A DNA stretch of 64,000 nt from Blastocatellia bacterium (GTDB taxonomy: Bacteria > Acidobacteriota > Blastocatellia > Pyrinomonadales > Pyrinomonadaceae): contig JACCVY010000041.1 in NCBI GenBank assembly GCA_013697915.1, positions 1 to 64,000 on the forward strand, given 5' to 3'. Made by a program: the position numbers and the translations under genes. The first letter of the stretch is position 1; every line of letters begins with the position of its first letter. The notes beneath the pieces were generated by a model. The model worked only from the letters and a program-made list of their open reading frames with translations, was not told the DNA's origin and searched no databases. Positions 1 to 64,000 of the stretch are shown here, one piece after another.

Positions 1-364
1 CTGTTACACGCTGAAGTATCAACCGCCCGCGTTCATGTGGAAACAGCATCAAGATCCGGTTCTGGCCTTCAAAGAGGGGCTTTATGCTTTCCCATGCGCT
101 GTCTCTGAATCGCTTAGCCTTTTTAGGAATTTCATCCTCAAGAATCAACGGCGGGAGCATATGATCCTTTTCAAGAACGCGTGCTTCATTAGTTGAGAGG
201 CTTTGTAACAAGTCGCTAGCCTTGTGCCAAACCGGATTGGCCACGGGGCTATCGACATCAATGACGGCTACATCTGTGCCAGTAGGATCAACGTGAAGCA
301 CGCGCAGGACAACGCCATCGGTTGAATCACCTAAGACTTCAATCAGCATTCCCTGGCTAATCAT
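1..364 (-). CDS. tnsB: TnsB-like transposase, N-terminal part (truncated by window edge)
   Basis: The frame opens with ATG at 364 and stays open to the window edge (about 121 residues, beginning MISQGMLIEVLGDSTDGVVL). Its ATG overlaps the tnsA stop as ATGA, so the two are probably translationally coupled. TnsB is the DDE-family transposase that binds the transposon ends and joins the 3' ends to the target, working with the TnsA endonuclease. The identification rests mainly on position directly after tnsA. The visible part is the poorly conserved N-terminal region, and the catalytic core lies outside the window. It contains Trp-rich helical stretches such as NPVWHKASDLLQSL, but no diagnostic motif. 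Confidence 0.75.
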   Translation of the reverse strand, partial: MISQGMLIEVLGDSTDGVVLRVLHVDPTGTDVAVIDVDSPVANPVWHKASDLLQSLSTNEARVLEKDHMLPPLILEDEIPKKAKRFRDSAWESIKPLFEGQNRILMLFPHERGRLILQRVT

Positions 365-1203
365 CCGCAACGCCTCGCGGTTTGTTGAAGACTAGAGTAT
401 GCGCTCGAAATTACGAGGGGCCTGCACGGTTCGATGCGCTCGGTCATGTTAATCGGCCATACCTTGTTAGCGATCAGATGACGAGCGACGGCTAAACTAC
501 TGCCAGTGGTAAGAGCAAACTCAGCATCGCAGACGGCGGCGAGCTCACACAGTGGCAGCTCTTCATTAAGGACCAGCTGTGTAAGCCGCTCGGAGGTCTT
601 TAGAATTACCCGCTCCGTCAATGGGTAAAGGTCCACAATGCGGAAGTAGGGGCGAACCCACCTAACGTTGGCAACGAAATTCTTATCAACCTGACGATCT
701 GTTACGAGTCCCCAATCGAGGCTTCGAACCTTAAAGTAGCGACGTTCGATTTCCAACTTTTCGAGAGTTCGCGAATTTCCTAACGCATTCATGTACTTGA
801 TCGATCGTGCGAAGTAGCAGAATCCACCGGCTTGTCGAACGGTCAAAAACTGGTCTGTGGTCATTACGATAGGCTGACGCGTGCGTGGATCAGTGGGGGG
901 CACAACACCGCACTCACGCGCGAGCGCGATAGTCTCTTCCAGTGGGAGGAGTGGATACTGCTCTCGTATGTCCGTCACGAAAGGAAGGAAATCATGGACG
1001 TGAAAAATGTTTGCTTCGAGATCGCTAAACAGATGATGGACTCTCTGAGTCTTCATCCCTAATATTCGATGAACTCGGCCTCTCGATGGAAAATCTTGAA
1101 TGCGGAGCCAGGGTTTGTATTCAGCACCCCTTCCTTTCCCAAAACCTTTGGCGATTCGGTCGACAATACTTTTTTGGGTCCAAGTTATCCTTTGTCTACC
1201 CAT
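361..1203 (-). CDS. tnsA: TnsA endonuclease of a Tn7-like transposon
   Basis: TnsA cuts the 5' ends of a Tn7-type element so that it is excised by cut-and-paste together with TnsB. The 280-residue protein shows the family core: E63 in SDLEANIF, the DIREQYPLLPLEE stretch at 78-90, D117 in VMTTDQFL, K136 in SIKYMN, and RTLEKLEIERRYF near 145-157. E, D and K match the restriction-endonuclease-like catalytic triad of Tn7 TnsA, so the enzyme looks intact. I chose ATG 1203, preceded by GGTGGGACGG, because it gives the family's usual length and N-terminus. The same frame stays open upstream to 1344 through a terminator hairpin, but that extension looks like leader. The stop overlaps the tnsB start. 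Confidence 0.93.
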   Translation of the reverse strand: MGRQRITWTQKSIVDRIAKGFGKGRGAEYKPWLRIQDFPSRGRVHRILGMKTQRVHHLFSDLEANIFHVHDFLPFVTDIREQYPLLPLEETIALARECGVVPPTDPRTRQPIVMTTDQFLTVRQAGGFCYFARSIKYMNALGNSRTLEKLEIERRYFKVRSLDWGLVTDRQVDKNFVANVRWVRPYFRIVDLYPLTERVILKTSERLTQLVLNEELPLCELAAVCDAEFALTTGSSLAVARHLIANKVWPINMTERIEPCRPLVISSAYSSLQQTARRCG

Positions 1204-1254
1204 GAGTCCGTCCCACCTCTCATTGGCCAACGTCCCAAAGCGACGAGGCAATAG

Positions 1255-1309
1255 AAAAAGGACTCTTGTAGAGATCTTTTGGATGCGATCTCTACAAGAG
1301 CCCTTTTTT
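1255..1309 (-). terminator. Bidirectional intrinsic-terminator hairpin in the tnsA leader
   Basis: A 17-bp stem (1260..1276 with 1287..1303, one mismatch) surrounds a 10-nt loop. It is flanked by AAAAA on one side and TTTTTT on the other, so it can act in both directions. It sits only about 50 nt upstream of the tnsA start and downstream of the likely tnsA promoter. It could therefore attenuate tnsAB transcription or shield the operon from outside transcription. Confidence 0.8.
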
Positions 1310-1331
1310 GTTGACGCTCGGATTTGCGTAG

Positions 1332-1378
1332 CCTGTTTTAGCAAGAGAGCGCGAAAGCACGCGCGTCTCTTTTACAGG
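1332..1378. repeat. Nested inverted repeat in the tnsA leader
   Basis: An outer arm pair CCTGT/ACAGG encloses an inner stem AGAGAGCGCG (1344..1353) with CGCGCGTCTCT (1360..1370). The RNA would form a second hairpin upstream of the terminator-like stem, so it might be the alternative partner in an attenuator. It could also be a protein-binding site. Function is unknown. Confidence 0.5.
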
Positions 1379-1410
1379 TCGGCTCTAACTTACTTTCAAA
1401 ACTTCGGGAT

Positions 1411-1438
1411 ATTCTAAATCCCTATGAGTTTTTGTCAA
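1411..1438 (-). promoter_or_regulatory. Probable tnsAB promoter with shared upstream box
   Basis: On the minus strand, TTGACA (1438..1433) is followed after 16 nt by TAGAAT (1416..1411), close to sigma70 consensus. The -35 overlaps the stop codon of the preceding regulator gene. The sequence TTGACAAAAACTCAT here nearly repeats TTGACAAAAACTTAT in the regulator's own promoter (1761..1747), suggesting a common operator. The implied leader to tnsA is about 200 nt. Confidence 0.6.
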
Positions 1439-1695
1439 GACGAAAATCGCTTTGAGCCGTCTTCTGTTTTTTCTAACAAATATTGATAGGCCGGGGAGCT
1501 CGGTGTTCTATGGCCCTGTTCATAGCCAATATAAGTACCTAGCGGAATTTTCAATTCAATTGCGGCCATCCTTTGTGTAAAGGCGGCGATCCCGCTCTCT
1601 TTTGCGCGTCGTTGGCGCCACAACTTTAACCGTCGCGGAATATTTAGATTGATTTTTCTCCCGTTCCAACTCTTGTCCATGTGCGTGCTCGTCAT
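1435..1695 (-). CDS. Small helix-turn-helix (XRE/Cro-like) regulator
   Basis: This 86-residue basic protein has a C-terminal half reading LGTYIGYEQGHRTPSSPAYQ, the pattern of the recognition helix and following turn in Cro/CI-type DNA-binding proteins. It is likely a repressor or activator of the transposition genes just downstream. I chose ATG 1695 because AGAAGGGA precedes it; the frame is open further upstream to 1761, but that part overlaps the promoter. It has a strong promoter of its own and is divergent from the other small regulator at 1786. Family assignment is by pattern only. Confidence 0.6.
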   Translation of the reverse strand: MTSTHMDKSWNGRKINLNIPRRLKLWRQRRAKESGIAAFTQRMAAIELKIPLGTYIGYEQGHRTPSSPAYQYLLEKTEDGSKRFSS

Positions 1696-1731
1696 GAGAG
1701 TCCCTTCTCTGTCTGGAATAGTACACAAATA

Positions 1732-1761
1732 TATATATCCCATGCGATAAGTTTTTGTCAA
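1732..1761 (-). promoter_or_regulatory. Promoter of the XRE-like regulator
   Basis: TTGACA (1761..1756), an 18-nt spacer, then TATATA (1737..1732) on the minus strand, about 40 nt before the start codon. The first 15 bases match the box at the tnsA promoter except for one base, consistent with autoregulation and co-regulation. Confidence 0.65.
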
Positions 1762-1785
1762 CTGGCATCGAGGAGCAGCCGTTGA

Positions 1786-2043
1786 ATGTTTGTTTCTAAT
1801 TGGCTACAGTTCGTTTTTATGAATGGCTTCACAACAGCGGAAGTTGCAGCACGATTGGGGGTGGCACAGCCAACAGTGAAACTCTGGTGCCAACAAGGGC
1901 GCTTTCCAAGCGCAAGACTTCACTCAACACCTCGCGGCCCGATTTGGCTGATCCCGGAAGTGGATATAAAACACTTCATCCGGCCAAAGAGAGGTAGACC
2001 CGGGACCCTAAACAAGAAATCCAAGGTTGTAAAAGGTCCATAA
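1786..2043 (+). CDS. Excisionase/MerR-type helix-turn-helix protein
   Basis: The 85-residue protein contains a winged-helix pattern at about residues 14-65: FTTAEVAARLGVAQPTVKLW for the helix-turn-helix, then GPIWLIPEVDIKHFI for the wing and following helix. This is typical of small excisionase or MerR-like DNA-binding proteins (HTH_17 type). The C-terminus is Lys/Arg-rich. GAGGAG lies 10 nt before ATG 1786; an internal ATG at 1819 starts just before the domain and is the alternative. It is transcribed divergently from the XRE-like gene. Inside a Tn7-like end it is most likely a transposon-borne regulator; its target is unknown. Confidence 0.65.
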   Translation: MFVSNWLQFVFMNGFTTAEVAARLGVAQPTVKLWCQQGRFPSARLHSTPRGPIWLIPEVDIKHFIRPKRGRPGTLNKKSKVVKGP

Positions 2044-2093
2044 AAAGGGCAATAACATACTTGACTGACTGTAGGTAGCTTTAACGAGGTGAG

Positions 2094-2685
2094 TTATACT
2101 TTTGTTGCTTGTTCAGTGGCATCCGATCGTGCAGCTTTAGGCTGCAAAGCGGTTTGGCCGTAGGATGGAGGCTCTGAATCAGGTTTGCTGTTTTGTCCCC
2201 GAGCGCCCGCGGCGGTCTGGCCGGGTGTAAATCCAGATGGCGTCGACGAAGTGGGGCCGGAAGACCCGGTATCGGTTTGGGGAGGGACTGCGCCCCTCTC
2301 CCAAAGCAGCTTTCCGTTGGGTGACCTCGGAACGTTTCGGACGTTTGCGCGACGCCTTCTAGGGTTGCACGTGGCGCCCGGGTGCCCGCTATTTTAGAGT
2401 CAGCAGAATGTGCGTCGAGAGGCGCACCAGCTGCCCTGGACGAGGAGCCGCCTTCGGGTTGGCCGCTCTCAGGACTTTGGAGGCTTGGCGACCCTCCCTG
2501 CTGGCCTATTATTCCGATTGCTCTTCGTCTTCACCTGTAGATTCCTTGCGTTTCCGTTCGTCTTCTTTTCTAAGTGTCTGGCCTTTCAGTAGCAGCCGGA
2601 ATACACGTTGCCGGTGCGCTCTTTGTTCGGGCGTTAGTTCTCTCGTCGGTTCTTCCGGCTGTTCTTGCTCTTCTTCTGAGTCCAT
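2094..2685 (-). pseudogene. Probable degraded reading frame in the transposon end
   Basis: On the minus strand three consecutive open stretches in different frames look coding. The first, from ATG 2685 to TAA 2509, gives 58 charged residues (MDSEEEQEQPEEPTREL...). The second reads GQQGGSPSLQSPESGQPEGG and onward from about 2503. The third, in another frame, ends TALQPKAARSDATEQATKV at stop 2094. The last two are rich in S, P, G and Q. The pattern suggests one gene broken by frameshifts, or a small gene followed by unrelated debris. No family was recognised. The 58-residue ORF may itself be intact. Confidence 0.4.
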
Positions 2686-2769
2686 CTCACGCCAGCTTCA
2701 ATTAGGCTTGCATATATTCAACTTCTTGCATCATTAAGGTCGCCCTTAGTTGCTTCTAAGCTACCGGTG

Positions 2770-2851
2770 CTTGCGATCTGTCTTCGGGAACGACTTGATT
2801 GTTCAGGGTACAACTCGATTCTTTAGGGTGCGACTTAATTGCGCATTATCA
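2770..2851 (-). repeat. Array of ~20-bp direct repeats, probable TnsB binding sites
   Basis: Starting points 2791, 2811 and 2831 are exactly 20 bp apart and share CRACTYRATT (CGACTTGATT, CAACTCGATT, CGACTTAATT). Read inward on the minus strand, two copies are CACCCTAAAGAATCGAGTTG and TACCCTGAACAATCAAGTCG. A more diverged copy follows at 2790..2770. Short direct repeats of about this size at the tip are the hallmark of TnsB-bound Tn7-type ends. Confidence 0.75.
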
Positions 2852-2875
2852 CGCGCGAAATAGGACTGGCAGCTG
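2852..2875 (-). other. attTn7-type insertion site downstream of glmS
   Basis: These 24 bases separate the proposed transposon tip from the glmS stop codon. TnsD-type proteins recognise the conserved 3' end of glmS (encoding LAKSVTVE here) and direct insertion about 25 bp downstream without harming the gene. Spacing fits; the TnsD gene itself is outside the window. Confidence 0.7.
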
Positions 2876-4738
2876 CTACTCAACCGTAACTGACTTCGCC
2901 AGGTTCCTTGGCTGGTCCACGTCGCAGCCGCGGCGCACGGCGATGTGATAGGCAAGCAGTTGTAGCGGAATGATTGAAAGAATCGGACCCAGCAGATCGC
3001 TGGCCGGGGGAATGCTAATTACGTAATCAGACACAACAGAAGACATCGTGTCTCCTTCGGTCAGCACTGAAATCACAATACCTTCTCGCGCTTTAACCTC
3101 AACAATGTTTGAATGCGTCTTTTCATAACGCAGTTCCGACGAGCGGTTGCCGTCTTCGCGTGTGTTGATGAACATCACGGGTAGACGTTCGTCGATTAAC
3201 GCGTTTGGACCATGCTTCATCTCGCCAGCCGGATAGCCTTCCGCGTGAATGTAGGAAATCTCCTTCAGTTTCAGCGCGCCTTCCAAAGCCACAGGAAAGT
3301 TGATGCCGCGGCCTAGGTAAAGAAAATCCGTCACGCGGAAAAATTCTTTCGAGAGTTCTTCAATGTCGTCTGATTCGTTGAGCAGATGTTCAAGCTTGAC
3401 CGGCAACTCAGCCAGTTGCTGTGCATGATGCTTGGCTTCATCCTCCGAAAGAGTGCCGCGAACGTTACCAAGATAGAGCCCGAGCAAATAGAGCGCGACC
3501 ATCTGAGAGGTGAATGCCTTGGTGGAAGCGACTCCGATCTCCGGACCGGCGTGGGTGAGCACGGTGCCATCGGCCTCGCGCGTGATCATCGAGCCAAAGA
3601 CGTTGCAAATGGCCAGCACTTTACTACCTAGCTCTTTCGCTTCTCTTAGTGCGGCGATGGTGTCTGCGGTTTCGCCGGACTGAGAAATGACCAGCATCAG
3701 CGTGTTCTCGTCCATCACCGGATCGCGATAACGAAACTCGGATGCGTAATCAACTTCCACCGGAATGCGGGCCAACTGTTCAATCATGTACTTGCCCGCA
3801 AGTCCTGCATGCCAGGAAGTGCCGCAGGCGGCAATCTTAATCGAGGTAAACTTTTTGAAGTCAGCCTCGGTGATGTTTTTCATCTCGTCGAGAAAAACGC
3901 GGCCAGTGTCCAAAGAGATGCGGCCCTGCACAGTGTCTCGAACTGATCGCGGCTGCTCGTAAATTTCCTTGAGCATGAAATGTTTGAAGCCGCCTTTTTC
4001 CGCCATGATCGGATCCCAGGTAATCCGTTGGATCGCAGGCTGGACCGAATTGCCTTCAAAGTCAGTCACCCGGACGGCGTCCCGTGTGAGGATGGCAATT
4101 TCACCATCGCCGAGAAAGAAGACGTCGCGGGTGTGTTGCAGAATCGGCGGAATATCGGAAGCAACAAAAAATTCGCCGTCGCCCAAACCGATGACAACCG
4201 GCGGCCCCTGGCGCACGGCGATGATCGTGTCCGACTCGTCCGCATTGATAATTGACAGTGCGAAGATGCCTTTTAGATCCAGCATCGCGCGGCGAACCGC
4301 GTTTTCGAAGTTGTGATCCTCTTTCAGATACTCTTCGATCAGGTGGGCGATAATTTCGGTGTCGGTTTCAGTGACGAACTGGTGGTCTGTCTTGCGCAAA
4401 CGCTCTTTCAGTTGCAGATAGTTTTCAATAATGCCGTTGTGGACCACGACGACTCGGCCGGTGCAATCGCGATGCGGGTGCGCGTTTTCTTCGGTAGGCC
4501 GGCCGTGAGTGGCCCAGCGCGTATGACCGATGCCGTAGGTGCCATCGAGCGGACTCAGACGGATCGTCTCTTCGAGATTGCGTAGTTTGCCTTCAGCTCG
4601 GCGTATTTCGAGATCGTGGCCCTCATTGACAACCGCAATACCCGCCGAATCGTAGCCGCGATATTCCAGCTTGCGCAGGCCCTCAATGATCAAGGGCACA
4701 ACCTGCTTGTTTCCAACGTATCCAACAATTCCGCACAT
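2876..4738 (-). CDS. glmS: Glutamine--fructose-6-phosphate aminotransferase
   Basis: GlmS makes glucosamine-6-phosphate from fructose-6-phosphate and glutamine, the entry step to UDP-GlcNAc for peptidoglycan. The 620-residue protein has the N-terminal glutaminase domain with Cys2 (MCGIVGYVG) and HTRWATHG near residue 73. Two SIS sugar-isomerase domains follow (CGTSWHAG near 310, [10 protein letters not shown] near 355) and the conserved C-terminus LAKSVTVE. Length is normal. It is the last gene of yvcK-glmU-glmS, 88 nt after glmU, separated by a large inverted repeat. No glmS ribozyme was recognised upstream. Its 3' end is the target site of the Tn7-like element. Confidence 0.98.
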
Positions 4739-4750
4739 ATGTTTTCCTTA

Positions 4751-4845
4751 GTGAAAAGTGAAAGGTGAAGAGTGAAGAGTCATAAAACAAGCGGCGGCAA
4801 TGATGCCGTTTTGTTTTTTTGACTCTTCACTCTTCGCTTTTCACC
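4751..4845. repeat. Word-repeat palindrome between glmU and glmS (GTGAAGA family)
   Basis: The left arm (4751..4781) is built of GTGAAAA/GTGAAGA words. The right arm (4821..4845) is its reverse complement with about 22 of 25 bases matching, and a second hairpin (AAAACAAG..GTTTTGTTTT) lies in the loop. The right arm overlaps the end of glmU, so the last residues VKSEE and the stop codon are encoded by the repeat. Confidence 0.85.
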
Positions 4846-6248
4846 TCCTTGAACCGCTTCTTGATAACTGCCGGAACGCCGGCGACAAGCGTGTCTGGTG
4901 GCACGTCTTCAGTAACCACTGAGCCGGCCGCGGTAACCGATCCACTGCCGACTCTCACCGGCGCGACCAGCATGGTGTCGGACCCAATGCGCACATTGTC
5001 TTCGATGATTGTTGGATGCTTGTCCTTGCCATCGTAGTTACAAGTTATCGTACCGGCGCCTATATTAGTTTTTTCGCCAATGGTCGCATCGCCGAGATAG
5101 CTCAGATGCATTGACTTTGAGCCGCGGCCAAGGCGTGATTTTTTTACTTCGACAAAGTTACCAACTACTGCGCCCTCCGCAATCGTCGTGTTCATGCGCA
5201 GGTGTGCAAAAGGTCCGACTGCACAGTTTGACTCAATCGTGGAATCGACGATTATGCAATGGTCTTTGATAACCACATTATTCCCCAGTCGCGAGTTGGT
5301 TATCCTGGTCCCGGAATGAACCTCGCAACCCTCGCCAATCACTGAATCACCCTCAATCGCAACGTCCGGATAGATAATGCAATCCTGACCCAGCCTGGTA
5401 CCAGCGCTGATGTAGACGCGCGACGGATCGAGAAAGGTCACGCCGGATTCCAACATCAATTTGCGGACAGTGTTGCGGCGCAGAAGGTTTTCAAACTCTG
5501 CAAGTTCCGCCCGCGTGTTAATGCCGGAAACTTCGCGCGCGTCGCCATGCAAATGGACGTCCACTTTCTCACCTTGCTTCATAAGGATCTCGGCGACGTC
5601 GGTTAAGTAAAACTCGCCTTGATCGTTAGCGGGCTTGACGCGATCGAGCGCCGCCAATAATTTGCCGCTGTCGAAGCAATAAATTCCCGAGTTAATTTCC
5701 TTGACCTTGCGATCTTCGTCGGTCGCATCGCGTTGCTCGACTATGCGAGCAAAATCCTCGTTTGAATTTCTGACGATGCGGCCATAGCCAGTTGGGTTTT
5801 CGAGTCGCACGCTCAGAATTGAACATGCCGCACCGCTAGACCGATGCGCGTCGATGAAGTGTTCGAGCGTCTCTGCTTTCAACAGAGGCACGTCGCCGGA
5901 CAGGATCACCAGGAGCGAGTTGCGATTTTCGAGTTGTGCACGCGCGGACAGCACCGCATCCGCAGTGCCACGCTGCTGCGCTTGCATTACAAATTCAGCC
6001 AGGCTCCCGACCTCGGCTTCTACCGCCTTCATCACTTCCGCGGCCTGGTGACCGACTACAACGAAAATTTTGTCAGGATCAAGACCCTTCGCTGCGCGGC
6101 AGACATAGGCGATCAACGGAGAGCCACCAAGTTCGTGTAGCACTTTCGCGCGCTTGGATTTCATTCGCGTGCCGAGACCGGCGGCGAGTATGAGTACGTC
6201 CAGCGATTGAGGCGTTTGGCGCGACTGCGGGAGGGGCTGATTTTGCAT
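4827..6248 (-). CDS. glmU: Bifunctional GlmU (GlcNAc-1-P uridyltransferase / GlcN-1-P acetyltransferase)
   Basis: GlmU acetylates glucosamine-1-phosphate and then couples it to UTP, giving UDP-GlcNAc. The N-terminal half has the nucleotidyltransferase signature LAAGLGTRMKS at about 21-31 and LSGDVPLL near 116. The C-terminal half is a left-handed beta-helix of hexapeptides (VIGEGCEVHSGTRI..., IGAGTITCNYDG). Its 473 residues are slightly longer than the usual 455-460, from an N-terminal lead of about 15 and a repeat-derived tail. It starts 4 nt after the yvcK stop, so they are co-transcribed, and precedes glmS. Confidence 0.97.
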   Translation of the reverse strand: MQNQPLPQSRQTPQSLDVLILAAGLGTRMKSKRAKVLHELGGSPLIAYVCRAAKGLDPDKIFVVVGHQAAEVMKAVEAEVGSLAEFVMQAQQRGTADAVLSARAQLENRNSLLVILSGDVPLLKAETLEHFIDAHRSSGAACSILSVRLENPTGYGRIVRNSNEDFARIVEQRDATDEDRKVKEINSGIYCFDSGKLLAALDRVKPANDQGEFYLTDVAEILMKQGEKVDVHLHGDAREVSGINTRAELAEFENLLRRNTVRKLMLESGVTFLDPSRVYISAGTRLGQDCIIYPDVAIEGDSVIGEGCEVHSGTRITNSRLGNNVVIKDHCIIVDSTIESNCAVGPFAHLRMNTTIAEGAVVGNFVEVKKSRLGRGSKSMHLSYLGDATIGEKTNIGAGTITCNYDGKDKHPTIIEDNVRIGSDTMLVAPVRVGSGSVTAAGSVVTEDVPPDTLVAGVPAVIKKRFKEVKSEE

Positions 6249-6252
6249 TCAG

Positions 6253-7284
6253 TTATGCGGGCACCGGGCGTGTCGAAGCTTGTTGCTGGCAGGACATCAC
6301 GACGCGGGCTAGCAGCGTTGAATCGTGCCGTACTTTTTCACCTTCTTCGAGCAGGTTTGCGCAGATGATCTGCGTCGACTGATTGAGCGCTCCTTCCAGT
6401 GAATCATCATCAATCCCGATTTGCTGCGCACCTTCCTGTGCGTAACGCGTTGCCTGATCGTCGGTAATACGGCGACCATTGACTACAACAAAATCAAACT
6501 GGATTTCAGGAGCGTATCGCCTAATCGTCTCAAGGTGTTCACGCGCGGAATAATTGTCAGTTTCGCCGGGCTGAGTCATCAGGTTGCAAATGAAAATCTT
6601 AGTGGCGCCACTTTCTCCGATGGCTTGGGATACGCGCGCGACGAGCAGGTTTGGCAGGATGCTGGTGTAAAGCGAGCCTGGACCTAGAGTAATAACGTTG
6701 GCAGCGCGAATTGCTTTTAACGCCTGCGGTAATGGCAGGCACTGTTCCGGTTCCAGACGAAGACGACGAATTGGCACACGCGAAGCAGAGATTTGAGTTT
6801 CGCCGCGAACGACCCTTCCATCTTCCAGTTCCGCAACCAAACGCACGTCGCTGATTGTTGCCGGAAAGATGTGGCCCTTGCTCGCCAACACTTCCGATGA
6901 AAGGCGAACAGCTTCGGTGAAATCTCCGGTGACTTGGGTAAGTGCCGCAAGAAACAAATTGCCAAAGCTGTGACCGCCAAGTTCGCCGGTGCCGCGAAAG
7001 CGATGGCGGAATAGTCGCGAAAGCAAAGTGGAATCTTCGGAAAGCGCAATCATGCAGTTGCGAATGTCACCCGGCGGAAGCATTTGCAACTCCTCGCGCA
7101 AACGACCAGAGCTGCCTCCATCGTCAGAGACAGTAACAATCGCCGATAAGTTCTCGATCCAATATTCTGCAGAGTCCGGTCTGGCCACAAGACGCTTCAA
7201 GCCTGCGAGCAGCGTCGAGAGCCCCGTCCCGCCGCCAAGCGCGACCAGATTGAGACCGGATTTTTCCGAGAAAAGATAAGGCAA
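6253..7284 (-). CDS. yvcK: YvcK/GlmR family regulator (gluconeogenesis factor)
   Basis: The 343-residue protein matches the YvcK/CofD-like family: a nucleotide-binding GGGTGLSTLL loop at about 17-26, then VTVSDDGGSSGRLREE and PPGDIRNCMIAL, and the LGPGSLYTSILPNLLV segment near 200. In Firmicutes YvcK (GlmR) binds UDP-GlcNAc and stimulates GlmS, linking carbon flow to the wall. Here the gene is first in an operon with glmU and glmS, which strongly supports the same role. The family is distantly related to CofD (F420 synthesis), but its context here is wall synthesis. A likely promoter lies at 7330..7357. Confidence 0.95.
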   Translation of the reverse strand: MPYLFSEKSGLNLVALGGGTGLSTLLAGLKRLVARPDSAEYWIENLSAIVTVSDDGGSSGRLREELQMLPPGDIRNCMIALSEDSTLLSRLFRHRFRGTGELGGHSFGNLFLAALTQVTGDFTEAVRLSSEVLASKGHIFPATISDVRLVAELEDGRVVRGETQISASRVPIRRLRLEPEQCLPLPQALKAIRAANVITLGPGSLYTSILPNLLVARVSQAIGESGATKIFICNLMTQPGETDNYSAREHLETIRRYAPEIQFDFVVVNGRRITDDQATRYAQEGAQQIGIDDDSLEGALNQSTQIICANLLEEGEKVRHDSTLLARVVMSCQQQASTRPVPA

Positions 7285-7329
7285 ACTAAACTCCAGCTAA
7301 GGGTGCGCGGTTTGCGCGCTCTCGTCAGA

Positions 7330-7357
7330 ATGATACCTAAAAGGCGAATGCTTTCAA
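7330..7357 (-). promoter_or_regulatory. Probable promoter of the yvcK-glmU-glmS operon
   Basis: On the minus strand TTGAAA (7357..7352), a 16-nt spacer and TATCAT (7335..7330), about 45 nt before the yvcK start. It is the best sigma70-like match in the 110-nt gap after the upstream TPR gene. Confidence 0.5.
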
Positions 7358-7394
7358 ACTACTTACTTAGGGAATAACTTGGCAAGGCAGGATG

Positions 7395-8285
7395 CTACAG
7401 GCGAGGCTGAAAAACCAGGCGGTCGAAATCCGGGTCATTACGAAGAGAGGTCAGATCGTGATCGTGTTGCGCGCGAACGCGCAAGGTTGGTTGCAGATCG
7501 AGCGCGCGCTGTAGTGATTGCAGCGCGAGGTCGAGTGAGCCAAGTCGTGCCCGTGTCGCCGCTAACCCATAATGGATGTGGGCCGCCTCGGGCTCACGCT
7601 TCAAGGCACGCTCAAACATTTCCTGGGCGGCTACGTATTCGCCGCGGTTAAGCTCGATCACGCCGCGGTCGTATAGAGAATCGGCATCGCGCGGCAGAAT
7701 GCTTTCGGTCCGCATTCGCGAATCAGCAACAGCAAGATAGGTCCGAGCACGTGCCGCTACCTCAGAAACCTTCGAGTATTTCTCGAGCAGCGCGCGAAAC
7801 TGGTTGCGGGCCTCGCCGAAATGACCACGCGTGAATTCTTTATGCGCCCGTTCGAATGCTTTCAACGCTGCCGACTCGTCTACTGTCGGCTGGCGTGGCG
7901 TCGGGGGCGCAACGGCGATTGGACGAAAAGCGCGAACGGCTGCCAGCTTCTGAGTCCTTTTGACTCCTGACAGCGACGGCTTGCTATGTTTGGCCACAGC
8001 AGGCTTGCGCGGAGCAGCCTTGCGCGGAGCAGCCTTGCGCGTAATAGGTTTCTTTGGGGTTCGAACTTTCTTCGCGATGAGTTTTTTTGAAGCAGTCTTC
8101 TTGCTCGTCAACGCCTTCGGCTTAGCCCTCTTTCTCGCTATTGGTTTATGAGCGGGGGCGCGCTTTGCTTTTGGACGAGTGGTCTTTGCATTTGTTGCGC
8201 GACGCTTAGCTGCCGTTTTGGACACACCACGACGAACGGCGGCACGCGACGTTGAACGTCTTAGACCTTTGGTGACTGCACTCAT
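7395..8285 (-). CDS. TPR protein with long Lys/Arg/Ala-rich (histone H1-like) N-terminus
   Basis: About 100 N-terminal residues are almost entirely K, R, A, P and T, with repeats such as RKAAPRKAAPRKPA, like H1-type bacterial histones and the PAKKP tails that bind nucleic acids. The C-terminal 160 residues hold tetratricopeptide-like helices (FEMRAL-type units such as GEYVAAQEMFERALKREPEA and LDLALQSLQRALDLQP). ATG 8285 was chosen because the frame beyond it (to 8366) reads as non-coding; no strong ribosome-binding site is seen. A nucleic-acid-associated scaffold is plausible, but function is unknown. It lies just upstream of the yvcK operon on the same strand. Confidence 0.75.
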   Translation of the reverse strand: MSAVTKGLRRSTSRAAVRRGVSKTAAKRRATNAKTTRPKAKRAPAHKPIARKRAKPKALTSKKTASKKLIAKKVRTPKKPITRKAAPRKAAPRKPAVAKHSKPSLSGVKRTQKLAAVRAFRPIAVAPPTPRQPTVDESAALKAFERAHKEFTRGHFGEARNQFRALLEKYSKVSEVAARARTYLAVADSRMRTESILPRDADSLYDRGVIELNRGEYVAAQEMFERALKREPEAAHIHYGLAATRARLGSLDLALQSLQRALDLQPTLRVRAQHDHDLTSLRNDPDFDRLVFQPRL

Positions 8286-8432
8286 GGAAGAATCAAAATG
8301 ACAGGTGGATTGTGGCCGCAATTGCTGCGAAGTTGCGGTGGCAGAGTAACATAGCTGTGCTTCCAATTCAACGTGAAATGAGGATTTTCGCCCGTTTAGG
8401 AGCTCCTAAAAGGCCCACAAACGCTGCTAACC

Positions 8433-8468
8433 GCCAACAATGGAAAACACTTGTAGCACATTGTTGGC
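8433..8468. repeat. Hairpin upstream of the roadblock gene
   Basis: GCCAACAATG (8433..8442) pairs perfectly with CATTGTTGGC (8459..8468) across a 16-nt loop. It sits about 160 nt upstream of the roadblock gene in the divergent gap. It could be an operator or an RNA leader structure. Confidence 0.5.
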
Positions 8469-8630
8469 TATGTTACATTCCCTTACGGCTAGTTCGGACG
8501 AGCCGCCTTCCGCCAGCACAAACTTTGAACCCAGGAAAATCACTTTATTTTCAACGGCTTGCCCGAAAAAGCCATGGCTTGACCCGCCGGTCATCAATCC
8601 CTCACTAAAACTCAAACGAAAGTTGTATCG

Positions 8631-9104
8631 ATGGCAGACACGCCTATCACGTTACATGAGCGTCAGTATCACCAGCTCAAAGCCGTGCTCGCTCGGCTGC
8701 GTATGGATTCGTCCGCACGGGTCGTGTTTCTGGTGGACAAGGACGGCCAGGAGATCGCCGTCCAGGGCGAGATCGGAAATCTTGACACAACCAGCCTGGC
8801 GTCGCTCGCGGCAGGAAACGTCGCGGCGACGGGCGGTATGGCTCAATTAATTGGCGAGAAAGAGTTTCCTACCCTTTCTCATGAAGGCGCGCATGAAAGC
8901 ATACACATTTCTGTCATTGGCCGGATGCTCTTGATTGTGGTCTTCGACGAACGTTCGAGCTTGGGTTTGGTCAAGCTGCGATCAAAACAAGTGTCGCAAC
9001 AGCTGGCAGCGATGATGGAAGAAATCGTGAACGCGCCGAAAGACGACTCGGATTCACCTTTCGCCGGGATCACTGACGAAGACATCGACAGTCTTTTCCA
9101 ATAA
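8631..9104 (+). CDS. Roadblock/LC7 domain protein (MglB-like)
   Basis: The 157-residue protein has a roadblock/LC7 fold: RVVFLVDKDGQEIAVQGEIG, then TTSLASLAAGNVAATGGMA near 53-71, and HISVIGRMLLIVVFDERSSLGLVKLR. The C-terminus is acidic. Roadblock proteins of this type act as GTPase-activating or partner proteins for Ras-like MglA GTPases. The next gene, 21 nt downstream, is such a GTPase, so the two should form an MglA/MglB-like polarity or motility switch. ATG 8631 gives a standard N-terminus. Confidence 0.88.
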   Translation: MADTPITLHERQYHQLKAVLARLRMDSSARVVFLVDKDGQEIAVQGEIGNLDTTSLASLAAGNVAATGGMAQLIGEKEFPTLSHEGAHESIHISVIGRMLLIVVFDERSSLGLVKLRSKQVSQQLAAMMEEIVNAPKDDSDSPFAGITDEDIDSLFQ

Positions 9105-9125
9105 CCCTCCCAGGGTAAGTGCCTT

Positions 9126-9710
9126 ATGACTTTTATCAACTACGCATCGCGAGAAATTAACTGCAAGATCGTTTATTACGGCCCGGGTCTCTGCGGGAAG
9201 ACGACCAACCTGCAACACATTTTCGAGGCTACCGCGCCCCAAGCCCGCGGTAAGCTCATCAGTCTGGCCACCGAAACCGATCGCACGTTGTTTTTCGACT
9301 TCATGCCGCTCGAACTGGGAACGGTGCGCGGGTTCAAGACACGCTTCCACCTCTATACTGTTCCGGGTCAGGTGTTTTATGACGCCTCACGCAAGCTCAT
9401 CCTCAAAGGTGTTGACGGAGTAGTGTTCGTAGCCGACTCGCAGGAAGAGCGCATGGATGCAAACATCGAATCACTTTACAACCTTGAAGAGAATCTCAAG
9501 GCACAGGGTTACGATTTGATGAAGCTGCCCTACGTTCTGCAACTCAACAAACGCGACCTGCCAAACATAATCCCGGCCGCAGACCTGGCGGCGGAACTGA
9601 AGCGAAAAGAAGAGCCGGTCGTTGAAGCGGTGGCGTCAAGTGGGGCGGGTGTTTTTGATACTTTGAAGGCAGTGGCTAAGCAGGTTTTGACTGAGCTGCG
9701 TAAAGGCTAA
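9126..9710 (+). CDS. mglA: MglA-like small Ras-type GTPase
   Basis: This 194-residue GTPase carries the P-loop [10 protein letters not shown] at about 19-28, a switch II with [13 protein letters not shown] (the MglA-type replacement of DTAGQ) and the guanine-specificity motif LNKRDLPN. MglA proteins set cell polarity and drive gliding or type IV pilus reversals, and their nucleotide state is controlled by roadblock partners. It follows the roadblock gene directly on the same strand. No motility machinery is visible in the window, so which polar process it controls is unknown. Confidence 0.93.
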
Positions 9711-9719
9711 GCGACGCAG

Positions 9720-10268
9720 TTACTCAAGCGATTTCAGCATCAACAACCCATCGCCGCCGTTCGAATAATATTTCGGCAATCGTTGAGTAATCGCGTAGCC
9801 GAGATGCTGGTAAAGCTTTTGTGCGGGAATATTGAGTGACCTCACTTCCAGTCGCACTATCCGCACGTTACGTTTCTTAAATCCCTTTTCAACTTCAGCC
9901 ATTAAACGTTGACCGAGGTGACGGCGCCGATGTTCAGGCGCAACGCCAACGGTTGTGATGTGTCCAGTGTGATCAGGCTCAATCAAGCCTATGACGAAAC
10001 CGACCATAGCGCCGTTGGCAGGTGCCGCTCGGTACGAAACAGATTCGGGCGCGGTGAGAAGGTATTCGAAAGTCTCGCGGCTGTAAGCTTCGCCATCCAC
10101 AAAACAACGCTGATCGAGGCGCCAGCAATCATCGAGGCTGGAAATCGTCAGTGGCCGAATATCATAGCGCGCACTTACGGCTACCGGTGTCGTGATTTGC
10201 GGTTCAGGGACGTATTCCTCAGATGGCGGCGCCCACAAACGAGAACGAATTTTCTTTAAGACTGCCAT
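9720..10268 (-). CDS. GNAT-family N-acetyltransferase (RimI-like)
   Basis: The 182-residue protein has a GNAT fold from about residue 34: the acetyl-CoA-binding motif is HITTVGVAPEHRRRHLGQRL, followed by VRLEVRSLNIPAQKLYQHLGY, which resembles RimI-type N-terminal acetyltransferases that modify ribosomal proteins. The first 30 residues are a basic lead. It is convergent with mglA (9-nt gap) and upstream of nothing obvious on its strand. The substrate cannot be read from the sequence. Confidence 0.85.
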   Translation of the reverse strand: MAVLKKIRSRLWAPPSEEYVPEPQITTPVAVSARYDIRPLTISSLDDCWRLDQRCFVDGEAYSRETFEYLLTAPESVSYRAAPANGAMVGFVIGLIEPDHTGHITTVGVAPEHRRRHLGQRLMAEVEKGFKKRNVRIVRLEVRSLNIPAQKLYQHLGYAITQRLPKYYSNGGDGLLMLKSLE

Positions 10269-10330
10269 GCGAAAAACAAGTAAGCGGTTTCTGGTTTGGA
10301 TCTAGTCTAACATCATCGTTTTGATAAGCA

Positions 10331-11368
10331 CTAGATCACAAACATACAATCGCCGTAACTATAGAAACGAAATCGCGCCTTTACTGCATCATGGTAGGCG
10401 TTTAGCAGTAACTCACGCCCGGCAAAAGCGGAAACCAGGATTAACAGCGAGGAACGCGGCAGATGAAAGTTTGTCAGCAGCGCATCAACTGCGCGAAATT
10501 TGAATCCGGGCTTAACAGTGAGTTCAGTTGCGCCTTTTCCAGCATTGATAATTCCGTCAGTACCTACTGCAGTTTCCAGCGCGCGCGTGGTTGTTGTCCC
10601 GACGGCAACGACACGTCCACCTGCCGCGCGGGCTTCATTAATCATCTTTGCTGCTGGGGCGCTAATGCTAAAAAATTCCGCAGCCACTTTGTGCGCTTCA
10701 ATTTCGTCTACGCGTACCGGTTCAAACGTTCCATAGCCAACATGAAGCGTTATTTCAGCAATGCGCACTCCGCGTTCGCGCAACGCCTTAATGATTGCTG
10801 GCGTGAAATGTAGTCCGGCAGTTGGCGCAGCAATCGCTCCTCTTTCCTGCGCGAACATCGTTTGATACCGCTCTTTGTCGGTTTCAAGACTTCCGCTAGT
10901 GCGCTTGATATAAGGCGGGAGCGGCATCTGTCCGACTTCATCAATCAGGACATCCAGGGGTTTTTCGCCGGTAAACTTGAGCTTTCGCACGCCCCCGGTT
11001 GAAGGGGTAATTACTTCAGCCCGCAAGCTCGAATCGCCAAAGCGCACCTGCGCGCCTTCATTCAACCGCTGCGCCGGCCGCACCAGTGCTTCCCAAACTG
11101 ACGGCTCAATTTCGCGAAGGAGCAATACCTCCACGCGCCCGCCAGACGGATCTCGGTGTCCAGGCAAGCGCGCGGGAAACACGCGCGTGTTGTTGATGAC
11201 GACGACGTCTCCCTCGCGCACCAACTCAGGAAAGGACGAAAAGTTGTATTCGGTCCAGCTCTTCGAGTCCCGCTCAACAACCAGCATGCGCGAGGCATCG
11301 CGACGTTCGAGCGGTTGCTGCGCGATCAATTCTTCTGGAAGCTGGTAGTCGAATTCTGAAAGGTGCAT
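10331..11368 (-). CDS. queA: S-adenosylmethionine:tRNA ribosyltransferase-isomerase
   Basis: QueA transfers the ribosyl part of SAM to 7-aminomethyl-7-deazaguanine in tRNA to form epoxyqueuosine. The 345-residue protein has the family's conserved stretches: N-terminal SEFDYQLPEELIAQQPLE, VVINNTRVFPARL, GAIAAPTAGLHFT near 180, ITLHVGYGTFEPVR, and the C-terminal NFHLPRSSLLILVSAFAG. Length is normal and there are no gaps in motifs. It lies 18 nt downstream of the YihY-type gene on the same strand, so they may be co-transcribed with ruvAB. The rest of the queuosine pathway is not in the window. Confidence 0.97.
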   Translation of the reverse strand: MHLSEFDYQLPEELIAQQPLERRDASRMLVVERDSKSWTEYNFSSFPELVREGDVVVINNTRVFPARLPGHRDPSGGRVEVLLLREIEPSVWEALVRPAQRLNEGAQVRFGDSSLRAEVITPSTGGVRKLKFTGEKPLDVLIDEVGQMPLPPYIKRTSGSLETDKERYQTMFAQERGAIAAPTAGLHFTPAIIKALRERGVRIAEITLHVGYGTFEPVRVDEIEAHKVAAEFFSISAPAAKMINEARAAGGRVVAVGTTTTRALETAVGTDGIINAGKGATELTVKPGFKFRAVDALLTNFHLPRSSLLILVSAFAGRELLLNAYHDAVKARFRFYSYGDCMFVI

Positions 11369-11386
11369 TTCTGCGTGCCGAAAGGT

Positions 11387-12277
11387 TCACCCCAGGGAAG
11401 GAAAATGCGGATGTTCTCGATGAAACACTGCGGTAAGTTGAGCGCCAAATAATAAAATCAAACTGGATACGTAGCTCCATGTCAGCACCGCAACAACAGC
11501 GCCGACTGACCCGTAAATTTGATCGTAATGAAAGTAGCCCAGGCTCCAGGCAAACACATACTTTGCCAGTTCCCACAACAGCCCGGCAACGATTGCTCCG
11601 GGCAGCGTGTCGCGCAACCTGACTTCTGCGCGCGGCAGGAAGCGATAGACCGCGACGAAGAGAATCACAGTTATGAGAAAACTCAAGACGGCAAAAATGC
11701 CCTGCCAGAAAACACTGCCGACTGCCAATAAGATGGGATACCTGGCAACCTGGCGTGGCGAAAATCTGCCGGCCACATCACGCAGGGCCACCAGCCACGA
11801 AGTGATAAGTACCGAGACTGACAGCAGTACGCCGACAATCCCAATCATTCCGATTGTTATCGCGCGTCCATGCCAGAAGGTTCTCGAGATCGTTCCCCAA
11901 ATCCGATTCAGGGCGCGCTCGAGTACGGAAAAAACCCAGGAACCAGCCCACAGCGTTACGATCACGCAAGTGATAATTATTCCGGTGGTGACGGACGATA
12001 GCGAGCGGACTGTGTCACGCAAAAAAGTGCTGGACCCGGGATACACATCGGCCGCGTGGCGCAGCATCTCGGCCCCGGCGGGTATTTGATTGCTTAGCGC
12101 CAGCATCAACAGCAACGCGGGAAACAAGGTCATCAGGCCAAAATAACTCATCGCCGCCGCCGAAGTGAACAGATCGTTCTCGTGAAACTGATGCAGCGTA
12201 TGACTAATGATTGAGCGCCAGGGACCGGCGTTGCGGACACCAAACGAGTGACGAGAAAAGGAAGATAGCTTTCGCAT
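11387..12277 (-). CDS. YihY/BrkB-family inner membrane protein
   Basis: The protein of about 296 residues has six or so hydrophobic segments and the family's FTSAAAMSYFGLMTLFPALLLML start and LPGAIVAGLLWELAKYVFAW segment. The middle carries ALNRIWGTISRTFW. These YihY/BrkB (UPF0761) proteins, once misnamed ribonuclease BN, are polytopic membrane proteins of unsettled function. I prefer ATG 12277, because the frame upstream of it runs into ruvB and looks non-coding. It follows ruvB by about 50 nt on the same strand. Confidence 0.9.
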   Translation of the reverse strand: MRKLSSFSRHSFGVRNAGPWRSIISHTLHQFHENDLFTSAAAMSYFGLMTLFPALLLMLALSNQIPAGAEMLRHAADVYPGSSTFLRDTVRSLSSVTTGIIITCVIVTLWAGSWVFSVLERALNRIWGTISRTFWHGRAITIGMIGIVGVLLSVSVLITSWLVALRDVAGRFSPRQVARYPILLAVGSVFWQGIFAVLSFLITVILFVAVYRFLPRAEVRLRDTLPGAIVAGLLWELAKYVFAWSLGYFHYDQIYGSVGAVVAVLTWSYVSSLILLFGAQLTAVFHREHPHFPSLG

Positions 12278-12326
12278 TTGAACCAGCAGCGTTAGGAAAC
12301 GTTTGATTACTACCCTAACAAATTCT

Positions 12327-13367
12327 CTACTGAGAATCGAACAGGCTGGGCTTGAACGGAGTGGCGGGTGAGATACCAAAGTGATCGTAAGCAAGACGCG
12401 TCGCCATGCGGCCGCGTGGCGTTCGATTAAGAAATCCTATTTGAATGAGATAAGGCTCAATGATTTCCTCAATTGAATCTTTTTCTTCATGGATGGACGC
12501 AGAAATTGTCCCAAGACCAACCGGACCGCCGTTAAATTTCTCGATGATGGTAAACAGCAGTTTTCGATCCATCTCATCGAGACCAAAGGTGTCGACTTCC
12601 ATGCGGTTAAGCGCGTCGTTGGCGACCGCCTGCGTAATCCTGCCGTCGTAATCAACCTGCGCGTAATCGCGAACGCGACGCAGCAAGCGATTGACGATGC
12701 GCGGCGTGCCGCGCGAGCGACGCGCTATCTCGCGCGCGCCATCGTCGTCGATCTCCACTCCCAAAATCTGAGCGGAACGCTTGCAAATAATTTCCAGATC
12801 GTCGTGGGGGTAAAAATCCAGATGAAAGACAATGCCAAAACGTCCACGCAGCGGCGCCGTGAGTAAGCCGGCGCGCGTGGTTGCCCCCACCAGCGTGAAC
12901 TTGGGCAGCTCGAGTTTGATCGAGCGCGCGCCCGCGCCCTGCCCAATCAACAAATCAAGTTGATAGTCTTCCATTGCCGGATAAAGTTTTTCCTCGAGCG
13001 CCGGCAACAAGCGATGGATCTCATCAATGAAGAGAACATCGCCCTCCTGAAGATTGGTTAAGAGCGCAGCGATGTCCCCGGCTTTTTCAATTGCCGGGCC
13101 GGCAGTCGAGTGCAGCTCCGCGCCCATTTCGTTGGCGATGATGTTGGCGAGCGTCGTCTTACCTAAACCTGGCGGGCCGGTTAACAGCACGTGGTCCAGC
13201 GCTTCCTTTCGGTTGAGCGCCGCCTTCATGTAAATACGCAGATTTTCTTTTACCTGGCGCTGGCCGATGTACTCCGCCAGCCTGGCAGGACGGACCGTCA
13301 GCTCAAACTGACGCTCATCATCGCTAAGCGGCGTGTCGCGAACCCGGGCTGGTTGTTCAGTAGACAT
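12327..13367 (-). CDS. ruvB: Holliday junction branch-migration ATPase RuvB
   Basis: RuvB forms hexameric rings on DNA that, with RuvA, drive branch migration of Holliday junctions. The 346-residue protein has Walker [12 protein letters not shown], Walker [10 protein letters not shown], sensor [18 protein letters not shown] and the C-terminal winged helix with [24 protein letters not shown] 13367 ([11 protein letters not shown]) is used; upstream residues in the open frame derive from the palindromic spacer. ruvA lies upstream with an 89-nt gap containing two copies of the GCAAACTGTTAG repeat. Confidence 0.97.
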
Positions 13368-13378
13368 AAATTCTGCCA

Positions 13379-13459
13379 GGCAAACTGTTAGATGGCGTTG
13401 ATTGCCAAGCCTCCCAAGTTGAGTGGCAACGAGCCACCGCAAACTAACAGTTTGCTTTA
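13379..13459. repeat. GCAAACT..GTTTGC palindrome at the ruvA stop, with a partial second copy
   Basis: 13439..13455 is a 17-bp palindrome (GCAAACTAACAGTTTGC). Read on the minus strand it follows the ruvA stop as TAAAGCAAACTGTTAG, so the repeat begins with the stop codon. A half copy, GCAAACTGTTAG, lies at 13380..13391. Copies also occur at 17371 and 35470. Confidence 0.8.
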
Positions 13460-14083
13460 CACTTTAGCCAGCTTGCGCAAACTGCGTCGCAAAATCAACT
13501 CTACTGAAATGTCGCCGCCTTCATCAATTGCGGCGCTCACAGCTTTTTCCGCGGCGTTACGTTGATAACCAAGATTCAAAAGCGCGGAAAGCACATCGCC
13601 GCGCATGGAATCTTCCGTCAAAACAGGCGCGCCCGTTTCGGTCTTAGCGCCCAATTCTTCTTCAAGTTCTGCCGACGACAGCGAAGCTACCTTATCGCGT
13701 AACTCCATTACCAGCCGCTCCGCAGTTTTTCGTCCCACGCCGGGAATCAACGTCAAACGGGCCAGGTTGTTCGTTCTGATCGATGCGATCATTTCGTCCG
13801 CGCTCATTCCGGACAACAGCGTGATACCCAGTCGTGGCCCAATGCCGCTGACTGAGATCAAGCGCAGAAAAAGTTCGCGTTCACGCGCGGTTTTGAAACC
13901 ATAAAGTTGCAATGCATCCTCGCGCACGTGTGTGTAGATGCGGAGCTGTACATTCGAACCAGGGTCTTCGAGATCGTAAAACGTCGAGACGGGAATATTT
14001 ACTTCATAGCCAACTCCAGCGACGTCCAGAATCACCGAATTCGGCTGTTTGGAAAGGAGCGTGCCCGATAAATGTGCGATCAT
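13457..14083 (-). CDS. ruvA: Holliday junction recognition protein RuvA
   Basis: RuvA tetramers bind the four-way junction and load RuvB. The 208-residue protein shows the N-terminal OB fold ([10 protein letters not shown]...[15 protein letters not shown]), two helix-hairpin-helix motifs ([17 protein letters not shown] and [17 protein letters not shown]) and the flexible link to the C-terminal domain III ([20 protein letters not shown]) that touches RuvB. Length is typical. Its stop codon is the first triplet of a conserved palindromic repeat. Confidence 0.97.
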
Positions 14084-14165
14084 TGAAGCAGGTTTGACTG
14101 AGCGTTGACGTTAACGCGCGCGATTGTAGTTGATGAAGGCGACAGTTCCAAGCTGCTTCCAGGCG

Positions 14166-14346
14166 GGGTTTCGGGTATTGGGTGTCAGGTGTCAGGTATC
14201 GGATTCAGGCAAGGGTGTTAACCCGCATGTTGAGTAACTGTCTTATTGGTTCTGATCGAAAATTCGTCATGAAGTCCACTTCAACCTCAAACAGACACCT
14301 GACACCTGACACCATACCTAACACCCGACACCCGAAACTCGAAACT
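14166..14346. repeat. Word-repeat palindrome upstream of rex (GGTGTCA family)
   Basis: The left arm (14167..14206) contains GGTGTCAGGTGTCAGGTATC. The right arm (14292..14346) is the imperfect reverse complement, with CACCTGACACCTGACACC. They are about 85 nt apart. The structure fills the space between divergent ruvA and rex and ends about 40 nt before the rex start. Confidence 0.8.
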
Positions 14347-14385
14347 ATTTCACATTGGGTCTATACTTACCGCCAGGCCCTCGAA

Positions 14386-15093
14386 ATGAAATCAGAGAAA
14401 ATTTCAGAACTGACTACTAATCGGTTGAGCGTTTACCTTCGCTGTCTGAATACGCTTGGAGCCGCCGGCATAAAGACGATCTCGTCACAGGCGTTGGCCG
14501 AGCAGTTCAACCTTAACTCCGCGCAAATCAGAAAGGATTTGGGCTACTTCGGGGAGTTTGGTGTACGCGGCGTCGGCTATTACGTTGCCGATCTGCGCGA
14601 ACACATCACCAACATTCTGGGATTGGATAAACCGCATCGCGTTGGCATTGTTGGCGCCGGGCGTTTGGGTACGGCGCTGGCGAACTATCGGGGTTTTTCA
14701 AAATCAAATTTCACTGTAGTCGCGATGTTTGATGACGATGAAGAGAAAATTGGACGGCACGTTGGCGAAGACGAGATTGCCATTCACGACGTGAAAAAGA
14801 TGTCGCTTCTGGTCAAGGAAAAATCGATCGATGTGATGGTGATTGCTGTTCCCGCGCGCGTTGCGCAAAAAGTTCTCAACCAAATCATGTCGGCAGGTAT
14901 CAAGGCGATTTTGAATTTTGCTCCGGCGCCGCTCAATGCGCGCCTTGATGTAAAAGTGAAGACTGTAGATTTGACCACCTCTCTCGAGTCGCTGTCTTAT
15001 TTTCTGGCGCGGCCGCAGTCTAAATTGACGGCACCTCGCAAACACAAGCAGCAGTTTGAAGAGTTAAACGAAATCAACGAGCAGGAGCTGTAA
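14386..15093 (+). CDS. rex: Redox-sensing transcriptional repressor Rex
   Basis: Rex represses fermentation and respiration genes and leaves DNA when NADH binds, so it reads the NADH/NAD+ ratio. The 235-residue protein has the winged helix at about 5-80 (LNTLGAAGIKTISSQALAEQ, NLNSAQIRKDLGYFGEFGVRG) and a Rossmann domain starting VGIVGAGRLGTALANY. I chose ATG 14386 because the open frame upstream runs through a repeat palindrome. A class II aldolase and a microcompartment locus follow, so Rex may link redox state to that pathway. No Rex operator was recognised nearby. Confidence 0.96.
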   Translation: MKSEKISELTTNRLSVYLRCLNTLGAAGIKTISSQALAEQFNLNSAQIRKDLGYFGEFGVRGVGYYVADLREHITNILGLDKPHRVGIVGAGRLGTALANYRGFSKSNFTVVAMFDDDEEKIGRHVGEDEIAIHDVKKMSLLVKEKSIDVMVIAVPARVAQKVLNQIMSAGIKAILNFAPAPLNARLDVKVKTVDLTTSLESLSYFLARPQSKLTAPRKHKQQFEELNEINEQEL

Positions 15094-15187
15094 CAGTCTA
15101 GAGTTCAACCTTTAGGTTGCGTGGACGCGACACGGCAAGCTAATTCCTGGACCTGAACTTCGGGCCTCAAGCGAAACAAAGTCATTT

Positions 15188-16024
15188 ATGGACGAGCAAA
15201 CCGCACGACGCGAAATAGTGGAGATCGGCAACTTGCTGTACGAGCGAAGCTACGTAGTTTCGTCGGACGGTAACGTCAGCGTCCGCCTCGACGATGGCCG
15301 CATCGTGGCGACGCCGACCATGATGTGCAAAGGACGCATGACGGAAGACTCGCTGGCGGTAACTGATGCCTCGGGGAGACCTTTAACGCAGCATAAACCA
15401 TCGAGCGAGTTGGCGATGCACTTGCTGATTTATCAGGAGCGTCCGGATGTAAAAGCGGTCTGTCACGCTCATCCACCGCACGGGACTGCTTTCGCTGTTG
15501 CCGGCTTGCCGATCGATCAACCGATTCTGTCCGAAGTTATCCTGACACTCGGATGCGTTCCACTTGCGGCTTACGGCACGCCGTCAACTGACGAACTAAC
15601 CGAAGCTATGCGTCCGCTGGTCAAACATCACAACGCATTGCTGATGGCGAACCACGGCGCGGTAGCTTACGGTTCGCATCTATGGCAAGCATTCGATCGG
15701 CTGGAAACGCTGGAACACACGGCGCGTATTGCAATTCTCGCGAGGATGCTCGGCGGTTCGAAGAATTTACCGGCCGACGCAATTGAAAAACTAATCAACG
15801 TGCGTGAAGCCGCAGGTTATCTGGGCGAAGGCGCGCGTTGTCAGGCTTGCGGGTATCTGCACGAAACTCAATTGGCTTGCCCAACCGGCGACCGTCCGGC
15901 GCCCACCGTTTACCCAAATGCAACGCCGGCAAATGGCGCCGGAAAAATTACGTTGACGCGCGAAGAGTTGATGGAACTGTTGGCGCAGGCGGTCCTGCAA
16001 AGCCGGCCAGGAAATGTCTGGTAG
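15188..16024 (+). CDS. Class II aldolase with probable C-terminal encapsulation helix
   Basis: The first 200 residues are a class II (zinc) aldolase like L-fuculose- or rhamnulose-1-phosphate aldolases: E74 in PSSELAMH, H93/H95 in CHAHPPHG and H156 in MANHGAVA can supply catalysis and metal binding. After a Cys-containing stretch (C218, C221 and C231) and a Pro/Ala linker comes an amphipathic helix at about 256-270, LTREELMELLAQAVLQ, the form used to load enzymes into bacterial microcompartments. It begins the shell-protein cluster. Loci of the PVM kind use such an aldolase for fucose/rhamnose breakdown, producing lactaldehyde inside the shell. The substrate is inferred. Confidence 0.88.
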   Translation: MDEQTARREIVEIGNLLYERSYVVSSDGNVSVRLDDGRIVATPTMMCKGRMTEDSLAVTDASGRPLTQHKPSSELAMHLLIYQERPDVKAVCHAHPPHGTAFAVAGLPIDQPILSEVILTLGCVPLAAYGTPSTDELTEAMRPLVKHHNALLMANHGAVAYGSHLWQAFDRLETLEHTARIAILARMLGGSKNLPADAIEKLINVREAAGYLGEGARCQACGYLHETQLACPTGDRPAPTVYPNATPANGAGKITLTREELMELLAQAVLQSRPGNVW

Positions 16025-16037
16025 ATGGTAAAACAGT

Positions 16038-16158
16038 CGTAAATCCTTAATCGTGAATCGTAAATAGTGAGTTCAAGAAGTAGAACTAGTTCAAATTGCC
16101 GAAACAGAGTAATCTAACAGTCAATCACTATTTACGATTTACGATTCACGATTCACGA
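16038..16158. repeat. Word-repeat palindrome upstream of the BMC-H gene (CGTAAAT/CGTGAAT family)
   Basis: The left arm 16038..16070 and right arm 16125..16158 share TCGTGAATCGTAAATAGTGA as reverse complements across about 55 nt. It separates the aldolase from the shell genes and ends just before the BMC-H ribosome-binding site. Confidence 0.85.
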
Positions 16159-16175
16159 GTTAAAGGAGCAACTGA

Positions 16176-16457
16176 ATGCAAGAAGCACTCGGTATGGTTG
16201 AAACTAAAGGTCTGGTCGCCATGATCGAAGCTGCCGACGCCATGGTCAAGGCCGCGAACGTTACGCTGATCGGCTATGAAAAGATCGGCGCTGGCTTTGT
16301 TACCGCAATAGTGCGCGGCGATGTGGCAGCGGTCAAAGCTGCAACTGATGCCGGCGCGGCAGCGGCCCGGCGCGTAGGCGAGTTGGTCAGTGTGCATGTC
16401 ATTCCACGTCCGCACGGCAGTGTTGACGATGCGCTTCCCATCGGCAATCGCGGCTAA
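16176..16457 (+). CDS. Bacterial microcompartment hexameric shell protein (BMC-H)
   Basis: At 93 residues it is a single-BMC-domain protein: [21 protein letters not shown] at the start, the pore loop in [16 protein letters not shown] near 37-50, and VHVIPRPH at the end of the fold. BMC-H hexamers tile the shell facets and their central pore admits substrates. AAAGGAG precedes the ATG by about 8 nt. It is the only hexamer gene in this locus and is followed at 2 nt by the first pentamer gene, so they share a transcript. Confidence 0.96.
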
Positions 16458-16459
16458 GC

Positions 16460-16735
16460 ATGATCATCGCGCGCATCCTCGGAACAGTAGTTTCATCGCA
16501 GAAGGACGAACGATTACTCGGCAAGAAATTGCTGATTGTGCGTCCGATTAACGTTGATGGTAGCGATACAACCGGCTATGTGGTTGCTGTGGATACTGTC
16601 GGTGCAGGCTTTCATGAACGCGTATTGGTAGTCGCCGGCTCGAGCGCGCGACTGGCGCAGGGGATGAAAGATACGCCGGTCGATGCGGCAATCGTCGGCG
16701 TGATTGATACGGTTAATATAGCGCAACCGGAGTAG
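16460..16735 (+). CDS. Microcompartment pentameric shell protein (EutN/CcmL family), copy 1
   Basis: The 91-residue protein has the beta-barrel pattern of EutN/CcmL: MIIARILGTVVSSQKDERLLGKKL, VAVDTVGAGFHERVLVVAGSS and DAAIVGVIDTVNI. Pentamers of this family cap the vertices of the shell. It begins 2 nt after the BMC-H stop. Its stop codon falls at the start of a palindrome (GTAGCACGGACTTCAGTCTG). It is one of three paralogues here, a number also seen in PVM-type loci. Confidence 0.95.
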   Translation: MIIARILGTVVSSQKDERLLGKKLLIVRPINVDGSDTTGYVVAVDTVGAGFHERVLVVAGSSARLAQGMKDTPVDAAIVGVIDTVNIAQPE

Positions 16736-16790
16736 CACGGACTTCAGTCTGTGCCCTTGAAGGAATACACAGACTAAAGTCTGTGCCACT
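16734..16790. repeat. Palindrome between pentamer genes 1 and 2 (GCACAGACT family)
   Basis: GCACGGACTTCAGTCTGTGC is followed after about 15 nt by CACAGACTAAAGTCTGTGC. Each half is itself palindromic and the two are related. The first overlaps the stop codon of the gene before it. Confidence 0.75.
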
Positions 16791-16795
16791 AAGAC

Positions 16796-17110
16796 ATGCA
16801 GCTCGCACGCGTCATCGGCACTGTGGTAGCAACCGTCAAGAACGAAGCGCTTGAAGGTCGCAAGCTGCTGGTCGTGCAAACCTTGAATAAAGATCTGCAG
16901 CCTAATGGAAAGCCGATGGTGGCGATTGACGCGGTTGGCGCCGGCGTTGGCGAGTTGGTCTTTTGGTGCCGCGGCAAAGAAGCCAGCTTTCCTTTCAAAC
17001 GGGAAGATACGCCCACCGATTGTACGATCATAGGCATTGTCGATTCGGATGCGCACGTAACTAACGGCTCGACCAAGTCGGCCAGACAGGTGATGGATGA
17101 TTCTCGCTAA
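16796..17110 (+). CDS. Microcompartment pentameric shell protein (EutN/CcmL family), copy 2
   Basis: This 104-residue EutN/CcmL protein reads MQLARVIGTVVATVKNEALEG, MVAIDAVGAGVGELVFWCRGKEA and DCTIIGIVDSDAHV. It is slightly longer than its two neighbours at the C-terminus. Having three different pentamer proteins suggests distinct vertices or mixed assembly. It follows copy 1 after a short palindrome and its end overlaps copy 3 by 14 nt. Confidence 0.94.
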   Translation: MQLARVIGTVVATVKNEALEGRKLLVVQTLNKDLQPNGKPMVAIDAVGAGVGELVFWCRGKEASFPFKREDTPTDCTIIGIVDSDAHVTNGSTKSARQVMDDSR

Positions 17111-17369
17111 AGTCGTTGGCAACGTTGTCGCTTCGCAAAAAAACCAGCGCTACGAAAACGCGCGGATAATGCTTTGCCAGCAGATAACGCCCGAAGGCGA
17201 AGAAACGGCATACACCGTCCTGGCGCTCGACTCGGTTGATTCGGGAGTTGGCGATACGGTTTTGATAGTGCAGGAAGGTTGGGGCGCTTCGACTGCCGCG
17301 ACCGGAAAGCCGCAAGCCGCGATTGATTCGGCGATCGTCGGAGTCGTCGATCGCATCGATTTGGCGTAA
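17097..17369 (+). CDS. Microcompartment pentameric shell protein (EutN/CcmL family), copy 3
   Basis: The 90-residue protein begins MILAKVVGNVVASQKNQRYE and carries VLALDSVDSGVGDTVLIVQEG and DSAIVGVVDRIDLA, standard for the vertex pentamer. It overlaps copy 2, indicating translational coupling. Its stop codon starts the TAAAGCAAACTGTT palindrome also found after ruvA and murC. Confidence 0.95.
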   Translation: MILAKVVGNVVASQKNQRYENARIMLCQQITPEGEETAYTVLALDSVDSGVGDTVLIVQEGWGASTAATGKPQAAIDSAIVGVVDRIDLA

Positions 17370-17387
17370 AGCAAACTGTTAGTTTGC
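17367..17387. repeat. GCAAACT..GTTTGC palindrome at the stop of pentamer gene 3
   Basis: The stop TAA at 17367..17369 is followed by AGCAAACTGTTAGTTTGC. The 17-bp palindrome spans 17371..17387. The sequence from the stop codon on is the same as after ruvA and nearly the same as after murC. Confidence 0.8.
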
Positions 17388-17429
17388 GATGTTGAAGATA
17401 CAAGGCCGCAATTCCTGTCATACAACAAG

Positions 17430-17864
17430 ATGTCCACCGAACAAGATCAAGCTCGCGAAATTGCCGAACGAATCGCTCGCCGCGTTTCGGGCGAGAGCTC
17501 GCCATCAATTCGTCCGCAACAAAGCGGCGAAGTGAGTTCAGAACTCGCTGCCGTGCGTGCCGGCCTCAGTGAATTGCAAAGAAAAATTTCGCAGTTGGAA
17601 GCGAAGATAACAACGACACAGTCACGGGAACCTGTCGCAGCTCGATCGTTTCCATCCGCCGCGCCAGCGGCGCCTACAACCCACTCACCCTGGTTGGCGG
17701 GCATCAACAGTTCCTATTCGCATCCGAGTCAGGAGAAATTCGGCGTTGAAGAAGCTACCGTTTCCGAACTGGTAGATTTTTTCGAAAAAGAAAAGATCTG
17801 CAGCGTCGAGCCGGGTGGTAAACCTTGCGACCATTGCGCGATGTGCAGCTCGCGCGGTTTTTAG
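17430..17864 (+). CDS. Unrecognised microcompartment-associated Cys-rich protein
   Basis: No family was recognised. The 144-residue protein starts with an amphipathic helix (about 5-20, QDQAREIAERIARRVSG) that resembles the targeting helices of microcompartment cargo, followed by a coiled-coil-like stretch (about 35-62) and an A/P-rich linker. A short helix VSELVDFFEKEKI then leads into a Cys cluster: C124, C133, C136, C139 (PCDHCAMC) at the very end. The spacing could hold zinc or an iron-sulphur cluster. It is the last gene of the shell cluster, 60 nt after pentamer 3. It may be a cargo adaptor or redox component. Confidence 0.75.
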   Translation: MSTEQDQAREIAERIARRVSGESSPSIRPQQSGEVSSELAAVRAGLSELQRKISQLEAKITTTQSREPVAARSFPSAAPAAPTTHSPWLAGINSSYSHPSQEKFGVEEATVSELVDFFEKEKICSVEPGGKPCDHCAMCSSRGF

Positions 17865-17999
17865 CTGTCGCTAAATTCAGTTTCGTCCTCCCCGAACGCA
17901 AAGTTTTTCCAGCGACATTCGTAACTAAAGAGCTACCTTAACTAAAGAGCTACGATTAGTCGCCCCTCAGCAGGTTTTCGCTACTCGTCCCAGTGGTCG

Positions 18000-18266
18000 T
18001 TATGCAAGAAGTTCTTGGCTCAATAAATCAAAAGTGACTGTTACTCCGCCAAGAGTCATGTGGAGTTGACTTCCGTTATAAGGCCTATCAAGTTCGTAAG
18101 TGGCCTCGAGGAGGGACGTGCCGTCGGATCGATTTATCGTGCTGTCGTGTTTTTTCAAGCACTTCCACCAATGCTCGACCACAAGCCGGTAACTGCTTTG
18201 GATGTTGTGGACCCGGGTGCCGCTGCATTCCGAACCCGTTTGGTGGTCCGATGTATGCTCAACCAT
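18000..18266 (-). CDS. Uncertain small ORF
   Basis: The gap 17865..18412 holds no clear gene. The best candidate is this 88-residue minus-strand frame, whose C-terminal half (LLEATYELDRPYNGSQLHMTLGGVTVTF) has a protein-like composition. A plus-strand frame overlaps it and looks less natural. No ribosome-binding site or family is apparent, so it may be a fragment of a lost gene. Confidence 0.3.
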   Translation of the reverse strand: MVEHTSDHQTGSECSGTRVHNIQSSYRLVVEHWWKCLKKHDSTINRSDGTSLLEATYELDRPYNGSQLHMTLGGVTVTFDLLSQELLA

Positions 18267-18412
18267 GTGCCACCCATGATCAATGTACTAGACAAACCGG
18301 CAATCCCTTTAATAGACCTTGTTTACCTTCTTTGGCTGCGTCGATTGTCTATGTGTGGTCGACGTTCAAGAGAGCGTACGTGCTTTGATCGAAACGATGA
18401 TAGGAGAAAGTT

Positions 18413-18787
18413 TTGAGAGCTACAGCAGTTGCAATAACTCTTGGGCTAGTTCTCGTATTGGTCACTCCCACGCTATTCGGGCTGGTTCCGGGTCCTTATT
18501 CTCGATTGTATATGCCGCTCATGATTGGCACCTACGGTATTAGTGGAATCGCCTTGGGTTTTGTGTGGCCTGAAAGAGGTTGGCGTTTGGGCCTGTGGTT
18601 AGGTCTTTTCTGGGTGGTTTTGCTCTTAATCGCTCTGCTCTTCTCCGATCCGGTGCCATGGAATCTCCGGCTGGTTATCAAGGATCTCATCGATTATTCG
18701 TTGATAGTAATCGCTGGTCCTCTCGGAGGGGCAGTAGGTGCAATTATCAGCCGGCGCCGAATGGTCGACGCATCCCGTCGATCCTAA
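18413..18787 (+). CDS. Small integral membrane protein
   Basis: The frame starts with TTG at 18413, preceded by a good GGAGAAAG at about 5 nt, and encodes 124 residues with four hydrophobic stretches (about 5-25, 35-52, 58-77 and 91-112) and a basic C-terminus (SRRRMVDASRRS). No family was recognised. The clear ribosome-binding site and membrane pattern argue that it is real. It is followed 50 nt later by a secreted-protein gene on the same strand. Confidence 0.65.
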   Translation: MRATAVAITLGLVLVLVTPTLFGLVPGPYSRLYMPLMIGTYGISGIALGFVWPERGWRLGLWLGLFWVVLLLIALLFSDPVPWNLRLVIKDLIDYSLIVIAGPLGGAVGAIISRRRMVDASRRS

Positions 18788-18836
18788 ACCCTAGAGAAGA
18801 GTTCAGCCCTTCGCTTCAGCAATAGAGGAGGATTTG

Positions 18837-19403
18837 ATGAAAAGAATACGCTACATAGCAACTGCATTCGTAGTAGTTAGTTTGTTCGTTCTACTGGCGC
18901 GTCTAGGGACAAACGGTCAAGCGCAGTCGGCAACACCCGCTGCGGGCGCGAATGTTATCGTCAGAGTGCCTTCGCCCAAAGAGCCTGTGGAAATAACAAA
19001 GTTACTGGTCACAGGTAATCAAGTCATTTCCAACATCCCTTTTGTGGGAGATGAGAACTGGGTAAACGCTCTCTCTTGTGAGGTCAAGAATACCAGCGGC
19101 AAGACCATAACCGAGTTGCGGATGAGCGTCAGCTTTGAAGCCAATAGCGATAAGCATCGCAGGATTCACATTCCGCTCATCTACTCCGCAGCCGTACAGC
19201 CTAATCGAAGCGTGCAGGTGTCGGCGCCGACGGCCAGTGTCGCGTCATTACGGGACTTGCTGGCTAAACAAGGGGCGGCAGCAAATTTCAGGAAGGGAGA
19301 GTTACGCCTTCAGATCGCAAAGTTCGAAGACGGTTCGATATGGGTAAAAGGCGTAACCCTTGGCTCTCCGGACCCCCGTACTGGCAGACGTAAACGCATG
19401 TAG
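18837..19403 (+). CDS. Secreted protein of unknown function
   Basis: At 188 residues it starts with a signal peptide (KRIRYIATAFVVVSLFVLLARLG) cut around residue 30. The body is beta-rich, with EVKNTSGKTITELRMSVSFEAN resembling immunoglobulin-like surface proteins and a basic end (GRRKRM). ATG 18837 has GAGGAGG six nt upstream. A strong hairpin terminator follows. No catalytic motif is visible; function is unknown. Confidence 0.75.
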   Translation: MKRIRYIATAFVVVSLFVLLARLGTNGQAQSATPAAGANVIVRVPSPKEPVEITKLLVTGNQVISNIPFVGDENWVNALSCEVKNTSGKTITELRMSVSFEANSDKHRRIHIPLIYSAAVQPNRSVQVSAPTASVASLRDLLAKQGAAANFRKGELRLQIAKFEDGSIWVKGVTLGSPDPRTGRRKRM

Positions 19404-19411
19404 TAATAAGT

Positions 19412-19439
19412 AAAGAGGCCGCTGAACAGCGGCCTCTTT
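19412..19439 (+). terminator. Hairpin terminator after the secreted-protein gene
   Basis: AAAGAGGCCGCT pairs perfectly with AGCGGCCTCTTT around a GAAC loop, 9 nt after the stop codon. There is only a short T run, so it may work in both directions between this gene and the convergent lemA. Confidence 0.75.
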
Positions 19440-19484
19440 GGCATTGGCTAAGACCGGGCCAAATTAAATGTCGGTCGCGAATAA

Positions 19485-20123
19485 CTACTTCGTCGGTGCT
19501 GGGCTTTGATTTGGTCGCAGGCTGTTCGAATCAATCTTCGGAACTTGCGTCGCGCCTTCTTCAGCCTTGAAGTACGGCTCCTCTTTGAAACCAAAAAGTT
19601 TTGCTGAGATAACCGTCGGGAATTTTGCGCGGGTGGTGTTGTAGTCCTGCACAGCTTCGTTGTAATCCTTGCGCGCGGTGGCGATGCGATTCTCGGTTCC
19701 CACGACTTCGTCCTGCGCCTTCAAAAAATTCTCGTTTGATTTCAACTGCGGGTAGTTTTCCTGCAACACGAGCAATCGGCCGATGGTCCCGCCGAAACTG
19801 TTCGCCGCATCGATCACAGCCTGTTTTTGTTCCGGAGTCTTGTCGCCGCCTTCACCCTGCGGCGCCTGTTGCGTGGCATTCAGCAGTTTGGATCGCGCCT
19901 CGGCAATCTTGCCAAACACTTCCTGTTCCTGAACGCCTGCGAGTTTCGCAGTCTCAATCAAATTGTTCAGCAAGTCACTGCGCCGCTGTAGCTGAGTCTC
20001 TACGTTGGCCCACTTGCCCTTCACGTTTTCATGCTTCGTTGTCAGCGTGTTGTAGCTGCAGCCGCTGGCGGTGGCCGCAACAAAAACAACCAAAGCGAGT
20101 AACCAAAGTCTTCGTTGAGTCAT
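19485..20123 (-). CDS. LemA-family lipoprotein
   Basis: The 212-residue protein has a lipoprotein signal with Cys at about 22 (VAATASGCSYN) and a long helical LemA domain: WANVETQLQRRSDLLNNLIETAK, LLVLQENYPQLKSNENFL and VQDYNTTRAKFP. LemA proteins are membrane-attached helical bundles of uncertain role, often encoded beside TPM-domain proteins. Here a TPM gene lies two genes upstream on the same strand with a nucleotidyltransferase between. Confidence 0.93.
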   Translation of the reverse strand: MTQRRLWLLALVVFVAATASGCSYNTLTTKHENVKGKWANVETQLQRRSDLLNNLIETAKLAGVQEQEVFGKIAEARSKLLNATQQAPQGEGGDKTPEQKQAVIDAANSFGGTIGRLLVLQENYPQLKSNENFLKAQDEVVGTENRIATARKDYNEAVQDYNTTRAKFPTVISAKLFGFKEEPYFKAEEGATQVPKIDSNSLRPNQSPAPTK

Positions 20124-20124
20124 T

Positions 20125-20868
20125 TCAGTCTCCTGATCGTACGTTATCGAATTCGTCTACTATCTGGATGACGCGATCGATTTGTGCCAGGTAAGCGCCG
20201 AAAATATCGTTCGCTTCTTTTTCAGTTAGGGGCAAATAATCACTCGCGCGAAAGGCAAAAATCTTTTCGAAAGGTTCCGGGTCAAGCTGGAAACGCCGCG
20301 CAGTAGCGCGAACGCAATCAGGTTTCGCGACCGGCGCGTCTTCGCCGTGCAACATCAACACCGCGCGAAACAACGCTGCAAAGCTGGCTAGGCTATCGCT
20401 CATTAAACTGCACAACTTCTCAATTGAAACTGACGCCGGAATGTACAGCCGGCGAAGCTGAATCAGTTTGCTGCGCAGCTCATATTCCGTTTGGTGTCGC
20501 AGATTCGCATCCGACAACTTCACAAACTCAAACGGATCCTTGCCGTAAAGCACAACGCGCGCCTTGGCCATCTGATGAAACTCAATTGGAAATACGTCGG
20601 CTGCGTCTGACAGTTCCTCAGTAGTGAAATAAACCGGGAGCGGATGACCGAGCCGCTGCCATTCGCGCATGGGCGCCTGGGCCAATCGGAGGTCTTCCGG
20701 AGTAATGCGATTGAGAGTTATCAGCAGGTTGTAGTCAGAACGCAGCTCGACATGGTCACCCGCGGCCGCTGATCCGTACAGCACAACAGAAGCGAGGTTG
20801 TCGCCATGCGTTGCGTGCATATCTCCGATGAGACCGTTTAGTGCTTCCTGGATAACTTTCTTGGCCAT
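20125..20868 (-). CDS. Nucleotidyltransferase-fold protein, possibly inactive
   Basis: The protein (247 residues from ATG 20868) has an N-terminal nucleotidyltransferase motif, VVLYGSAAAGDHVELRSDYNLLI. In active enzymes the motif reads GS...D-x-D, but here the second acidic residue is Asn (S-D-Y-N), so catalysis is doubtful. The rest is helical. The open frame continues upstream in Arg/Trp-rich sequence, which is the antisense of the Gly-rich TPM tail and not coding. It is 1 nt from lemA and about 75 nt from the TPM gene, so the three are likely co-transcribed. Confidence 0.8.
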   Translation of the reverse strand: MAKKVIQEALNGLIGDMHATHGDNLASVVLYGSAAAGDHVELRSDYNLLITLNRITPEDLRLAQAPMREWQRLGHPLPVYFTTEELSDAADVFPIEFHQMAKARVVLYGKDPFEFVKLSDANLRHQTEYELRSKLIQLRRLYIPASVSIEKLCSLMSDSLASFAALFRAVLMLHGEDAPVAKPDCVRATARRFQLDPEPFEKIFAFRASDYLPLTEKEANDIFGAYLAQIDRVIQIVDEFDNVRSGD

Positions 20869-20910
20869 CGCTTTGGTCTTGATACTATCAGAAATTCCCA
20901 GCCAGAAGAG

Positions 20911-20928
20911 ACAGGCAGCAATGCCTGT
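20911..20928. repeat. Short palindrome between tpm and nucleotidyltransferase genes
   Basis: ACAGGCA and TGCCTGT are separated by four bases. It lies in the 74-nt gap of the operon and may modulate RNA stability. It is similar in style to the other intergenic palindromes of the window. Confidence 0.5.
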
Positions 20929-20942
20929 TTTACAAGACGCAT

Positions 20943-21836
20943 TTACCAGCCACCGCCAGCGCCACCGCCTCCGAAACTTCCGCCGCCGCCAAAGCCGCCG
21001 CCGAAACCACCACCTCCGCCGCCAAAACCGCCGCCGCCCCAACCGCTGCTCGATCCACCCCAGCCACCGCGACTGCCGCTATTAAGCAGCGAACCCAACA
21101 GAAACATATTGAGACAGCCGCCGCCGCCTCTACCGCCCTTTCGCAACGATGACAAGACCAGCGCGATAACGAACAGGATGATGATCAAGGTGCAGCATGA
21201 AGAAGAAAGTCCCCCAGGCCGCGAACTGGTGGCCGGCTGGGCGGGTGCCTCGCGATAGGCATACCGCTGATCAATGCCCTCGATGTTGAAGCCACGCTTT
21301 TCAGCCAACGTAGCAACATAGGTTTGAATTGTGTCGTAGATTCCCTGGCCATAATTCCCCTTTTTGAATTGGGGCACCAACCGCGTGCGCTGAATCTCGC
21401 CTACGAGTCCGTCGTTAAGATCGCCCTCAAGATGATCGCTGACCTGGGTAAAGTACTTCCGATCCTTAATCGCGACCACGAGCAGAAACCCGTTTTTCTC
21501 TCCGCCTTTAGAGCCAATTCCCCAACCGCGCGCAATCGCTAGGGAGTAATCGAAAATATCCTGATCGCCGGTAGTGTCGACGGTAACAACCGCGAACTCA
21601 ATATTCGCACGCTGTTTTAGGTTTACGTAGATCGATTCCAGCTTTTGCCTGGTCTCAGCATCAATGACGTTGGCGTAGTCGACGATGGGAGTAAAAGGCG
21701 TGGGCTGCGGGATCGGTGATTGCCCTTGTTGAGCTGTCGCTGCGCTCTGGAAAGTTAGCAGCAGGATCGCGCAGACGAGCGCGTGGAGAAATAGACCGCG
21801 CTGGGTAATGCAAGTTTTGTGGGGTCTCTTAATCAA
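20943..21836 (-). CDS. TPM-domain protein with Gly-rich C-terminus (YgcG-like)
   Basis: The 297-residue protein has a signal peptide (HALVCAILLLTFQSAATAQ) and a TPM domain at about 45-185 (FTPIVDYANVIDAETRQKLESIY, FLLVVAIKDRKYFTQVSDHLEG). A membrane segment follows near 210-230 (CTLIIILFVIALVLSS), then about 60 residues almost wholly Gly, Ser and Trp. TPM (YgcG) proteins occur with LemA and may act in envelope upkeep; some act as phosphatases. The Gly-rich tail is normal for the family but unusually long. Confidence 0.92.
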   Translation of the reverse strand: MIKRPHKTCITQRGLFLHALVCAILLLTFQSAATAQQGQSPIPQPTPFTPIVDYANVIDAETRQKLESIYVNLKQRANIEFAVVTVDTTGDQDIFDYSLAIARGWGIGSKGGEKNGFLLVVAIKDRKYFTQVSDHLEGDLNDGLVGEIQRTRLVPQFKKGNYGQGIYDTIQTYVATLAEKRGFNIEGIDQRYAYREAPAQPATSSRPGGLSSSCCTLIIILFVIALVLSSLRKGGRGGGGCLNMFLLGSLLNSGSRGGWGGSSSGWGGGGFGGGGGGFGGGFGGGGSFGGGGAGGGW

Positions 21837-21899
21837 TTATTAAGAACTAGCAGCTTGATACGAAGGCAAATGTGTTTTGAACGACCATGAAATCTGAAA

Positions 21900-22703
21900 C
21901 TATCCTTCAATCACCAGATGCAATAAATAGAAAAGCGCCACACCTACAAAAACGACAATGGAGACCATTGGGTTTCTTTCTTCTTTGTGATTCACCTCTG
22001 GAATCAGATCGCTTGCGGCGACGTAGAGAGTAACACCGGCGGAGAAGGGAAGCGCGTAACCCACAGCGCCGCTTATCCTTGTGTTCAATAACGCGACCGC
22101 GATAACTCCGGCCAGAGTTGCCGCGCCAATCGCTGCTGTCGCCCACAGTGCTATTCGCGACGAGCGCCCGGACGCAAGCATGATCGAGGCAACTGTAAAA
22201 CCTTCCGGCATCTTGTGCAGCAGGATGGCAATGAACACCAGCAAGCCAACGCGAAAGTTCACCAGGAACGCCGCAGCGATCGATACACCATCGAAGAAAG
22301 TATGAATCCAGAGGCCGCCAACCGCAGCATAGGCAGCCGAAGGGCGCATAAAAGATTCCGGATGAGTTTCCGCGCCGAAGTGAAAGTGTGGAGCGATGGT
22401 GTGTTCGAACAGTTGAATGACCAGATAACCGCCCAGGAGCAGGGTCATGGCGCCAATGATGGCTTCGGCCGCGGTCTTACCGCCGAGATTTTCAGTCCAA
22501 ATGCTAATCGTCTCGGGCACGATCTCGAGGAAGACGGCGGCGAGCATGAAGCCGGCGCCCAGCGCTACCAAATACTTTAGAAAGCGCTCGCCAAAGCGGT
22601 GCGCCCCTGATTTTATCAGCACAAAACCGCCGACAAGGTTTGCCGCCGCGGCCAGCAGGCCAAAGAAAAGAAGTGCGACAAATCCCCCGGAATCAAGATT
22701 CAT
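21900..22703 (-). CDS. ZIP-family metal transporter
   Basis: A 267-residue membrane protein with about eight hydrophobic segments and the ZIP signatures: FFDGVSIAAAF near 136 and HKMPEGFTVASIMLASG near 163 (His, Pro, Glu that bind metal). A cytoplasmic loop carries HFHFGAETHP. ZIP proteins bring zinc or other divalent metals into the cytoplasm. The metal is not readable from the sequence. It is divergent from the dcw cluster, with a 333-nt gap that carries the mraZ promoter. Confidence 0.93.
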   Translation of the reverse strand: MNLDSGGFVALLFFGLLAAAANLVGGFVLIKSGAHRFGERFLKYLVALGAGFMLAAVFLEIVPETISIWTENLGGKTAAEAIIGAMTLLLGGYLVIQLFEHTIAPHFHFGAETHPESFMRPSAAYAAVGGLWIHTFFDGVSIAAAFLVNFRVGLLVFIAILLHKMPEGFTVASIMLASGRSSRIALWATAAIGAATLAGVIAVALLNTRISGAVGYALPFSAGVTLYVAASDLIPEVNHKEERNPMVSIVVFVGVALFYLLHLVIEG

Positions 22704-22894
22704 TGTTTAGTTTGGATCGCGCTCGCTTCCTCCAAAACGGGCGCGCCAATATACATCAAGCCATGGCCAGCGGCTATGGACTACCACTTCGAGCGCACCC
22801 TCGACCGATACGCGAGGCCGACAACAGGCGAACAGTAACTTTGTCCGCGCGGGACCAAACACGCAAAAACTCATGTTTTTCGGGGATTTTAGTA

Positions 22895-22923
22895 TTGACA
22901 GCCAAAATGATGGAGCGTAGTAT
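22895..22923 (+). promoter_or_regulatory. Promoter of the dcw cluster
   Basis: TTGACA (22895..22900), exactly 17 nt, then TAGTAT (22918..22923), with the mraZ start about 115 nt downstream. This is the strongest sigma70-like site in the region. The MraZ boxes overlap the expected start of transcription. Confidence 0.75.
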
Positions 22924-22930
22924 CCGGCGC

Positions 22931-22959
22931 TGGGTGGTCAAAAGTGGTCGGAAGTGGGT
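22931..22959 (+). promoter_or_regulatory. MraZ operator (three 10-bp-spaced TGG boxes)
   Basis: TGGTC (22935), TGGTC (22945) and TGGGT (22955) are spaced by exactly 10 bp, with a further TGGG at 22931. MraZ is known to bind repeated TGGGN boxes with 5-nt spacers upstream of its own gene. The position just after the -10 fits autorepression of the cluster. Confidence 0.7.
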
Positions 22960-23036
22960 CCAACCTCGTAGCGAACCGATCATTAGTTTACTTTTCCTGA
23001 AACGGCCACCCGCCAAACTATTGATCGGTCAACTCT

Positions 23037-23477
23037 ATGTTGCGGGGAAACTACACGGCCCGGATAGACGCCAAGGGTCGGCTAAAGGTGCCGACGCCAT
23101 TTCGCCGGCTAATCGACGAAAAGCACGGCGGCGAATTCTACATAACTAGTCTTACCGGTGACAACGTTCGGATTTACCCCTTGCCGGAGTGGGAATCGAT
23201 AGAGCAGCGACTTTCGCTCTTACCGACGATGGACCCGGCCCGGCGCAAGTTCCTTGATAGAACGAACTACTACGGCCAGCAGGCCACGATTGACGGCCAG
23301 GGACGTTTGTTGATCCATCCGCTGCTGCGAAAAGCGGCTGGCGTGATGGGCGACGTTGCGGTGTTGGGTTATCTGACCTATCTAGAGGTTTGGGAGTTGG
23401 ATGTTTTCAAGGCGCGTTTGCTCGCGGATCCTTATACCGAAGATGACGAAGCGGCAATCGCGAAACTAGGGATCTAG
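23037..23477 (+). CDS. mraZ: Transcriptional regulator MraZ
   Basis: MraZ has two SpoVT/AbrB-like half repeats, each with a DxxGR motif: [16 protein letters not shown] near 9-24 and [19 protein letters not shown] near 83-100. It forms ring oligomers that bind TGGGN boxes ahead of its own operon and represses division/wall genes. The 146-residue length is usual. Its operator and promoter are visible about 75 and 115 nt upstream. It is the first gene of the dcw cluster. Its stop codon is followed at once by a word-repeat palindrome. Confidence 0.97.
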
Positions 23478-23562
23478 TCAATGGTAAATGGTCAATGGTA
23501 AATGGACGATACGAGGTGACCAAACAATGGTCCATTCACTATTTACCATTCACCATTTACCA
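23478..23562. repeat. Word-repeat palindrome between mraZ and rsmH (GGTAAAT/GGTCAAT family)
   Basis: TCAATGGTAAATGGTCAATGG directly after the mraZ stop is matched by CCATTCACTATTTACCATTC and following bases at 23531..23562. The loop is about 25 nt. It resembles the other drifting-word hairpins. Confidence 0.85.
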
Positions 23563-23600
23563 GTTGAAAGTTCTTTGCACGAGATCACGGGGCGGTGGTG

Positions 23601-24563
23601 ATGGTTGCGCCCTTGGGGGGCAGGGGCGCGCCCCATCGCCCCGTGCTGCTTCGAGAAACGATTGAATTCCTCAAGCCTGAGCGCGGAGGTTTGTTTCTCG
23701 ACTGCACGGTGGGACTTGGTGGACACAGTGAAGCGATCCTTGAAACTTCAGAAGCAACTCGCGTAATCGGATTTGATCGCGACAGCGCAGCACTTGATGC
23801 GGCAACGCAGCGGCTGCTCCGCTTTGGTGATCGCTTCCAAGCCGTTCACGCCGACTTTCGCGACGTCGGTCGCGTGATGAAGGAACGCGGCGAAGAGCGA
23901 GCGGCGGGAGTTCTCGTCGACCTGGGTGTTTCATCGCTCCAGTTCGATTCCGAATCGCGCGGGTTTAGTTTTCGCTTTGATGCACCACTGGACATGCGCA
24001 TGGACGCAGCAGGCGATGAAGCCACGGCCGCCGAACTTTTGCTGCGACTCTCGGAAGAAGAAATAGCGCGAATCATTTTTGAGTACGGTGAAGAGCGGAA
24101 CTCGCGCCGCATCGCCAAATGGATCGTTGAACATCGCGAGCAAGGGACGCCGATATCCACCACCAAAGCACTGGCCGACTTGGTGGCACGCGCGGCCGGC
24201 AAACAAAAACACCAGCGCATTCATCCGGCAACGCGCACTTTCCAGGCATTACGCATAGCAGTCAACCGCGAGTTGGAAGAATTAGCTCCATTCGTTGAAG
24301 AAGTTATAGATCTTTTAGAAACCGACGGCCGCTTCGTTGTTATCAGTTTTCACTCCCTTGAAGACCGGATCATGAAGCACGAGTTGAGGCGGCTTTCGGG
24401 GCGGTGCCAGTGTCAGCACCGAACCGGAGTTTGCAACTGTGGAGCCCGACGCGCGGTTGAGTTGTTGACGAAACGTCCGGTGACGCCGGATGAATTTGAA
24501 ATAGAAGCGAATCCCCGGGCCCGCAGCGCCAAGCTGCGAGCTTGTCGCAAGCTGGCAGTTTAG
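23601..24563 (+). CDS. rsmH: 16S rRNA (cytosine1402-N4)-methyltransferase RsmH
   Basis: RsmH (MraW) methylates N4 of C1402 in 16S rRNA with SAM. The 320-residue protein has HRPVLLRETIEFL, the SAM loop LDCTVGLGGHSEAIL, GVLVDLGVSSLQFD and the C-terminal ISFHSLEDRIMKHEL. ATG 23601 is preceded by a G-rich site and two in-frame GTG codons. Second gene of the dcw cluster, as in many bacteria. Confidence 0.96.
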   Translation: MVAPLGGRGAPHRPVLLRETIEFLKPERGGLFLDCTVGLGGHSEAILETSEATRVIGFDRDSAALDAATQRLLRFGDRFQAVHADFRDVGRVMKERGEERAAGVLVDLGVSSLQFDSESRGFSFRFDAPLDMRMDAAGDEATAAELLLRLSEEEIARIIFEYGEERNSRRIAKWIVEHREQGTPISTTKALADLVARAAGKQKHQRIHPATRTFQALRIAVNRELEELAPFVEEVIDLLETDGRFVVISFHSLEDRIMKHELRRLSGRCQCQHRTGVCNCGARRAVELLTKRPVTPDEFEIEANPRARSAKLRACRKLAV

Positions 24564-24635
24564 TTTTGGAATTTTGACTTTGGGGCAGACTCAAATTTGA
24601 AACTTCAAATCTCAAAATAAAAACAATTTTGACCC
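24564..24635. repeat. Word-repeat sequence between rsmH and ftsL (TTTTGA/CTCAAAT family)
   Basis: TTTTGGAATTTTGACTTTGG is followed by CAAATTTGAAACTTCAAATC and CTCAAAATAAAAAC, variations on TTTGAAA and its complement. It is looser than the other examples and begins immediately after the rsmH stop codon. Confidence 0.55.
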
Positions 24636-24648
24636 GGAGTTCCCCGCA

Positions 24649-25035
24649 ATGAACAGAGTTCCCTCGAAGCAACGCAACTCTAATATTCGCCGCGATCGTG
24701 ATGTCCGTGCCCTGTCTCGTCTGGCGCTATTGCTTTGTTGTGGACTGGTACTAGCTGGTGGTTTCGTTTTTGCAGCGCAGCAATATTTCACTGCCATTCA
24801 GTATGGCTACAAAAGTGAAAGCCTTCGTCGCGAACGCGAAAAGCTGCTCGAGGAACAGCAACACTTGATGTTGAAGAAGGAGCAGGCCTTCGCTCCGGCG
24901 CGGCTTGAATCTGAAGCGCGCGGGTTGGGCCTGAAACCTTTGTTAGCCAGCCAGGTGGGAACCCAGAAGGCCGGCAGGAGCCAAATACCAATCGCGCCGG
25001 CTTTGATAAATCCTTCCGCCTCGTTTCAGCGCTAG
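24649..25035 (+). CDS. ftsL: FtsL-like cell-division protein
   Basis: This 128-residue bitopic protein has a short basic cytoplasmic part, one membrane segment (about 24-43, SRLALLLCCGLVLAGGFVF) and a periplasmic coiled coil (SLRREREKLLEEQQHLMLKK). FtsL with its partner FtsB links FtsQ to the FtsWI synthase. Sequence conservation in the family is low, so the call rests on topology and position between rsmH and ftsI. The C-terminal tail is Pro/Ala-rich. Confidence 0.85.
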   Translation: MNRVPSKQRNSNIRRDRDVRALSRLALLLCCGLVLAGGFVFAAQQYFTAIQYGYKSESLRREREKLLEEQQHLMLKKEQAFAPARLESEARGLGLKPLLASQVGTQKAGRSQIPIAPALINPSASFQR

Positions 25036-25118
25036 TAGTCGTTAGCGATTCGCAGCTCGCCGGGAAATTGCGGTGGAGTTGCTCTCCCTCATCAGTTTGT
25101 TAGAAGGGAACCCAGGGA

Positions 25119-27218
25119 ATGTTGGCGCGCTCTTCCGCTCAATCAGAAGCACAATCCGACGTTTCGATTCGCCGCACGCTGTTTGTTGCGGCGTTCGTGG
25201 TTTTCTGGATGCTCGGCATCAGCGCGCGGTTGGTTTATTTGCAAGTTTCAAGTCACGACCGGCTCGTCGATCGGGCACACCGGCAACAGCAGGATGCAAT
25301 TGAAACTGCGCCGCAGCGCGGGCCGCTGCTCGATCGCCGCGAGCGTGAACTAGCGCGCACGATCGATACCACTTCGGTATTTGTCGCACCTGACGAATTC
25401 AAGACGGAGAAGAAGGAAACCGAGGCGCAGACGCTGGGAGAGATCGACTGCACGGCCGACAGGCTTTCTTCGGTGCTGGGTTTGAACCAGAAAGAGCTCG
25501 CCGACCAGATCACCGAGGCGAGAAAAAATGGTCGCGGCTTTCTCTGGATCGCTCGCCGCATAGATCCCGACCAGGCACAGGCGTTAGAGGCGATGGAGCT
25601 CCCCGGCGTGCACACACGCAAGGAGCCGAAACGCTTTTATCCAAACGGACCCCTCGCCGCCAACGTACTGGGCTTTGTTGGCCTCGATGGAAACGGGCTG
25701 GCCGGTATTGAACAGGCCTTCAACGAAAAAATTATTGGCGAGCCGGGCAAACTGTTCATTGAAAAAGACTCGCGTGGTTTTGCTTACGAGAGCACTGAAA
25801 TTCCCGGGCGGCCGGGCCAAACGATCGTGCTGACGATCGATCAGTCAATTCAGTACACGGCTGAAGCAGCGCTCACGTCGGCGATCGCAGAGTCGCATGC
25901 GAAGTCGGGAACTGCAATCGTCATGGATCCCCACACCGGAGAGATTCTGGCGCTGGCAAACGCGCCCACGTTTGATCCAAACAACGTAGGCGCCGCGCCG
26001 CCTGCTGCTCGTGCCAATTGGGCGCTGCAAAATATTTACGAACCCGGCTCGACATTCAAAATCGTTGCCTACTCTGCTGCCATCGAGAAAGGGCTTGCCA
26101 AACCTGACGACCACATCGATTGCCAGATGGGTTCGATCACAGTCGCCAAGCGCGTTATTCACGATCATCATCCTTTCGGAAACTTGACGCTAACCGAAGC
26201 GCTCGCCAAATCAAGTAACGTGGCCGCGATCAAACTCGGACTACGCGTCGGCGACCCCACGATGTACGACTACATCACGCGCTTTGGTTTTGGCTCGCGC
26301 ACCGGAATTGAATTGCCCGGCGAGACTGCCGGCATGATTCATCCGGTTAGTCGCTGGCTGCCTTCATCCATTGGCTCAATTGCCATCGGCCAGGAAGTTG
26401 GCGTGACTCCGGTTCAGATGGCGGCGGCTTTTGGCGCGTTGGCAAACGACGGCGTGCGCATCGCGCCGCACATTATTCGCGAGATTCGATCGGCAACGGG
26501 GACGAGCATCTATCGACCCAACCCGGAACAACATCGAGTGATCAGCAAAGACACTGCGCGCGCTCTGCGAGGAATGCTGGAAGGCGTGACGCTCAACGGG
26601 ACCGCAAAGAAGGCGCAACTGGATGGCTATACAGCCGCCGGTAAAACAGGTACGGCGCAAAAGATCGACCCGCAGACAAAACGGTATTCGAACACGAAAT
26701 ATATTGCATCGTTTGTTGGCTTCGCACCCGTCAACAATCCGGCAGTAGTCATTATCGTAGTGATTGACGAGCCGGCGGGCGCTTATCACGGCGGTGATGT
26801 GGCCGCGCCAGTGTTTCGACAGATTGCCGAACAGATTCTGCCTGAGATGGGCGTAATGCCGGACACGGAGTTTAAAAACGCGAACGAGCTGGTGGCGAGC
26901 GTACGCGAAGCACCGGCGCGGGACGCGAAACTACAAAATCAAATTGAAGAAGAGAAACGCGCAAGCGCGGCAACGTTGCCCAAGGTTGTCTCCAGGGCCA
27001 ACAGCGGCGAAGTTGTTTATGCGGTCTCAACCAACAAGTCCATGTTGATGCCTGACCTGCGCGGTCGCAGCGTGCGCGATGTGGCCCGCGCTTGTGCGCA
27101 ACTTGGTTTGCAACTAGAGGCGCATGGTGAAGGACGCGTCGTAAAGCAAACGCCCGAACCGGGAACTGAATTGCAATCGGGCCAAACGATCTTTGTCGAT
27201 TTCGGCCGGCCTAACTAA
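25119..27218 (+). CDS. ftsI: Division transpeptidase FtsI (class B PBP) with PASTA domain
   Basis: The 699-residue class B penicillin-binding protein has one N-terminal membrane helix (TLFVAAFVVFWMLGISARLVY) and a dimerisation domain. Its transpeptidase has the active-site Ser near 310 in EPGSTFK, SSN near 365 and KTG near 508 (GKTGTAQK). A PASTA domain closes the protein (MPDLRGRSVRDVARACAQLG...), as in SpoVD/PBP2x-type enzymes. It cross-links septal peptidoglycan together with FtsW, encoded further down the cluster. ATG 25119 has an AGGGA site. Confidence 0.95.
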   Translation: MLARSSAQSEAQSDVSIRRTLFVAAFVVFWMLGISARLVYLQVSSHDRLVDRAHRQQQDAIETAPQRGPLLDRRERELARTIDTTSVFVAPDEFKTEKKETEAQTLGEIDCTADRLSSVLGLNQKELADQITEARKNGRGFLWIARRIDPDQAQALEAMELPGVHTRKEPKRFYPNGPLAANVLGFVGLDGNGLAGIEQAFNEKIIGEPGKLFIEKDSRGFAYESTEIPGRPGQTIVLTIDQSIQYTAEAALTSAIAESHAKSGTAIVMDPHTGEILALANAPTFDPNNVGAAPPAARANWALQNIYEPGSTFKIVAYSAAIEKGLAKPDDHIDCQMGSITVAKRVIHDHHPFGNLTLTEALAKSSNVAAIKLGLRVGDPTMYDYITRFGFGSRTGIELPGETAGMIHPVSRWLPSSIGSIAIGQEVGVTPVQMAAAFGALANDGVRIAPHIIREIRSATGTSIYRPNPEQHRVISKDTARALRGMLEGVTLNGTAKKAQLDGYTAAGKTGTAQKIDPQTKRYSNTKYIASFVGFAPVNNPAVVIIVVIDEPAGAYHGGDVAAPVFRQIAEQILPEMGVMPDTEFKNANELVASVREAPARDAKLQNQIEEEKRASAATLPKVVSRANSGEVVYAVSTNKSMLMPDLRGRSVRDVARACAQLGLQLEAHGEGRVVKQTPEPGTELQSGQTIFVDFGRPN

Positions 27219-27263
27219 AGCTTGAAACCGGAAGTTAACTTAAACGTTCACGGAGCTAACAAC

Positions 27264-27548
27264 ATGATCCCCCAACGAACGCCGAGGAACGATCTTGCCG
27301 GAAGTGAACTTAGAGAAAGAGTAACAGCGTGCCGCAAACGATTGCGCAATAACCGGTTCACGCAGTCAGCCAGCGGCCGCGAATTCGCTGAAGATTCGTG
27401 CGCCCAGAAGGCGACATTTCTCGATGATGACTCGGCAATGAGAGAATCGTTATCGAGTATTGAATTGAGTTCGGCAGCGCTGAATGTAGGCAACGACACG
27501 CACGAAATGTTGCTGACCATGGGCACGCAAGAGGCTGGCATCACGTGA
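27264..27548 (+). CDS. Unrecognised small protein at the usual murE position
   Basis: No family was recognised. The 94-residue frame from ATG 27264 is preceded by GGAG at 8 nt, and its TGA stop overlaps the GTG start of murF (GTGA), which suggests a real, coupled gene. The sequence is polar and Ser/Arg-rich (AGSELRERVTACRKRLRNN, MRESLSSIELSSAALN), with no membrane segment. In most dcw clusters murE lies here. This ORF is far too short and lacks any Mur ligase motif, so it is not a murE remnant that I can recognise. Confidence 0.65.
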   Translation: MIPQRTPRNDLAGSELRERVTACRKRLRNNRFTQSASGREFAEDSCAQKATFLDDDSAMRESLSSIELSSAALNVGNDTHEMLLTMGTQEAGIT

Positions 27549-29008
27549 AGGTTGGGGAAGCATCGCTTTTAATGGGCGCGAACGCCGCCGGCGTAAGCGC
27601 CGAGTTGTTTGACAAAGAAATTAAAGACTTTTCGATTGACTCGCGATCGGTTGGCGCGGGCGAGCTTTTCTTTGCTCTGTCGCAGGAAGACTACGCTCGC
27701 GCCGGCTTTAACGGCACTTTCGCTGACGCGCATCAATACATCGCCGACGCTCTGGCGCAGGGAGCAGTTGCCGCTGTCGCTCGCGTTGACCGAGTACGCG
27801 ATGACGCAAACCTGCAACGATTGAAAGATCGTTTGCTGTTGGTTGACGATGCGATTGCGGCATTGCAGACGCTGGCCCATCGCGTTTACGAGCGCTGGGG
27901 GAAACCGGTCGTGGCTATCACCGGCAGCGCCGGAAAAACCACCGCCAAGGAATTGACCGCCCATCTTTTAAGCAAGAGCGGGCGGCGCGTTTTAAAGAGC
28001 GAGAAGAACTACAATAACGGTCTTGGCTTGCCGCTTTCAGTTTTGCAAATGGTGAGCGAAGGCCAGACGCCGGATCAGTTTGATGTGGCAGTACTCGAAA
28101 TGGGAATGTCGTCACCTACTCATGAGATTCGGCGGTTGTGCGAGATCACGCCGCCTGACGTCGCGGTCGAGTTGATGGTGGCGCCGGTGCATCTTGAGTA
28201 TCTCGGGACCATCGAAAACATCGCCGCCGCCAAGGCGGAACTGATTGAAGGATTAAAGCCCGACGGCGTCGCGGTCTTGAATGCGGATGACGCGTTGGTC
28301 ATGCGCATGCGCGAGAAGCACGCGGGCCGCGCCATAACATTCGGTATTGAGAATAAGGCGAATGTTACTGCGAAGGAGATCGACGCTAGTCACCTGGGGT
28401 TGATTAGTTTTCGTTTGCAAACGCCGTTGGGAGACTCGCCTGCTACGCTGCCGATGAGTGGGCGTCATAACCTGATGAACGCGTTGGCGGCGGCGGCAGT
28501 CGCCACATCTTTTGGCGTTACGCCGGAAAAGATCGCGGAGGCGTTCAGGAGTGCGGAACCGCCACCCATGCGCGGCGAAGTGCTCGATTTTGCGGCCGGG
28601 TTCCGGGTTGTTGATGATTCGTACAACTCGAATCCGCGCTCGCTGGTGAACATGGTGCGGACGATAACCGAAGGTGGAACTCACTCGTCGCGACGCATCG
28701 TGATAGCGGGGGAGATGCTGGAACTCGGGCCCGACGCGGCGGCGCTTCATCGCAAAGCGGGAGCCGAAATTGCCGCGGCCGGCATTGACGTCTTGTGGGG
28801 CGTGCGCGGACTTGCCGCAGAGATTATCGCCGGTGCTAGCGAAGCCGGCCTGAAGGAAACAAGATTCTTTGCCGATTCAAATGAAGCGGCGCGCGCCATC
28901 GTGATGGAGACAAGAGAAGGCGACCTGGTTTTGATTAAGGGTTCGCGGGGAGTTGCCACCGACAAGATAGTCAGCGCTATTCGAGATCGATTTCCGCTTG
29001 CAGGTTAA
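27545..29008 (+). CDS. murF: UDP-MurNAc-tripeptide--D-Ala-D-Ala ligase MurF
   Basis: MurF adds D-Ala-D-Ala to the UDP-MurNAc tripeptide. The 487-residue Mur ligase shows FSIDSRSVGAGELFFAL, the ATP loop ITGSAGKTTAKELTAHLL near 120, the KNYNNGLGLPLSVL stretch typical of MurF, VLEMGMSSPTHEIRRL, and VVDDSYNSNPRSL. Start is GTG overlapping the previous stop. Followed 25 nt later by mraY. Confidence 0.95.
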   Translation: MKVGEASLLMGANAAGVSAELFDKEIKDFSIDSRSVGAGELFFALSQEDYARAGFNGTFADAHQYIADALAQGAVAAVARVDRVRDDANLQRLKDRLLLVDDAIAALQTLAHRVYERWGKPVVAITGSAGKTTAKELTAHLLSKSGRRVLKSEKNYNNGLGLPLSVLQMVSEGQTPDQFDVAVLEMGMSSPTHEIRRLCEITPPDVAVELMVAPVHLEYLGTIENIAAAKAELIEGLKPDGVAVLNADDALVMRMREKHAGRAITFGIENKANVTAKEIDASHLGLISFRLQTPLGDSPATLPMSGRHNLMNALAAAAVATSFGVTPEKIAEAFRSAEPPPMRGEVLDFAAGFRVVDDSYNSNPRSLVNMVRTITEGGTHSSRRIVIAGEMLELGPDAAALHRKAGAEIAAAGIDVLWGVRGLAAEIIAGASEAGLKETRFFADSNEAARAIVMETREGDLVLIKGSRGVATDKIVSAIRDRFPLAG

Positions 29009-29033
29009 GACGAACAGGCCTTAGCGAAAACAG

Positions 29034-30188
29034 ATGATCTATTACGTTTTATACGAACTGTTTTATGGTCACTTCAAGGACAAGGATTGGTATCTGGTCA
29101 AGGCGCTCAATGTTTTTCAGTACGTTACTTTTCGCACCGCCTATGCCTCGATCACAGCATTGTTGTTGTCGTTATTGTTTGGCGGCAGGCTGATCCAAGG
29201 TTTACGAAAATGGAATATCGGACAACAGATTCGCGAAGAAGGGCCGCAGGGACACATGGCCAAGCGCGGCACGCCAACGATGGGAGGCGTGCTGATTGTC
29301 GGTTCGGTAATAGGTTCGACTTTGCTGTGGGCGCGGCTGTCGAGCGTGTATGTCTGGATCGTCGTGATCGCGACGCTGTTGTTTGGCGCCATTGGTTTTG
29401 CCGACGACTACTACAAGATGGCGAAGCAGCGCAGTCTTGGTTTGACCGGCAAGCAAAAGCTTCTGGGCCAATTACTCGTTGCGGTCGGTGTTTGGATCGT
29501 TCTTTTCATTCTGACCAAATATTTTGCGAGCGATTATTCGTGGAACGTCAGCATACCGTTTCTGAAGTGGACTGCGGATCCAACCGGCAAGAGTTATATC
29601 GGTCCCTATTTTTACCTGGTGCTGATCATTATCGTGTTGCTGGGTTCGTCCAACGCAGTGAATTTGACGGACGGCCTGGATGGTTTGGCCATCAGCGTGA
29701 CGTTCATCGCGATGACCGCGCTGACGGGCTTTACCTATCTCGCCAGCGATGCGCGTTGGGCGCATTACCTGGAATTAACGCACCGGCCTGAGGCGGCCGA
29801 ATTGACAGTCTTTTGCGGCGCTATGGCGGGCGCGAGTCTGGGCTTCCTTTGGTACAACGCGCCGCCGGCCGAAGTTTTTATGGGCGACGTCGGCAGCCTG
29901 GCCATTGGCGGCGCAATTGGCACGGTGGCTGTACTGACAAAGCAGGAGTTCATGCTGCTGATGGTGGGAGGCGTGTTTGTAATCGAAGCGCTTTCGGTCG
30001 TGTTGCAGGTTAGCGTTTTCAAGATGACGAAACGCACAACGGGCACCGGGCGGCGCATGTTCAAGATGACGCCGCTGCACCACCACTTTGAAATGCAGGA
30101 TTGGAAGGAGTCGAAGATCGTCTTTCGCTTTTTGATTCTGGCGATCCTGTTTGCCTTGTTAAGTCTGTCGACTCTAAAGCTGCGCTGA
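29034..30188 (+). CDS. mraY: Phospho-N-acetylmuramoyl-pentapeptide transferase MraY
   Basis: MraY moves phospho-MurNAc-pentapeptide onto undecaprenyl phosphate to give lipid I at the inner membrane. The 384-residue protein has about ten membrane helices and the family's [51 protein letters not shown] and TPLHHHFEM motifs with the catalytic aspartates. Length is normal. Its stop directly abuts the murD start. Confidence 0.98.
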
Positions 30189-31643
30189 ATGAACGTCGAC
30201 GGCAAGAAAGTTCTGGTAATGGGAGCGGCGCGCAGTGGAATTGCCTGTGCAAGGTTTTTGGCAAAGCGCGGTGCAACGGTCGCGCTCAACGATGCGAAGT
30301 CCCTTGAAGAGTGGAATGCCGAAGCGCTCGCATTGAAAACCGAAGGCGTCGGGTTGTTGCCTGGGGACGTGCCCAGTTGGTTGTTGGACCAGATCGAATT
30401 GGTGATTGTCAGTCCGGGCGTGCCAACGAAATCTATTCCAATTCGCTATGCTCAACGGGCCGGCGCAGAAGTAATCGGCGAAGTTGAGCTGGCGTCACGA
30501 TTCTTGAATGGACGCGTGGTCGCGATAACGGGCTCGAATGGCAAGACCACGACGACCACGCTTGTTGGAGAGTTTTTGAAGAACGCAGGTGTGCCAACGC
30601 AGGTAGGCGGCAACATCGGCACACCATTGATTTCGCTGGTCGAGAGCTCGCGTGACGATGGCTGGACGGTCGCCGAGCTATCGAGTTTTCAGCTGGAGAC
30701 GATCAAGGATTTTCATCCAGCGGTGGCAGCCGTGCTCAACGTTACGCCGAATCACATGGATCGTTACGAATCATTAACTGACTACGCCGCCGCCAAGCAC
30801 CGGATTTTTATGAATCAAACTGCGGGCGACCTGGCGATTCTGAATGCAGACGACGAAATCGTTTCGAGTTGGGCAAGCGGTCTGCGTGCCGCTGTAGTCA
30901 GGTTCAGCGTCAGGCAGGAACTCGATGAAGGTCTGTTCCTGCGCGGCCGCGAAATTCTTTCGCGCACAAAAGACAACGAAAAGGTTTTGCTGCAACGCGA
31001 TGAAATGAAACTGCGTGGTCTGCACAATGTTGAGAACGTGCTGGCGGCGCTGGCAGCGGGCTTGGCTTGTGGCGCGGCGCCCGACTCGATGCGGGAAACG
31101 CTGAAGAGTTTTGAGCCAGTCGAGCATCGCCTGGAGTTTGTTTCCGAGTTGAATGGAGTGAAGTTTTATAACGACTCGAAAGCAACGAGCGTTGATGCGA
31201 CGCTGAAAGCGCTGGAGGCTTTTGCGAATGAGCCGGGAAAGATCGTTTTGATTGTTGGCGGGCGTGGGAAGAAGGCGCCGTACCTGCCGCTGGCGCCGCT
31301 GATTCGCGAGAAGGCGCGCAAGTTGATTTTGATCGGCGAAGACGCGCCAACGATTGCTGAAGAGTTGGGAGAATTTACAACGACTGAGTTTGCAACGGAC
31401 ATGAGGAACGCAGTCACGATTTCATTTCAGTCAGCCGAACCCGGCGACATTGTCTTGCTCGCGCCCGCGTGCGCAAGTTTCGACATGTTCGATAGTTTTG
31501 AGCATCGCGGATGTGTCTTCAAACAGGAAGTTTCGAGTTTGGAGTTTCGAGTTTCGAGTTCAGAACACACCCAGAATTCCGTAAACGTTGAACCGCAAAC
31601 CAGCAACTCGAAACTCGAAACTCGAAACTCGAAACTCGAGTAG
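30189..31643 (+). CDS. murD: UDP-MurNAc-L-Ala--D-Glu ligase MurD with repeat-encoded tail
   Basis: MurD adds D-glutamate to UDP-MurNAc-L-Ala. The 484-residue protein has VLVMGAARSGIACARFL, the ATP loop ITGSNGKTTTTTLVGE near 113, VTPNHMDRYESL, and FYNDSKATSVDATLKAL. It is about 35 residues longer than usual. The extra tail (from about 447, SSLEFRVSSSEHTQ... to SKLETRNSKLE) is the translation of a GTTTCGA/ACTCGAA palindrome lying inside the frame. The enzyme core ends with CASFDMFDSFEHRG as expected. ftsW starts 2 nt after the stop. Confidence 0.96.
   Translation: MNVDGKKVLVMGAARSGIACARFLAKRGATVALNDAKSLEEWNAEALALKTEGVGLLPGDVPSWLLDQIELVIVSPGVPTKSIPIRYAQRAGAEVIGEVELASRFLNGRVVAITGSNGKTTTTTLVGEFLKNAGVPTQVGGNIGTPLISLVESSRDDGWTVAELSSFQLETIKDFHPAVAAVLNVTPNHMDRYESLTDYAAAKHRIFMNQTAGDLAILNADDEIVSSWASGLRAAVVRFSVRQELDEGLFLRGREILSRTKDNEKVLLQRDEMKLRGLHNVENVLAALAAGLACGAAPDSMRETLKSFEPVEHRLEFVSELNGVKFYNDSKATSVDATLKALEAFANEPGKIVLIVGGRGKKAPYLPLAPLIREKARKLILIGEDAPTIAEELGEFTTTEFATDMRNAVTISFQSAEPGDIVLLAPACASFDMFDSFEHRGCVFKQEVSSLEFRVSSSEHTQNSVNVEPQTSNSKLETRNSKLE
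31529..31641. repeat. Word-repeat palindrome inside the 3' end of murD (GTTTCGA family)
   Basis: The left arm (31529..31560) repeats GTTTCGA with drift. The right arm (31605..31641) has four copies of ACTCGAA. Separation is about 45 nt. Unlike the others, the whole hairpin is translated as the C-terminal tail of MurD. Confidence 0.9.
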
Positions 31644-31645
31644 TT

Positions 31646-32845
31646 ATGGCAAAGAAACTTTATCCGGACAAATGGCTTTTCGCGGCGACCATAGGGTTGG
31701 CGCTGTTTGGCGTGGTCATGGTTTACAGCGCCTCGGCGGTGATAGCCCAACGCGAGAATGGCAGCCAGTACTATTACGTGATCAAGCAAGCCATCTGGAC
31801 GTCGATCGGTTTCGTTGTGATGCTCGCCGCCATGCAGTTTGATTACAACCGGCTGCGCGATCGGCGCATTGTTTACGGTCTGCTGTTGTTGACGGTGCTG
31901 ATGCTGCTGGCTGTCTTCGCTTTTGGAAGAATTAACGGCGCGCATCGTTGGATCAAGTTCAAAGGGTTTTCAATTCAGCCTTCAGAGCTGTCCAAACTCG
32001 TGCTGGCTCTCTTTCTCGCGTACTTCCTCGAGAAGCATGCCGGCGATGAGCAATCGTTCTGGCGCACTTTTGTCCCGTGCGCTTTCATAACTGGATTGCT
32101 GGCCGTGTTGGTGGTGGCAGAGCCGGACTTGGGAACGGCAATGATGTTGGCGGTCATTTTCGGCGTTCTGATTTACACCTCCGGCGCGCGCCTTTTGCAT
32201 TTGGGAATGGTCGCAGCGCCGGCGTTGGTTGGAGTGGCGGGATTATTGATCTTTGTTCCGTTTCGCATGCGACGAATGATCATGTTTCTCGATCCCTGGG
32301 CGGATCCGCGCGGCAGCGGTTTTCAAGTTGTGCAATCCCTGATCGCAATTGGTTCGGGTGGTCCAAATGGATTGGGGTTCGCGCAAGGTAAGCAGAAAAT
32401 GATGTTTCTGCCTTTTGCACATTCTGATTTTATTTTCGCAGTCATCGGCGAAGAGCTCGGACTGATTGGGACCTTGACTGTGCTGTTGATCTTCGGGCTG
32501 TTTTTGTGGCGCGGCATTCGTACTTCGCTGCTGGCGCCCGATCGTTTCGGCATGCTGCTGTCGTTGGGTTTAGTCACGGGCATCGTTGCCCAGGCACTTT
32601 TCAACATTAGCGTCGTGCTGTCGCTGGTGCCGACCAAGGGGATTCCGCTGCCGTTCATTTCATACGGCGGTTCGTCGCTGGTGCCGACGCTGGCGGCGGT
32701 TGGCATCTTGCTGAACATCTCGCAGCACGCTACGGGCTCGGTGAATTTGTCAGCTCTGAGATCCAGTCGCACTGTGGCTGACAGAAAGCCAGGCAGGTTG
32801 CGGGTGGCGCCGGCAAGACGCGTAGCATCGTCGAGGTTTGGATAG
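31646..32845 (+). CDS. ftsW: Division-specific peptidoglycan glycosyltransferase FtsW
   Basis: FtsW is a SEDS-family polymerase that extends septal glycan strands with FtsI. The 399-residue protein has about ten membrane helices and SEDS motifs: RWIKFKGFSIQPSELSKLVL near 107-126, ADPRGSGFQVVQSLIAIGSGG, FAVIGEELGLIG and the C-terminal KGIPLPFISYGGSSLV. The C-terminus is basic. It overlaps the open frame ahead of murG by a few bases. Confidence 0.96.
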   Translation: MAKKLYPDKWLFAATIGLALFGVVMVYSASAVIAQRENGSQYYYVIKQAIWTSIGFVVMLAAMQFDYNRLRDRRIVYGLLLLTVLMLLAVFAFGRINGAHRWIKFKGFSIQPSELSKLVLALFLAYFLEKHAGDEQSFWRTFVPCAFITGLLAVLVVAEPDLGTAMMLAVIFGVLIYTSGARLLHLGMVAAPALVGVAGLLIFVPFRMRRMIMFLDPWADPRGSGFQVVQSLIAIGSGGPNGLGFAQGKQKMMFLPFAHSDFIFAVIGEELGLIGTLTVLLIFGLFLWRGIRTSLLAPDRFGMLLSLGLVTGIVAQALFNISVVLSLVPTKGIPLPFISYGGSSLVPTLAAVGILLNISQHATGSVNLSALRSSRTVADRKPGRLRVAPARRVASSRFG

Positions 32846-32849
32846 CGCG

Positions 32850-33944
32850 ATGCGCGTACTGATCGCGGCCGGCGGCACAGGCGGCCACATTTATCCCGGC
32901 ATCGCGGTGGCGAAAGAGATTGTGCGCCGCCAGCCAAACTCTGAAGTGAGGTTTGTTGGCACAGCGCGCGGACTTGAAAACAAGCTGGTCCCTCAGGCGG
33001 GGTTTGAACTTTCGCTCATTGACAGCACAGGGTTGAAGAACGTTGGTGTCGCGGCGCGCGTCCGCGGTTTGTTGGTGTTGCCAAAAAGTCTGCGGCAGGC
33101 GCGAGCGCTGATTAAAGGATTTCGACCGAATGTGGTCATCGGCGCCGGCGGTTATGTTTCGGGCCCGGTTCTTTTGTCGGCGTCGTTCGGGAAGTTGCCG
33201 ACGCTGGTGATGGAATCTAATGCCCTGCCGGGATGGACCAATCGCGTGCTGGCACGTTTTATTAATAAGGCAGCAGTTTCTTTTGACGCCGCGCTGCCGT
33301 TCTTTCGCGGCAAGGGTGTGGTTACCGGCAATCCGGTGCGACGCGAGTTCTTTGAGATAACGCAAAAGCAGCGCGACCCGGCGCAATTGTCTATATTGAT
33401 CTTTGGCGGCTCGCAGGGCGCACATGCAATCAACGAAGCGATGGTTGGTGCGTTGCCACTGCTTGGTGAAGTTAAGCCCAGGTTGCGACTCACGCATCAA
33501 ACAGGTGAGGCGGACTATGAAAAGGTTGCGTCAGGCTACGAGATCTCGGGCTGGGGCGATCAAGCGAGCATTAGGAAGTACATTGACGACATGGTCGCCG
33601 CATTTGTCGAAGCCGATTTAGTGATTAGCCGCGCCGGAGCGACCACTACCGCGGAATTGATTGCCGCGGGAAAGGCTTCGCTGATGATTCCGTTTCCGCT
33701 TGCGGCCGACGATCATCAACGAAAGAACGCCGAAGCAATGGAGGCCGGGGGAGCAGCGAAGATGATCTTGCAGCAGGATTTATCGCCGCAAAGATTGGCG
33801 GATGAGGTTGAGAATCTGGTTCGCGAACCTGAAAAGGTCACGGCCATGGAGCACGCCGCTCGCGCACTGGGCCGTGGCGATGCCGCCGCGAAGGTCGTTG
33901 ATTTGGTTGAGGAAATGGTTGGAAAAGTAGGCAGAAAGCAGTAG
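32850..33944 (+). CDS. murG: Lipid II synthase MurG
   Basis: MurG adds GlcNAc from UDP-GlcNAc to lipid I on the cytoplasmic side of the membrane. The 364-residue GT28 enzyme shows VLIAAGGTGGHIYPGIAVAKE, GFRPNVVIGAGGYVSGPVLL, IFGGSQGAHAINEAM and ISRAGATTTAELIAAGKASL. ATG 32850 was chosen over an in-frame TTG at 32838 that lies in the ftsW end. The final residues (GRKQ) and stop are encoded by the beginning of a GTAGGCA word repeat. Confidence 0.97.
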   Translation: MRVLIAAGGTGGHIYPGIAVAKEIVRRQPNSEVRFVGTARGLENKLVPQAGFELSLIDSTGLKNVGVAARVRGLLVLPKSLRQARALIKGFRPNVVIGAGGYVSGPVLLSASFGKLPTLVMESNALPGWTNRVLARFINKAAVSFDAALPFFRGKGVVTGNPVRREFFEITQKQRDPAQLSILIFGGSQGAHAINEAMVGALPLLGEVKPRLRLTHQTGEADYEKVASGYEISGWGDQASIRKYIDDMVAAFVEADLVISRAGATTTAELIAAGKASLMIPFPLAADDHQRKNAEAMEAGGAAKMILQQDLSPQRLADEVENLVREPEKVTAMEHAARALGRGDAAAKVVDLVEEMVGKVGRKQ

Positions 33945-34062
33945 GCAGTAGGCAGTAGGCAGAAGGCGAAATATCGGATTCAAAATTTCAAATTTCAAAT
34001 TTCAAAATGCAAAGACCAAAGACCAAAGACCAACTGACGACTGACCACTAACCACTGACTAA
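33927..34062. repeat. Composite word-repeat region between murG and murC
   Basis: Four word families follow one another: GTAGGCA (about 5 copies), TTTCAAA (3), AAGACCA (3) and CTGACCA/CTGACGA (3). Unlike the palindromes elsewhere, the reverse complements are not present here, so this may be a composite of half repeats. It includes the murG stop codon. Confidence 0.85.
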
Positions 34063-34067
34063 AGAAA

Positions 34068-35468
34068 ATGTTCCGTCGCATTCAACACGTTCACTTCGTC
34101 GGCATCGGCGGCATTGGCATGTCCGGAATCGCCGAGGTTCTGGTCAATCTTGGCTTTCGTGTCTCGGGTTCTGACGCAAAACGCTCTAGCGTGACGGATC
34201 GTCTACAACAAATGGGAATCGATTTCGCTGAAGGTCATAACGGAGAAAACGTCGGCGACGCGCATGTAGTCGTTCGCTCGACGGCAGTGCGCGATGACAA
34301 CCCGGAAATTATCGAAGCGCATCATCGTTCTATTCCGGTGATACCGCGGGCGGAAATGTTGGCGGAACTAATGCGCCTTAAGCCGCACACGGTTGCGGTT
34401 GCCGGCTCGCATGGAAAAACCACTAGCACATCAATGGTGGCAACTGTGTTAGGTCATGCGGGAATGGATCCGACGATTGTGGTGGGCGGCGTCGTCGGCG
34501 CTTTCGGATCGAATGCGCACCTCGGCACAAGCGATCTAATGGTTGTTGAAGCTGACGAAAGCGATCGCTCGTTCTTGATGTTGATTCCGACAATCGCGGT
34601 GGTGACGAACATTGATCGCGAGCACATGGATTACTACCACGACATGGACGACGTTCGTGCTTGCTTCACGAAGTTCGTGAATAGCGTGCCCTTTTATGGC
34701 GCCTCAATCCTTTGTCTTGACGATCCAAACGTGCAGGCGATCATTCCGCACATCGAGCGCCGGCGAATCACCTATGGCTTGAGCGCCCAGGCCGACATCT
34801 CGGCCCACAATATTCGTTACGACCAGAACTTTGGTTCGATCTTTACAATCTGGCATGGCGCTGATGTCGTCGGTGATATCAGTTTGCGCGTGCCCGGCCT
34901 GCACAACGTTTACAACGCGCTGGCGGCGATCGCCGTCGGCTTTGAATTGGATGTTCCGTTCAACCAAATTGCGGAAGCGTTGGCAAGTTTTGCGGGAGCT
35001 GGCCGGCGATTTCAGCCCAAGGGCGAAATGAACGGCGTAATGATCGTAGACGATTACGGCCATCATCCGACCGAAGTAAAAGCTACGCTGGCAGCGGCGA
35101 AGATCGGCTCCGGTGGCCGGCGGATCGTTGTGCTGTTTCAGCCGCATCGTTATAGCCGCACGCACGATCTGATGGAAGAGTTCGCGCGGTCTTTTAATAA
35201 TGCAGACACGCTTTTTATTACGGACATCTATGCGGCGAGCGAAGATCCGATTGAAGGCACAACCGCCGAGACGTTGACCGCGGCCATCAAACGTTTTGGC
35301 CACAAAGATGTGCGCTACATCGGCGCGCTTGAGAATGCCGCCGCCACTTTGCGCGATTACGTGCAGCCTGGCGATTTAGTTTTGACTTTGGGTGCGGGAA
35401 CTGTCAGCCGCGTCAGCGATCAATTGCTGGAACTGCTGCGCGAGCGATCCGAAGCGAAGAGTGTGTAA
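34068..35468 (+). CDS. murC: UDP-MurNAc--L-alanine ligase MurC
   Basis: MurC adds the first amino acid, L-Ala, to UDP-MurNAc. The 466-residue enzyme has the N-terminal [18 protein letters not shown] Rossmann loop, the ATP loop [18 protein letters not shown] near 109, [12 protein letters not shown] and the C-terminal [12 protein letters not shown] and [10 protein letters not shown]. All conserved positions look intact. Its stop codon opens the third copy of the TAAAGCAAACTGTT palindrome. Confidence 0.97.
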
Positions 35469-35486
35469 AGCAAACTGTTTGTTTGC
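35466..35486. repeat. GCAAACT..GTTTGC palindrome at the murC stop
   Basis: TAAAGCAAACTGTTTGTTTG, with the TAA being the murC stop. The palindrome is 35470..35486. It is nearly identical to the copies at the ruvA and pentamer-3 stops. Confidence 0.8.
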
Positions 35487-35540
35487 GGTCGATGCAAGAA
35501 TAAAGTTAGGACGATAGGAGTAGTCCTGGGTAATAAGGCT

Positions 35541-36527
35541 ATGACCGACGACGAAAACAAATTCCGCCGACGCGATCAGTCGCTTGCAGAGATTGTCGCG
35601 CGGCTGGGAGTGCGCTCCGAACGCGGCCGTCGCTTTGCAGAGTTAACCAGTCTGCGAGTTGGTGGAGCAATCGATTGGGTCGTGTCGCCGGAAAACGAGG
35701 CACAGGCGGCGGCGGTGGTCCACGCGATGGACCAGGCAGGCATTGGCTGGCGCGCATTGGGTTCCGGCAGCAACATTCTCGCCGACGACGGTGATCATCG
35801 TTATGTAGTCTTGAGTCTAAAAGAACTTAAAGGCGAACTCGAATTCGATGGCGAACGCGTGTCGGTACTGGCCGGCTACTCACTGCCGCGGCTTTGCATT
35901 GATGTGTCGCGTCGCGGCCTTTCAGGAGTTGAAGGCTTGGGTGGAATTCCGGGCACGGTGGGTGGCGCGCTTTGGATGAACGCCGGCGCCTACGGTCATG
36001 AGATAGGAACCGTTACTGAAACGGTACGTATAGCGCGCGAAGGCCAAGTCGTTGAGATTCCAGGGAGCGAAGTGCAATGGAATTACCGGCACACGTCGTT
36101 TAAGGAAGGCGAATTGTTGTTGGGAGGGACGCTGCGTTTGACGCCTGACGATCCGGAAAAAATCCGCGCGCGCATGGAAGACGCAAAGTCGCGCCGGATG
36201 GCGACGCAACCACACGGCTCGCGCTCGGCCGGTTGCTTCTTTAAGAACCCGCCTGCAGCGACAGTCGGGACCGGCAAGATGATCGACGAGATGGGCATGA
36301 AAGGCGCGCGCAAAGGAAGCGCGCTCATTTCACCCGTTCACGCGAATTTCATCGTCACTGAAGAGGGCGCCAAAGCCGAAGATGCCCTGGCGCTGGCTGA
36401 AGAAGTGCGTGAACGCGTCAAGCGCGAGCACGGTATCGAGTTGGAGTATGAAGTGGAACTCTGGCGCGCGAACGAAAGCAAAGAAGCCCGGACCGCCGAC
36501 GTCGCGGAAGAAAAGGAGCCGACATGA
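35541..36527 (+). CDS. murB: UDP-N-acetylenolpyruvoylglucosamine reductase MurB
   Basis: MurB reduces UDP-GlcNAc-enolpyruvate to UDP-MurNAc using NADPH and FAD. The 328-residue protein has the FAD-binding LGSGSNILADDG near 75-86, GLGGIPGTVGGALWMNAGAYG near 133-153 and the catalytic region RSAGCFFKNPPA near 230. At the position where many MurB enzymes use Ser (AGS.FKNP) this one has Cys, a variant also seen in other MurB groups. The last bases overlap ftsQ by ATGA. Confidence 0.95.
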   Translation: MTDDENKFRRRDQSLAEIVARLGVRSERGRRFAELTSLRVGGAIDWVVSPENEAQAAAVVHAMDQAGIGWRALGSGSNILADDGDHRYVVLSLKELKGELEFDGERVSVLAGYSLPRLCIDVSRRGLSGVEGLGGIPGTVGGALWMNAGAYGHEIGTVTETVRIAREGQVVEIPGSEVQWNYRHTSFKEGELLLGGTLRLTPDDPEKIRARMEDAKSRRMATQPHGSRSAGCFFKNPPAATVGTGKMIDEMGMKGARKGSALISPVHANFIVTEEGAKAEDALALAEEVRERVKREHGIELEYEVELWRANESKEARTADVAEEKEPT

Positions 36528-37648
36528 GAGAGCAGGTCATCGCACAAAAGGTTGGCAATCGTTCGGGTATCGGCGGTCAGCGGCGCTCCGGCGCTGTAAC
36601 ACAGAAGCCGGCGCGACGTGAAAGCGGCGGCGAGCCTTTCAGCACGCGGTTGCGAGCTCTGCTTGCTTACGTCCCTTCATTCTTAAAGCTCGCGCTGGCG
36701 ATTGTTATCGGTGTTCTGTTTTTTGCCGGCTATCGTGCGGCTGCTTCTGCCAGTTTTTTTCAATTGAGAACTATTGAAGTGCAAGGCACGTCGCGTTTGC
36801 AGCCGGCCGATATTCAAACGCTGGTGAAGCAGTCAGTCGACAAGACTGGCGTCTGGAAAGCTGATCTCAATGGCATCAACGAACGAATTGAACGGCTGCC
36901 GTGGGTGAGAAGTGCGGTGGTTTCGCGAGTCTTGCCGGATGCCATTCGTGTGCGCATTACTGAGCGGTCGCCGCGTGCGGTGGTGCGAACATCCGCCGGT
37001 CGCTTTCGTTGGGTTGATGAAGACGCAGCCTTGCTTGGCGAGATGCAGCCTACGGACCAGATGCCCGCCTTCTTCTTGCACGGTCTTAGCGACGAAGACT
37101 CAGAGTTTGCCCATAACGAAAATCGCGAGCGAGTCGCGAAGTTTCTCGAGTTGCAACAGGCCTGGGATACGGCGGGAATCTCGGAGCGTGTGAGTGAAGT
37201 TAACCTGATGGACATTCGCGATGTGCGAGCACAGTTGGCGGGCGATAACTCGCAGATTGAAGTTCGGCTGGGCGCGCGCGATCAGGCATCGCGGCTGAAA
37301 GGTGCGTTGAAGGCGCTGGACTCACACGATGACATCTCCAACCGCGCCATGATCAGCTACATCGACATGAGTCTGGGTAATGGTAAGGCGATTGTAGGCC
37401 TGACTTCCGGCGCTCATACAACAACCGACGGCGCCGAAGCTGCAACTGCCGCTGCCCCAACTGACTCTGTTGAGCCGGCGAGCGACAAGAAAAGGACTGA
37501 CAACGTAGCAGTGGCAGCGCCGCGAGCGAAAGCGAATGCTGACAAGCGAACTGTGGCAGACAAAACAAAAAAGGATCGAAATGGTCGATCCCAGAAAGCT
37601 GACAAGAAATCAGAGAAAGCGCAAACCGCGGCGCGCCGCAAACAATGA
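36524..37648 (+). CDS. ftsQ: Cell-division protein FtsQ (POTRA domain)
   Basis: The 374-residue protein has a basic cytoplasmic N-terminus, a membrane helix (about 53-72, FLKLALAIVIGVLFFAGYRA) and a POTRA domain directly after it (LRTIEVQGTSRLQPADIQTLV). A FtsQ/DivIB domain follows with LPWVRSAVVSRVLPDAIRVRITER. The C-terminal 80 residues are a disordered Ala/Lys/Thr-rich extension, longer than usual. FtsQ is the scaffold that brings FtsL/FtsB to the septum. Its ATG overlaps the murB stop. Confidence 0.93.
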   Translation: MREQVIAQKVGNRSGIGGQRRSGAVTQKPARRESGGEPFSTRLRALLAYVPSFLKLALAIVIGVLFFAGYRAAASASFFQLRTIEVQGTSRLQPADIQTLVKQSVDKTGVWKADLNGINERIERLPWVRSAVVSRVLPDAIRVRITERSPRAVVRTSAGRFRWVDEDAALLGEMQPTDQMPAFFLHGLSDEDSEFAHNENRERVAKFLELQQAWDTAGISERVSEVNLMDIRDVRAQLAGDNSQIEVRLGARDQASRLKGALKALDSHDDISNRAMISYIDMSLGNGKAIVGLTSGAHTTTDGAEAATAAAPTDSVEPASDKKRTDNVAVAAPRAKANADKRTVADKTKKDRNGRSQKADKKSEKAQTAARRKQ

Positions 37649-37680
37649 TCGTGAAGGTTGTCATGAAGGAGCACTGCTGA

Positions 37681-38943
37681 ATGGCCAAGCGAACACAACA
37701 CACTATCGGCCTCGACATTGGCACGAGCCGGGTGACGTGTATTGCTTGCGAACCCGGCGAGAGTGGTTTGCTCGAGATAGTTGGTATCGGCGAAGCGGAA
37801 GCGCGCGGACTTCGAAAGGGCGTCATCGTAAATCCGGAAGCGGCAGTCGATGCGATCAAGCGAGCGGTCGACGAAGCGGAACGCATGAGCGGCATACAGG
37901 CGGAAGAAGTAACCATCAATCTTGCCGGCTCGCACATTCTCGGCTTCAACGGCCAGGCGATCGTCGCAGTGTCAGGGCGCGACCGGGAAATCACACCGGA
38001 AGATGTGCGTCGCGCGATCGACTCTGCCTGCGCAATTCAACTGCCCGCCGGGCGCGAGATTGTGGATCGGCTGCCGCAGGAATTCATTGTCGACGATCAG
38101 GATGGAATCAATGATCCGGTGGGCATGATCGGTGCGCGCCTCGCCGTCAAAGTTCACATCGTTACCAGCCCCGTGACCGCCCGGCAGAACGCAATTAATG
38201 CCGTTAATCGGGCGGGTTTGATGGTTGCTGACATGGTGCTCGAACAACTCGCTGCAGCCGAAGCTTCATTGACCGAAGATGATAAGGAGTTTGGCGCGGC
38301 TCTCGTGGATATCGGCGCAGAAACCACAGGCTTGATCATCTATCAGCGAGGAGCGGTGCAACACACCGCCGTGTTTCCACTTGGCGGTTCGCATTTCACT
38401 AATGACATCGCTTTCGGGCTGCGCACTCCGATTCCCGACGCCGAGAAGATCAAGCGCACGGTCGGTTGTGCTTGCAGCACCTCGCTATCAGAGATGCAGC
38501 GTGGCGAATTGGTCGATGTGCCTTCGGTCGGCGGGCGCGCGCCGCGGCAACTTTCGCGTCAAATTCTTTGCGACATTTTGCAGCCGCGCGCCGAAGAAGT
38601 GTTGATGCACGTCGCCGACGAGATCAAAGACGCTGGCTGGGAAAGACAACTTTCGAGCGGCGTGGTGCTGACGGGCGGCGGCGCACTGTTGAGCGGCATG
38701 CCTGAAATAGCTGAACAAGTTTTTGATGCGACGGTCCGGGTTGGTTTCCCCGAACGCGACCGATTTGGTGGATTGGTTGAGGATGTTCAAAGTCCGGCAT
38801 GGGCCGCGGCCACCGGTTTAGCGCTGGTAGCCAGCCGCACACAGGTAAGCGAAGGGCGGAGTGCAGTGAGCCGGCGTGGCTCGACGGGGAAGCTCACGCA
38901 CTTTGTTTCAAAATTTCGTAATCGTTTCAGTAGTATTTTTTGA
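37681..38943 (+). CDS. ftsA: Cell-division actin homologue FtsA
   Basis: FtsA polymerises at the membrane and tethers FtsZ. The 420-residue protein has actin-fold motifs: [16 protein letters not shown] near 10-25, [19 protein letters not shown] near 205 and [15 protein letters not shown] near 335. The C-terminal amphipathic helix ([12 protein letters not shown]) is the membrane anchor. Length is typical. ftsZ follows about 130 nt later. Confidence 0.97.
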
Positions 38944-39076
38944 CAAGTTGTTGTATGCTTTCGCCCCGGTCGCACAAGATATAGTCCGCTATATATCGAG
39001 GCCGATGCCACGAGCAACCCAACATAGCAGAAAAAGACCATGGAAGCCTTCCCGCTTCGGAAGAGAGGACATAACT

Positions 39077-40228
39077 ATGCCAACGGATGCTCGTAAGCTC
39101 GATAGAGGCATTAATATTTTCATTGATGACGATCCGCCGATCACCGGTGCGCGCATAAAAGTGATTGGTATTGGCGGCGGCGGCGGCAATGCCGTCAACC
39201 GCATGATTGATGCGGGCATCGAGGGAATCGAGTTTCTCGTTGCCAACACCGATCTGCAGGCGCTAAAACGCTCAAAAGCCCCAATAAAAATCCAGCTTGG
39301 CAGCCGACTGACCAAAGGGCTTGGCGCGGGCGCGAATCCGAACGTTGGTCGCGAAGCCGCTCTCGAAGACACGGACAAGATCATTGAAGTGCTCGAAGGC
39401 GCGGACATGGTTTTTGTTACGACCGGATTGGGCGGCGGCACCGGCACTGGCGGAGCGCCGATTATTGCTTCTCTGGCCACAGAACTTGACGCGCTGACTG
39501 TGGCGGTAGTGACCAAGCCATTTCACTTCGAAGGGCGCCGGCGCATGCAGCAGGCAGAACATGGCCTGCGTGAGCTGCGTGAATGCGTTGACACCGTTAT
39601 CACGATCCCCAACGAGCGACTGCTTCACACGGTTGAAAGAGATTCTTCGCTGGCGGATTCGTTTGGGGTCGCCGACGACGTGCTGCGCCAGGCCGTCCAG
39701 GGCATCAGCGATCTGATTACCGTACCCGGTTTGATCAATCTCGATTTCGCGGACGTTAAATCGATCATGCAGGGAATGGGAATGGCGCTCATGGGCGCCG
39801 GTCGCGCACGTGGTGAGAACCGCGCTATTGAGGCGACACAACAAGCAATCTCGTCGCCGCTGCTTGAGGAAGCGACCATTCAAGGTGCCAGGGGCGTGCT
39901 CATCAACATTACCGGCGGACCTGACCTGACGCTTTATGAAGTTAACGTCGCCTCTACCATTATTCGCGAAGCGGCTGATGAGGATGCCAACATTATTTTC
40001 GGCGCGGTCATTGACGAAAACCTGCGCGACGAAATGAAGATCACTGTGATTGCGACAGGATTTGGTGAGGAAGCGGTGGCAATTGCGTCGGCAGCTGGAG
40101 TGACAGCGATGCCGGCCACAGCTCCTCGATTTGTGCAACGACCAGCAGATGATTTGCCGCGGCCGATGATGCAGGGGCGTTCTGACGATCTCGACGTGCC
40201 TACTTTCATTCGCAAGAAAGCAGATTAG
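39077..40228 (+). CDS. ftsZ: Cell-division GTPase FtsZ
   Basis: The tubulin homologue that forms the Z ring. The 383-residue protein has [19 protein letters not shown], the GTP loop [12 protein letters not shown] near 118-129, the synergy-loop region and the conserved C-terminal peptide [14 protein letters not shown] that binds FtsA. ATG 39077, with GAGAGGA 8 nt upstream, is preferred; the frame is open upstream to 38876 but overlaps ftsA and is not FtsZ-like. A terminator follows, closing the cluster. Confidence 0.97.
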
Positions 40229-40250
40229 GCAATCTGATCCGGCATTAAGC

Positions 40251-40282
40251 TAAGGGGGGCAGATTCTTCTGCCTTCCTTTTT
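40251..40282 (+). terminator. Intrinsic terminator after ftsZ
   Basis: AAGGGGGGCAGA and TCTGCCTTCCTTTTT form a stem around a short loop, followed by a T run, 23 nt past the ftsZ stop. It ends the division cluster; the next gene (Hfq-like) has its own leader. Confidence 0.75.
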
Positions 40283-40510
40283 AATTTGCAGACGCTCCCG
40301 ATGTTTTGCGCTTTGCTTTTTGCTCGTGGCTTGTGTAGCATACGCGTCATTCCCTTGCAGGTTTCCATTACGGGTAAAAGTATAGTTTAGTCGCTCTCCT
40401 TGAATGGCCGCAGCCTGCGAGAGTAAGTATGGATCAGCGTCGCTTTTGCCCGCCCATTGTGACGCGCGATCAGTTTATTAATCCGTCTTAATCTTTGGAG
40501 GTAGGAACAA

Positions 40511-40921
40511 GTGAATCGCAAACTTATTAGAACCACGCTCGCGGAGGTTAAAGGGAAGGCGCGCGAGATGCCTCAACCCAGAGAGCGTTCCAATGGTTCG
40601 CAACGTAGCTCGGGCGGCGGCGAAGGCAGCCGGGAGGCACATCGCCCCGTACAACATAGTGCGCCGGTGCCGGTAAGGAAACGAACTCCGCCACCGATGG
40701 AAACCAACGCCGAACTCTTTTACTACAAGAAGCAGATAGACTCGCATACGCCGATGGTTATCGTGTTGCTTGATGGCGAAGAAATTGAAGGCACGATTGA
40801 GTGGTATGATCGCGGAGCGTTAAAGGTTAACCGCAAAGACGCGCCGAATCTTCTGCTGCTCAAGCGCAATATCAAGTATATGTTCAAAGCGGACGAGCGA
40901 GTCGAAGAAGTCGCCAGTTAG
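40511..40921 (+). CDS. hfq: Hfq-like Sm protein with N-terminal extension
   Basis: The last 70 residues of this 136-residue protein form an Sm fold: [35 protein letters not shown] is the Sm1 part and [10 protein letters not shown] corresponds to the Sm2 YKHAI region, although divergent. The first 65 residues are a low-complexity basic Ser/Gly/Pro stretch, whereas standard Hfq has only a few residues before the fold. Hfq rings bind small RNAs and A-rich tails. Start is GTG 40511 with GGAGG about 11 nt upstream. It could be a specialised Sm protein rather than true Hfq. Confidence 0.8.
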
Positions 40922-40977
40922 CGATCGGCCCAGCTGGGCCACCCGCCCCATCCTTATTGTGCTTCAGTCTCAAACCA

Positions 40978-42042
40978 ATGAGGCAGTTCGCCAATAACCA
41001 ATCGCCGAAACCTAAATCTTCCGGGCCTTTGCCGCGCGTCGCCATAACCATGGGCGACCCGTCCGGAATTGGCCCCGAAGTAGTTTTGAAAGCGGTTGCC
41101 GAAGAAGAGATTGCGCGCTGTTGCGTTCCGGTGATTATCGGCGACGCGCAGTTGCTGGCACATACGGCGCGCACGCTCGACTTACAGTCAGGCTATGACA
41201 TCGTTCGCAAGGGTGAACCGATTCCAGAGCAACTGTCCGAGCCGATAATTTATCACCTCGACAACATCAGCGGTTTTATCGAGCCCGGGGTTGAATCCGG
41301 TGCGGCGGGCCGGGCTGCGGCCGGCTACATAGAAGCCGCCGTTGAGCTTTGTGCTGCGGGTAGCGTTGATGCAATTGCAACGGCGCCGATTAATAAGCGC
41401 GCGCTTTTCCTCGCCGGTTATAGTTTTCCCGGCCACACGGAATTTCTGGCGCACCTGACCGGCAGTGAAGAATATGCGATGGCGTTCGTCGCCGAGAATC
41501 TGCGTGTAGTTTTGATTTCGACACACGTTCCGTTGGCAGAAGCGATAAAAATGGTGCAACGCGATCGCATAATACGCACAATTCGCCTGGCCCATCGCGA
41601 ATTGAAACGTTGGGGTATTGAGCGTCCGCGATTGGCAGTTGCTGCGCTCAATCCGCATGGTGCGGAAGGTGGATTGTTCGGCGTCGAAGAGGCTTCGGAA
41701 ATTATGCCGGCGATCGAAAGCTGTCACGGTGTTGACGAGATGAATGTTGCCGGGCCGTTCTCTGCTGACACAGTCTTCCTGCGGGCCTCGCGCGGCGAGT
41801 TTGATGCTGTAATTGCTTGTTATCACGACCAGGCGATGATCCCGGTAAAATGCCTTTCCTTTGGCGAGGCTGTGAATGTTACTCTGGGATTGCCGTTCAT
41901 CCGCACCTCAGTCGATCACGGCACGGCCTTCGACATTGCCGGTAAAGGAATTGCAGAACACTCGAGTATGGTGGCCGCAATCAAACTAGCTGCAAAATTA
42001 TCCACGCAGGCCGGAGAAAGCAGCCGCGCAGTGGAAGTTTAG
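40978..42042 (+). CDS. pdxA: 4-hydroxythreonine-4-phosphate dehydrogenase PdxA
   Basis: PdxA oxidises 4-phosphohydroxy-L-threonine in pyridoxal-phosphate synthesis. The protein (354 residues from ATG 40978) has VAITMGDPSGIGPEVVLKA, TAPINKRALFLAGYSFPGHTE with metal-binding His, CYHDQAMIPVKCLSFGEAVNVTLG and RTSVDHGTAFDIAGKG. A TTG at 40957 is an alternative start. It is followed after 5 nt by a response regulator, so they may be co-transcribed. Confidence 0.96.
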   Translation: MRQFANNQSPKPKSSGPLPRVAITMGDPSGIGPEVVLKAVAEEEIARCCVPVIIGDAQLLAHTARTLDLQSGYDIVRKGEPIPEQLSEPIIYHLDNISGFIEPGVESGAAGRAAAGYIEAAVELCAAGSVDAIATAPINKRALFLAGYSFPGHTEFLAHLTGSEEYAMAFVAENLRVVLISTHVPLAEAIKMVQRDRIIRTIRLAHRELKRWGIERPRLAVAALNPHGAEGGLFGVEEASEIMPAIESCHGVDEMNVAGPFSADTVFLRASRGEFDAVIACYHDQAMIPVKCLSFGEAVNVTLGLPFIRTSVDHGTAFDIAGKGIAEHSSMVAAIKLAAKLSTQAGESSRAVEV

Positions 42043-42047
42043 ACGAA

Positions 42048-42470
42048 ATGGCAAACATAGACTCAAAGACTTCAAGCAAAGACGACAATAACACTCGACG
42101 TATTCTGGTGGCTGATGACGATCCTGCCATCCTGCGGCTGGTGACTGCGATTCTGGAGAAAGAAAACTTTGGCGTCGTCAGCGCCCGCGACGGGCGCGAA
42201 GCCTATAAAATTCTGCAAAGCAATCAGGATTTTACGGCGGCGATCCTCGACGTGGTAATGCCGCACATTTCCGGAACCGAGTTGGTCCGCTTTATGAAGA
42301 CTGAGAAACGCCTGATGCGTATTCCGGTAATGATGATGACTGCGGAACAGGATCCCAAGTTATCGTCTGACAGTTTCGCTGCGGGAGCAGTCGTCTTTTT
42401 GCCCAAGCCTTTTACTACCGCCCAACTGCACATCATGCTGCAGATGCTAATCAGCAAAGCTGGAAGCTAA
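42048..42470 (+). CDS. Single-domain response regulator
   Basis: A 140-residue receiver protein: the acidic pocket is VADDDPAILRL (near 22-32), the phospho-acceptor Asp lies in AAILDVVMPHISG near 67, and Thr and Lys are in MMTAEQD and FLPKPFTTAQLH. No output domain follows, so it is CheY/Spo0F-like. Its ATG is just after pdxA and its stop overlaps the next ATG by one base. No histidine kinase is in the window. Confidence 0.93.
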   Translation: MANIDSKTSSKDDNNTRRILVADDDPAILRLVTAILEKENFGVVSARDGREAYKILQSNQDFTAAILDVVMPHISGTELVRFMKTEKRLMRIPVMMMTAEQDPKLSSDSFAAGAVVFLPKPFTTAQLHIMLQMLISKAGS

Positions 42471-43411
42471 TGTTGGATTCACTCGGAAGTGGAACATTGG
42501 ATCGTCTTACGCCGCGGCTTTGTAGAATCCTGCCGCTGCTGGTTTGCTGCGTTCTATTTATCGCCGGTGATGTGTTTGCGCAACCAAGTTCTAACCAGGC
42601 GCGCAAAGCACTCACACGCCTGGCCGGGTTCGAATTGACCAGCGGCGCAGTGCGGGTAAAAGCGATTACGCCAGGCACTCCTGCGGAAGTAACGGCCGAT
42701 ATTCGTAATGTGTTCAAGTTTGAACAGGATGAGCGCGGCCGGTGGCGTATCTCCGAAATACGGACGGCGCAGGATCGTTGGGAGTCTATCGACATTATTG
42801 CTGAGGCGGCGCGTGCCAGTCTCGCGACAAACGAATGCAATGCGCCCGACCCGCCGTTTAAGGGTTCGGCCGCGATCGACCCAAGCGTAAAGCGCGCACG
42901 CTGTCTGGTTGGAGTTTTGACAGGCATCGAAGTTCCCTCCGACGCAGTTCGCATTCAGGAAGTCGATCCGATGCCGGTGCCACTTGCCTCGCGCGCCTCG
43001 GCAGTTGTGGTCGCGTGGATCAGAGTGACCGCGCGTTTGGTGAACGATGGCAAAGGATGGCAAGTGTCCGAGCTGCGCACCGGCAATCGCGATTGGATAA
43101 TGCTGCAACCGCTAGTCGACGCGCTTAATGAAAAGAAGGCGGCACATGCGCGTCGAGAGTTGGAAACTATGGCCCAGGCGCTCGAACGCTATCGCCGCGA
43201 GCGCGGGTTCTATGTGGTTTCCGACAGCCAGGCGGTATTAATCGATCACCTAAATCCTCGTTACCTTGCAAAAATTATTCGCGTAGATCCCTGGAGTCAT
43301 CCTTATAAATATGACGGCCAGCGCGATCGCTTTACGCTTCATTCATCGGGCCCCGACGGCAAAGATCTGACTGCCGACGATATTCAGTTGAGCGGGCCTG
43401 ACGCCCGATAA
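42470..43411 (+). CDS. Secreted protein with GspG-like C-terminus
   Basis: The 313-residue protein has a signal peptide (LPLLVCCVLFIAGDVFAQ) and a C-terminal 80 residues that look like a type II secretion pseudopilin GspG core: QALERYRRERGFYVV, then RVDPWSHPYKYDGQRDRFTLHSSGPDGKDLTADDI. GspG has the same DPWG.PY and G.DG signature with calcium-binding acidic residues. The N-terminal pilin helix is absent. The middle part contains two similar stretches (SGAVRVKAITPGTPAEVTAD and SDAVRIQEVDPMPVP), each followed by ELRT or EIRT, suggesting a repeat. Function unknown; coupled with the response regulator. Confidence 0.8.
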   Translation: MLDSLGSGTLDRLTPRLCRILPLLVCCVLFIAGDVFAQPSSNQARKALTRLAGFELTSGAVRVKAITPGTPAEVTADIRNVFKFEQDERGRWRISEIRTAQDRWESIDIIAEAARASLATNECNAPDPPFKGSAAIDPSVKRARCLVGVLTGIEVPSDAVRIQEVDPMPVPLASRASAVVVAWIRVTARLVNDGKGWQVSELRTGNRDWIMLQPLVDALNEKKAAHARRELETMAQALERYRRERGFYVVSDSQAVLIDHLNPRYLAKIIRVDPWSHPYKYDGQRDRFTLHSSGPDGKDLTADDIQLSGPDAR

Positions 43412-43571
43412 TAAGTACCACAAGCTAAAGTTCTTGACTGGCAATTGGCACGGGTGTTAGTTTCGCAATGCGGCTTAGCCATTTTTAGCCGTTGCTCCAA
43501 ACAGCCAAGCGCCAACTGTATTCAAGGAATGACCCCGCCAGTGGCGCAATTCAGCTAAGGTTATCCAAGCT

Positions 43572-44732
43572 TTGTTAGCTGGCAAAAAACTCCTACTTGC
43601 CGACGATTCAATCACGATTCAAAAGGTTGTGGATCTCACCTTTGCCGACGAAGGCGTCACCGTATTAGCTGTTAACAACGGGCGCGAGGCGATTGAAAAG
43701 TTAAGCGAGTTTGCGCCGGATATCGTGCTCGCCGATGTGTTCATGCCGCAGATGAGCGGTTATGAAGTTTGCGAACACATAAAACAAAATGATCAGCTCA
43801 AGCATATTCCTGTTATGCTTTTGGTAGGCTCGTTTGAGCCGTTCGACGAAGCGGAGGCGCGCCGGGTTGGCGCGAACGACACCTTGACGAAGCCCTTTCA
43901 ATCAATCCGCAACCTTATCGATAAAGTTGGCGTGCTGGTCGGCGGCCGCGCGGCGGAGGAACAGGTTCCGACAGCGGAACTGCCGCATCACCGCGAGCCG
44001 GCGCCTGAACCGGAAAAATTGACTGAAGAAGAAATCCAGGTCACAACTGCCGATACGTTGCCCCTGCCGCCCGAGCAGGCCGAAGTCGTCGCCTACTACG
44101 CGGCTAAGCAGGAAGCGCAAGCGGCTAACCATTCTCGGATGGATGCAACGATAGAAACCAAACGGCCGGACATGGCGGCTCCGCAAACTGATGACAGCGC
44201 TGGTGAGTTATTACTTGATCTCAGTGACATGAAACCTGGCACTGGCGGTATCGCAGACGACTTTGTTTTGGATTTGGACCTTGACGAACCTGCCGAGCCG
44301 TCGCCCGCAGTGGCTGCGTATTCAGCGCCTTCATTCACGCGTCGCGAGCACGAAGCTGACAGCGTCAGTTCAATCCGTTCGACTGCTACGGTTGATCCGA
44401 TGGCGCGCACCCAGGAATTTCCGCGCCGCAGCGAACAGCCGTTTGAGCCGGAGCAGCCGGCTGAGCACGTTGCTGAACCCGAACACTCCATCGAGCAAAT
44501 GGTCGCTTATCGTTCCGAACCCAACGCTGAGAATGCACAAGCATTAGTTAGCGAAGCCGGCGTGAGTACGGTTGGCACCGCCAGCGAATTATCGCCGGAG
44601 ATGATTGACGCAATCGCGCGACGCGCGGTCGAACAGCTTTCCGAGAAGGTGGTGCAGGAAATCGCCTGGGAAGTCGTGCCGCAGCTCGCAGAATTGATGA
44701 TCAAGCGCCAACTCGAAGAAAATAGTTCTTAA
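43572..44732 (+). CDS. Response regulator with long acidic linker and conserved C-terminal helix
   Basis: The first 120 residues are a receiver domain (LLLADDSITIQKVVDLTF, phospho-Asp in IVLADVFMPQMSG, KPFQSI). A variable Glu/Pro/Ala-rich linker of about 200 residues follows. The last 50 residues form a helix pair, ELSPEMIDAIARRAVEQLSEKVVQEIAWEVVPQLAELMIKR in all, of a kind seen at the end of similar proteins in Acidobacteriota and Myxococcota. It is probably an interaction module. Start is a TTG at 43572 with AAGG upstream. A terminator follows. Confidence 0.85.
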   Translation: MLAGKKLLLADDSITIQKVVDLTFADEGVTVLAVNNGREAIEKLSEFAPDIVLADVFMPQMSGYEVCEHIKQNDQLKHIPVMLLVGSFEPFDEAEARRVGANDTLTKPFQSIRNLIDKVGVLVGGRAAEEQVPTAELPHHREPAPEPEKLTEEEIQVTTADTLPLPPEQAEVVAYYAAKQEAQAANHSRMDATIETKRPDMAAPQTDDSAGELLLDLSDMKPGTGGIADDFVLDLDLDEPAEPSPAVAAYSAPSFTRREHEADSVSSIRSTATVDPMARTQEFPRRSEQPFEPEQPAEHVAEPEHSIEQMVAYRSEPNAENAQALVSEAGVSTVGTASELSPEMIDAIARRAVEQLSEKVVQEIAWEVVPQLAELMIKRQLEENSS

Positions 44733-44760
44733 ACCCGATCAAGATTAAATATTATATGCG

Positions 44761-44790
44761 GCAGGTCACCCTAAAAGTGGCCTGCTTTTT
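44761..44790 (+). terminator. Intrinsic terminator after the response regulator
   Basis: GCAGGTCAC pairs with GTGGCCTGC (one mismatch) around CCTAAAA, followed by five T, about 30 nt past the stop. Confidence 0.8.
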
Positions 44791-44795
44791 CAATT

Positions 44796-44939
44796 GGTCA
44801 GGTAGTCAGTTGTCCATGGTCAGTTGGATTAGTCGGATTCGTTAGGTAATGTAGTCGTCACATGAAAAACAACGGACTCTGCCTTACAATGCATCTTTTG
44901 CGGCTAACGACTGACTACGGACAACTGACCGACTAACCG
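44796..44939. repeat. Word-repeat palindrome upstream of valS (GGTCAGT/AGTCAGT family)
   Basis: GGTCAGGTAGTCAGTTGTCC (44796..) and its neighbours are mirrored by ACGACTGACTACGGACAACT and GACCGACTAACCG at 44907..44939. The hairpin ends 4 nt before the valS ATG, so it could affect translation initiation. Confidence 0.85.
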
Positions 44940-44943
44940 CCAA

Positions 44944-47631
44944 ATGGAAATTCCGAAAACCTACGATCCCAAACAGGCCGAACAAAATCACTACGAGCGC
45001 TGGGAGCGCGAAGGATTTTTCGCGCCCGAGATCAACCGCGACCCACTCGCGCCCGTCTTTTCAATCGTGGTTCCCCCGCCGAACGTGACCGGTGCGCTGC
45101 ACATGGGCCACGCCTTGCAGCACACGATGATGGATGTGCTGACGCGCTACAAACGCATGTGCGGCTATCGCACGTTGTGGCTGCCGGGCATGGACCACGC
45201 CGGCATCTCCACGCAAATGGTCGTCAAGCGCGAACTGAAAAAAGAGGGATTGTCGCGACACGACCTTGGCCGCGAGAAATTCGTCGAGCGCGTTTGGAAG
45301 TGGAAACAGGAGTCGGGCGGACAAATCACTAAACAGATGCGGCGCGAAGGCGCGTCGGTCGATTGGTCGCGCGAAAAATTTACGATGGACGCGGATCTAA
45401 CACGGGCCGTACGTGAAGTTTTCGTTCGTCTCTATGACGAAGGAATGATCTATCGCGGCAATCGCATCGTTAACTGGTGTCCCAATGACCAGACGGTGCT
45501 GTCGGATCTGGAAGTGGAAAAGGTCGCGCAAAACGGCAAGCTCTATTACCTGCGCTATCCGCTGAAGTCCGGCAAGGGTCATGTGACGGTTGCTACTACG
45601 CGACCTGAGACGATGCTCGGCGACACGGCGGTGGCGGTCAATCCGGAAGACGGACGCTATCGCGAACTGGTCGGCGAGACTTTATTATTGCCGCTCACCG
45701 GACGCGAGATTCCGGTGATCGCCGACGAGTTTGTCGAACCCGAGTTTGGCACCGGCGCGGTAAAGGTAACGCCCGCGCATGATGCCAACGACTATGACAT
45801 GGGACAACGGCACTCTTTGCCGAAACTAATAGTAATTGATGGCCAGGCAAAAATGACTGAAGCCGCCGGCGAAGAGTTTGTCGGGTTGGATCGGTACAAA
45901 GCGCGCACGAAAGTTGTGGAGAAGTTTGAAGAACTCGGCTTGCTCGAGAAAGTCGACGACTATGAATTCGCAATCTCGAAATGCGAACGATGCAAGACAG
46001 TCATTGAGCCGTTGATATCGACGCAGTGGTTTATGCGCATGGATCAGCTGCGCGATCGCGCGCTTCAATCGTTGCAGCAGGACAAGTCACCGCAGTTCGT
46101 GCCGGAAGTGCCTTACGAAAAAGTTTATGCAAACTGGCTGGAGAATCTGCGCGATTGGACCATCTCCCGGCAGCTTTGGTGGGGCCATCAGATTCCGGCG
46201 TGGTATAAGCCGGATGGCACAGTCGTTGTTGCGCGTTCGGAAGAGGAAGCGCGCGAGAAAGCCGGCACCGCCGAACTGACGCAGGATCCGGACGTGCTCG
46301 ATACCTGGTTTTCATCCGCGCTGTGGCCTTTCTCAACGTTAGGCTGGCCGGAAGAGACCAAGGATCTCGCAACGTTTTATCCGACGTCGGTGCTGGTGAC
46401 TGCGCGCGACATAATTTTTCTGTGGGTCTCGCGTATGGTGATGATGGGTTTGAAGTTTATGGATGCGGAACCTTTTGCGGATGTCTTCGTCACCGGCACG
46501 ATCCTCGACGCGCACGGCCAGCGCATGTCGAAAACGAAAATGAACGGCGTCGATCCGCTGGAAGTGTTCGACAAGTATGGCGTGGATGCGACGCGTCTGA
46601 AACTCGCGTCGGTTGGCAGCACTGACATTCGCTGGAGCGAGAAGCAGGTGGAAAGCTATCGCAACTTTGCCAACAAGATCTGGAACGCCGCGCGGTTTTG
46701 TCTGCTGAATTCAGAAGGCGCAACGATAAATCCGGCCACGTTGACTGTTGGTCCTAACTCAGCATTGCAGGATCGCTGGATAGTTTCGCGTCTTAACAAA
46801 ACTGCGCGCGAGATGCGCAAAGCACTCGCCGGTTATGAGTTTCATGAAGCGGTGCAGACGCTCTATCACTTCTTCTGGGACGATTTTTGCGACTGGTATA
46901 TCGAATTAACGAAAAGCGAAATCAGCGCTGAAGAAGCGAGCGCCGGTCGTACTGAAGCACGCACGCGGTTACTGACTGTGCTGGAACAATCGCTGCGACT
47001 GCTGCATCCTTTCATGCCTTACATCACCGAAGAGCTTTGGCAAACACTGCCGGGCGTGAGCAGCGCCTTGCTGCATCGAGCCTATGCGGGCGCGGCGCCG
47101 TCGATCATGCTGGCCGCTTATCCCGAGGGGCAGTCGGAATTGATTGACGAAAACGCCGAATGGGAAATGCAGGCGGTCATCGATCTCATCACGCGCGTGC
47201 GCAATATTCGTTCGGAAATGAACATCAAGCCGGGCGAACGCGTGACGCTGTTGATTGGTTCACCGGATGAAAAACTGCGTGCGGTGTTCAACGCAAATAC
47301 CGCTCAGATCAGCCGGCTGGCGCGGGCTGCCGAAGTTTCAATCAATGAAAAGCTAGAAGCACCACGGGCTTCGGCTCGCGCGGTATTGATTGGCGGCGCT
47401 GAAGTGGCAGTGCCGCTTGAGGGCTTAATCGATTTCGAACAAGAGCGGCAACGCCTGGGTAAAGAAAAAGAAAAGTTGTCAGCTGAGTCAGCCAAGCTTG
47501 AAGCGCAGCTTGCGAATCCGCAATTTGCTGAACGGGCACCGGCCGAAAAAGTTGAAGAAGTGCGCGCCCGCATTGCTGACATCGCGCAGCGCAACGCACA
47601 ACTGGATCAAAATATTGCGAACCTGGGATAA
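44944..47631 (+). CDS. valS: Valyl-tRNA synthetase
   Basis: A class I tRNA synthetase charging tRNA-Val. The 895-residue protein has [15 protein letters not shown] (HIGH motif, near 40-54), a long editing domain ([34 protein letters not shown]), and the second signature MSKTKMNG near 527, where a typical enzyme reads KMSKSKGN. The C-terminal 70 residues form the ValS-specific coiled coil ([20 protein letters not shown]). Length is typical. No ribosome-binding site is obvious, as a word-repeat hairpin ends just upstream. Confidence 0.97.
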
Positions 47632-47700
47632 CCACTAAGCCCTGTTAGACTCGCGCTCGAGATCGTTAGTAAAGTCCGAACCGCGAAGGAGTCACCTGAA

Positions 47701-48237
47701 ATGCGTCGAACTCTGGTTTCGTTAACTATTATTGGCCTGGTTTTGATTGTCTTTGGATCCTCCTCCGTTCTGAAGAGCAAAGCAAAAGACGCGACCGTCG
47801 TCGCGCAAGCCCCCGGGACTCGTTGCACTCGCCTGACGTTCGGGCCAAGACCAAAGAAGCCGAAGTCCAAAAAGGAAATCGCGGCCGCTACAGGTTCCGC
47901 GGCACCCGGCACGCGTTGCCTGCGCCTCTCATCGGGGGGTCGTCCGGGAACCATCCTACCTAACGCGCCACCCAAAGTCGGCCTCGCTACTTCAACGGCT
48001 TACATTGCGACAAACGCCGACGCGCGAGTGAATCTGAAGGCGATCGCGTGTGACCCAGACGGCGACAGCGTTCTTTACACTTATACAACTACCGGCGGCC
48101 GCATTACTGGCGACGGCGAGTCGGCTGTCTGGAGCTTAAGCGGGGTAACTCGTCCAGGCACCTATACGGTCAGTGTGGAAGTAGACGACGGGTGCGGTTG
48201 CATTGCGTTTGATTCCAGCCAGGTAACACTCGAATAG
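47701..48237 (+). CDS. Secreted Ig/PKD-like protein
   Basis: The 178-residue protein has a signal peptide (LVSLTIIGLVLIVFGSSS) and two copies of a short PGTRC-xRL motif (APGTRCTRLTFG and APGTRCLRLSSG). The C-terminal domain resembles PKD or cadherin-like folds: VNLKAIACDPDGDSVLYTY, PGTYTVSVEVDDGCGCIAF. Four Cys are present, at least two likely bonded. It probably acts outside the membrane; no enzyme motif is seen. Confidence 0.75.
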   Translation: MRRTLVSLTIIGLVLIVFGSSSVLKSKAKDATVVAQAPGTRCTRLTFGPRPKKPKSKKEIAAATGSAAPGTRCLRLSSGGRPGTILPNAPPKVGLATSTAYIATNADARVNLKAIACDPDGDSVLYTYTTTGGRITGDGESAVWSLSGVTRPGTYTVSVEVDDGCGCIAFDSSQVTLE

Positions 48238-48395
48238 AGCCACACGGCTTGGCACTGAGGCCTCCGCTCCTCCACATGAGTGGAACAAGGAGGTTCCCGC
48301 ATCGTGTAAAAACGCTAACGACTTGCGAGCGCTTGAAGGCACTCCGGACAAGGGGTATCTTTTAGACACTCCCCGCTCGGATTCGAGGAATAACC

Positions 48396-49151
48396 ATGCA
48401 AAGACGATCCATTCGCTACACCACACTTTTATTGGCCATTCTAATCGGCGTCAGTACGTTCTCGATCGAAACCGATGCGCAGCGCCGGCGCAAGCGGCGC
48501 GTCCGCCGTGCGCCGCGGCCAGTAGTTACAAATCCCGCCATCGCGCCGCCGGGAAGCGAACAGGGTGACGGTACGGAAAAAATCATTAGCACCGCCGATG
48601 AAAATGGTAGTTCGGTTGACGCGAACGAAGAAGGCACGCAGCCGAAGAAAAGGGTTACCAGGAGCGGCGAAGCAAACATGCAACAAACGATCGATGCGCT
48701 CTCGAACCAGGTCAACCGGCTCAACGATAAGTTAAGCCAGATGCAGGAGAATGATCGCTCGCTGATCGACATGGAGCGCCTGACGCGCGCTGAGCAACGC
48801 GCCGAGAGTATCCGGTCGCAAATGTTGGACACGGAGAGTAAGCTGGCGGATCTACAGGCGCGCATGGACCAGGTTGATTATTCGTTGAAGCCGGAAAACA
48901 TCGACCGCTCGATTGCCGGTTACGGGTCGGTACACCCTGAAGAGGCCCGCGAGTCACGCCGCCGCCAACTGGAAAACGAGAAGGCGCGGCTACAAGCGCA
49001 AATTAATTTGTTGGAAAACAGTCGCACACGTTTGCAAGCTTCGCTGTCTACTGCGGAAGCCGAAGTGGACCTGCTGCGGCGGCGCATTGATCAGAAGCAG
49101 TTGATCAACTCTTCGCGCGCCGAACCTGCGGCGACTCCAGATAAACCTTAG
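48396..49151 (+). CDS. Secreted coiled-coil protein
   Basis: A signal peptide (RYTTLLLAILIGVSTFSIETDA) is followed by an Arg-rich patch (QRRRKRRVRRAPRP) and a disordered region. Residues 95-240 are a long coiled coil (MQQTIDALSNQVNRLNDKLSQ, ENEKARLQAQINLLENSRTR, TAEAEVDLLRRRIDQK). It may be a periplasmic structural or scaffold protein. No family was recognised. It is followed 12 nt later by the XdhC-type gene. Confidence 0.75.
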   Translation: MQRRSIRYTTLLLAILIGVSTFSIETDAQRRRKRRVRRAPRPVVTNPAIAPPGSEQGDGTEKIISTADENGSSVDANEEGTQPKKRVTRSGEANMQQTIDALSNQVNRLNDKLSQMQENDRSLIDMERLTRAEQRAESIRSQMLDTESKLADLQARMDQVDYSLKPENIDRSIAGYGSVHPEEARESRRRQLENEKARLQAQINLLENSRTRLQASLSTAEAEVDLLRRRIDQKQLINSSRAEPAATPDKP

Positions 49152-49163
49152 TCTCGTACCATT

Positions 49164-49499
49164 ATGGGCACACTGCCACCGGCGGATCTCTATCGCCAAG
49201 TCGCAGAAGCGAACAATCGCGGCGAGCGCGTCGTGGTAGCCACGGTTGCGCGCACGCGTGGCTCAACGCCGCAGCAGCGCGGCGCAAAGATGCTTTTCTT
49301 TGAAGGCGGCGAAGCAGCCGGCACAGTAGGCGGTGGTTGCGTCGAAGCAGAAGTTTGGGCCGAAGCGCGCGAGGCGTTACGCTCGGGGCAATCCGCTTTG
49401 CATCATTTTTCGCTGACCGCTGAAGAGGCAAGTGAAGAAGGCATGGTTTGTGGCGGGACGATGGACATTTTTCTTGACGTTTGGAAACCAGCGATTTGA
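49164..49499 (+). CDS. XdhC/CoxI-family protein, N-terminal domain only
   Basis: The 111-residue protein is the CoxI-type domain of XdhC-like maturation factors: VVVATVARTRGSTPQQRGAKMLFFEGG, AGTVGGGCVEAEVWAEARE and EEGMVCGGTMDIFLDVW, with the conserved Cys residues. XdhC proteins insert the sulphido ligand into molybdenum cofactor for xanthine- or CO-dehydrogenase-type enzymes. In full-length members a Rossmann domain follows. Here it is found only at 50302, in another protein. The pair may work as two chains. An IS481 remnant lies directly downstream. Confidence 0.85.
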   Translation: MGTLPPADLYRQVAEANNRGERVVVATVARTRGSTPQQRGAKMLFFEGGEAAGTVGGGCVEAEVWAEAREALRSGQSALHHFSLTAEEASEEGMVCGGTMDIFLDVWKPAI

Positions 49500-49519
49500 C
49501 TGTGGATTAAGAGCGGGCA

Positions 49520-49800
49520 AGCCAAGTGTTGCGGGCGATGGGAAAGCTCTTCCAGACCTGGGCACCCCTGCGCTTCATATCTATGCAACCACTTGTAAGC
49601 GGTTGCGGGACCGATACCGAATCGGCCGCATAGTTGACGAATGTTGGATTGTTCCTGACTGGCTAACATAACGAACTCATGGCGTTGAGACATGGCTGAA
49701 CTGGTTCTCCAAGGCATACCTTCGACTCCTTTCAGTCGTTAGGTATAACCTATCAAAAGTGTTCACCATGTCCCCGATCACGTGTTTAGGATGTCTCCGG
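49520..49800 (-). pseudogene. Remnant of an IS481-family insertion sequence
   Basis: From ATG 49717 (AAGGAG upstream) the frame encodes about 63 residues of an IS481-type transposase N-terminus: MPWRTSSAMSQRHEFVMLAS, then NIRQLCGRFGIGPATAYKWL (helix-turn-helix) and HRYEAQGCPGLEELSHRP. After this the match is lost, and the DDE catalytic domain is missing. Upstream on its strand GGGGACATGGTGAACACTTT resembles an IS481-family end. So only the left end and the first part of the transposase remain. The remnant lies between the two XdhC genes. The frame continues in antisense to the XdhC gene, which is not meaningful. Confidence 0.75.
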
Positions 49801-49992
49801 TCTATACACCTTCCCGACCCTGAGCTGAGCGCAGTTGAATGCTGATTCTTGATTGAAAGGCCTTCAAGGGAAGTATCGAGGTGGCTAAAGAGCCTCTCAG
49901 GTCGGGCAGGCGGGATTAGCACCCCAGCGGGGCTGCCCCGCCGGGGACCCCACCTTGCCCCCGCTCTTCTGCCGCTCAGTAAGTTAACTCCG

Positions 49993-50289
49993 ATGCCAGA
50001 ATCTTTCATCGAAAACTACAAAGCCAAGCACCGCCATCCGCTGAACAGGCTTTCGCACAGCATCGGCATCCCGCTGATCGCCATTTCGTTGCCGCTGTTC
50101 TTCTTCAACTGGCGCTGGGCGCTGGGACTCTTCATTGTCGGCTGGGCCTTCCAGTTTCTCGGTCACTTTATTGAAGGGAACCAGCCCGCCTTCTTCCGCA
50201 ACCCGCTCTACCTGCTGGTCGGTCCCTGGTGGTTGTTACGTCGTGCCTTCGGCTCAGCCAGTTCGCAAAAGCCACCTACAGCGAAATAG
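49993..50289 (+). CDS. DUF962/Mpo1-like membrane protein
   Basis: A protein of 98 residues from ATG 49993 with the DUF962 (YGL010w/Mpo1) signature: IENYKAKHRHPLNRLSHSIGIPLI, FQFLGHFIEGNQPAFFRNPLYLLVGPWWLL. It has two or three membrane helices, and the conserved His residues are present. The yeast family member is a 2-hydroxy fatty acid dioxygenase, but the bacterial function is untested. The frame runs further upstream to 49849 into a G/C-rich repeat. Confidence 0.88.
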   Translation: MPESFIENYKAKHRHPLNRLSHSIGIPLIAISLPLFFFNWRWALGLFIVGWAFQFLGHFIEGNQPAFFRNPLYLLVGPWWLLRRAFGSASSQKPPTAK

Positions 50290-50301
50290 AATCCTCTCCC
50301 C

Positions 50302-51153
50302 ATGAAGGATTCAACCGACAACCTCAGTTCGATTTCGTCTTTGCTCAGTCGCTTATTCAGTGACGGCTCGCTGGCTGTTGTCGTCACCTTGATCGCAGCG
50401 CCGCGTAATGTCGGCGCGAAGATGATCATCGAAGAGAAGAGAAGTCATCACGGCAGCTTGGCGGATCCGGCGCTTGACTTAGCAGTGATCCTGCAAGCTG
50501 CTGTCTTTCTCGCCTCGAAAGAAGAGACACGCACTTTTTACGGCCGTGAATTTGCACCTGAGTTGAGTGAGTTCAGCGAAGCGCAATTTCTTTTTGAACT
50601 GATTCAGCCGGAGCAGCGCGTGGTTATTTGCGGTGCCGGGCACGTGGGCGCCTCGCTCGCCAAGCTCGCGGCTTTGTTAGGTTATTGCGCGACTCTGATC
50701 GACGACCGCAAAAAATTCGTGAGACGAGAAGATTTTCCGGAGACGAATATCGAATTGGTTAAGGCCGAGAGTTGGAGCGAAGCAGTGCGCGCCGCGGTGG
50801 GCAACGGACGCGGCGTTTCTGTCGCCATCGTGACGCGCGGGCACAGCGAAGATGAACAGTGCCTGCGCGCGGTCCTCACGCTTAGCGAACTACCCGGTCA
50901 CGGGAGCGATCTTGATAATCTGCCGGCTGGCACTCCCGATTACGTTGGTTTGATTGGCAGCAAACGGCGCACGCGCATCGTGCTCGAACGCTTGCGCGAA
51001 GCCGGCGTGAGCGCCGAGCAGTTGGCAAATGTGCACGCACCGATTGGTTTAGACATTGGCGCCGTCACACCGGAAGAAGTCGCGCTGGCGATAATTGCTG
51101 AAATTGTTGCCGTGCGTCGCGGGGGCAGCGGCCACTCGCTTTCGAGCCGATGA
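50302..51153 (+). CDS. XdhC-family protein with Rossmann domain
   Basis: The 283-residue protein carries the XdhC C-terminal Rossmann domain: RVVICGAGHVGASLAKLAALLGY near 108-130, VTRGHSEDEQCLRAVL, DYVGLIGSKRRTRIVLERL and IGLDIGAVTPEEVALAIIAEIVA. The N-terminal 100 residues are a degenerate CoxI-like half without the GGGC.E motif. Together with the 111-residue gene at 49164 it can form a complete XdhC. It starts 12 nt after the DUF962 gene. No molybdenum hydroxylase is encoded nearby. Confidence 0.88.
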   Translation: MKDSTDNLSSISSLLSRLFSDGSLAVVVTLIAAPRNVGAKMIIEEKRSHHGSLADPALDLAVILQAAVFLASKEETRTFYGREFAPELSEFSEAQFLFELIQPEQRVVICGAGHVGASLAKLAALLGYCATLIDDRKKFVRREDFPETNIELVKAESWSEAVRAAVGNGRGVSVAIVTRGHSEDEQCLRAVLTLSELPGHGSDLDNLPAGTPDYVGLIGSKRRTRIVLERLREAGVSAEQLANVHAPIGLDIGAVTPEEVALAIIAEIVAVRRGGSGHSLSSR

Positions 51154-51649
51154 CGGCCGCCGACCGAAGCGGATTAACGAGCTGCTGTTCGCTGGTTACT
51201 GCCTGCTTTTCCGCTAACGATTCACATCTACGGTGCCTCTTGCACGGAGCGCCGTTCCAATTGGCTTGACTTTACGCTGGACAAGTAATAATAAACGCCG
51301 CAACTAATCGCTGCTGTTGCCGCTATTGCCGGCTTTTGTTTTGCGAGGTATGCAACCTAAGCCTGCCGACTTTGCTTTGACCACCAAAGTCAAACCGCCC
51401 AATCGACGGAGCGCAACCGAACAAGTGAAGGATAAGTCCAGGGGAACGAAGAGGGCTCAGCCACGTTCTTCATCTAACTCTAAATTCCAACCCTCATAGA
51501 GTATTGCGTCAAGTTAGTGTTCCAACGATCTCTGCGCGGCATAAGTGGCGCGGTGCCGTTCAAGATTATCTGCGCGGAGTTTCGTTTCAGCTTTATCACC
51601 ATGAGCTTTTATAGCTCACAAAGGGGGTTCTCCCCAGAGGAGTATAGAC
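51154..51649. other. Intergenic region without a supported gene
   Basis: This gap holds only a doubtful 60-residue frame (51317..51499) with low-complexity basic composition and no good start site. No repeat or RNA was recognised. The end contains the AGGAG site of the following gene. Confidence 0.5.
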
Positions 51650-52132
51650 ATGCGTAAAGTTACACTTGGATTGCTGGGACTGGCGTGCGTCGCGGCCTTA
51701 GCGTTTAACGGATTCGGACAATCTTCCAATGCAATAGCCGATGACGTGCTTGCGATGGTCAGAGCGCAATGGGCCGCCGAGATAAAAGATCCCACAAATG
51801 TTGCCGAACAGATGAAGAATATCGCCGCTGACTACACTGAATTTAATGGGGACTACGCCACTCGCCTGGAAGGCAAGTCGTTGAATATGCGTCTCGCCGA
51901 AGCTGGTGGAGTTAGCAGCATCCGAACCGTGGCAGCGGAGATGGCTAATCCCAAGGTGCAAGTTTACAACGGAGATGTAGCTATTCTGTCTTACAACTAC
52001 GTTGGTCTGTCGAAAGATAAGGATGGCAAGACAGAGCCCTCTCGAGCAAAGTCAACTCGCGTGTACGTGAAACAGAACGGTAAGTGGATGCTGGTTCATG
52101 CAAACTTTGGCGCCGATCCAGTACCCAAATAA
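51650..52132 (+). CDS. Secreted NTF2-like (SnoaL/DUF4440 type) protein
   Basis: A 160-residue protein with a signal peptide (GLLGLACVAALAFNGFGQ). The body follows the cone-like NTF2/SnoaL pattern: VLAMVRAQWAAEIK, IAADYTEFNGDYATRLEGKS, VQVYNGDVAILSYNYVGLS and STRVYVKQNGKWMLVHANFG. Such domains bind small molecules or act as isomerases. A similar but separate family member lies convergent at 52217. CAGAGGAG precedes the ATG. Confidence 0.8.
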   Translation: MRKVTLGLLGLACVAALAFNGFGQSSNAIADDVLAMVRAQWAAEIKDPTNVAEQMKNIAADYTEFNGDYATRLEGKSLNMRLAEAGGVSSIRTVAAEMANPKVQVYNGDVAILSYNYVGLSKDKDGKTEPSRAKSTRVYVKQNGKWMLVHANFGADPVPK

Positions 52133-52162
52133 CAGACCCCCAAAGGACGTTGGTAAAACAGA

Positions 52163-52198
52163 GAGGCCGGACAAGTCCCAGGAGATTTGTCCGGCCTC
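52163..52198. terminator. Bidirectional hairpin between convergent NTF2-like genes
   Basis: GAGGCCGGACAA pairs perfectly with TTGTCCGGCCTC around a 12-nt loop, 31 nt past the first gene and 19 nt before the end of the other. It is well placed as a shared terminator, although no T run follows. Confidence 0.75.
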
Positions 52199-52216
52199 AT
52201 GGTCCTGCGAACGAAC

Positions 52217-52717
52217 CTACTTTTTCTCGGGAAGCGCGGGCGCCGGCAGGTCCGAATTCCAAATGTCGGCCACGCACTTCCACCCGCCGTCAGACTGTTT
52301 CTTCCATACCTCGAGATACTTGCCGCGATCGGTGGCCGGCTTGCCGCTCGCGTCGTTCATTGTCAGTTCGTAGGTGCCGCTTACGTAACCAATATCACCC
52401 GAGCGCGCGACCTCCACTTTGGTTGCTTTCCAGCCGCCGGAAAACCCCGGGGTCGTTATCATCGCTTTCCAGATTTTCCTAACGGCAACCTTTGTGTTGA
52501 CCATCGCCTCGTTAGGGGGCAAAACAATGGCATCGTCCGAATAGTACGAGACTGTCTTATCAACGTCCTTCGCTCCGGCGGCTTTGGACCATTCGGCATC
52601 CAGCGTCCTTATCGCACTCTCATCCGCAGCGCGTGTGTCCGCAGGCGCCGGCGTCTGGCACGCTAAAGCGAAACTAAGTAGAGCAATGCAAGCCGCAAGA
52701 ACAATTGGTCGTTTCAT
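52217..52717 (-). CDS. DUF4440-type NTF2-like lipoprotein
   Basis: The 166-residue protein has a lipobox (LLSFALACQTPAP, Cys 20) and an NTF2-like domain of the DUF4440 type: IRTLDAEWSKAAGAKDVDKTVSYYSDDAIVLPPN, YVSGTYELTMNDA and GKYLEVWKKQSDGGWKCVADIWNSD. It would sit on the outer side of a membrane. Convergent with the other NTF2-like gene. Its ligand is unknown. Confidence 0.87.
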   Translation of the reverse strand: MKRPIVLAACIALLSFALACQTPAPADTRAADESAIRTLDAEWSKAAGAKDVDKTVSYYSDDAIVLPPNEAMVNTKVAVRKIWKAMITTPGFSGGWKATKVEVARSGDIGYVSGTYELTMNDASGKPATDRGKYLEVWKKQSDGGWKCVADIWNSDLPAPALPEKK

Positions 52718-53158
52718 GACTGATCTCCAGTGCTGGGGGATTGGGAAGCGCTCTAACCGTAGTGTGAACTTCTGACGCTGTCAATGTCGAAAGAGCAGAA
52801 TAAGCTCGTGCTTAAGATGGCTCCATTCCGACGCTCTCCGTTTTTCCTATTCACGATCCACGATTTACGATTCACGTTTTTTTGACGCTCGTCTTCCCCC
52901 TGCCTATAATCCGCGCGCACCAACTGAATTCAAAAACAAAAGCGGAGAAGGATATCTCATGAAGAACAAACGTTACCTGCGATTGGTTAGTCACTTGTCA
53001 CTGCTTTTATCCATTCACGATTTACGGATTCGTTGCATAACCATTGACACGTCGCGATACCGGACGTAAGCTCCGCGCATAATCAGGATCGCTATCCGCC
53101 AGCAGTATCAGTTCTGTAGGTTTCGACATTCAAAAACAAAGAAAAGGAGATTCCAGCC
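52718..53158. other. Gap with short signal-like ORF and word repeats
   Basis: The gap has CACGATCCACGATTTACGAT and CCATTCACGATTTACGGATT (repeat words of the CGTAAAT family, near 52857 and 53010). The second lies inside a 36-residue frame, ATG 52959 to TAA 53069 (MKNKRYLRLVSHLSLLLSIH...), which has an excellent GGAGAAGG site. This looks like a gene whose start was kept while its body was lost. Confidence 0.45.
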
Positions 53159-53893
53159 ATGGGCCGAATCCTTGCTTTCCTTTACGGAGTGATTTGCTAC
53201 CTGATCTTCTTCGTGACGTTCCTCTACGCGATCGGCTTTGTGGGAAATGTTTTTGTGCCCAAGGCCATCGACACCGGCACACTAAACAGTCCTTTGAGCC
53301 TCGCGCTGATCATTGACGCCGCGCTACTCAGTCTGTTTGCCGTTCAGCACAGCGTTATGGCGCGCCAATGGTTCAAACGCGCCTGGACCAAAATAGTGCC
53401 CTGGCCGGTCGAACGGAGCACCTACGTCTTAATCGCAAGTCTGACGCTGCTGCTGCTTTTCTGGCAGTGGCAGCCGATGGGACCGGTGATCTGGGATGTG
53501 CGAAACCCGACCGCCCGCACTCTCTTGCTGGCTCTATTCTGGATTGGCTGGGGAGGCGTTTTGGTCTCGACCTATCTCGTCGATCACTTCGCGCTCTTCG
53601 GACTTAAGCAGGTTTACAACTACCTCAAGGGTCGAGATGCTGAGCCGATTCCTTTCCAGTCGCCGGCTCTTTACAAAATGGTGCGCCATCCGCTCTACCT
53701 GGGATTTATCATCGCGTTCTGGAGCACACCGCGCATGACCTTTGGCCATTTGTTCTTTGCGGTAATGACGACCGCCTACATTCTAGTGGCGATTCAGTTT
53801 GAAGAACGAGACTTGATTAGATCTTACGGAGAGACTTATCGCGCCTATCGGCAGAAAGTCTCGATGCTGATACCGCTGCCGAGAAGAAAATAA
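53159..53893 (+). CDS. MddA/NnrU-like membrane methyltransferase
   Basis: A 244-residue membrane protein with about five helices. The segments [32 protein letters not shown] and [24 protein letters not shown], with [19 protein letters not shown], match methanethiol S-methyltransferase MddA, which makes dimethyl sulphide using SAM, and more widely the isoprenylcysteine methyltransferase superfamily (HPxY). The exact substrate is a guess. AAAAGGAG precedes the ATG. Confidence 0.8.
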
Positions 53894-53900
53894 GCGGCAA

Positions 53901-53985
53901 GTGAACCGGGAACAGTAAACCGAACCACGAGACTTTTTCCTTTGGTAGTTCCGGTTCCCGGTTCACTGTTCCCGGTTCACGGTTA
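53901..53985. repeat. Word-repeat palindrome between mddA-like and STAS genes (GTGAACCGGGAACA family)
   Basis: GTGAACCGGGAACAGTAAAC (53901..) is mirrored by CCGGTTCCCGGTTCACTGTT and CCCGGTTCACGGTT ending 53985. The last three bases are the STAS stop codon on the minus strand. Confidence 0.85.
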
Positions 53986-54351
53986 GGCGCAAGGCACAAG
54001 CACCCCAGCCGACACGCGCCGCTCGCGTGAGACAACCGGAAAGAATTCCATACCGGAAGTGATCTCGAAAACAGAATCCAAGCGCGCGACTGCCAACACC
54101 ATGCCTACTCCTTTGGTCACGTTCATGAGTGCAAATCGGACTCCTTTTGCTGCGGCCTGCTCACGCAATCCCAACAACACGCCCAAACCGCCGGCATCCA
54201 CTGTGCTGACCCCCGCGAAATCGAGTATTACTGAGCTGACCCCTGACAGGGCCGACACCGCAGCGCGCAGAGTCTCCGTTTCACCCGTCACAATTTGCCC
54301 CTGCAAGCAGAGAATAGTGACCGTTCCCAGTTTTTTGGTGTGAACTTTCAA
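53983..54351 (-). CDS. STAS-domain protein lacking the usual phosphorylatable Ser
   Basis: The 122-residue protein has the anti-anti-sigma STAS fold: LGTVTILCLQGQIVTGETETL, SVILDFAGVSTVDAGGLGVLLGL and FALMNVTKGVGMVLAVARLDSVFEI. In RsbV/SpoIIAA-type proteins the site reads D-S-x-G, with Ser phosphorylated by a kinase. Here it reads D-A-G-G, so switching by that route seems impossible. It might bind its partner constitutively or sense something else. No kinase or sigma factor is nearby. Confidence 0.85.
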   Translation of the reverse strand: MKVHTKKLGTVTILCLQGQIVTGETETLRAAVSALSGVSSVILDFAGVSTVDAGGLGVLLGLREQAAAKGVRFALMNVTKGVGMVLAVARLDSVFEITSGMEFFPVVSRERRVSAGVLVPCA

Positions 54352-54838
54352 CCTAACCTACCTCCCAACGTCAGTTTGATCGTGGCCCGCGCAGCCGGCG
54401 CGATACTTCAAGGTCAAGCCGCGCCTCCAACTTTTCAAACTGATCGTACGACTTTCCGGACCCGTAACAGGTCTTTCGGATCTACTAACTTATCTTCCTA
54501 TTCATACGAAGTCGGCGCCGTTTCGTTTCTCATTTCTAGTTTCTGACACCCGACACCTGCCTTATAGAGATAACACCGCCGAAACGGATTTCTGTTGCAC
54601 TTTTTATCAACAAACTTTCCTTACGGCCCGCTGCAGGAATCAGGGTAAGAAGCTTCGCAATGTTTGTCCGCTGTAGGCCGCTCAATCGTTGCTCACGCAC
54701 CGTCGCCTCACATCCGGCGGCAAAGCCGCGCGCTCAAGCTTGCGGTTCGACTTACCCGGTCGCTACCGCTCACGGTTCTGTATTCGTCGACCCACGTGGT
54801 TGGCGCATGGACTGCATAAAGAAAGGTATGATAGATGA
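54352..54838. other. Intergenic region without a supported gene
   Basis: No convincing gene. Two short frames (54295..54546 and 54660..54842) have low-quality composition. TTTCTGACACCCGACACCTG near 54539 matches the GGTGTCA word family seen upstream of rex. Confidence 0.5.
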
Positions 54839-55729
54839 ATGACTAAACTCGCTCGTCTTCTCTTGCTCGCTTTGCTTCTCTGCGCGCCGGCAATTGCTCA
54901 AACGCCGACAAAGACTCGCGTTCGTGGCATCGAACTTACCTACATCGAGCGGGGACAAGGTGAGCCGCTCATTCTGCTGCACGGGGGCACTGGTGATTAC
55001 CGCTCCTGGGAGCCTCAAATGAAAGTGTTGTCTCCGCAGTTTCGCGTCATCTCTTACAGCCGCCGCTACCACTATCCAAACAATAATCCGCTCACGGCAA
55101 AGTATCATTCGGCGTTTACCGAAGCGGATGACCTCGCCGCATTTATTCGCAGGCTGAAACTCGGACGCGTACACCTTGTTGGTACATCGATCGGCGCGTT
55201 CACAGCGTTAGTGCTGGCCGTCAAACATCCCGAGATGGTTCGCAGCCTGGTGCTTGCCGAGCCTCCGGTTCATCAGTGGGTGAAAGATTCGCCAAACGGT
55301 GCGGCTGCATACAAGGAGTTTATGACTACGATTTGGGAGCCTGCGGGGGAAGCGTTTAAAAGAGGAAACGACGAGGGAGCGATGAGGATCTTGACAGATG
55401 GGTTGGCAGGAACCCGCAGGTTCGACAATCTCGCGCCGGAAAATCGCGCCGCTATCATGCAGAACTCCCGCTTCTTCAAAGCAGCCACTTCATCTCCGGA
55501 TTCCTTCCGAAATCTGTCGAAAGAAAAAGTAAGGCGGTTGCGCATTCCCGTTCTGATCATCACCGGAGAAAATACAATCAAGCTTCATAAGCTCGTGAAC
55601 GAAGAGCTTGCGCGTCTGCTTCCAAAAGCTCAACAGGCTATCATTCCAAACGCCGGCCACGGCTCGCCGCGCGAGAACCCGCTAGCATTCAATGAGGCCG
55701 TGCTGAGATTCTTCGCTCACCTCCCCTGA
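54839..55729 (+). CDS. Secreted alpha/beta hydrolase
   Basis: A signal peptide (LARLLLLALLLCAPAIAQ) is followed by an alpha/beta hydrolase fold. The oxyanion region is LILLHGGTGDYRSWE, the nucleophile Ser is in VGTSIGAFTAL near 116, and the final His is in NAGHGSPRENP near 278; LIITGENTIK carries the acidic residue position. Homologues are esterases, lactonases or haloalkane-type enzymes; the substrate is not readable. The 296-residue length is standard. Confidence 0.88.
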   Translation: MTKLARLLLLALLLCAPAIAQTPTKTRVRGIELTYIERGQGEPLILLHGGTGDYRSWEPQMKVLSPQFRVISYSRRYHYPNNNPLTAKYHSAFTEADDLAAFIRRLKLGRVHLVGTSIGAFTALVLAVKHPEMVRSLVLAEPPVHQWVKDSPNGAAAYKEFMTTIWEPAGEAFKRGNDEGAMRILTDGLAGTRRFDNLAPENRAAIMQNSRFFKAATSSPDSFRNLSKEKVRRLRIPVLIITGENTIKLHKLVNEELARLLPKAQQAIIPNAGHGSPRENPLAFNEAVLRFFAHLP

Positions 55730-55817
55730 AATTAGAGTTGCGAAATGGGCCACCTGGTACTAGAATCCGCCCGCACCAACCAGTCTTATCAATTCTGCAA
55801 CCCAATGAGGAGAAGAT

Positions 55818-56282
55818 ATGAAACGAAGAGTGATCCTACTTACTTTGGCGGTCTTGTTTGCCAGCGCGACTGTGTGCTTAGCCCAGAACCCGCATATGGG
55901 CACCTGGAAGCTGAACGAGGCAAAGTCGAAGTTCAGCCCGGGAGCCACTAAGAACAACACTGTGGTCTATGAGACCGCCGGCGACAGCATTAAGGTTACG
56001 GTGGATGGCGTGGACGGCGCCGGCGCTGCGACCCATAACGAGTGGACCGGCAAGTTCGACGGGAAGTGGTATGCGGTCACCGGCGATCCGACTTCAGACA
56101 TGCGGTCGTACCGGAAGATCAACAACCATACGTTGGCGTTAACCGGCAAGAAAGCCGGCAAGGTAACTCTAACCGGTCGAATAACCGTTACGGCCAACGG
56201 CCGAACTCGCACCGTGACTACGACCGGAACTGATGCTAAGGGCAAGAAAGTCACCAATAGGGCGGTATACGACAAACAGTAG
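55818..56282 (+). CDS. Small secreted beta-rich protein
   Basis: The 154-residue protein has a signal peptide (VILLTLAVLFASATVCLAQ). The body MGTWKLNEAKSKFSPG, VTVDGVDGAGAATHNEWTGKFDGKW and TLTGRITVTANGRTRTVTTTGTDAKGK is a beta-barrel-like pattern often found in Acidobacteriota secreted proteins. It may bind a small molecule. GGAGA precedes the ATG. Confidence 0.75.
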   Translation: MKRRVILLTLAVLFASATVCLAQNPHMGTWKLNEAKSKFSPGATKNNTVVYETAGDSIKVTVDGVDGAGAATHNEWTGKFDGKWYAVTGDPTSDMRSYRKINNHTLALTGKKAGKVTLTGRITVTANGRTRTVTTTGTDAKGKKVTNRAVYDKQ

Positions 56283-56743
56283 CAGCACGTCACTCATCAC
56301 TTAACTTTGCGTCCCTCCCCCCTTTTGGGGGGGGCGGCTTGTGGCATGCCTACCCAAAAAGTCTCTACGCGCGGGCTTTCAGCCCGCGCGTAAATATTTT
56401 TGTTTGTGTGTTTCTAGCTAACTTCGTCCCTCCCATAACCCCTCCCAGGGGGAGGGGAATTAGAGAGGAACTAATACGCAGAGCACTGTTTACTGTTCAC
56501 TGTTATCGACAAGAGCCTGTCGCTAAACCGAATCGGGAAGAAAAACGTTTTGGATTCTGCGCACGACTGATTTCGACGCTACTCTCAAACATTTGCAAGC
56601 GGGTGGAGTACGGTTTCGTTCTCGGACATACATGATGGGCGCTGGAGGAAAGGAAATCGTATTTGAAGACCTATACGGTAACTTGTGGGTCCTCCAACAA
56701 GTCGGGACCGAGTGACCTCTGATCTCTGACTTCTGACCTCAGG
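56283..56743. other. Gap with three G/C-rich hairpins and repeat words
   Basis: No gene. There are palindromes at 56317..56332 (C6-TTTT-G6), 56367..56391 (ACGCGCGGGCT..AGCCCGCGCGT, followed by AAATATTTTT, likely a terminator) and 56440..56458 (CCCCTCCCAGGGGGAGGGG). At 56717 onward CCTCTGATCTCTGACTTCTG is a copy of the GGTCAGA word family that also makes the large repeat at 63395. Confidence 0.6.
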
Positions 56744-57763
56744 CTACGCGCGATAAAGAACGGCATGCAGACCATAGTAGGCGATGAAAATCATCACGAA
56801 AGCCAGGAAATATAACCCGAGCATAAAATACATTTCCATCGCCACTGATTTTTCTCGCAGCACCAAAATCTCGCGCGCGCTCGTTGGCCCACGCAAGAAG
56901 AGCACAAACAAGATGGCAATTATCATCAGATGCCCGATTGCGTCGAGCGGCCCAAACTCGAAGATCGCCAGCATGAAGATCGCCTGGAAAACCAACGCCA
57001 CGACACGCCCCGCGATTGAGACGGCGCCCAACAGAATAAAAGCCACGCCGAACTCGACGAAACCAGCGAGCACCATGAACGTCTCAGGCTGCAAGCCCAT
57101 GAGCATGCCCGGATGCGAGCGAAGCATCGTGTAGCTCCAGTCGGGATAAGCGAATTTTTCCATCGCGGCCCAAAGCAGAGTAATCCCCGTTCCCGCAAAA
57201 AGAACGATGAACCCTGACTGGCGCCATTTGCCTCGCTTGATAGTTGCCACGATGAAGAAGTAGCCGAGCCCGACAAAGATCGTGTAATCGAGCAAATGAA
57301 AGAGGCCGTAGTCGCGGATAGCCAAACCGTAGAGTGCAAATATTCCCAGACCAACGGCCGGCAGGCTACGACGAAACAGCGCGCATAAACCAAGCGCTAG
57401 TTGAAGCCACGGCACGTACGCCGAAGGGGTCCTAAGTTCTGGAGTAATGTAAAACGCTGTGCCATATGCTTCATACCAGGCCCACAGTGAGATCAAAAAG
57501 ATCGCCGCACTAAGGCGAAGAATCAGTACGGACAAGTCGTCAAGCCGCTTCAGTCGAGCGTCAAACGCACGCAGAATTCCGCGCCGATAAACCGTACGAT
57601 CAGCCCAAAAAAAAGCGCAGACGGCAGCGACTGACGAAAGGAAGAACTTTATAAATTGACCATTGAGAACCTCGCCGATTTTCTTCGGCGCAGCGTGCAC
57701 ATCAAACACCGCGAACCATTTGACGTGCGCAAAGATCAGCGTGGCGATTTCGGTTTGAGTCAT
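56744..57763 (-). CDS. DoxX-like multi-pass membrane protein
   Basis: A 339-residue membrane protein with about eight helices. The region ATIKRGKWRQSGFIVLFAGTGITLLWAAMEKFAYPDWSY... LAGFVEFGVAFILLGAVSIAGRVVAL has the DoxX-like layout, but similarity is only general. Conserved polar residues (E, K, D in the helices) may bind substrate. Function unknown. Convergent with nothing near. Confidence 0.7.
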   Translation of the reverse strand: MTQTEIATLIFAHVKWFAVFDVHAAPKKIGEVLNGQFIKFFLSSVAAVCAFFWADRTVYRRGILRAFDARLKRLDDLSVLILRLSAAIFLISLWAWYEAYGTAFYITPELRTPSAYVPWLQLALGLCALFRRSLPAVGLGIFALYGLAIRDYGLFHLLDYTIFVGLGYFFIVATIKRGKWRQSGFIVLFAGTGITLLWAAMEKFAYPDWSYTMLRSHPGMLMGLQPETFMVLAGFVEFGVAFILLGAVSIAGRVVALVFQAIFMLAIFEFGPLDAIGHLMIIAILFVLFLRGPTSAREILVLREKSVAMEMYFMLGLYFLAFVMIFIAYYGLHAVLYRA

Positions 57764-58091
57764 CAGAGATGCGTCAGCTGTCGAATTTCAAAATTGCAAT
57801 GTCGTCACCAGCAAAAACCGGTGGTTAGTTAACGACAAGTTGGGGAACGGGCCTCCCCACGATCGGCAAGTAAAATCGACTCTGTTCTTGTAGCACGCTC
57901 TGCCAACTTCATAAACGATATTCCTTTGGCGCAACTGGCGAACATCGTCGTCGACGCCGGTTTCGCCATCTTCATCAACACTCGAAATCTGCCGTTTGCT
58001 GAAACATTTCTTTTGCTTGTTCGTCTTATTAGGTAAGGGATAAGTTGCTGAGCTTGAGAGACCAACAACACTCGTGGTGGAGGAATTCGAT
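57764..58091. other. Intergenic region without a supported gene
   Basis: Frames on both strands are open over about 90 codons (57829..58113 minus), but the composition is not convincing and no start site is good. GGTGGAGG at the end is the ribosome-binding site of the following gene. Confidence 0.45.
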
Positions 58092-58811
58092 ATGAATGTC
58101 CAGAGGTACGCAAGGATTGCCGGAGTGCTGTTTCTGGTCTCCCTGGTGGCTGGCGGGTTCGGTGAAGCTTATGTTCCGTCCAAGCTCATCGTCGCCCATG
58201 ATGCCGCCGCCACGATGGCAAACATTAAGAATTTCGACTTTCTGTACCGGCTGGGCTTTGCGACCTTCCTGATAGAGTCGCTGTGCGATATCACGCTTGT
58301 GGTGGTCTTTTACGCGTTGCTCAAGCCCGTCAACAAAGAGCTGTCTTTGCTGGCCGCGTTCTTCGGGCTTGTTGGCACAGCTCTTTTCGCCTTTGCCGAA
58401 GCTTTCTATTTTGCGCCGCTGCTCATCTTGGGAGGCGCCGACTACTTAAAGACCTTTGCGCCGGATCAACTCAATTCTCTCGTGTTGTTGTCGATGAAGT
58501 TTTATGGATATGCCGGCATGATATTCACTGCCTACTACGGCATGAGCTGGATTGTTCGGGCACACCTAATCTGGGATTCGGGTTATCTTCCCAAGTTTCT
58601 CGGCGTTCTTATGGCAATCGGAGGGATTGGGTTTGTCGTGAGAAATTTCGCGTTGATCCTCGCACCCGCCTACGCGTCAGACGTGTTCCTTATGTTGATG
58701 TTTCCTGGTGGACTGGTAATGACCGGATGGTTGCTCGTGAAAGGCGTTGACGTTGCGAAATGGAATGCGCAAGTAAATGGTGGCAAGCCCGCGGAGCGGC
58801 CGAAAGCATAG
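58092..58811 (+). CDS. DUF4386 family membrane protein
   Basis: A 239-residue protein with six membrane segments. The beginning NVQRYARIAGVLFLVSLVAGGFGEAYVPSKLIV and the middle LYRLGFATFLIESLCDITLVVVFYALLKPV, then GYLPKFLGVLMAIGGIGFVVRNF, match DUF4386 proteins. The role of this family is unknown. ATG 58092 is preceded by GGAGG at 8 nt; the ORF extends six codons upstream. Confidence 0.88.
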   Translation: MNVQRYARIAGVLFLVSLVAGGFGEAYVPSKLIVAHDAAATMANIKNFDFLYRLGFATFLIESLCDITLVVVFYALLKPVNKELSLLAAFFGLVGTALFAFAEAFYFAPLLILGGADYLKTFAPDQLNSLVLLSMKFYGYAGMIFTAYYGMSWIVRAHLIWDSGYLPKFLGVLMAIGGIGFVVRNFALILAPAYASDVFLMLMFPGGLVMTGWLLVKGVDVAKWNAQVNGGKPAERPKA

Positions 58812-59225
58812 AGCCTGGGGTGGAGCGAAGCGGAACCCCAGGAACCGCGTTGGAAAATATCCGAAGTCCGCGGAGCGGCCGGAAGTCGAATCGTCAACGA
58901 ATGATATTTTCGTAATCGCAACTTCTATCGGCTGCTTCGCGGGCTCAATGTTTTCTTTTTGTTCTTGATCCCGGGGTTTCGCTTCGCTTCACCCCGGGCT
59001 TTATGCCGTCGTCCGCTCCGCGGACTAAGAACCAATCGCTCTGCGCGTGTTCAATCCGCTCTGCGGACTCAACCTCACTATCCTCTGATCCACCGACGCA
59101 GCGAAACCCCAGGAACGCATTACAAGAAAATTTGTAAAGTCCGTGGAACGGCCGATAGAGACCAGATAGTGCTGAACGATTCGAGATGCTGGATAATTTC
59201 GGCATCAATCATCGATGAGGGCAAC
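58812..59225. repeat. REP-like palindromes flanking the IS200-type transposase
   Basis: A CCTGGGGT..ACCCCAGG hairpin (58814..58842) is followed by AAGTCCGCGGAGCGGCCGGA (about 58863). CCCGGGGTTTCGCTTCGCTT with its mate CACCCCGGG follows at about 58970..59000, then GTCCGCTCCGCGGACT (59011..59026) and a degenerate copy CCCCAGGAACGC..AGTCCGTGGAACGGCCG (59105..59155). These are related palindromes of the kind mobilised by REP-associated transposases. Confidence 0.75.
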
Positions 59226-59673
59226 ATGTCTGACTCTTATACAAACCTTCTCTACCACATTGTCTTTTCAACAAAGGAACGCCGACAGCTGATCACGCCC
59301 GAATATGAGCCCCGCCTTTATGAATACATTGGCGGTACTATTCGCGGACTGGGAGGCATTTCACTAGAGCTCAACGGAACTGCAGATCATGTTCACCTTC
59401 TAGTTAAGTTGCGTCCAGATCGCGCATTATCTGACGTGCTCCGAAAACTCAAAGCTAACGCAACCGGATGGATGCACGATGTTTTTCCAACGGTCCAGGA
59501 TTTCTCATGGCAGCGTGGTTATGGCGCATTTTACGGTGAGTCAATCAAACGTTGAAGAAGTGCGCAATTATCTTAAACGACAAAAAGAGCACCACGCGAA
59601 AATTTCATTTCGGGATGAATTCATTCAGTTCCTGAAAGCGAACGGCATCGAGTTTGATGAACGATACGTTTGA
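59226..59673 (+). pseudogene. Frameshifted REP-associated (IS200-type Y1) transposase
   Basis: The first frame from ATG 59226 has the Y1 HUH transposase sequence TNLLYHIVFSTKERRQLI, with the HUH metal motif TADHVHLLVK (His 55, His 57). It ends in GYGAFYGESIKR at a stop. The rest continues in another frame: HFTVSQSNVEEVRNYLKRQK with the catalytic Tyr, then EHHAKISFRDEFIQFLKANG and DERYV. A single frameshift near 59530 separates the halves. Such REP-associated proteins (RAYTs) cut and join DNA at REP palindromes. It is probably inactive now, but the surrounding palindromes fit its former activity. Confidence 0.85.
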
Positions 59674-59709
59674 GGAACGCCTGGCACCGGGAAAAGCGGC
59701 ATTGGTCAC

Positions 59710-59898
59710 ATGTTGGCGGTATCAGCGAGGGGCGGCGGTAAGGAGGTCTTGTTACTCGATGCCCGTCGCGTCGAACATATTAAAGACGAAGCGGACCTTC
59801 GCAGATTCTTTTCGCTTACGGAGCGCGTGAACAAGGAGATCGGCCGGTCAAACGTCAGCTACGCCGATGAAAGTTTGCGTAGTCGGCTCGACACGTAA
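59710..59898 (+). CDS. Uncertain small ORF
   Basis: A 62-residue frame (MLAVSARGGGKEVLLLDARR, then EADLRRFFSLTERVNKEIGR) has a protein-like composition and reads upstream as PGTGKSGIGH without a stop. No start signal or family. It may be a remnant of a larger gene. Confidence 0.3.
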   Translation: MLAVSARGGGKEVLLLDARRVEHIKDEADLRRFFSLTERVNKEIGRSNVSYADESLRSRLDT

Positions 59899-60262
59899 AC
59901 GTTCCTCTCCGGAGGGAGGAAGAAAACCCCAAGCGCCGGCGAGCCGGCACATTCCCAAAATCAAACTTTCCACAAAAATCTGTTGGCCTTACTCAAGAGC
60001 GGGGGCATGCCCGCCTTCCCGACCTGGAGACTCTTGGACTTGCGCGATCGTTTTTACGTTGAAGGCCTTTCCGGGCGCCAATCAGAACTCAACTCTGATT
60101 AGCTCGAGGTTGGGAAGGCGGGCCTAGCACCCCTAGAAACAATCATCAACTCATCCGCCTCGGTTAGAGCGATGAAGCTTTCCAAATCTCGCACAGTTTC
60201 AGGCGAACCGTTATTGGCAAGTTCAGGTCAGCGAGCCACGATTGGGACTGGCGGTGACCGGA
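59899..60262. other. Gap with inverted G/C-rich repeats
   Basis: No gene is supported. GCCGGCGAGCCGGC and GGGGCATGCCCGCCTTCCCG with a reversed partner GGGAAGGCGGGCCTAGCACC (60110 on) form palindromes of the REP type. A hairpin may join the latter two over about 100 nt. Confidence 0.5.
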
Positions 60263-62215
60263 CTAATCCGTAGGGAAATTCATGTGACTAAGCAATTCTC
60301 GCCAACGTGGATCTGAATGCAGGCTCTCAAACTGAGGATCGGCCTTGAGGTGTGTAGCCAGGTTCCGATTTTCGACCATTTGAAAGAGCACTTTAAAGGC
60401 TGCATCGTTATCGCCGAGTGCGGCATAAGCGCTAGCTACCCCGAAACTCGCGAAGCTGGCCGGGTCGGCAGTGGCCTTTAACTCCTTCAGCAACCGGCGC
60501 GCTTCGGTTTGCTTCCCCATACGCGCGTAGACCCGCGCGATATCAGCCGAGATCTCCCGAGTGTTTCCGCCCTGCGACTGGGCCTGCCTGAAACTGGCAA
60601 GAGCCTCGTCGTGCTTGTTCATCTGTTCGTAAAGGTCTCCCAATATCCAATGTGCCACGACATTTCCAAGGTTGGGATCCAGGTCAATCGCTCGCTGCAC
60701 ATGCGGCACTGCTTCTTCGTATTTGCGGGCGCGGTAGAGCGCGCGAGCAAAGCGTGATTGAGTAGCGGACGAAAGCGGATCCAATGCTTCGGCACTTTGC
60801 ATTTCTCTAATCGCCTCGGCGTGGCGTTCAAGCGCCGACAACAAGTCGCCATAAGTGCGGTGAGCCTCGGCGCTGTTCGGATCAAGCTCAATTGCGCGAG
60901 TCAGCGCGGCTTCCGCGCCTGCCCAGTTCCAATCAACGATTTTGACCTGCCCCAGCGCGATTTGCGCCTCGGCGAGTTGCGGGTCCAGCGTGGCTGCCTT
61001 CAAGGCGTTGTCACGCGCCAGCGGTATCATTTCCATTCTTTGTTTATGGTCTTTGGCTCCCCAGGCGCTTCGTTGCAGCCACGCAATGGACAATCCGGCG
61101 TAAGCGGGCGCGTAATCGGGAGCCAGTTGAATGGCCCGCTCGAAGTGTCCGATGGCCTGACGCAGGTCGTCTTCGTTGGTACGCAGATGATGACTGCCAA
61201 GTAAGTATTCATCGTGCACCTGAGGATCGATGTCGCGAGCTGCGGCCAGTCGCGCCTGTTCTGCTGGAGTGACCTGAATGCGGATCTGTTCCGCGACTGC
61301 GCGCGCCACCTCGCTTTGCAGCTTCAGCACATCGCTCAGGTCGCGCTCGTAATCTTGTGCCCACACTGGCGAGTCGGTTGCGGCTGGGATTAACTTCGCG
61401 GTGACCCGCACACGCCCGCCTGATCGCTGCACCGTTCCTTCGATCACCGCATCCACGTTCAGCTCGCGCGCTATTTCCGGCAGCGACTTGTTGCTCCCCT
61501 TGTAGCGCATAATAGAAGTGCGCGAGATGACTCTCAGCGAGCTAATCTGCGCCAGCTTGCCAATCAGCGCTTCGGTCATCCCATCAGCGAAGTAGTCCTG
61601 CGACGAATCGCTCGAAAGATTTTGCAGCGGCAGCACCGCGATGGAACGAATCGTCGTGGGTTGGCCTTCGCCGGGAGAAGCGCGTCGCGCATATGAAACG
61701 AGCGTAATCGCCGCAAGCGCCAGGGCTGCACCGGCCAGGGTCATTGCCACTACGCGCCAAGGGCCCCTTGTTCTGCGCTGCTCGGTTGGCAAAGCGAGAG
61801 CCTTGCCATGCTCGCCAGCGAGCCCCTCTTCCTCTATTGCCAGGCGGAAGCCCTCAACCTCTTCGGTGTAAACCACCTCTCGCCCCGCCGCCGCGAACCC
61901 CGTTACTGCCGCGTTGAAGATGTAGCCGCGGCGCGGCACCGTCTTGACAATGCGTTGCTCGCCGTCATTGAGCGCCCGCCGCACCTCGATTAGGCACTGC
62001 ACCAGTGAGTCGTCAGTCACCGCCGTGTCCGGCCAAACCGCCCCAATGAGTTCCTCCTTCCGTACCAGCCTGCCACCGTTCTCGACCAGATACTTCAGCA
62101 CTGCGAAGGATTTCGGGCGCAGCTTGACTTCATCGTTGTGCTGGAGCAGGCACTCGCGCGAGAGGTCAAGGGTGAACTCGCCGAAAAGGAGCGTCTGGTG
62201 CGGGAGCATCTGCAT
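60263..62215 (-). CDS. Winged-helix/TPR transmembrane regulator (CadC-like)
   Basis: The 650-residue protein begins with an OmpR-type winged helix (about 8-104: FGEFTLDLSRECLLQHNDEVKLRPKSFAVL, ... VPRRGYIFNAAV). A linker and one membrane helix (about 155-177, VVAMTLAGAALALAAITLVSY) follow, then a FlgO-like domain (IAVLPLQNLSSDSSQDYFADGM, VIEGTVQRSGGRVRVTAKLI). At least eight TPR units fill residues 330-640 (PDYAPAYAGLSIAWLQRS, AEAHRTYGDLLSALERHAEA). Such CadC-like proteins bind DNA in the cytoplasm and sense in the periplasm. Abundant in Acidobacteriota. Signal and targets unknown. Confidence 0.9.
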   Translation of the reverse strand: MQMLPHQTLLFGEFTLDLSRECLLQHNDEVKLRPKSFAVLKYLVENGGRLVRKEELIGAVWPDTAVTDDSLVQCLIEVRRALNDGEQRIVKTVPRRGYIFNAAVTGFAAAGREVVYTEEVEGFRLAIEEEGLAGEHGKALALPTEQRRTRGPWRVVAMTLAGAALALAAITLVSYARRASPGEGQPTTIRSIAVLPLQNLSSDSSQDYFADGMTEALIGKLAQISSLRVISRTSIMRYKGSNKSLPEIARELNVDAVIEGTVQRSGGRVRVTAKLIPAATDSPVWAQDYERDLSDVLKLQSEVARAVAEQIRIQVTPAEQARLAAARDIDPQVHDEYLLGSHHLRTNEDDLRQAIGHFERAIQLAPDYAPAYAGLSIAWLQRSAWGAKDHKQRMEMIPLARDNALKAATLDPQLAEAQIALGQVKIVDWNWAGAEAALTRAIELDPNSAEAHRTYGDLLSALERHAEAIREMQSAEALDPLSSATQSRFARALYRARKYEEAVPHVQRAIDLDPNLGNVVAHWILGDLYEQMNKHDEALASFRQAQSQGGNTREISADIARVYARMGKQTEARRLLKELKATADPASFASFGVASAYAALGDNDAAFKVLFQMVENRNLATHLKADPQFESLHSDPRWRELLSHMNFPTD

Positions 62216-62433
62216 GTTAGATCGTTGGCGAAGCGAATTTGGCCAACTTTAGTGGTTTTTTAGCCGTTCTTTAGGAGTTTTTTCGTTACTCGACTCCAGG
62301 TCGAGAGCTAGTGTGCGCGGCCAAGCGGATGTTCCGGGACCAGCTTCCGGCGTGGGCTTGAACACGAGTCTGAAACAGCCACGATTATAAGTCAGAGCGA
62401 AGCGCAGTGTCATACCGAAAAAGGAGACCGAGA

Positions 62434-62664
62434 ATGAAGCAACAGCGTCGCATTGAAATCACGGCTTTCCGCCGGCGCACCACCATCGTCCTACGTGAGA
62501 GCGCAGAGGTCGCTCCCATGCGGACCGTATCTCCTGGGGAGAACGCATCGCAGTTGGTCCATGCCGACCCGACGCCCGTGCCGGCGTGCGATCTCGACCT
62601 ACCTCAAAATGGACCCGCGCGCTTAGACCGCGGTTGCAAGGCGAACGACCGGAAGTCAATTTAG
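62434..62664 (+). CDS. Small basic protein of unknown family
   Basis: A 76-residue frame from ATG 62434, which has AAGGAG 8 nt upstream. It starts MKQQRRIEITAFRRRTTIVL and continues polar, with two Cys near the end. No family was recognised. The open frame runs to 62407 but the chosen ATG has the better start signal. It lies in the 560-nt gap between the CadC-like gene (divergent) and a secreted-protein gene. Confidence 0.5.
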   Translation: MKQQRRIEITAFRRRTTIVLRESAEVAPMRTVSPGENASQLVHADPTPVPACDLDLPQNGPARLDRGCKANDRKSI

Positions 62665-62777
62665 ACGCCGGCCCACAATGAAACGCGCCTGCTGGGCAAC
62701 TGTCGTTAAAACTGGCGCTGCGACAGGTTCAATCATGCCTAAGTCTTTAGCGCCACACTGAACACAGGAGCACGACA

Positions 62778-63341
62778 ATGAACGCAAAGACGAGAAAACT
62801 CATGACGCTCGCAGCCGTCATATTGGCCCTTGGTATGTTTTCCCTTGAACCAACAGCATCAGCGCAATCACCGCACAACAATCACTGGATAGGCATCCCG
62901 GCAGCGAGCGCGCGCGCAGCCCAATCAGCATCAGCACAGTCGTCGAACAGCAATTGCAAACAAGCCAAAGGCAATTGGTTTGACACTTTCAATCCTACTA
63001 CCGGCGGTACGATAGGAACTATCACGAATGCCGGAGTTCTTAACGGAACGACAGAAACAGTTTACGATCCGGCTTTCGTTTTTACCCCCGACCCAAATGT
63101 TTTCGCTTATATTGCCCAGGCGACCTTCACTACCAATCAAGGACTCTTGAAGACCAACAACGTCTACATTTATAACTTTGTCACGGGACTGTGGATTGCC
63201 ATGGGCAGTATTGATCCGAACGCGAGCACTGGAAGATTTGCGGGAGCGACCGGCGTGCTTTACTTCAATGGCACTACCGTTGGCGGTTTCCCGGAGTCGT
63301 ACCCAGCAGGGATCTCAGGCGACATCTGTTTTGCGAACTAA
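62778..63341 (+). CDS. Secreted protein, possibly beta-barrel
   Basis: The 187-residue protein has a signal peptide (MTLAAVILALGMFSLEPTASA). The body is Gly/Thr/Asn-rich with beta periodicity (GTIGTITNAGVLNGTTETVYD, ATGVLYFNGTTVGGFPESY) and two Cys. The G-x-G and GT patterns recall allene-oxide-cyclase-barrel-like secreted proteins, but the call is weak. CACAGGAG precedes the ATG. Confidence 0.65.
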   Translation: MNAKTRKLMTLAAVILALGMFSLEPTASAQSPHNNHWIGIPAASARAAQSASAQSSNSNCKQAKGNWFDTFNPTTGGTIGTITNAGVLNGTTETVYDPAFVFTPDPNVFAYIAQATFTTNQGLLKTNNVYIYNFVTGLWIAMGSIDPNASTGRFAGATGVLYFNGTTVGGFPESYPAGISGDICFAN

Positions 63342-63394
63342 TAGGGATGGCGGGCTGTTTGTAGAGTTACCTGTCCGATAGCCCCTCCATCGTG

Positions 63395-63540
63395 GATCAG
63401 AGATCAGAGGTCAGAGGTCGGAGGTCAGAGATCAGAGATCAGAGGTCAGAGGTCAGAGATCAGAGGTCAGAGGTCAGAGGTCAGACGTGAGCGGTTACTT
63501 CTGACCTCTGATCTCTGACTTCTGACCTCTGTCTCTTGTG
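63395..63540. repeat. Large word-repeat palindrome (GGTCAGA/GATCAGA family)
   Basis: The left arm (63395..63487) has about thirteen tandem words, drifting between GGTCAGA, GATCAGA and GGTCGGA. The right arm (63508..63537) carries the reverse complement (CTTCTGACCTCTGATCTCTG). The whole lies between the secreted gene and the convergent DUF72 gene, ending 4 nt before the latter's stop. Confidence 0.9.
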
Positions 63541-63543
63541 GTT

Positions 63544-64000
63544 TCAAGTCTCTTCCAGGATCGCTTTGAATCGTGAGGCGTCCTGGATCATTCTAACGTT
63601 ATTGAAAAAGATGTAAGGCGCTTTACCTTTTCCTGGGATATTCCTCTTAGCCCGGCTCCCTGCCAGCATCGCAGCTAATTCACGCAGCTCAGCATCGTCA
63701 TATTCATATCGCCAGCCTTGGCGGCCATGCAACCGATAATAGATTTTGTTGGGAGTGACGCTCCTGCTCACGAAAGGATCCACTACGTGCCACAAGTTCA
63801 GCTCGTCGCAAATGCTTTTCACTACTTTAGGGTCCCAATCCCCACGCGGTTCCCAACATAGATTAAGCCCGCCGCCTTTACTATTTTTGCGATTGATGCT
63901 GCGGCCATCACTGTTCTCATCAGTGTTCTCGCGGTTAATGCTCGAGAAGAATTCCTTGAGGTTCGAAATGTTTTCTTTGGTTTGCTTGAAACTGGCCGGA
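63544..64000 (-). CDS. DUF72 family protein, C-terminal part (truncated by window edge)
   Basis: The frame is open to the window edge, giving about 150 residues. The DUF72 C-terminal pattern is clear: LNLCWEPRGDWDPKVVKSICDEL, HVVDPFVSRSV, YYRLHGRQGWRYEYDDAELREL and APYIFFNNVRMIQDASRF. DUF72 is a TIM-barrel family of unknown activity related to phosphatases/nucleases by fold. An internal GTG (63822) exists but the true start lies to the right. A Ser/Asn/Lys-rich insert (SSINRENTDENSDGRSINRK) interrupts the fold, which is unusual. Confidence 0.9.
   Translation of the reverse strand, partial: PASFKQTKENISNLKEFFSSINRENTDENSDGRSINRKNSKGGGLNLCWEPRGDWDPKVVKSICDELNLWHVVDPFVSRSVTPNKIYYRLHGRQGWRYEYDDAELRELAAMLAGSRAKRNIPGKGKAPYIFFNNVRMIQDASRFKAILEET

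Follow-up and report, generated by a model that had tools for sequence, protein, structure and literature searches.

The window, by which we mean the whole 64,000-nucleotide stretch analyzed from a Blastocatellia bacterium, opens with 2.85 kb from the right-end side of a Tn7-like transposon that has inserted downstream of glmS. This attTn7 host gene (2876..4738, minus strand; Pfam SIS and GATase domains) reads toward tnsA, and on the minus strand it is followed in order by the transposon right end, an HTH_17 ORF in reversed orientation, an XRE-like ORF, a leader, tnsA, and tnsB. The right end (2780..2848, minus strand) consists of tandem 20-bp TnsB-like sites, 2 of them exact pattern matches (2802-2820 and 2822-2840) and 1 degenerate (2782-2800), and these repeats stop about 25 bp past the glmS stop codon, as attTn7 predicts. 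Two related elements, L026 and L027, likewise adjoin glmS. In the nearest relative (L081, G004; GlmS 98% identical), attTn7 is empty and a short ORF, named HicA-like by eye, stands directly after glmS.

The 280-codon tnsA gene (361..1203, minus strand) matches Pfam PF08722 with 57.5 bits and PF08721 with 44.5 bits, both above cut-off, and the methionine assigned as its start (M1) is invariant in alignment A1. Its stop is overlapped by the start of tnsB (2..370, minus strand), of which 123 codons are present since the window starts at the contig end, inside this gene, and the remaining operon lies outside the sequence, as would any tnsC, tnsD/tniQ, and left end. A Pfam search with the tnsB fragment returned no match, and by tblastn the fragment matches the ORF that follows tnsA in 6 relatives. 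A TnsA gene followed by tnsB, together with a right end of TnsB sites near glmS, identifies the element as a Tn7-like transposon. The single Mu-transposase C-domain match in the whole genome falls on a different small contig (L105, G000:C87, 4.2 kb), where positions 1027-3432 hold a Mu C-domain transposase with its own AAA-ATPase gene, a pair of the TniA/TniB or TnsB/TnsC type. At L106 (G000:C216, 6550-6630), 2 AATTAAGTT(G/C)TTCCC sites lie 54 bp apart past an ada-like gene; the pair resembles a Tn7-like end, and the contig stops there.

Two regulator-like ORFs separate the right end from the transposase genes. The HTH_17 ORF (1819-2043, plus strand, 74 codons; excisionase or MerR-like) is oriented opposite to the tns genes and lies between the right end and the XRE-like ORF; the approximately 700 bp between it and the right end (2050-2780) contain several G+C-rich plus-strand hairpins and a 109-codon ORF (2408-2737). 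The XRE-like ORF (1435..1695, minus strand, 86 codons) is preceded by the ribosome-binding site GAAGGGA. Its match to Pfam HTH_31 is sub-threshold (E 0.029, 15.1 bits against a cut-off of 27), its protein model is of low confidence (pLDDT 58) and too poor for a fold search, and no homologues of it were found among 195 genomes, nor any TnsA or XRE relatives in the genome_contigs and viral_contigs collections. We treat its XRE identity as a lead rather than a result. A 31-nt match between the end of this ORF and contig C190 was judged to be chance, involving ordinary chromosomal DNA.

The leader promoter and the terminator ahead of tnsA

The initial annotation had described a promoter, a hairpin, and an intrinsic terminator in series ahead of tnsA, and this observation is confirmed. 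The near-consensus promoter TTGACA-16-TAGAAT (1411..1438, minus strand; predicted start about 1404) scores 11/12, a value reached in 5 of 1,000 dinucleotide shuffles of 1204-1780 and by 3 sites in the entire 64 kb on both strands. Its −35 box and the stop codon of the XRE-like ORF share nucleotides, so that the leader starts directly at the end of the XRE-like gene. The same position carries a 15-bp motif, TTGACAAAAACTCAT (repeat D2; 1424..1438, minus strand), of which a second copy, TTGACAAAAACTTAT (1747..1761, minus strand), occupies the −35 region of the XRE-like gene, with TATATA following 18 nt on. The consensus of the 2 copies is TTGACAAAAACT(C/T)AT, and no such pair arose in 60 shuffles. 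Because the motif is common to both promoters, it suggests that one regulator may act at the leader and at the XRE-like gene alike. The XRE proteins of type I-F3 CASTs autoregulate and repress other promoters of their elements (PMC11406308, PMC12150760).

Downstream of the promoter, the upstream hairpin of the leader is found as claimed on the minus strand (1332..1378; CCUGU...ACAGG around AAGAGA-CGCGC), and the fold of the leader as a whole is far more stable than expected (z = −6.0; equally stable in 0 of 200 shuffles). The predicted intrinsic terminator follows (1254..1309, minus strand), with arms at 1255-1276 and 1287-1308 that are 95% complementary and enclose a 10-nt loop. It has the sequence layout of such a terminator, namely a stable G+C-containing hairpin (about −34 kcal/mol on its own), an immediate U-tract, and the tail TTTTTCTATTG. 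The terminator itself stands, and the 17-bp stem with flanking A and T runs first proposed for it is better described as a 22-bp inverted repeat, since these runs pair as well; their presence on both sides means that the terminator is predicted to be bidirectional. The palindrome occurs once in the genome, which rules out a mobile repeat.

The distance from the stem end to the ATG at 1203 measures 51 nt, in line with the roughly 50 nt first given. A promoter search of this stretch yielded a best score of 5/12, typical of shuffles and nothing promoter-like, so that tnsA transcripts probably must cross the terminator; a promoter within the hairpin was ruled out as well, the best score there also being 5/12. 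The probable ribosome-binding site of tnsA, GAGGTGG (1213..1219, minus strand), forms the best anti-SD duplex (−10.1 kcal/mol) and falls outside the hairpin. A leader peptide was considered and rejected: no stop codon interrupts the tnsA frame between the ATG and a TTG at 1344 (minus strand), on the far side of the terminator, but this TTG has no ribosome-binding site.

Terminators recur directly ahead of tnsA

We surveyed the regions upstream of 38 tnsA genes (12 in related genomes, 25 in plasmid records, and the window's own), using a uniform search for intrinsic terminators no more than 110 nt upstream, with 40 shuffled sets and 137 ORF starts as controls. A terminator preceded tnsA in 16 of 38 regions, against a mean of 1.2 and a maximum of 4 in the shuffled sets and 8 of the 137 control ORF starts. 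In 12 regions, a number that near-copies in the survey reduce when independent cases are counted, the U-tract began no more than 10 nt from the tnsA start codon; only 1 of the 137 control starts had a terminator so placed. These abutting terminators are found in classic Tn7 on R721, in Bacillota (L056, L061) and Acinetobacter (L071, L073) members, and in L026 and L027, attTn7 elements of the family and class to which the window belongs, in which glmS, the right end, the terminator, and the ATG follow one another with nothing else between. The 12 cases belong to 3 separate TnsA clades, and the window forms a further deep branch. Abutting terminators are absent from the surveyed CAST-like, cyanobacterial, and Azospirillum members, and many relatives have no terminator at tnsA at all, which means that the terminator is not essential.

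In the 11 abutting members computed, the probable ribosome-binding site falls within or beside the hairpin's 3′ arm, and predicted read-through RNA keeps most of it paired (accessibility 0.00 to 0.19). Other structures also occur ahead of tnsA. L022 has a perfect 46-nt palindrome lacking a U-tract (−74 to −29), directly ahead of the ribosome-binding site, and L029 has a perfect 38-nt palindrome at the same place. Terminator-like hairpins stand farther upstream in L060 and L064 (about −185 to −161) and in L065 (−113 to −89), elements on Pseudomonas and Tolypothrix plasmids whose layout is nearer to that of the window.

For the abutting arrangement, we put forward the following hypothesis from sequence comparison. 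The last TnsB site would supply the −35 box of a promoter, and the hairpin or its immediate flank the −10 box, so that the element's own RNA would start inside the hairpin, past its 5′ arm, and hence escape the terminator; transcripts entering from the host would be stopped there, and their ribosome-binding site would be hidden. Such promoters can be drawn in several abutting members, each with a weak score: 1% to 4% of shuffles do as well in 3 of the 12 members, and 12% to 59% in the remaining ones. How much accessibility the ribosome-binding site would gain also varies, from a clear predicted gain in some members to none in others. This kind of escape is inapplicable to the window, where nothing promoter-like lies past the terminator. 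Taken at its broadest, a terminator fused to the tnsA start could be a widespread self-restraint device from which the element's own RNA escapes, and which the window's element may have rebuilt with a separate XRE-linked promoter; we offer this generalization tentatively, and with more doubt than conviction.

Insulation, attenuation, and other explanations for the leader

For the window itself, we lean moderately toward the explanation that the leader is an insulator and brake rather than a switch. We infer that in vivo, polymerase arriving from glmS or from the XRE-like gene would halt at the 1254-1309 terminator, as would most of the polymerase begun at the promoter at 1438. The tnsAB mRNA would then be a small leak-through only, keeping transposase low wherever the element lands, and control of its level would rest with the promoter, where the XRE-like protein would probably act via the common motif, rather than with RNA antitermination. 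Consistent with such a role, 1254-1309 is the first strong minus-strand terminator past glmS in the window (2 earlier candidates are weak), terminators recur at this place in the survey, and the motif is common to both promoters. Of the same-genus glmS loci examined, only a minority have a candidate terminator within 400 nt, and only 1 or 2 have one near the stop codon, making read-through from glmS plausible. Several points weigh against insulation: the terminator sits 1.5 kb inside the element, past 2 regulator-like ORFs, which is not the tightest position for an insulator; many relatives do without a tnsA terminator; and the domain match of the XRE-like ORF is weak.

The hairpin could instead be the ordinary 3′ terminator of the XRE-like gene, standing ahead of tnsA by chance, with tnsA using an unrecognized promoter farther downstream. 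It does lie 126 bp past that gene on the same strand, and intergenic terminators are common. However, a near-consensus promoter intervenes between the gene and the terminator, the last 50 bp before tnsA contain no promoter-like site, and L026, L027, and Tn7 have tnsA terminators without such a gene. We consider this explanation unlikely.

Regulated attenuation, in which an RNA structure, ligand, or protein would let polymerase past the terminator on a signal and so free tnsAB, is the function that the serial arrangement of promoter, hairpin, and terminator first brought to mind. The attenuator-like arrangement holds, in that a dedicated promoter precedes a real terminator with nothing promoter-like between that terminator and tnsA; its switchability is not supported. 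The sole competing helix found, 6 bp between AGAGCC near 1386-1381 and GGCUCU at about 1303-1298 in the 5′ arm of the terminator, is predicted to form in the nascent prefix with a probability near 1, but once the 3′ arm has been made it falls some 29 kcal/mol short of displacing the terminator (the leader folds with −34.0 kcal/mol without the terminator hairpin versus −62.9 kcal/mol with it). An Rfam search of the leader gave no family above threshold, only a weaker match with 20.6 bits against the 80.4 needed, and close homologues, in which conservation might show, were found neither in 162 genomes of the class nor in 72,556 plasmids. Other Tn7-like elements that bear the terminator lack a leader of this kind. 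Antitermination control of the leader is thus unsupported, and we think it improbable. IMG/VR matches to a 16-mer of the terminator stem were set aside, chance matches being expected in so large a collection.

We give equally little credence to the proposal that the unit running from promoter to terminator (about 150 nt) encodes an independent small RNA acting, for example, on tns mRNA or on a host target. The unit has the full layout of one (promoter, structured body, and terminator), and a leader RNA derived from IS200 does act as a small RNA (PMC12594629); the sub-threshold Rfam score and the absence of homologues from the searched genomes and plasmids count against it just as they do against attenuation. 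Very improbable, finally, is a purely DNA-level role of the palindrome, in which it would serve as the operator of a regulator or as a cruciform instead of terminating transcription: the long perfect palindromes in L022 and L029 would fit such a role, but the window's palindrome has a U-tract on both strands, and terminators hold the same place in other elements.

Possible restraint of transposition in Tn7 and other mobile elements

Tn7 integrates just past glmS, an essential and active gene whose transcription runs toward the transposase genes, and classic Tn7 is reported to insert into the glmS terminator (Gay et al. 1986). How the element avoids activation by glmS matters in practice, not least for Tn7 vectors and CAST tools with such right ends, and a terminator at tnsA in many lineages would provide an answer. 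The tnsA terminators probably keep neighboring host genes from accidentally activating the transposon. The open-licence literature that we searched yielded no account of a tnsA terminator; older subscription papers on Tn7 lie outside it, and an earlier description is possible. The insulating logic is already known from IS200, and its breadth across Tn7-like elements is what we did not find described.

Type III toxin-antitoxin operons share the layout of the window, with a promoter, a structured RNA, and a leaky terminator ahead of an ORF; unlike them, the window has neither a repeat RNA nor a toxin. Type I-F3 CASTs resemble the window in encoding an autoregulating XRE-family protein (RtaC, RtbC, VpxR), but these regulators control an atypical crRNA array, and the surveyed CAST-like members have no terminator at tnsA. 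A palindrome at 97-107 bp in the right end of VchCAST was tested for its effect on integration orientation (PMC10201428).

In IS200, impinging transcripts are terminated at one stem-loop, and a second sequesters the ribosome-binding site (PMC3196728, PMC12594629). The likeness to the window is that incoming transcription would be stopped and transposase kept low, and here too a terminator lies between the element end and the transposase start, on the transposase strand. IS200 differs in having an unrelated transposase and 2 stem-loops, and in that antisense RNA and Hfq also act; nor does the window allow the IS200 type of escape by the element's own transcript, its only good promoter being upstream of the terminator.

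Close parallels lie among elements that use the site at glmS. Tn7 (the R721 copy, L055) uses, like the window's element, the site after this gene, and it too has a terminator-like hairpin, CAGTCCAGTTATGCTGTGAAAAAGCATACTGGACTTTTGTT, directly ahead of tnsA, between the right end and the gene. The initial annotation's statement that it knew of no such control described for Tn7 elements needs this caveat. The Tn7 hairpin abuts the ATG and covers the likely ribosome-binding site, whereas that of the window lies 51 nt upstream, leaves this site free, and, unlike Tn7's, follows a strong promoter. L026 and L027 share with the window the order of glmS, right end, terminator, and tnsA, but they have neither regulator genes nor a separate leader, and their possible promoter shares sequence with both the right end and the hairpin.
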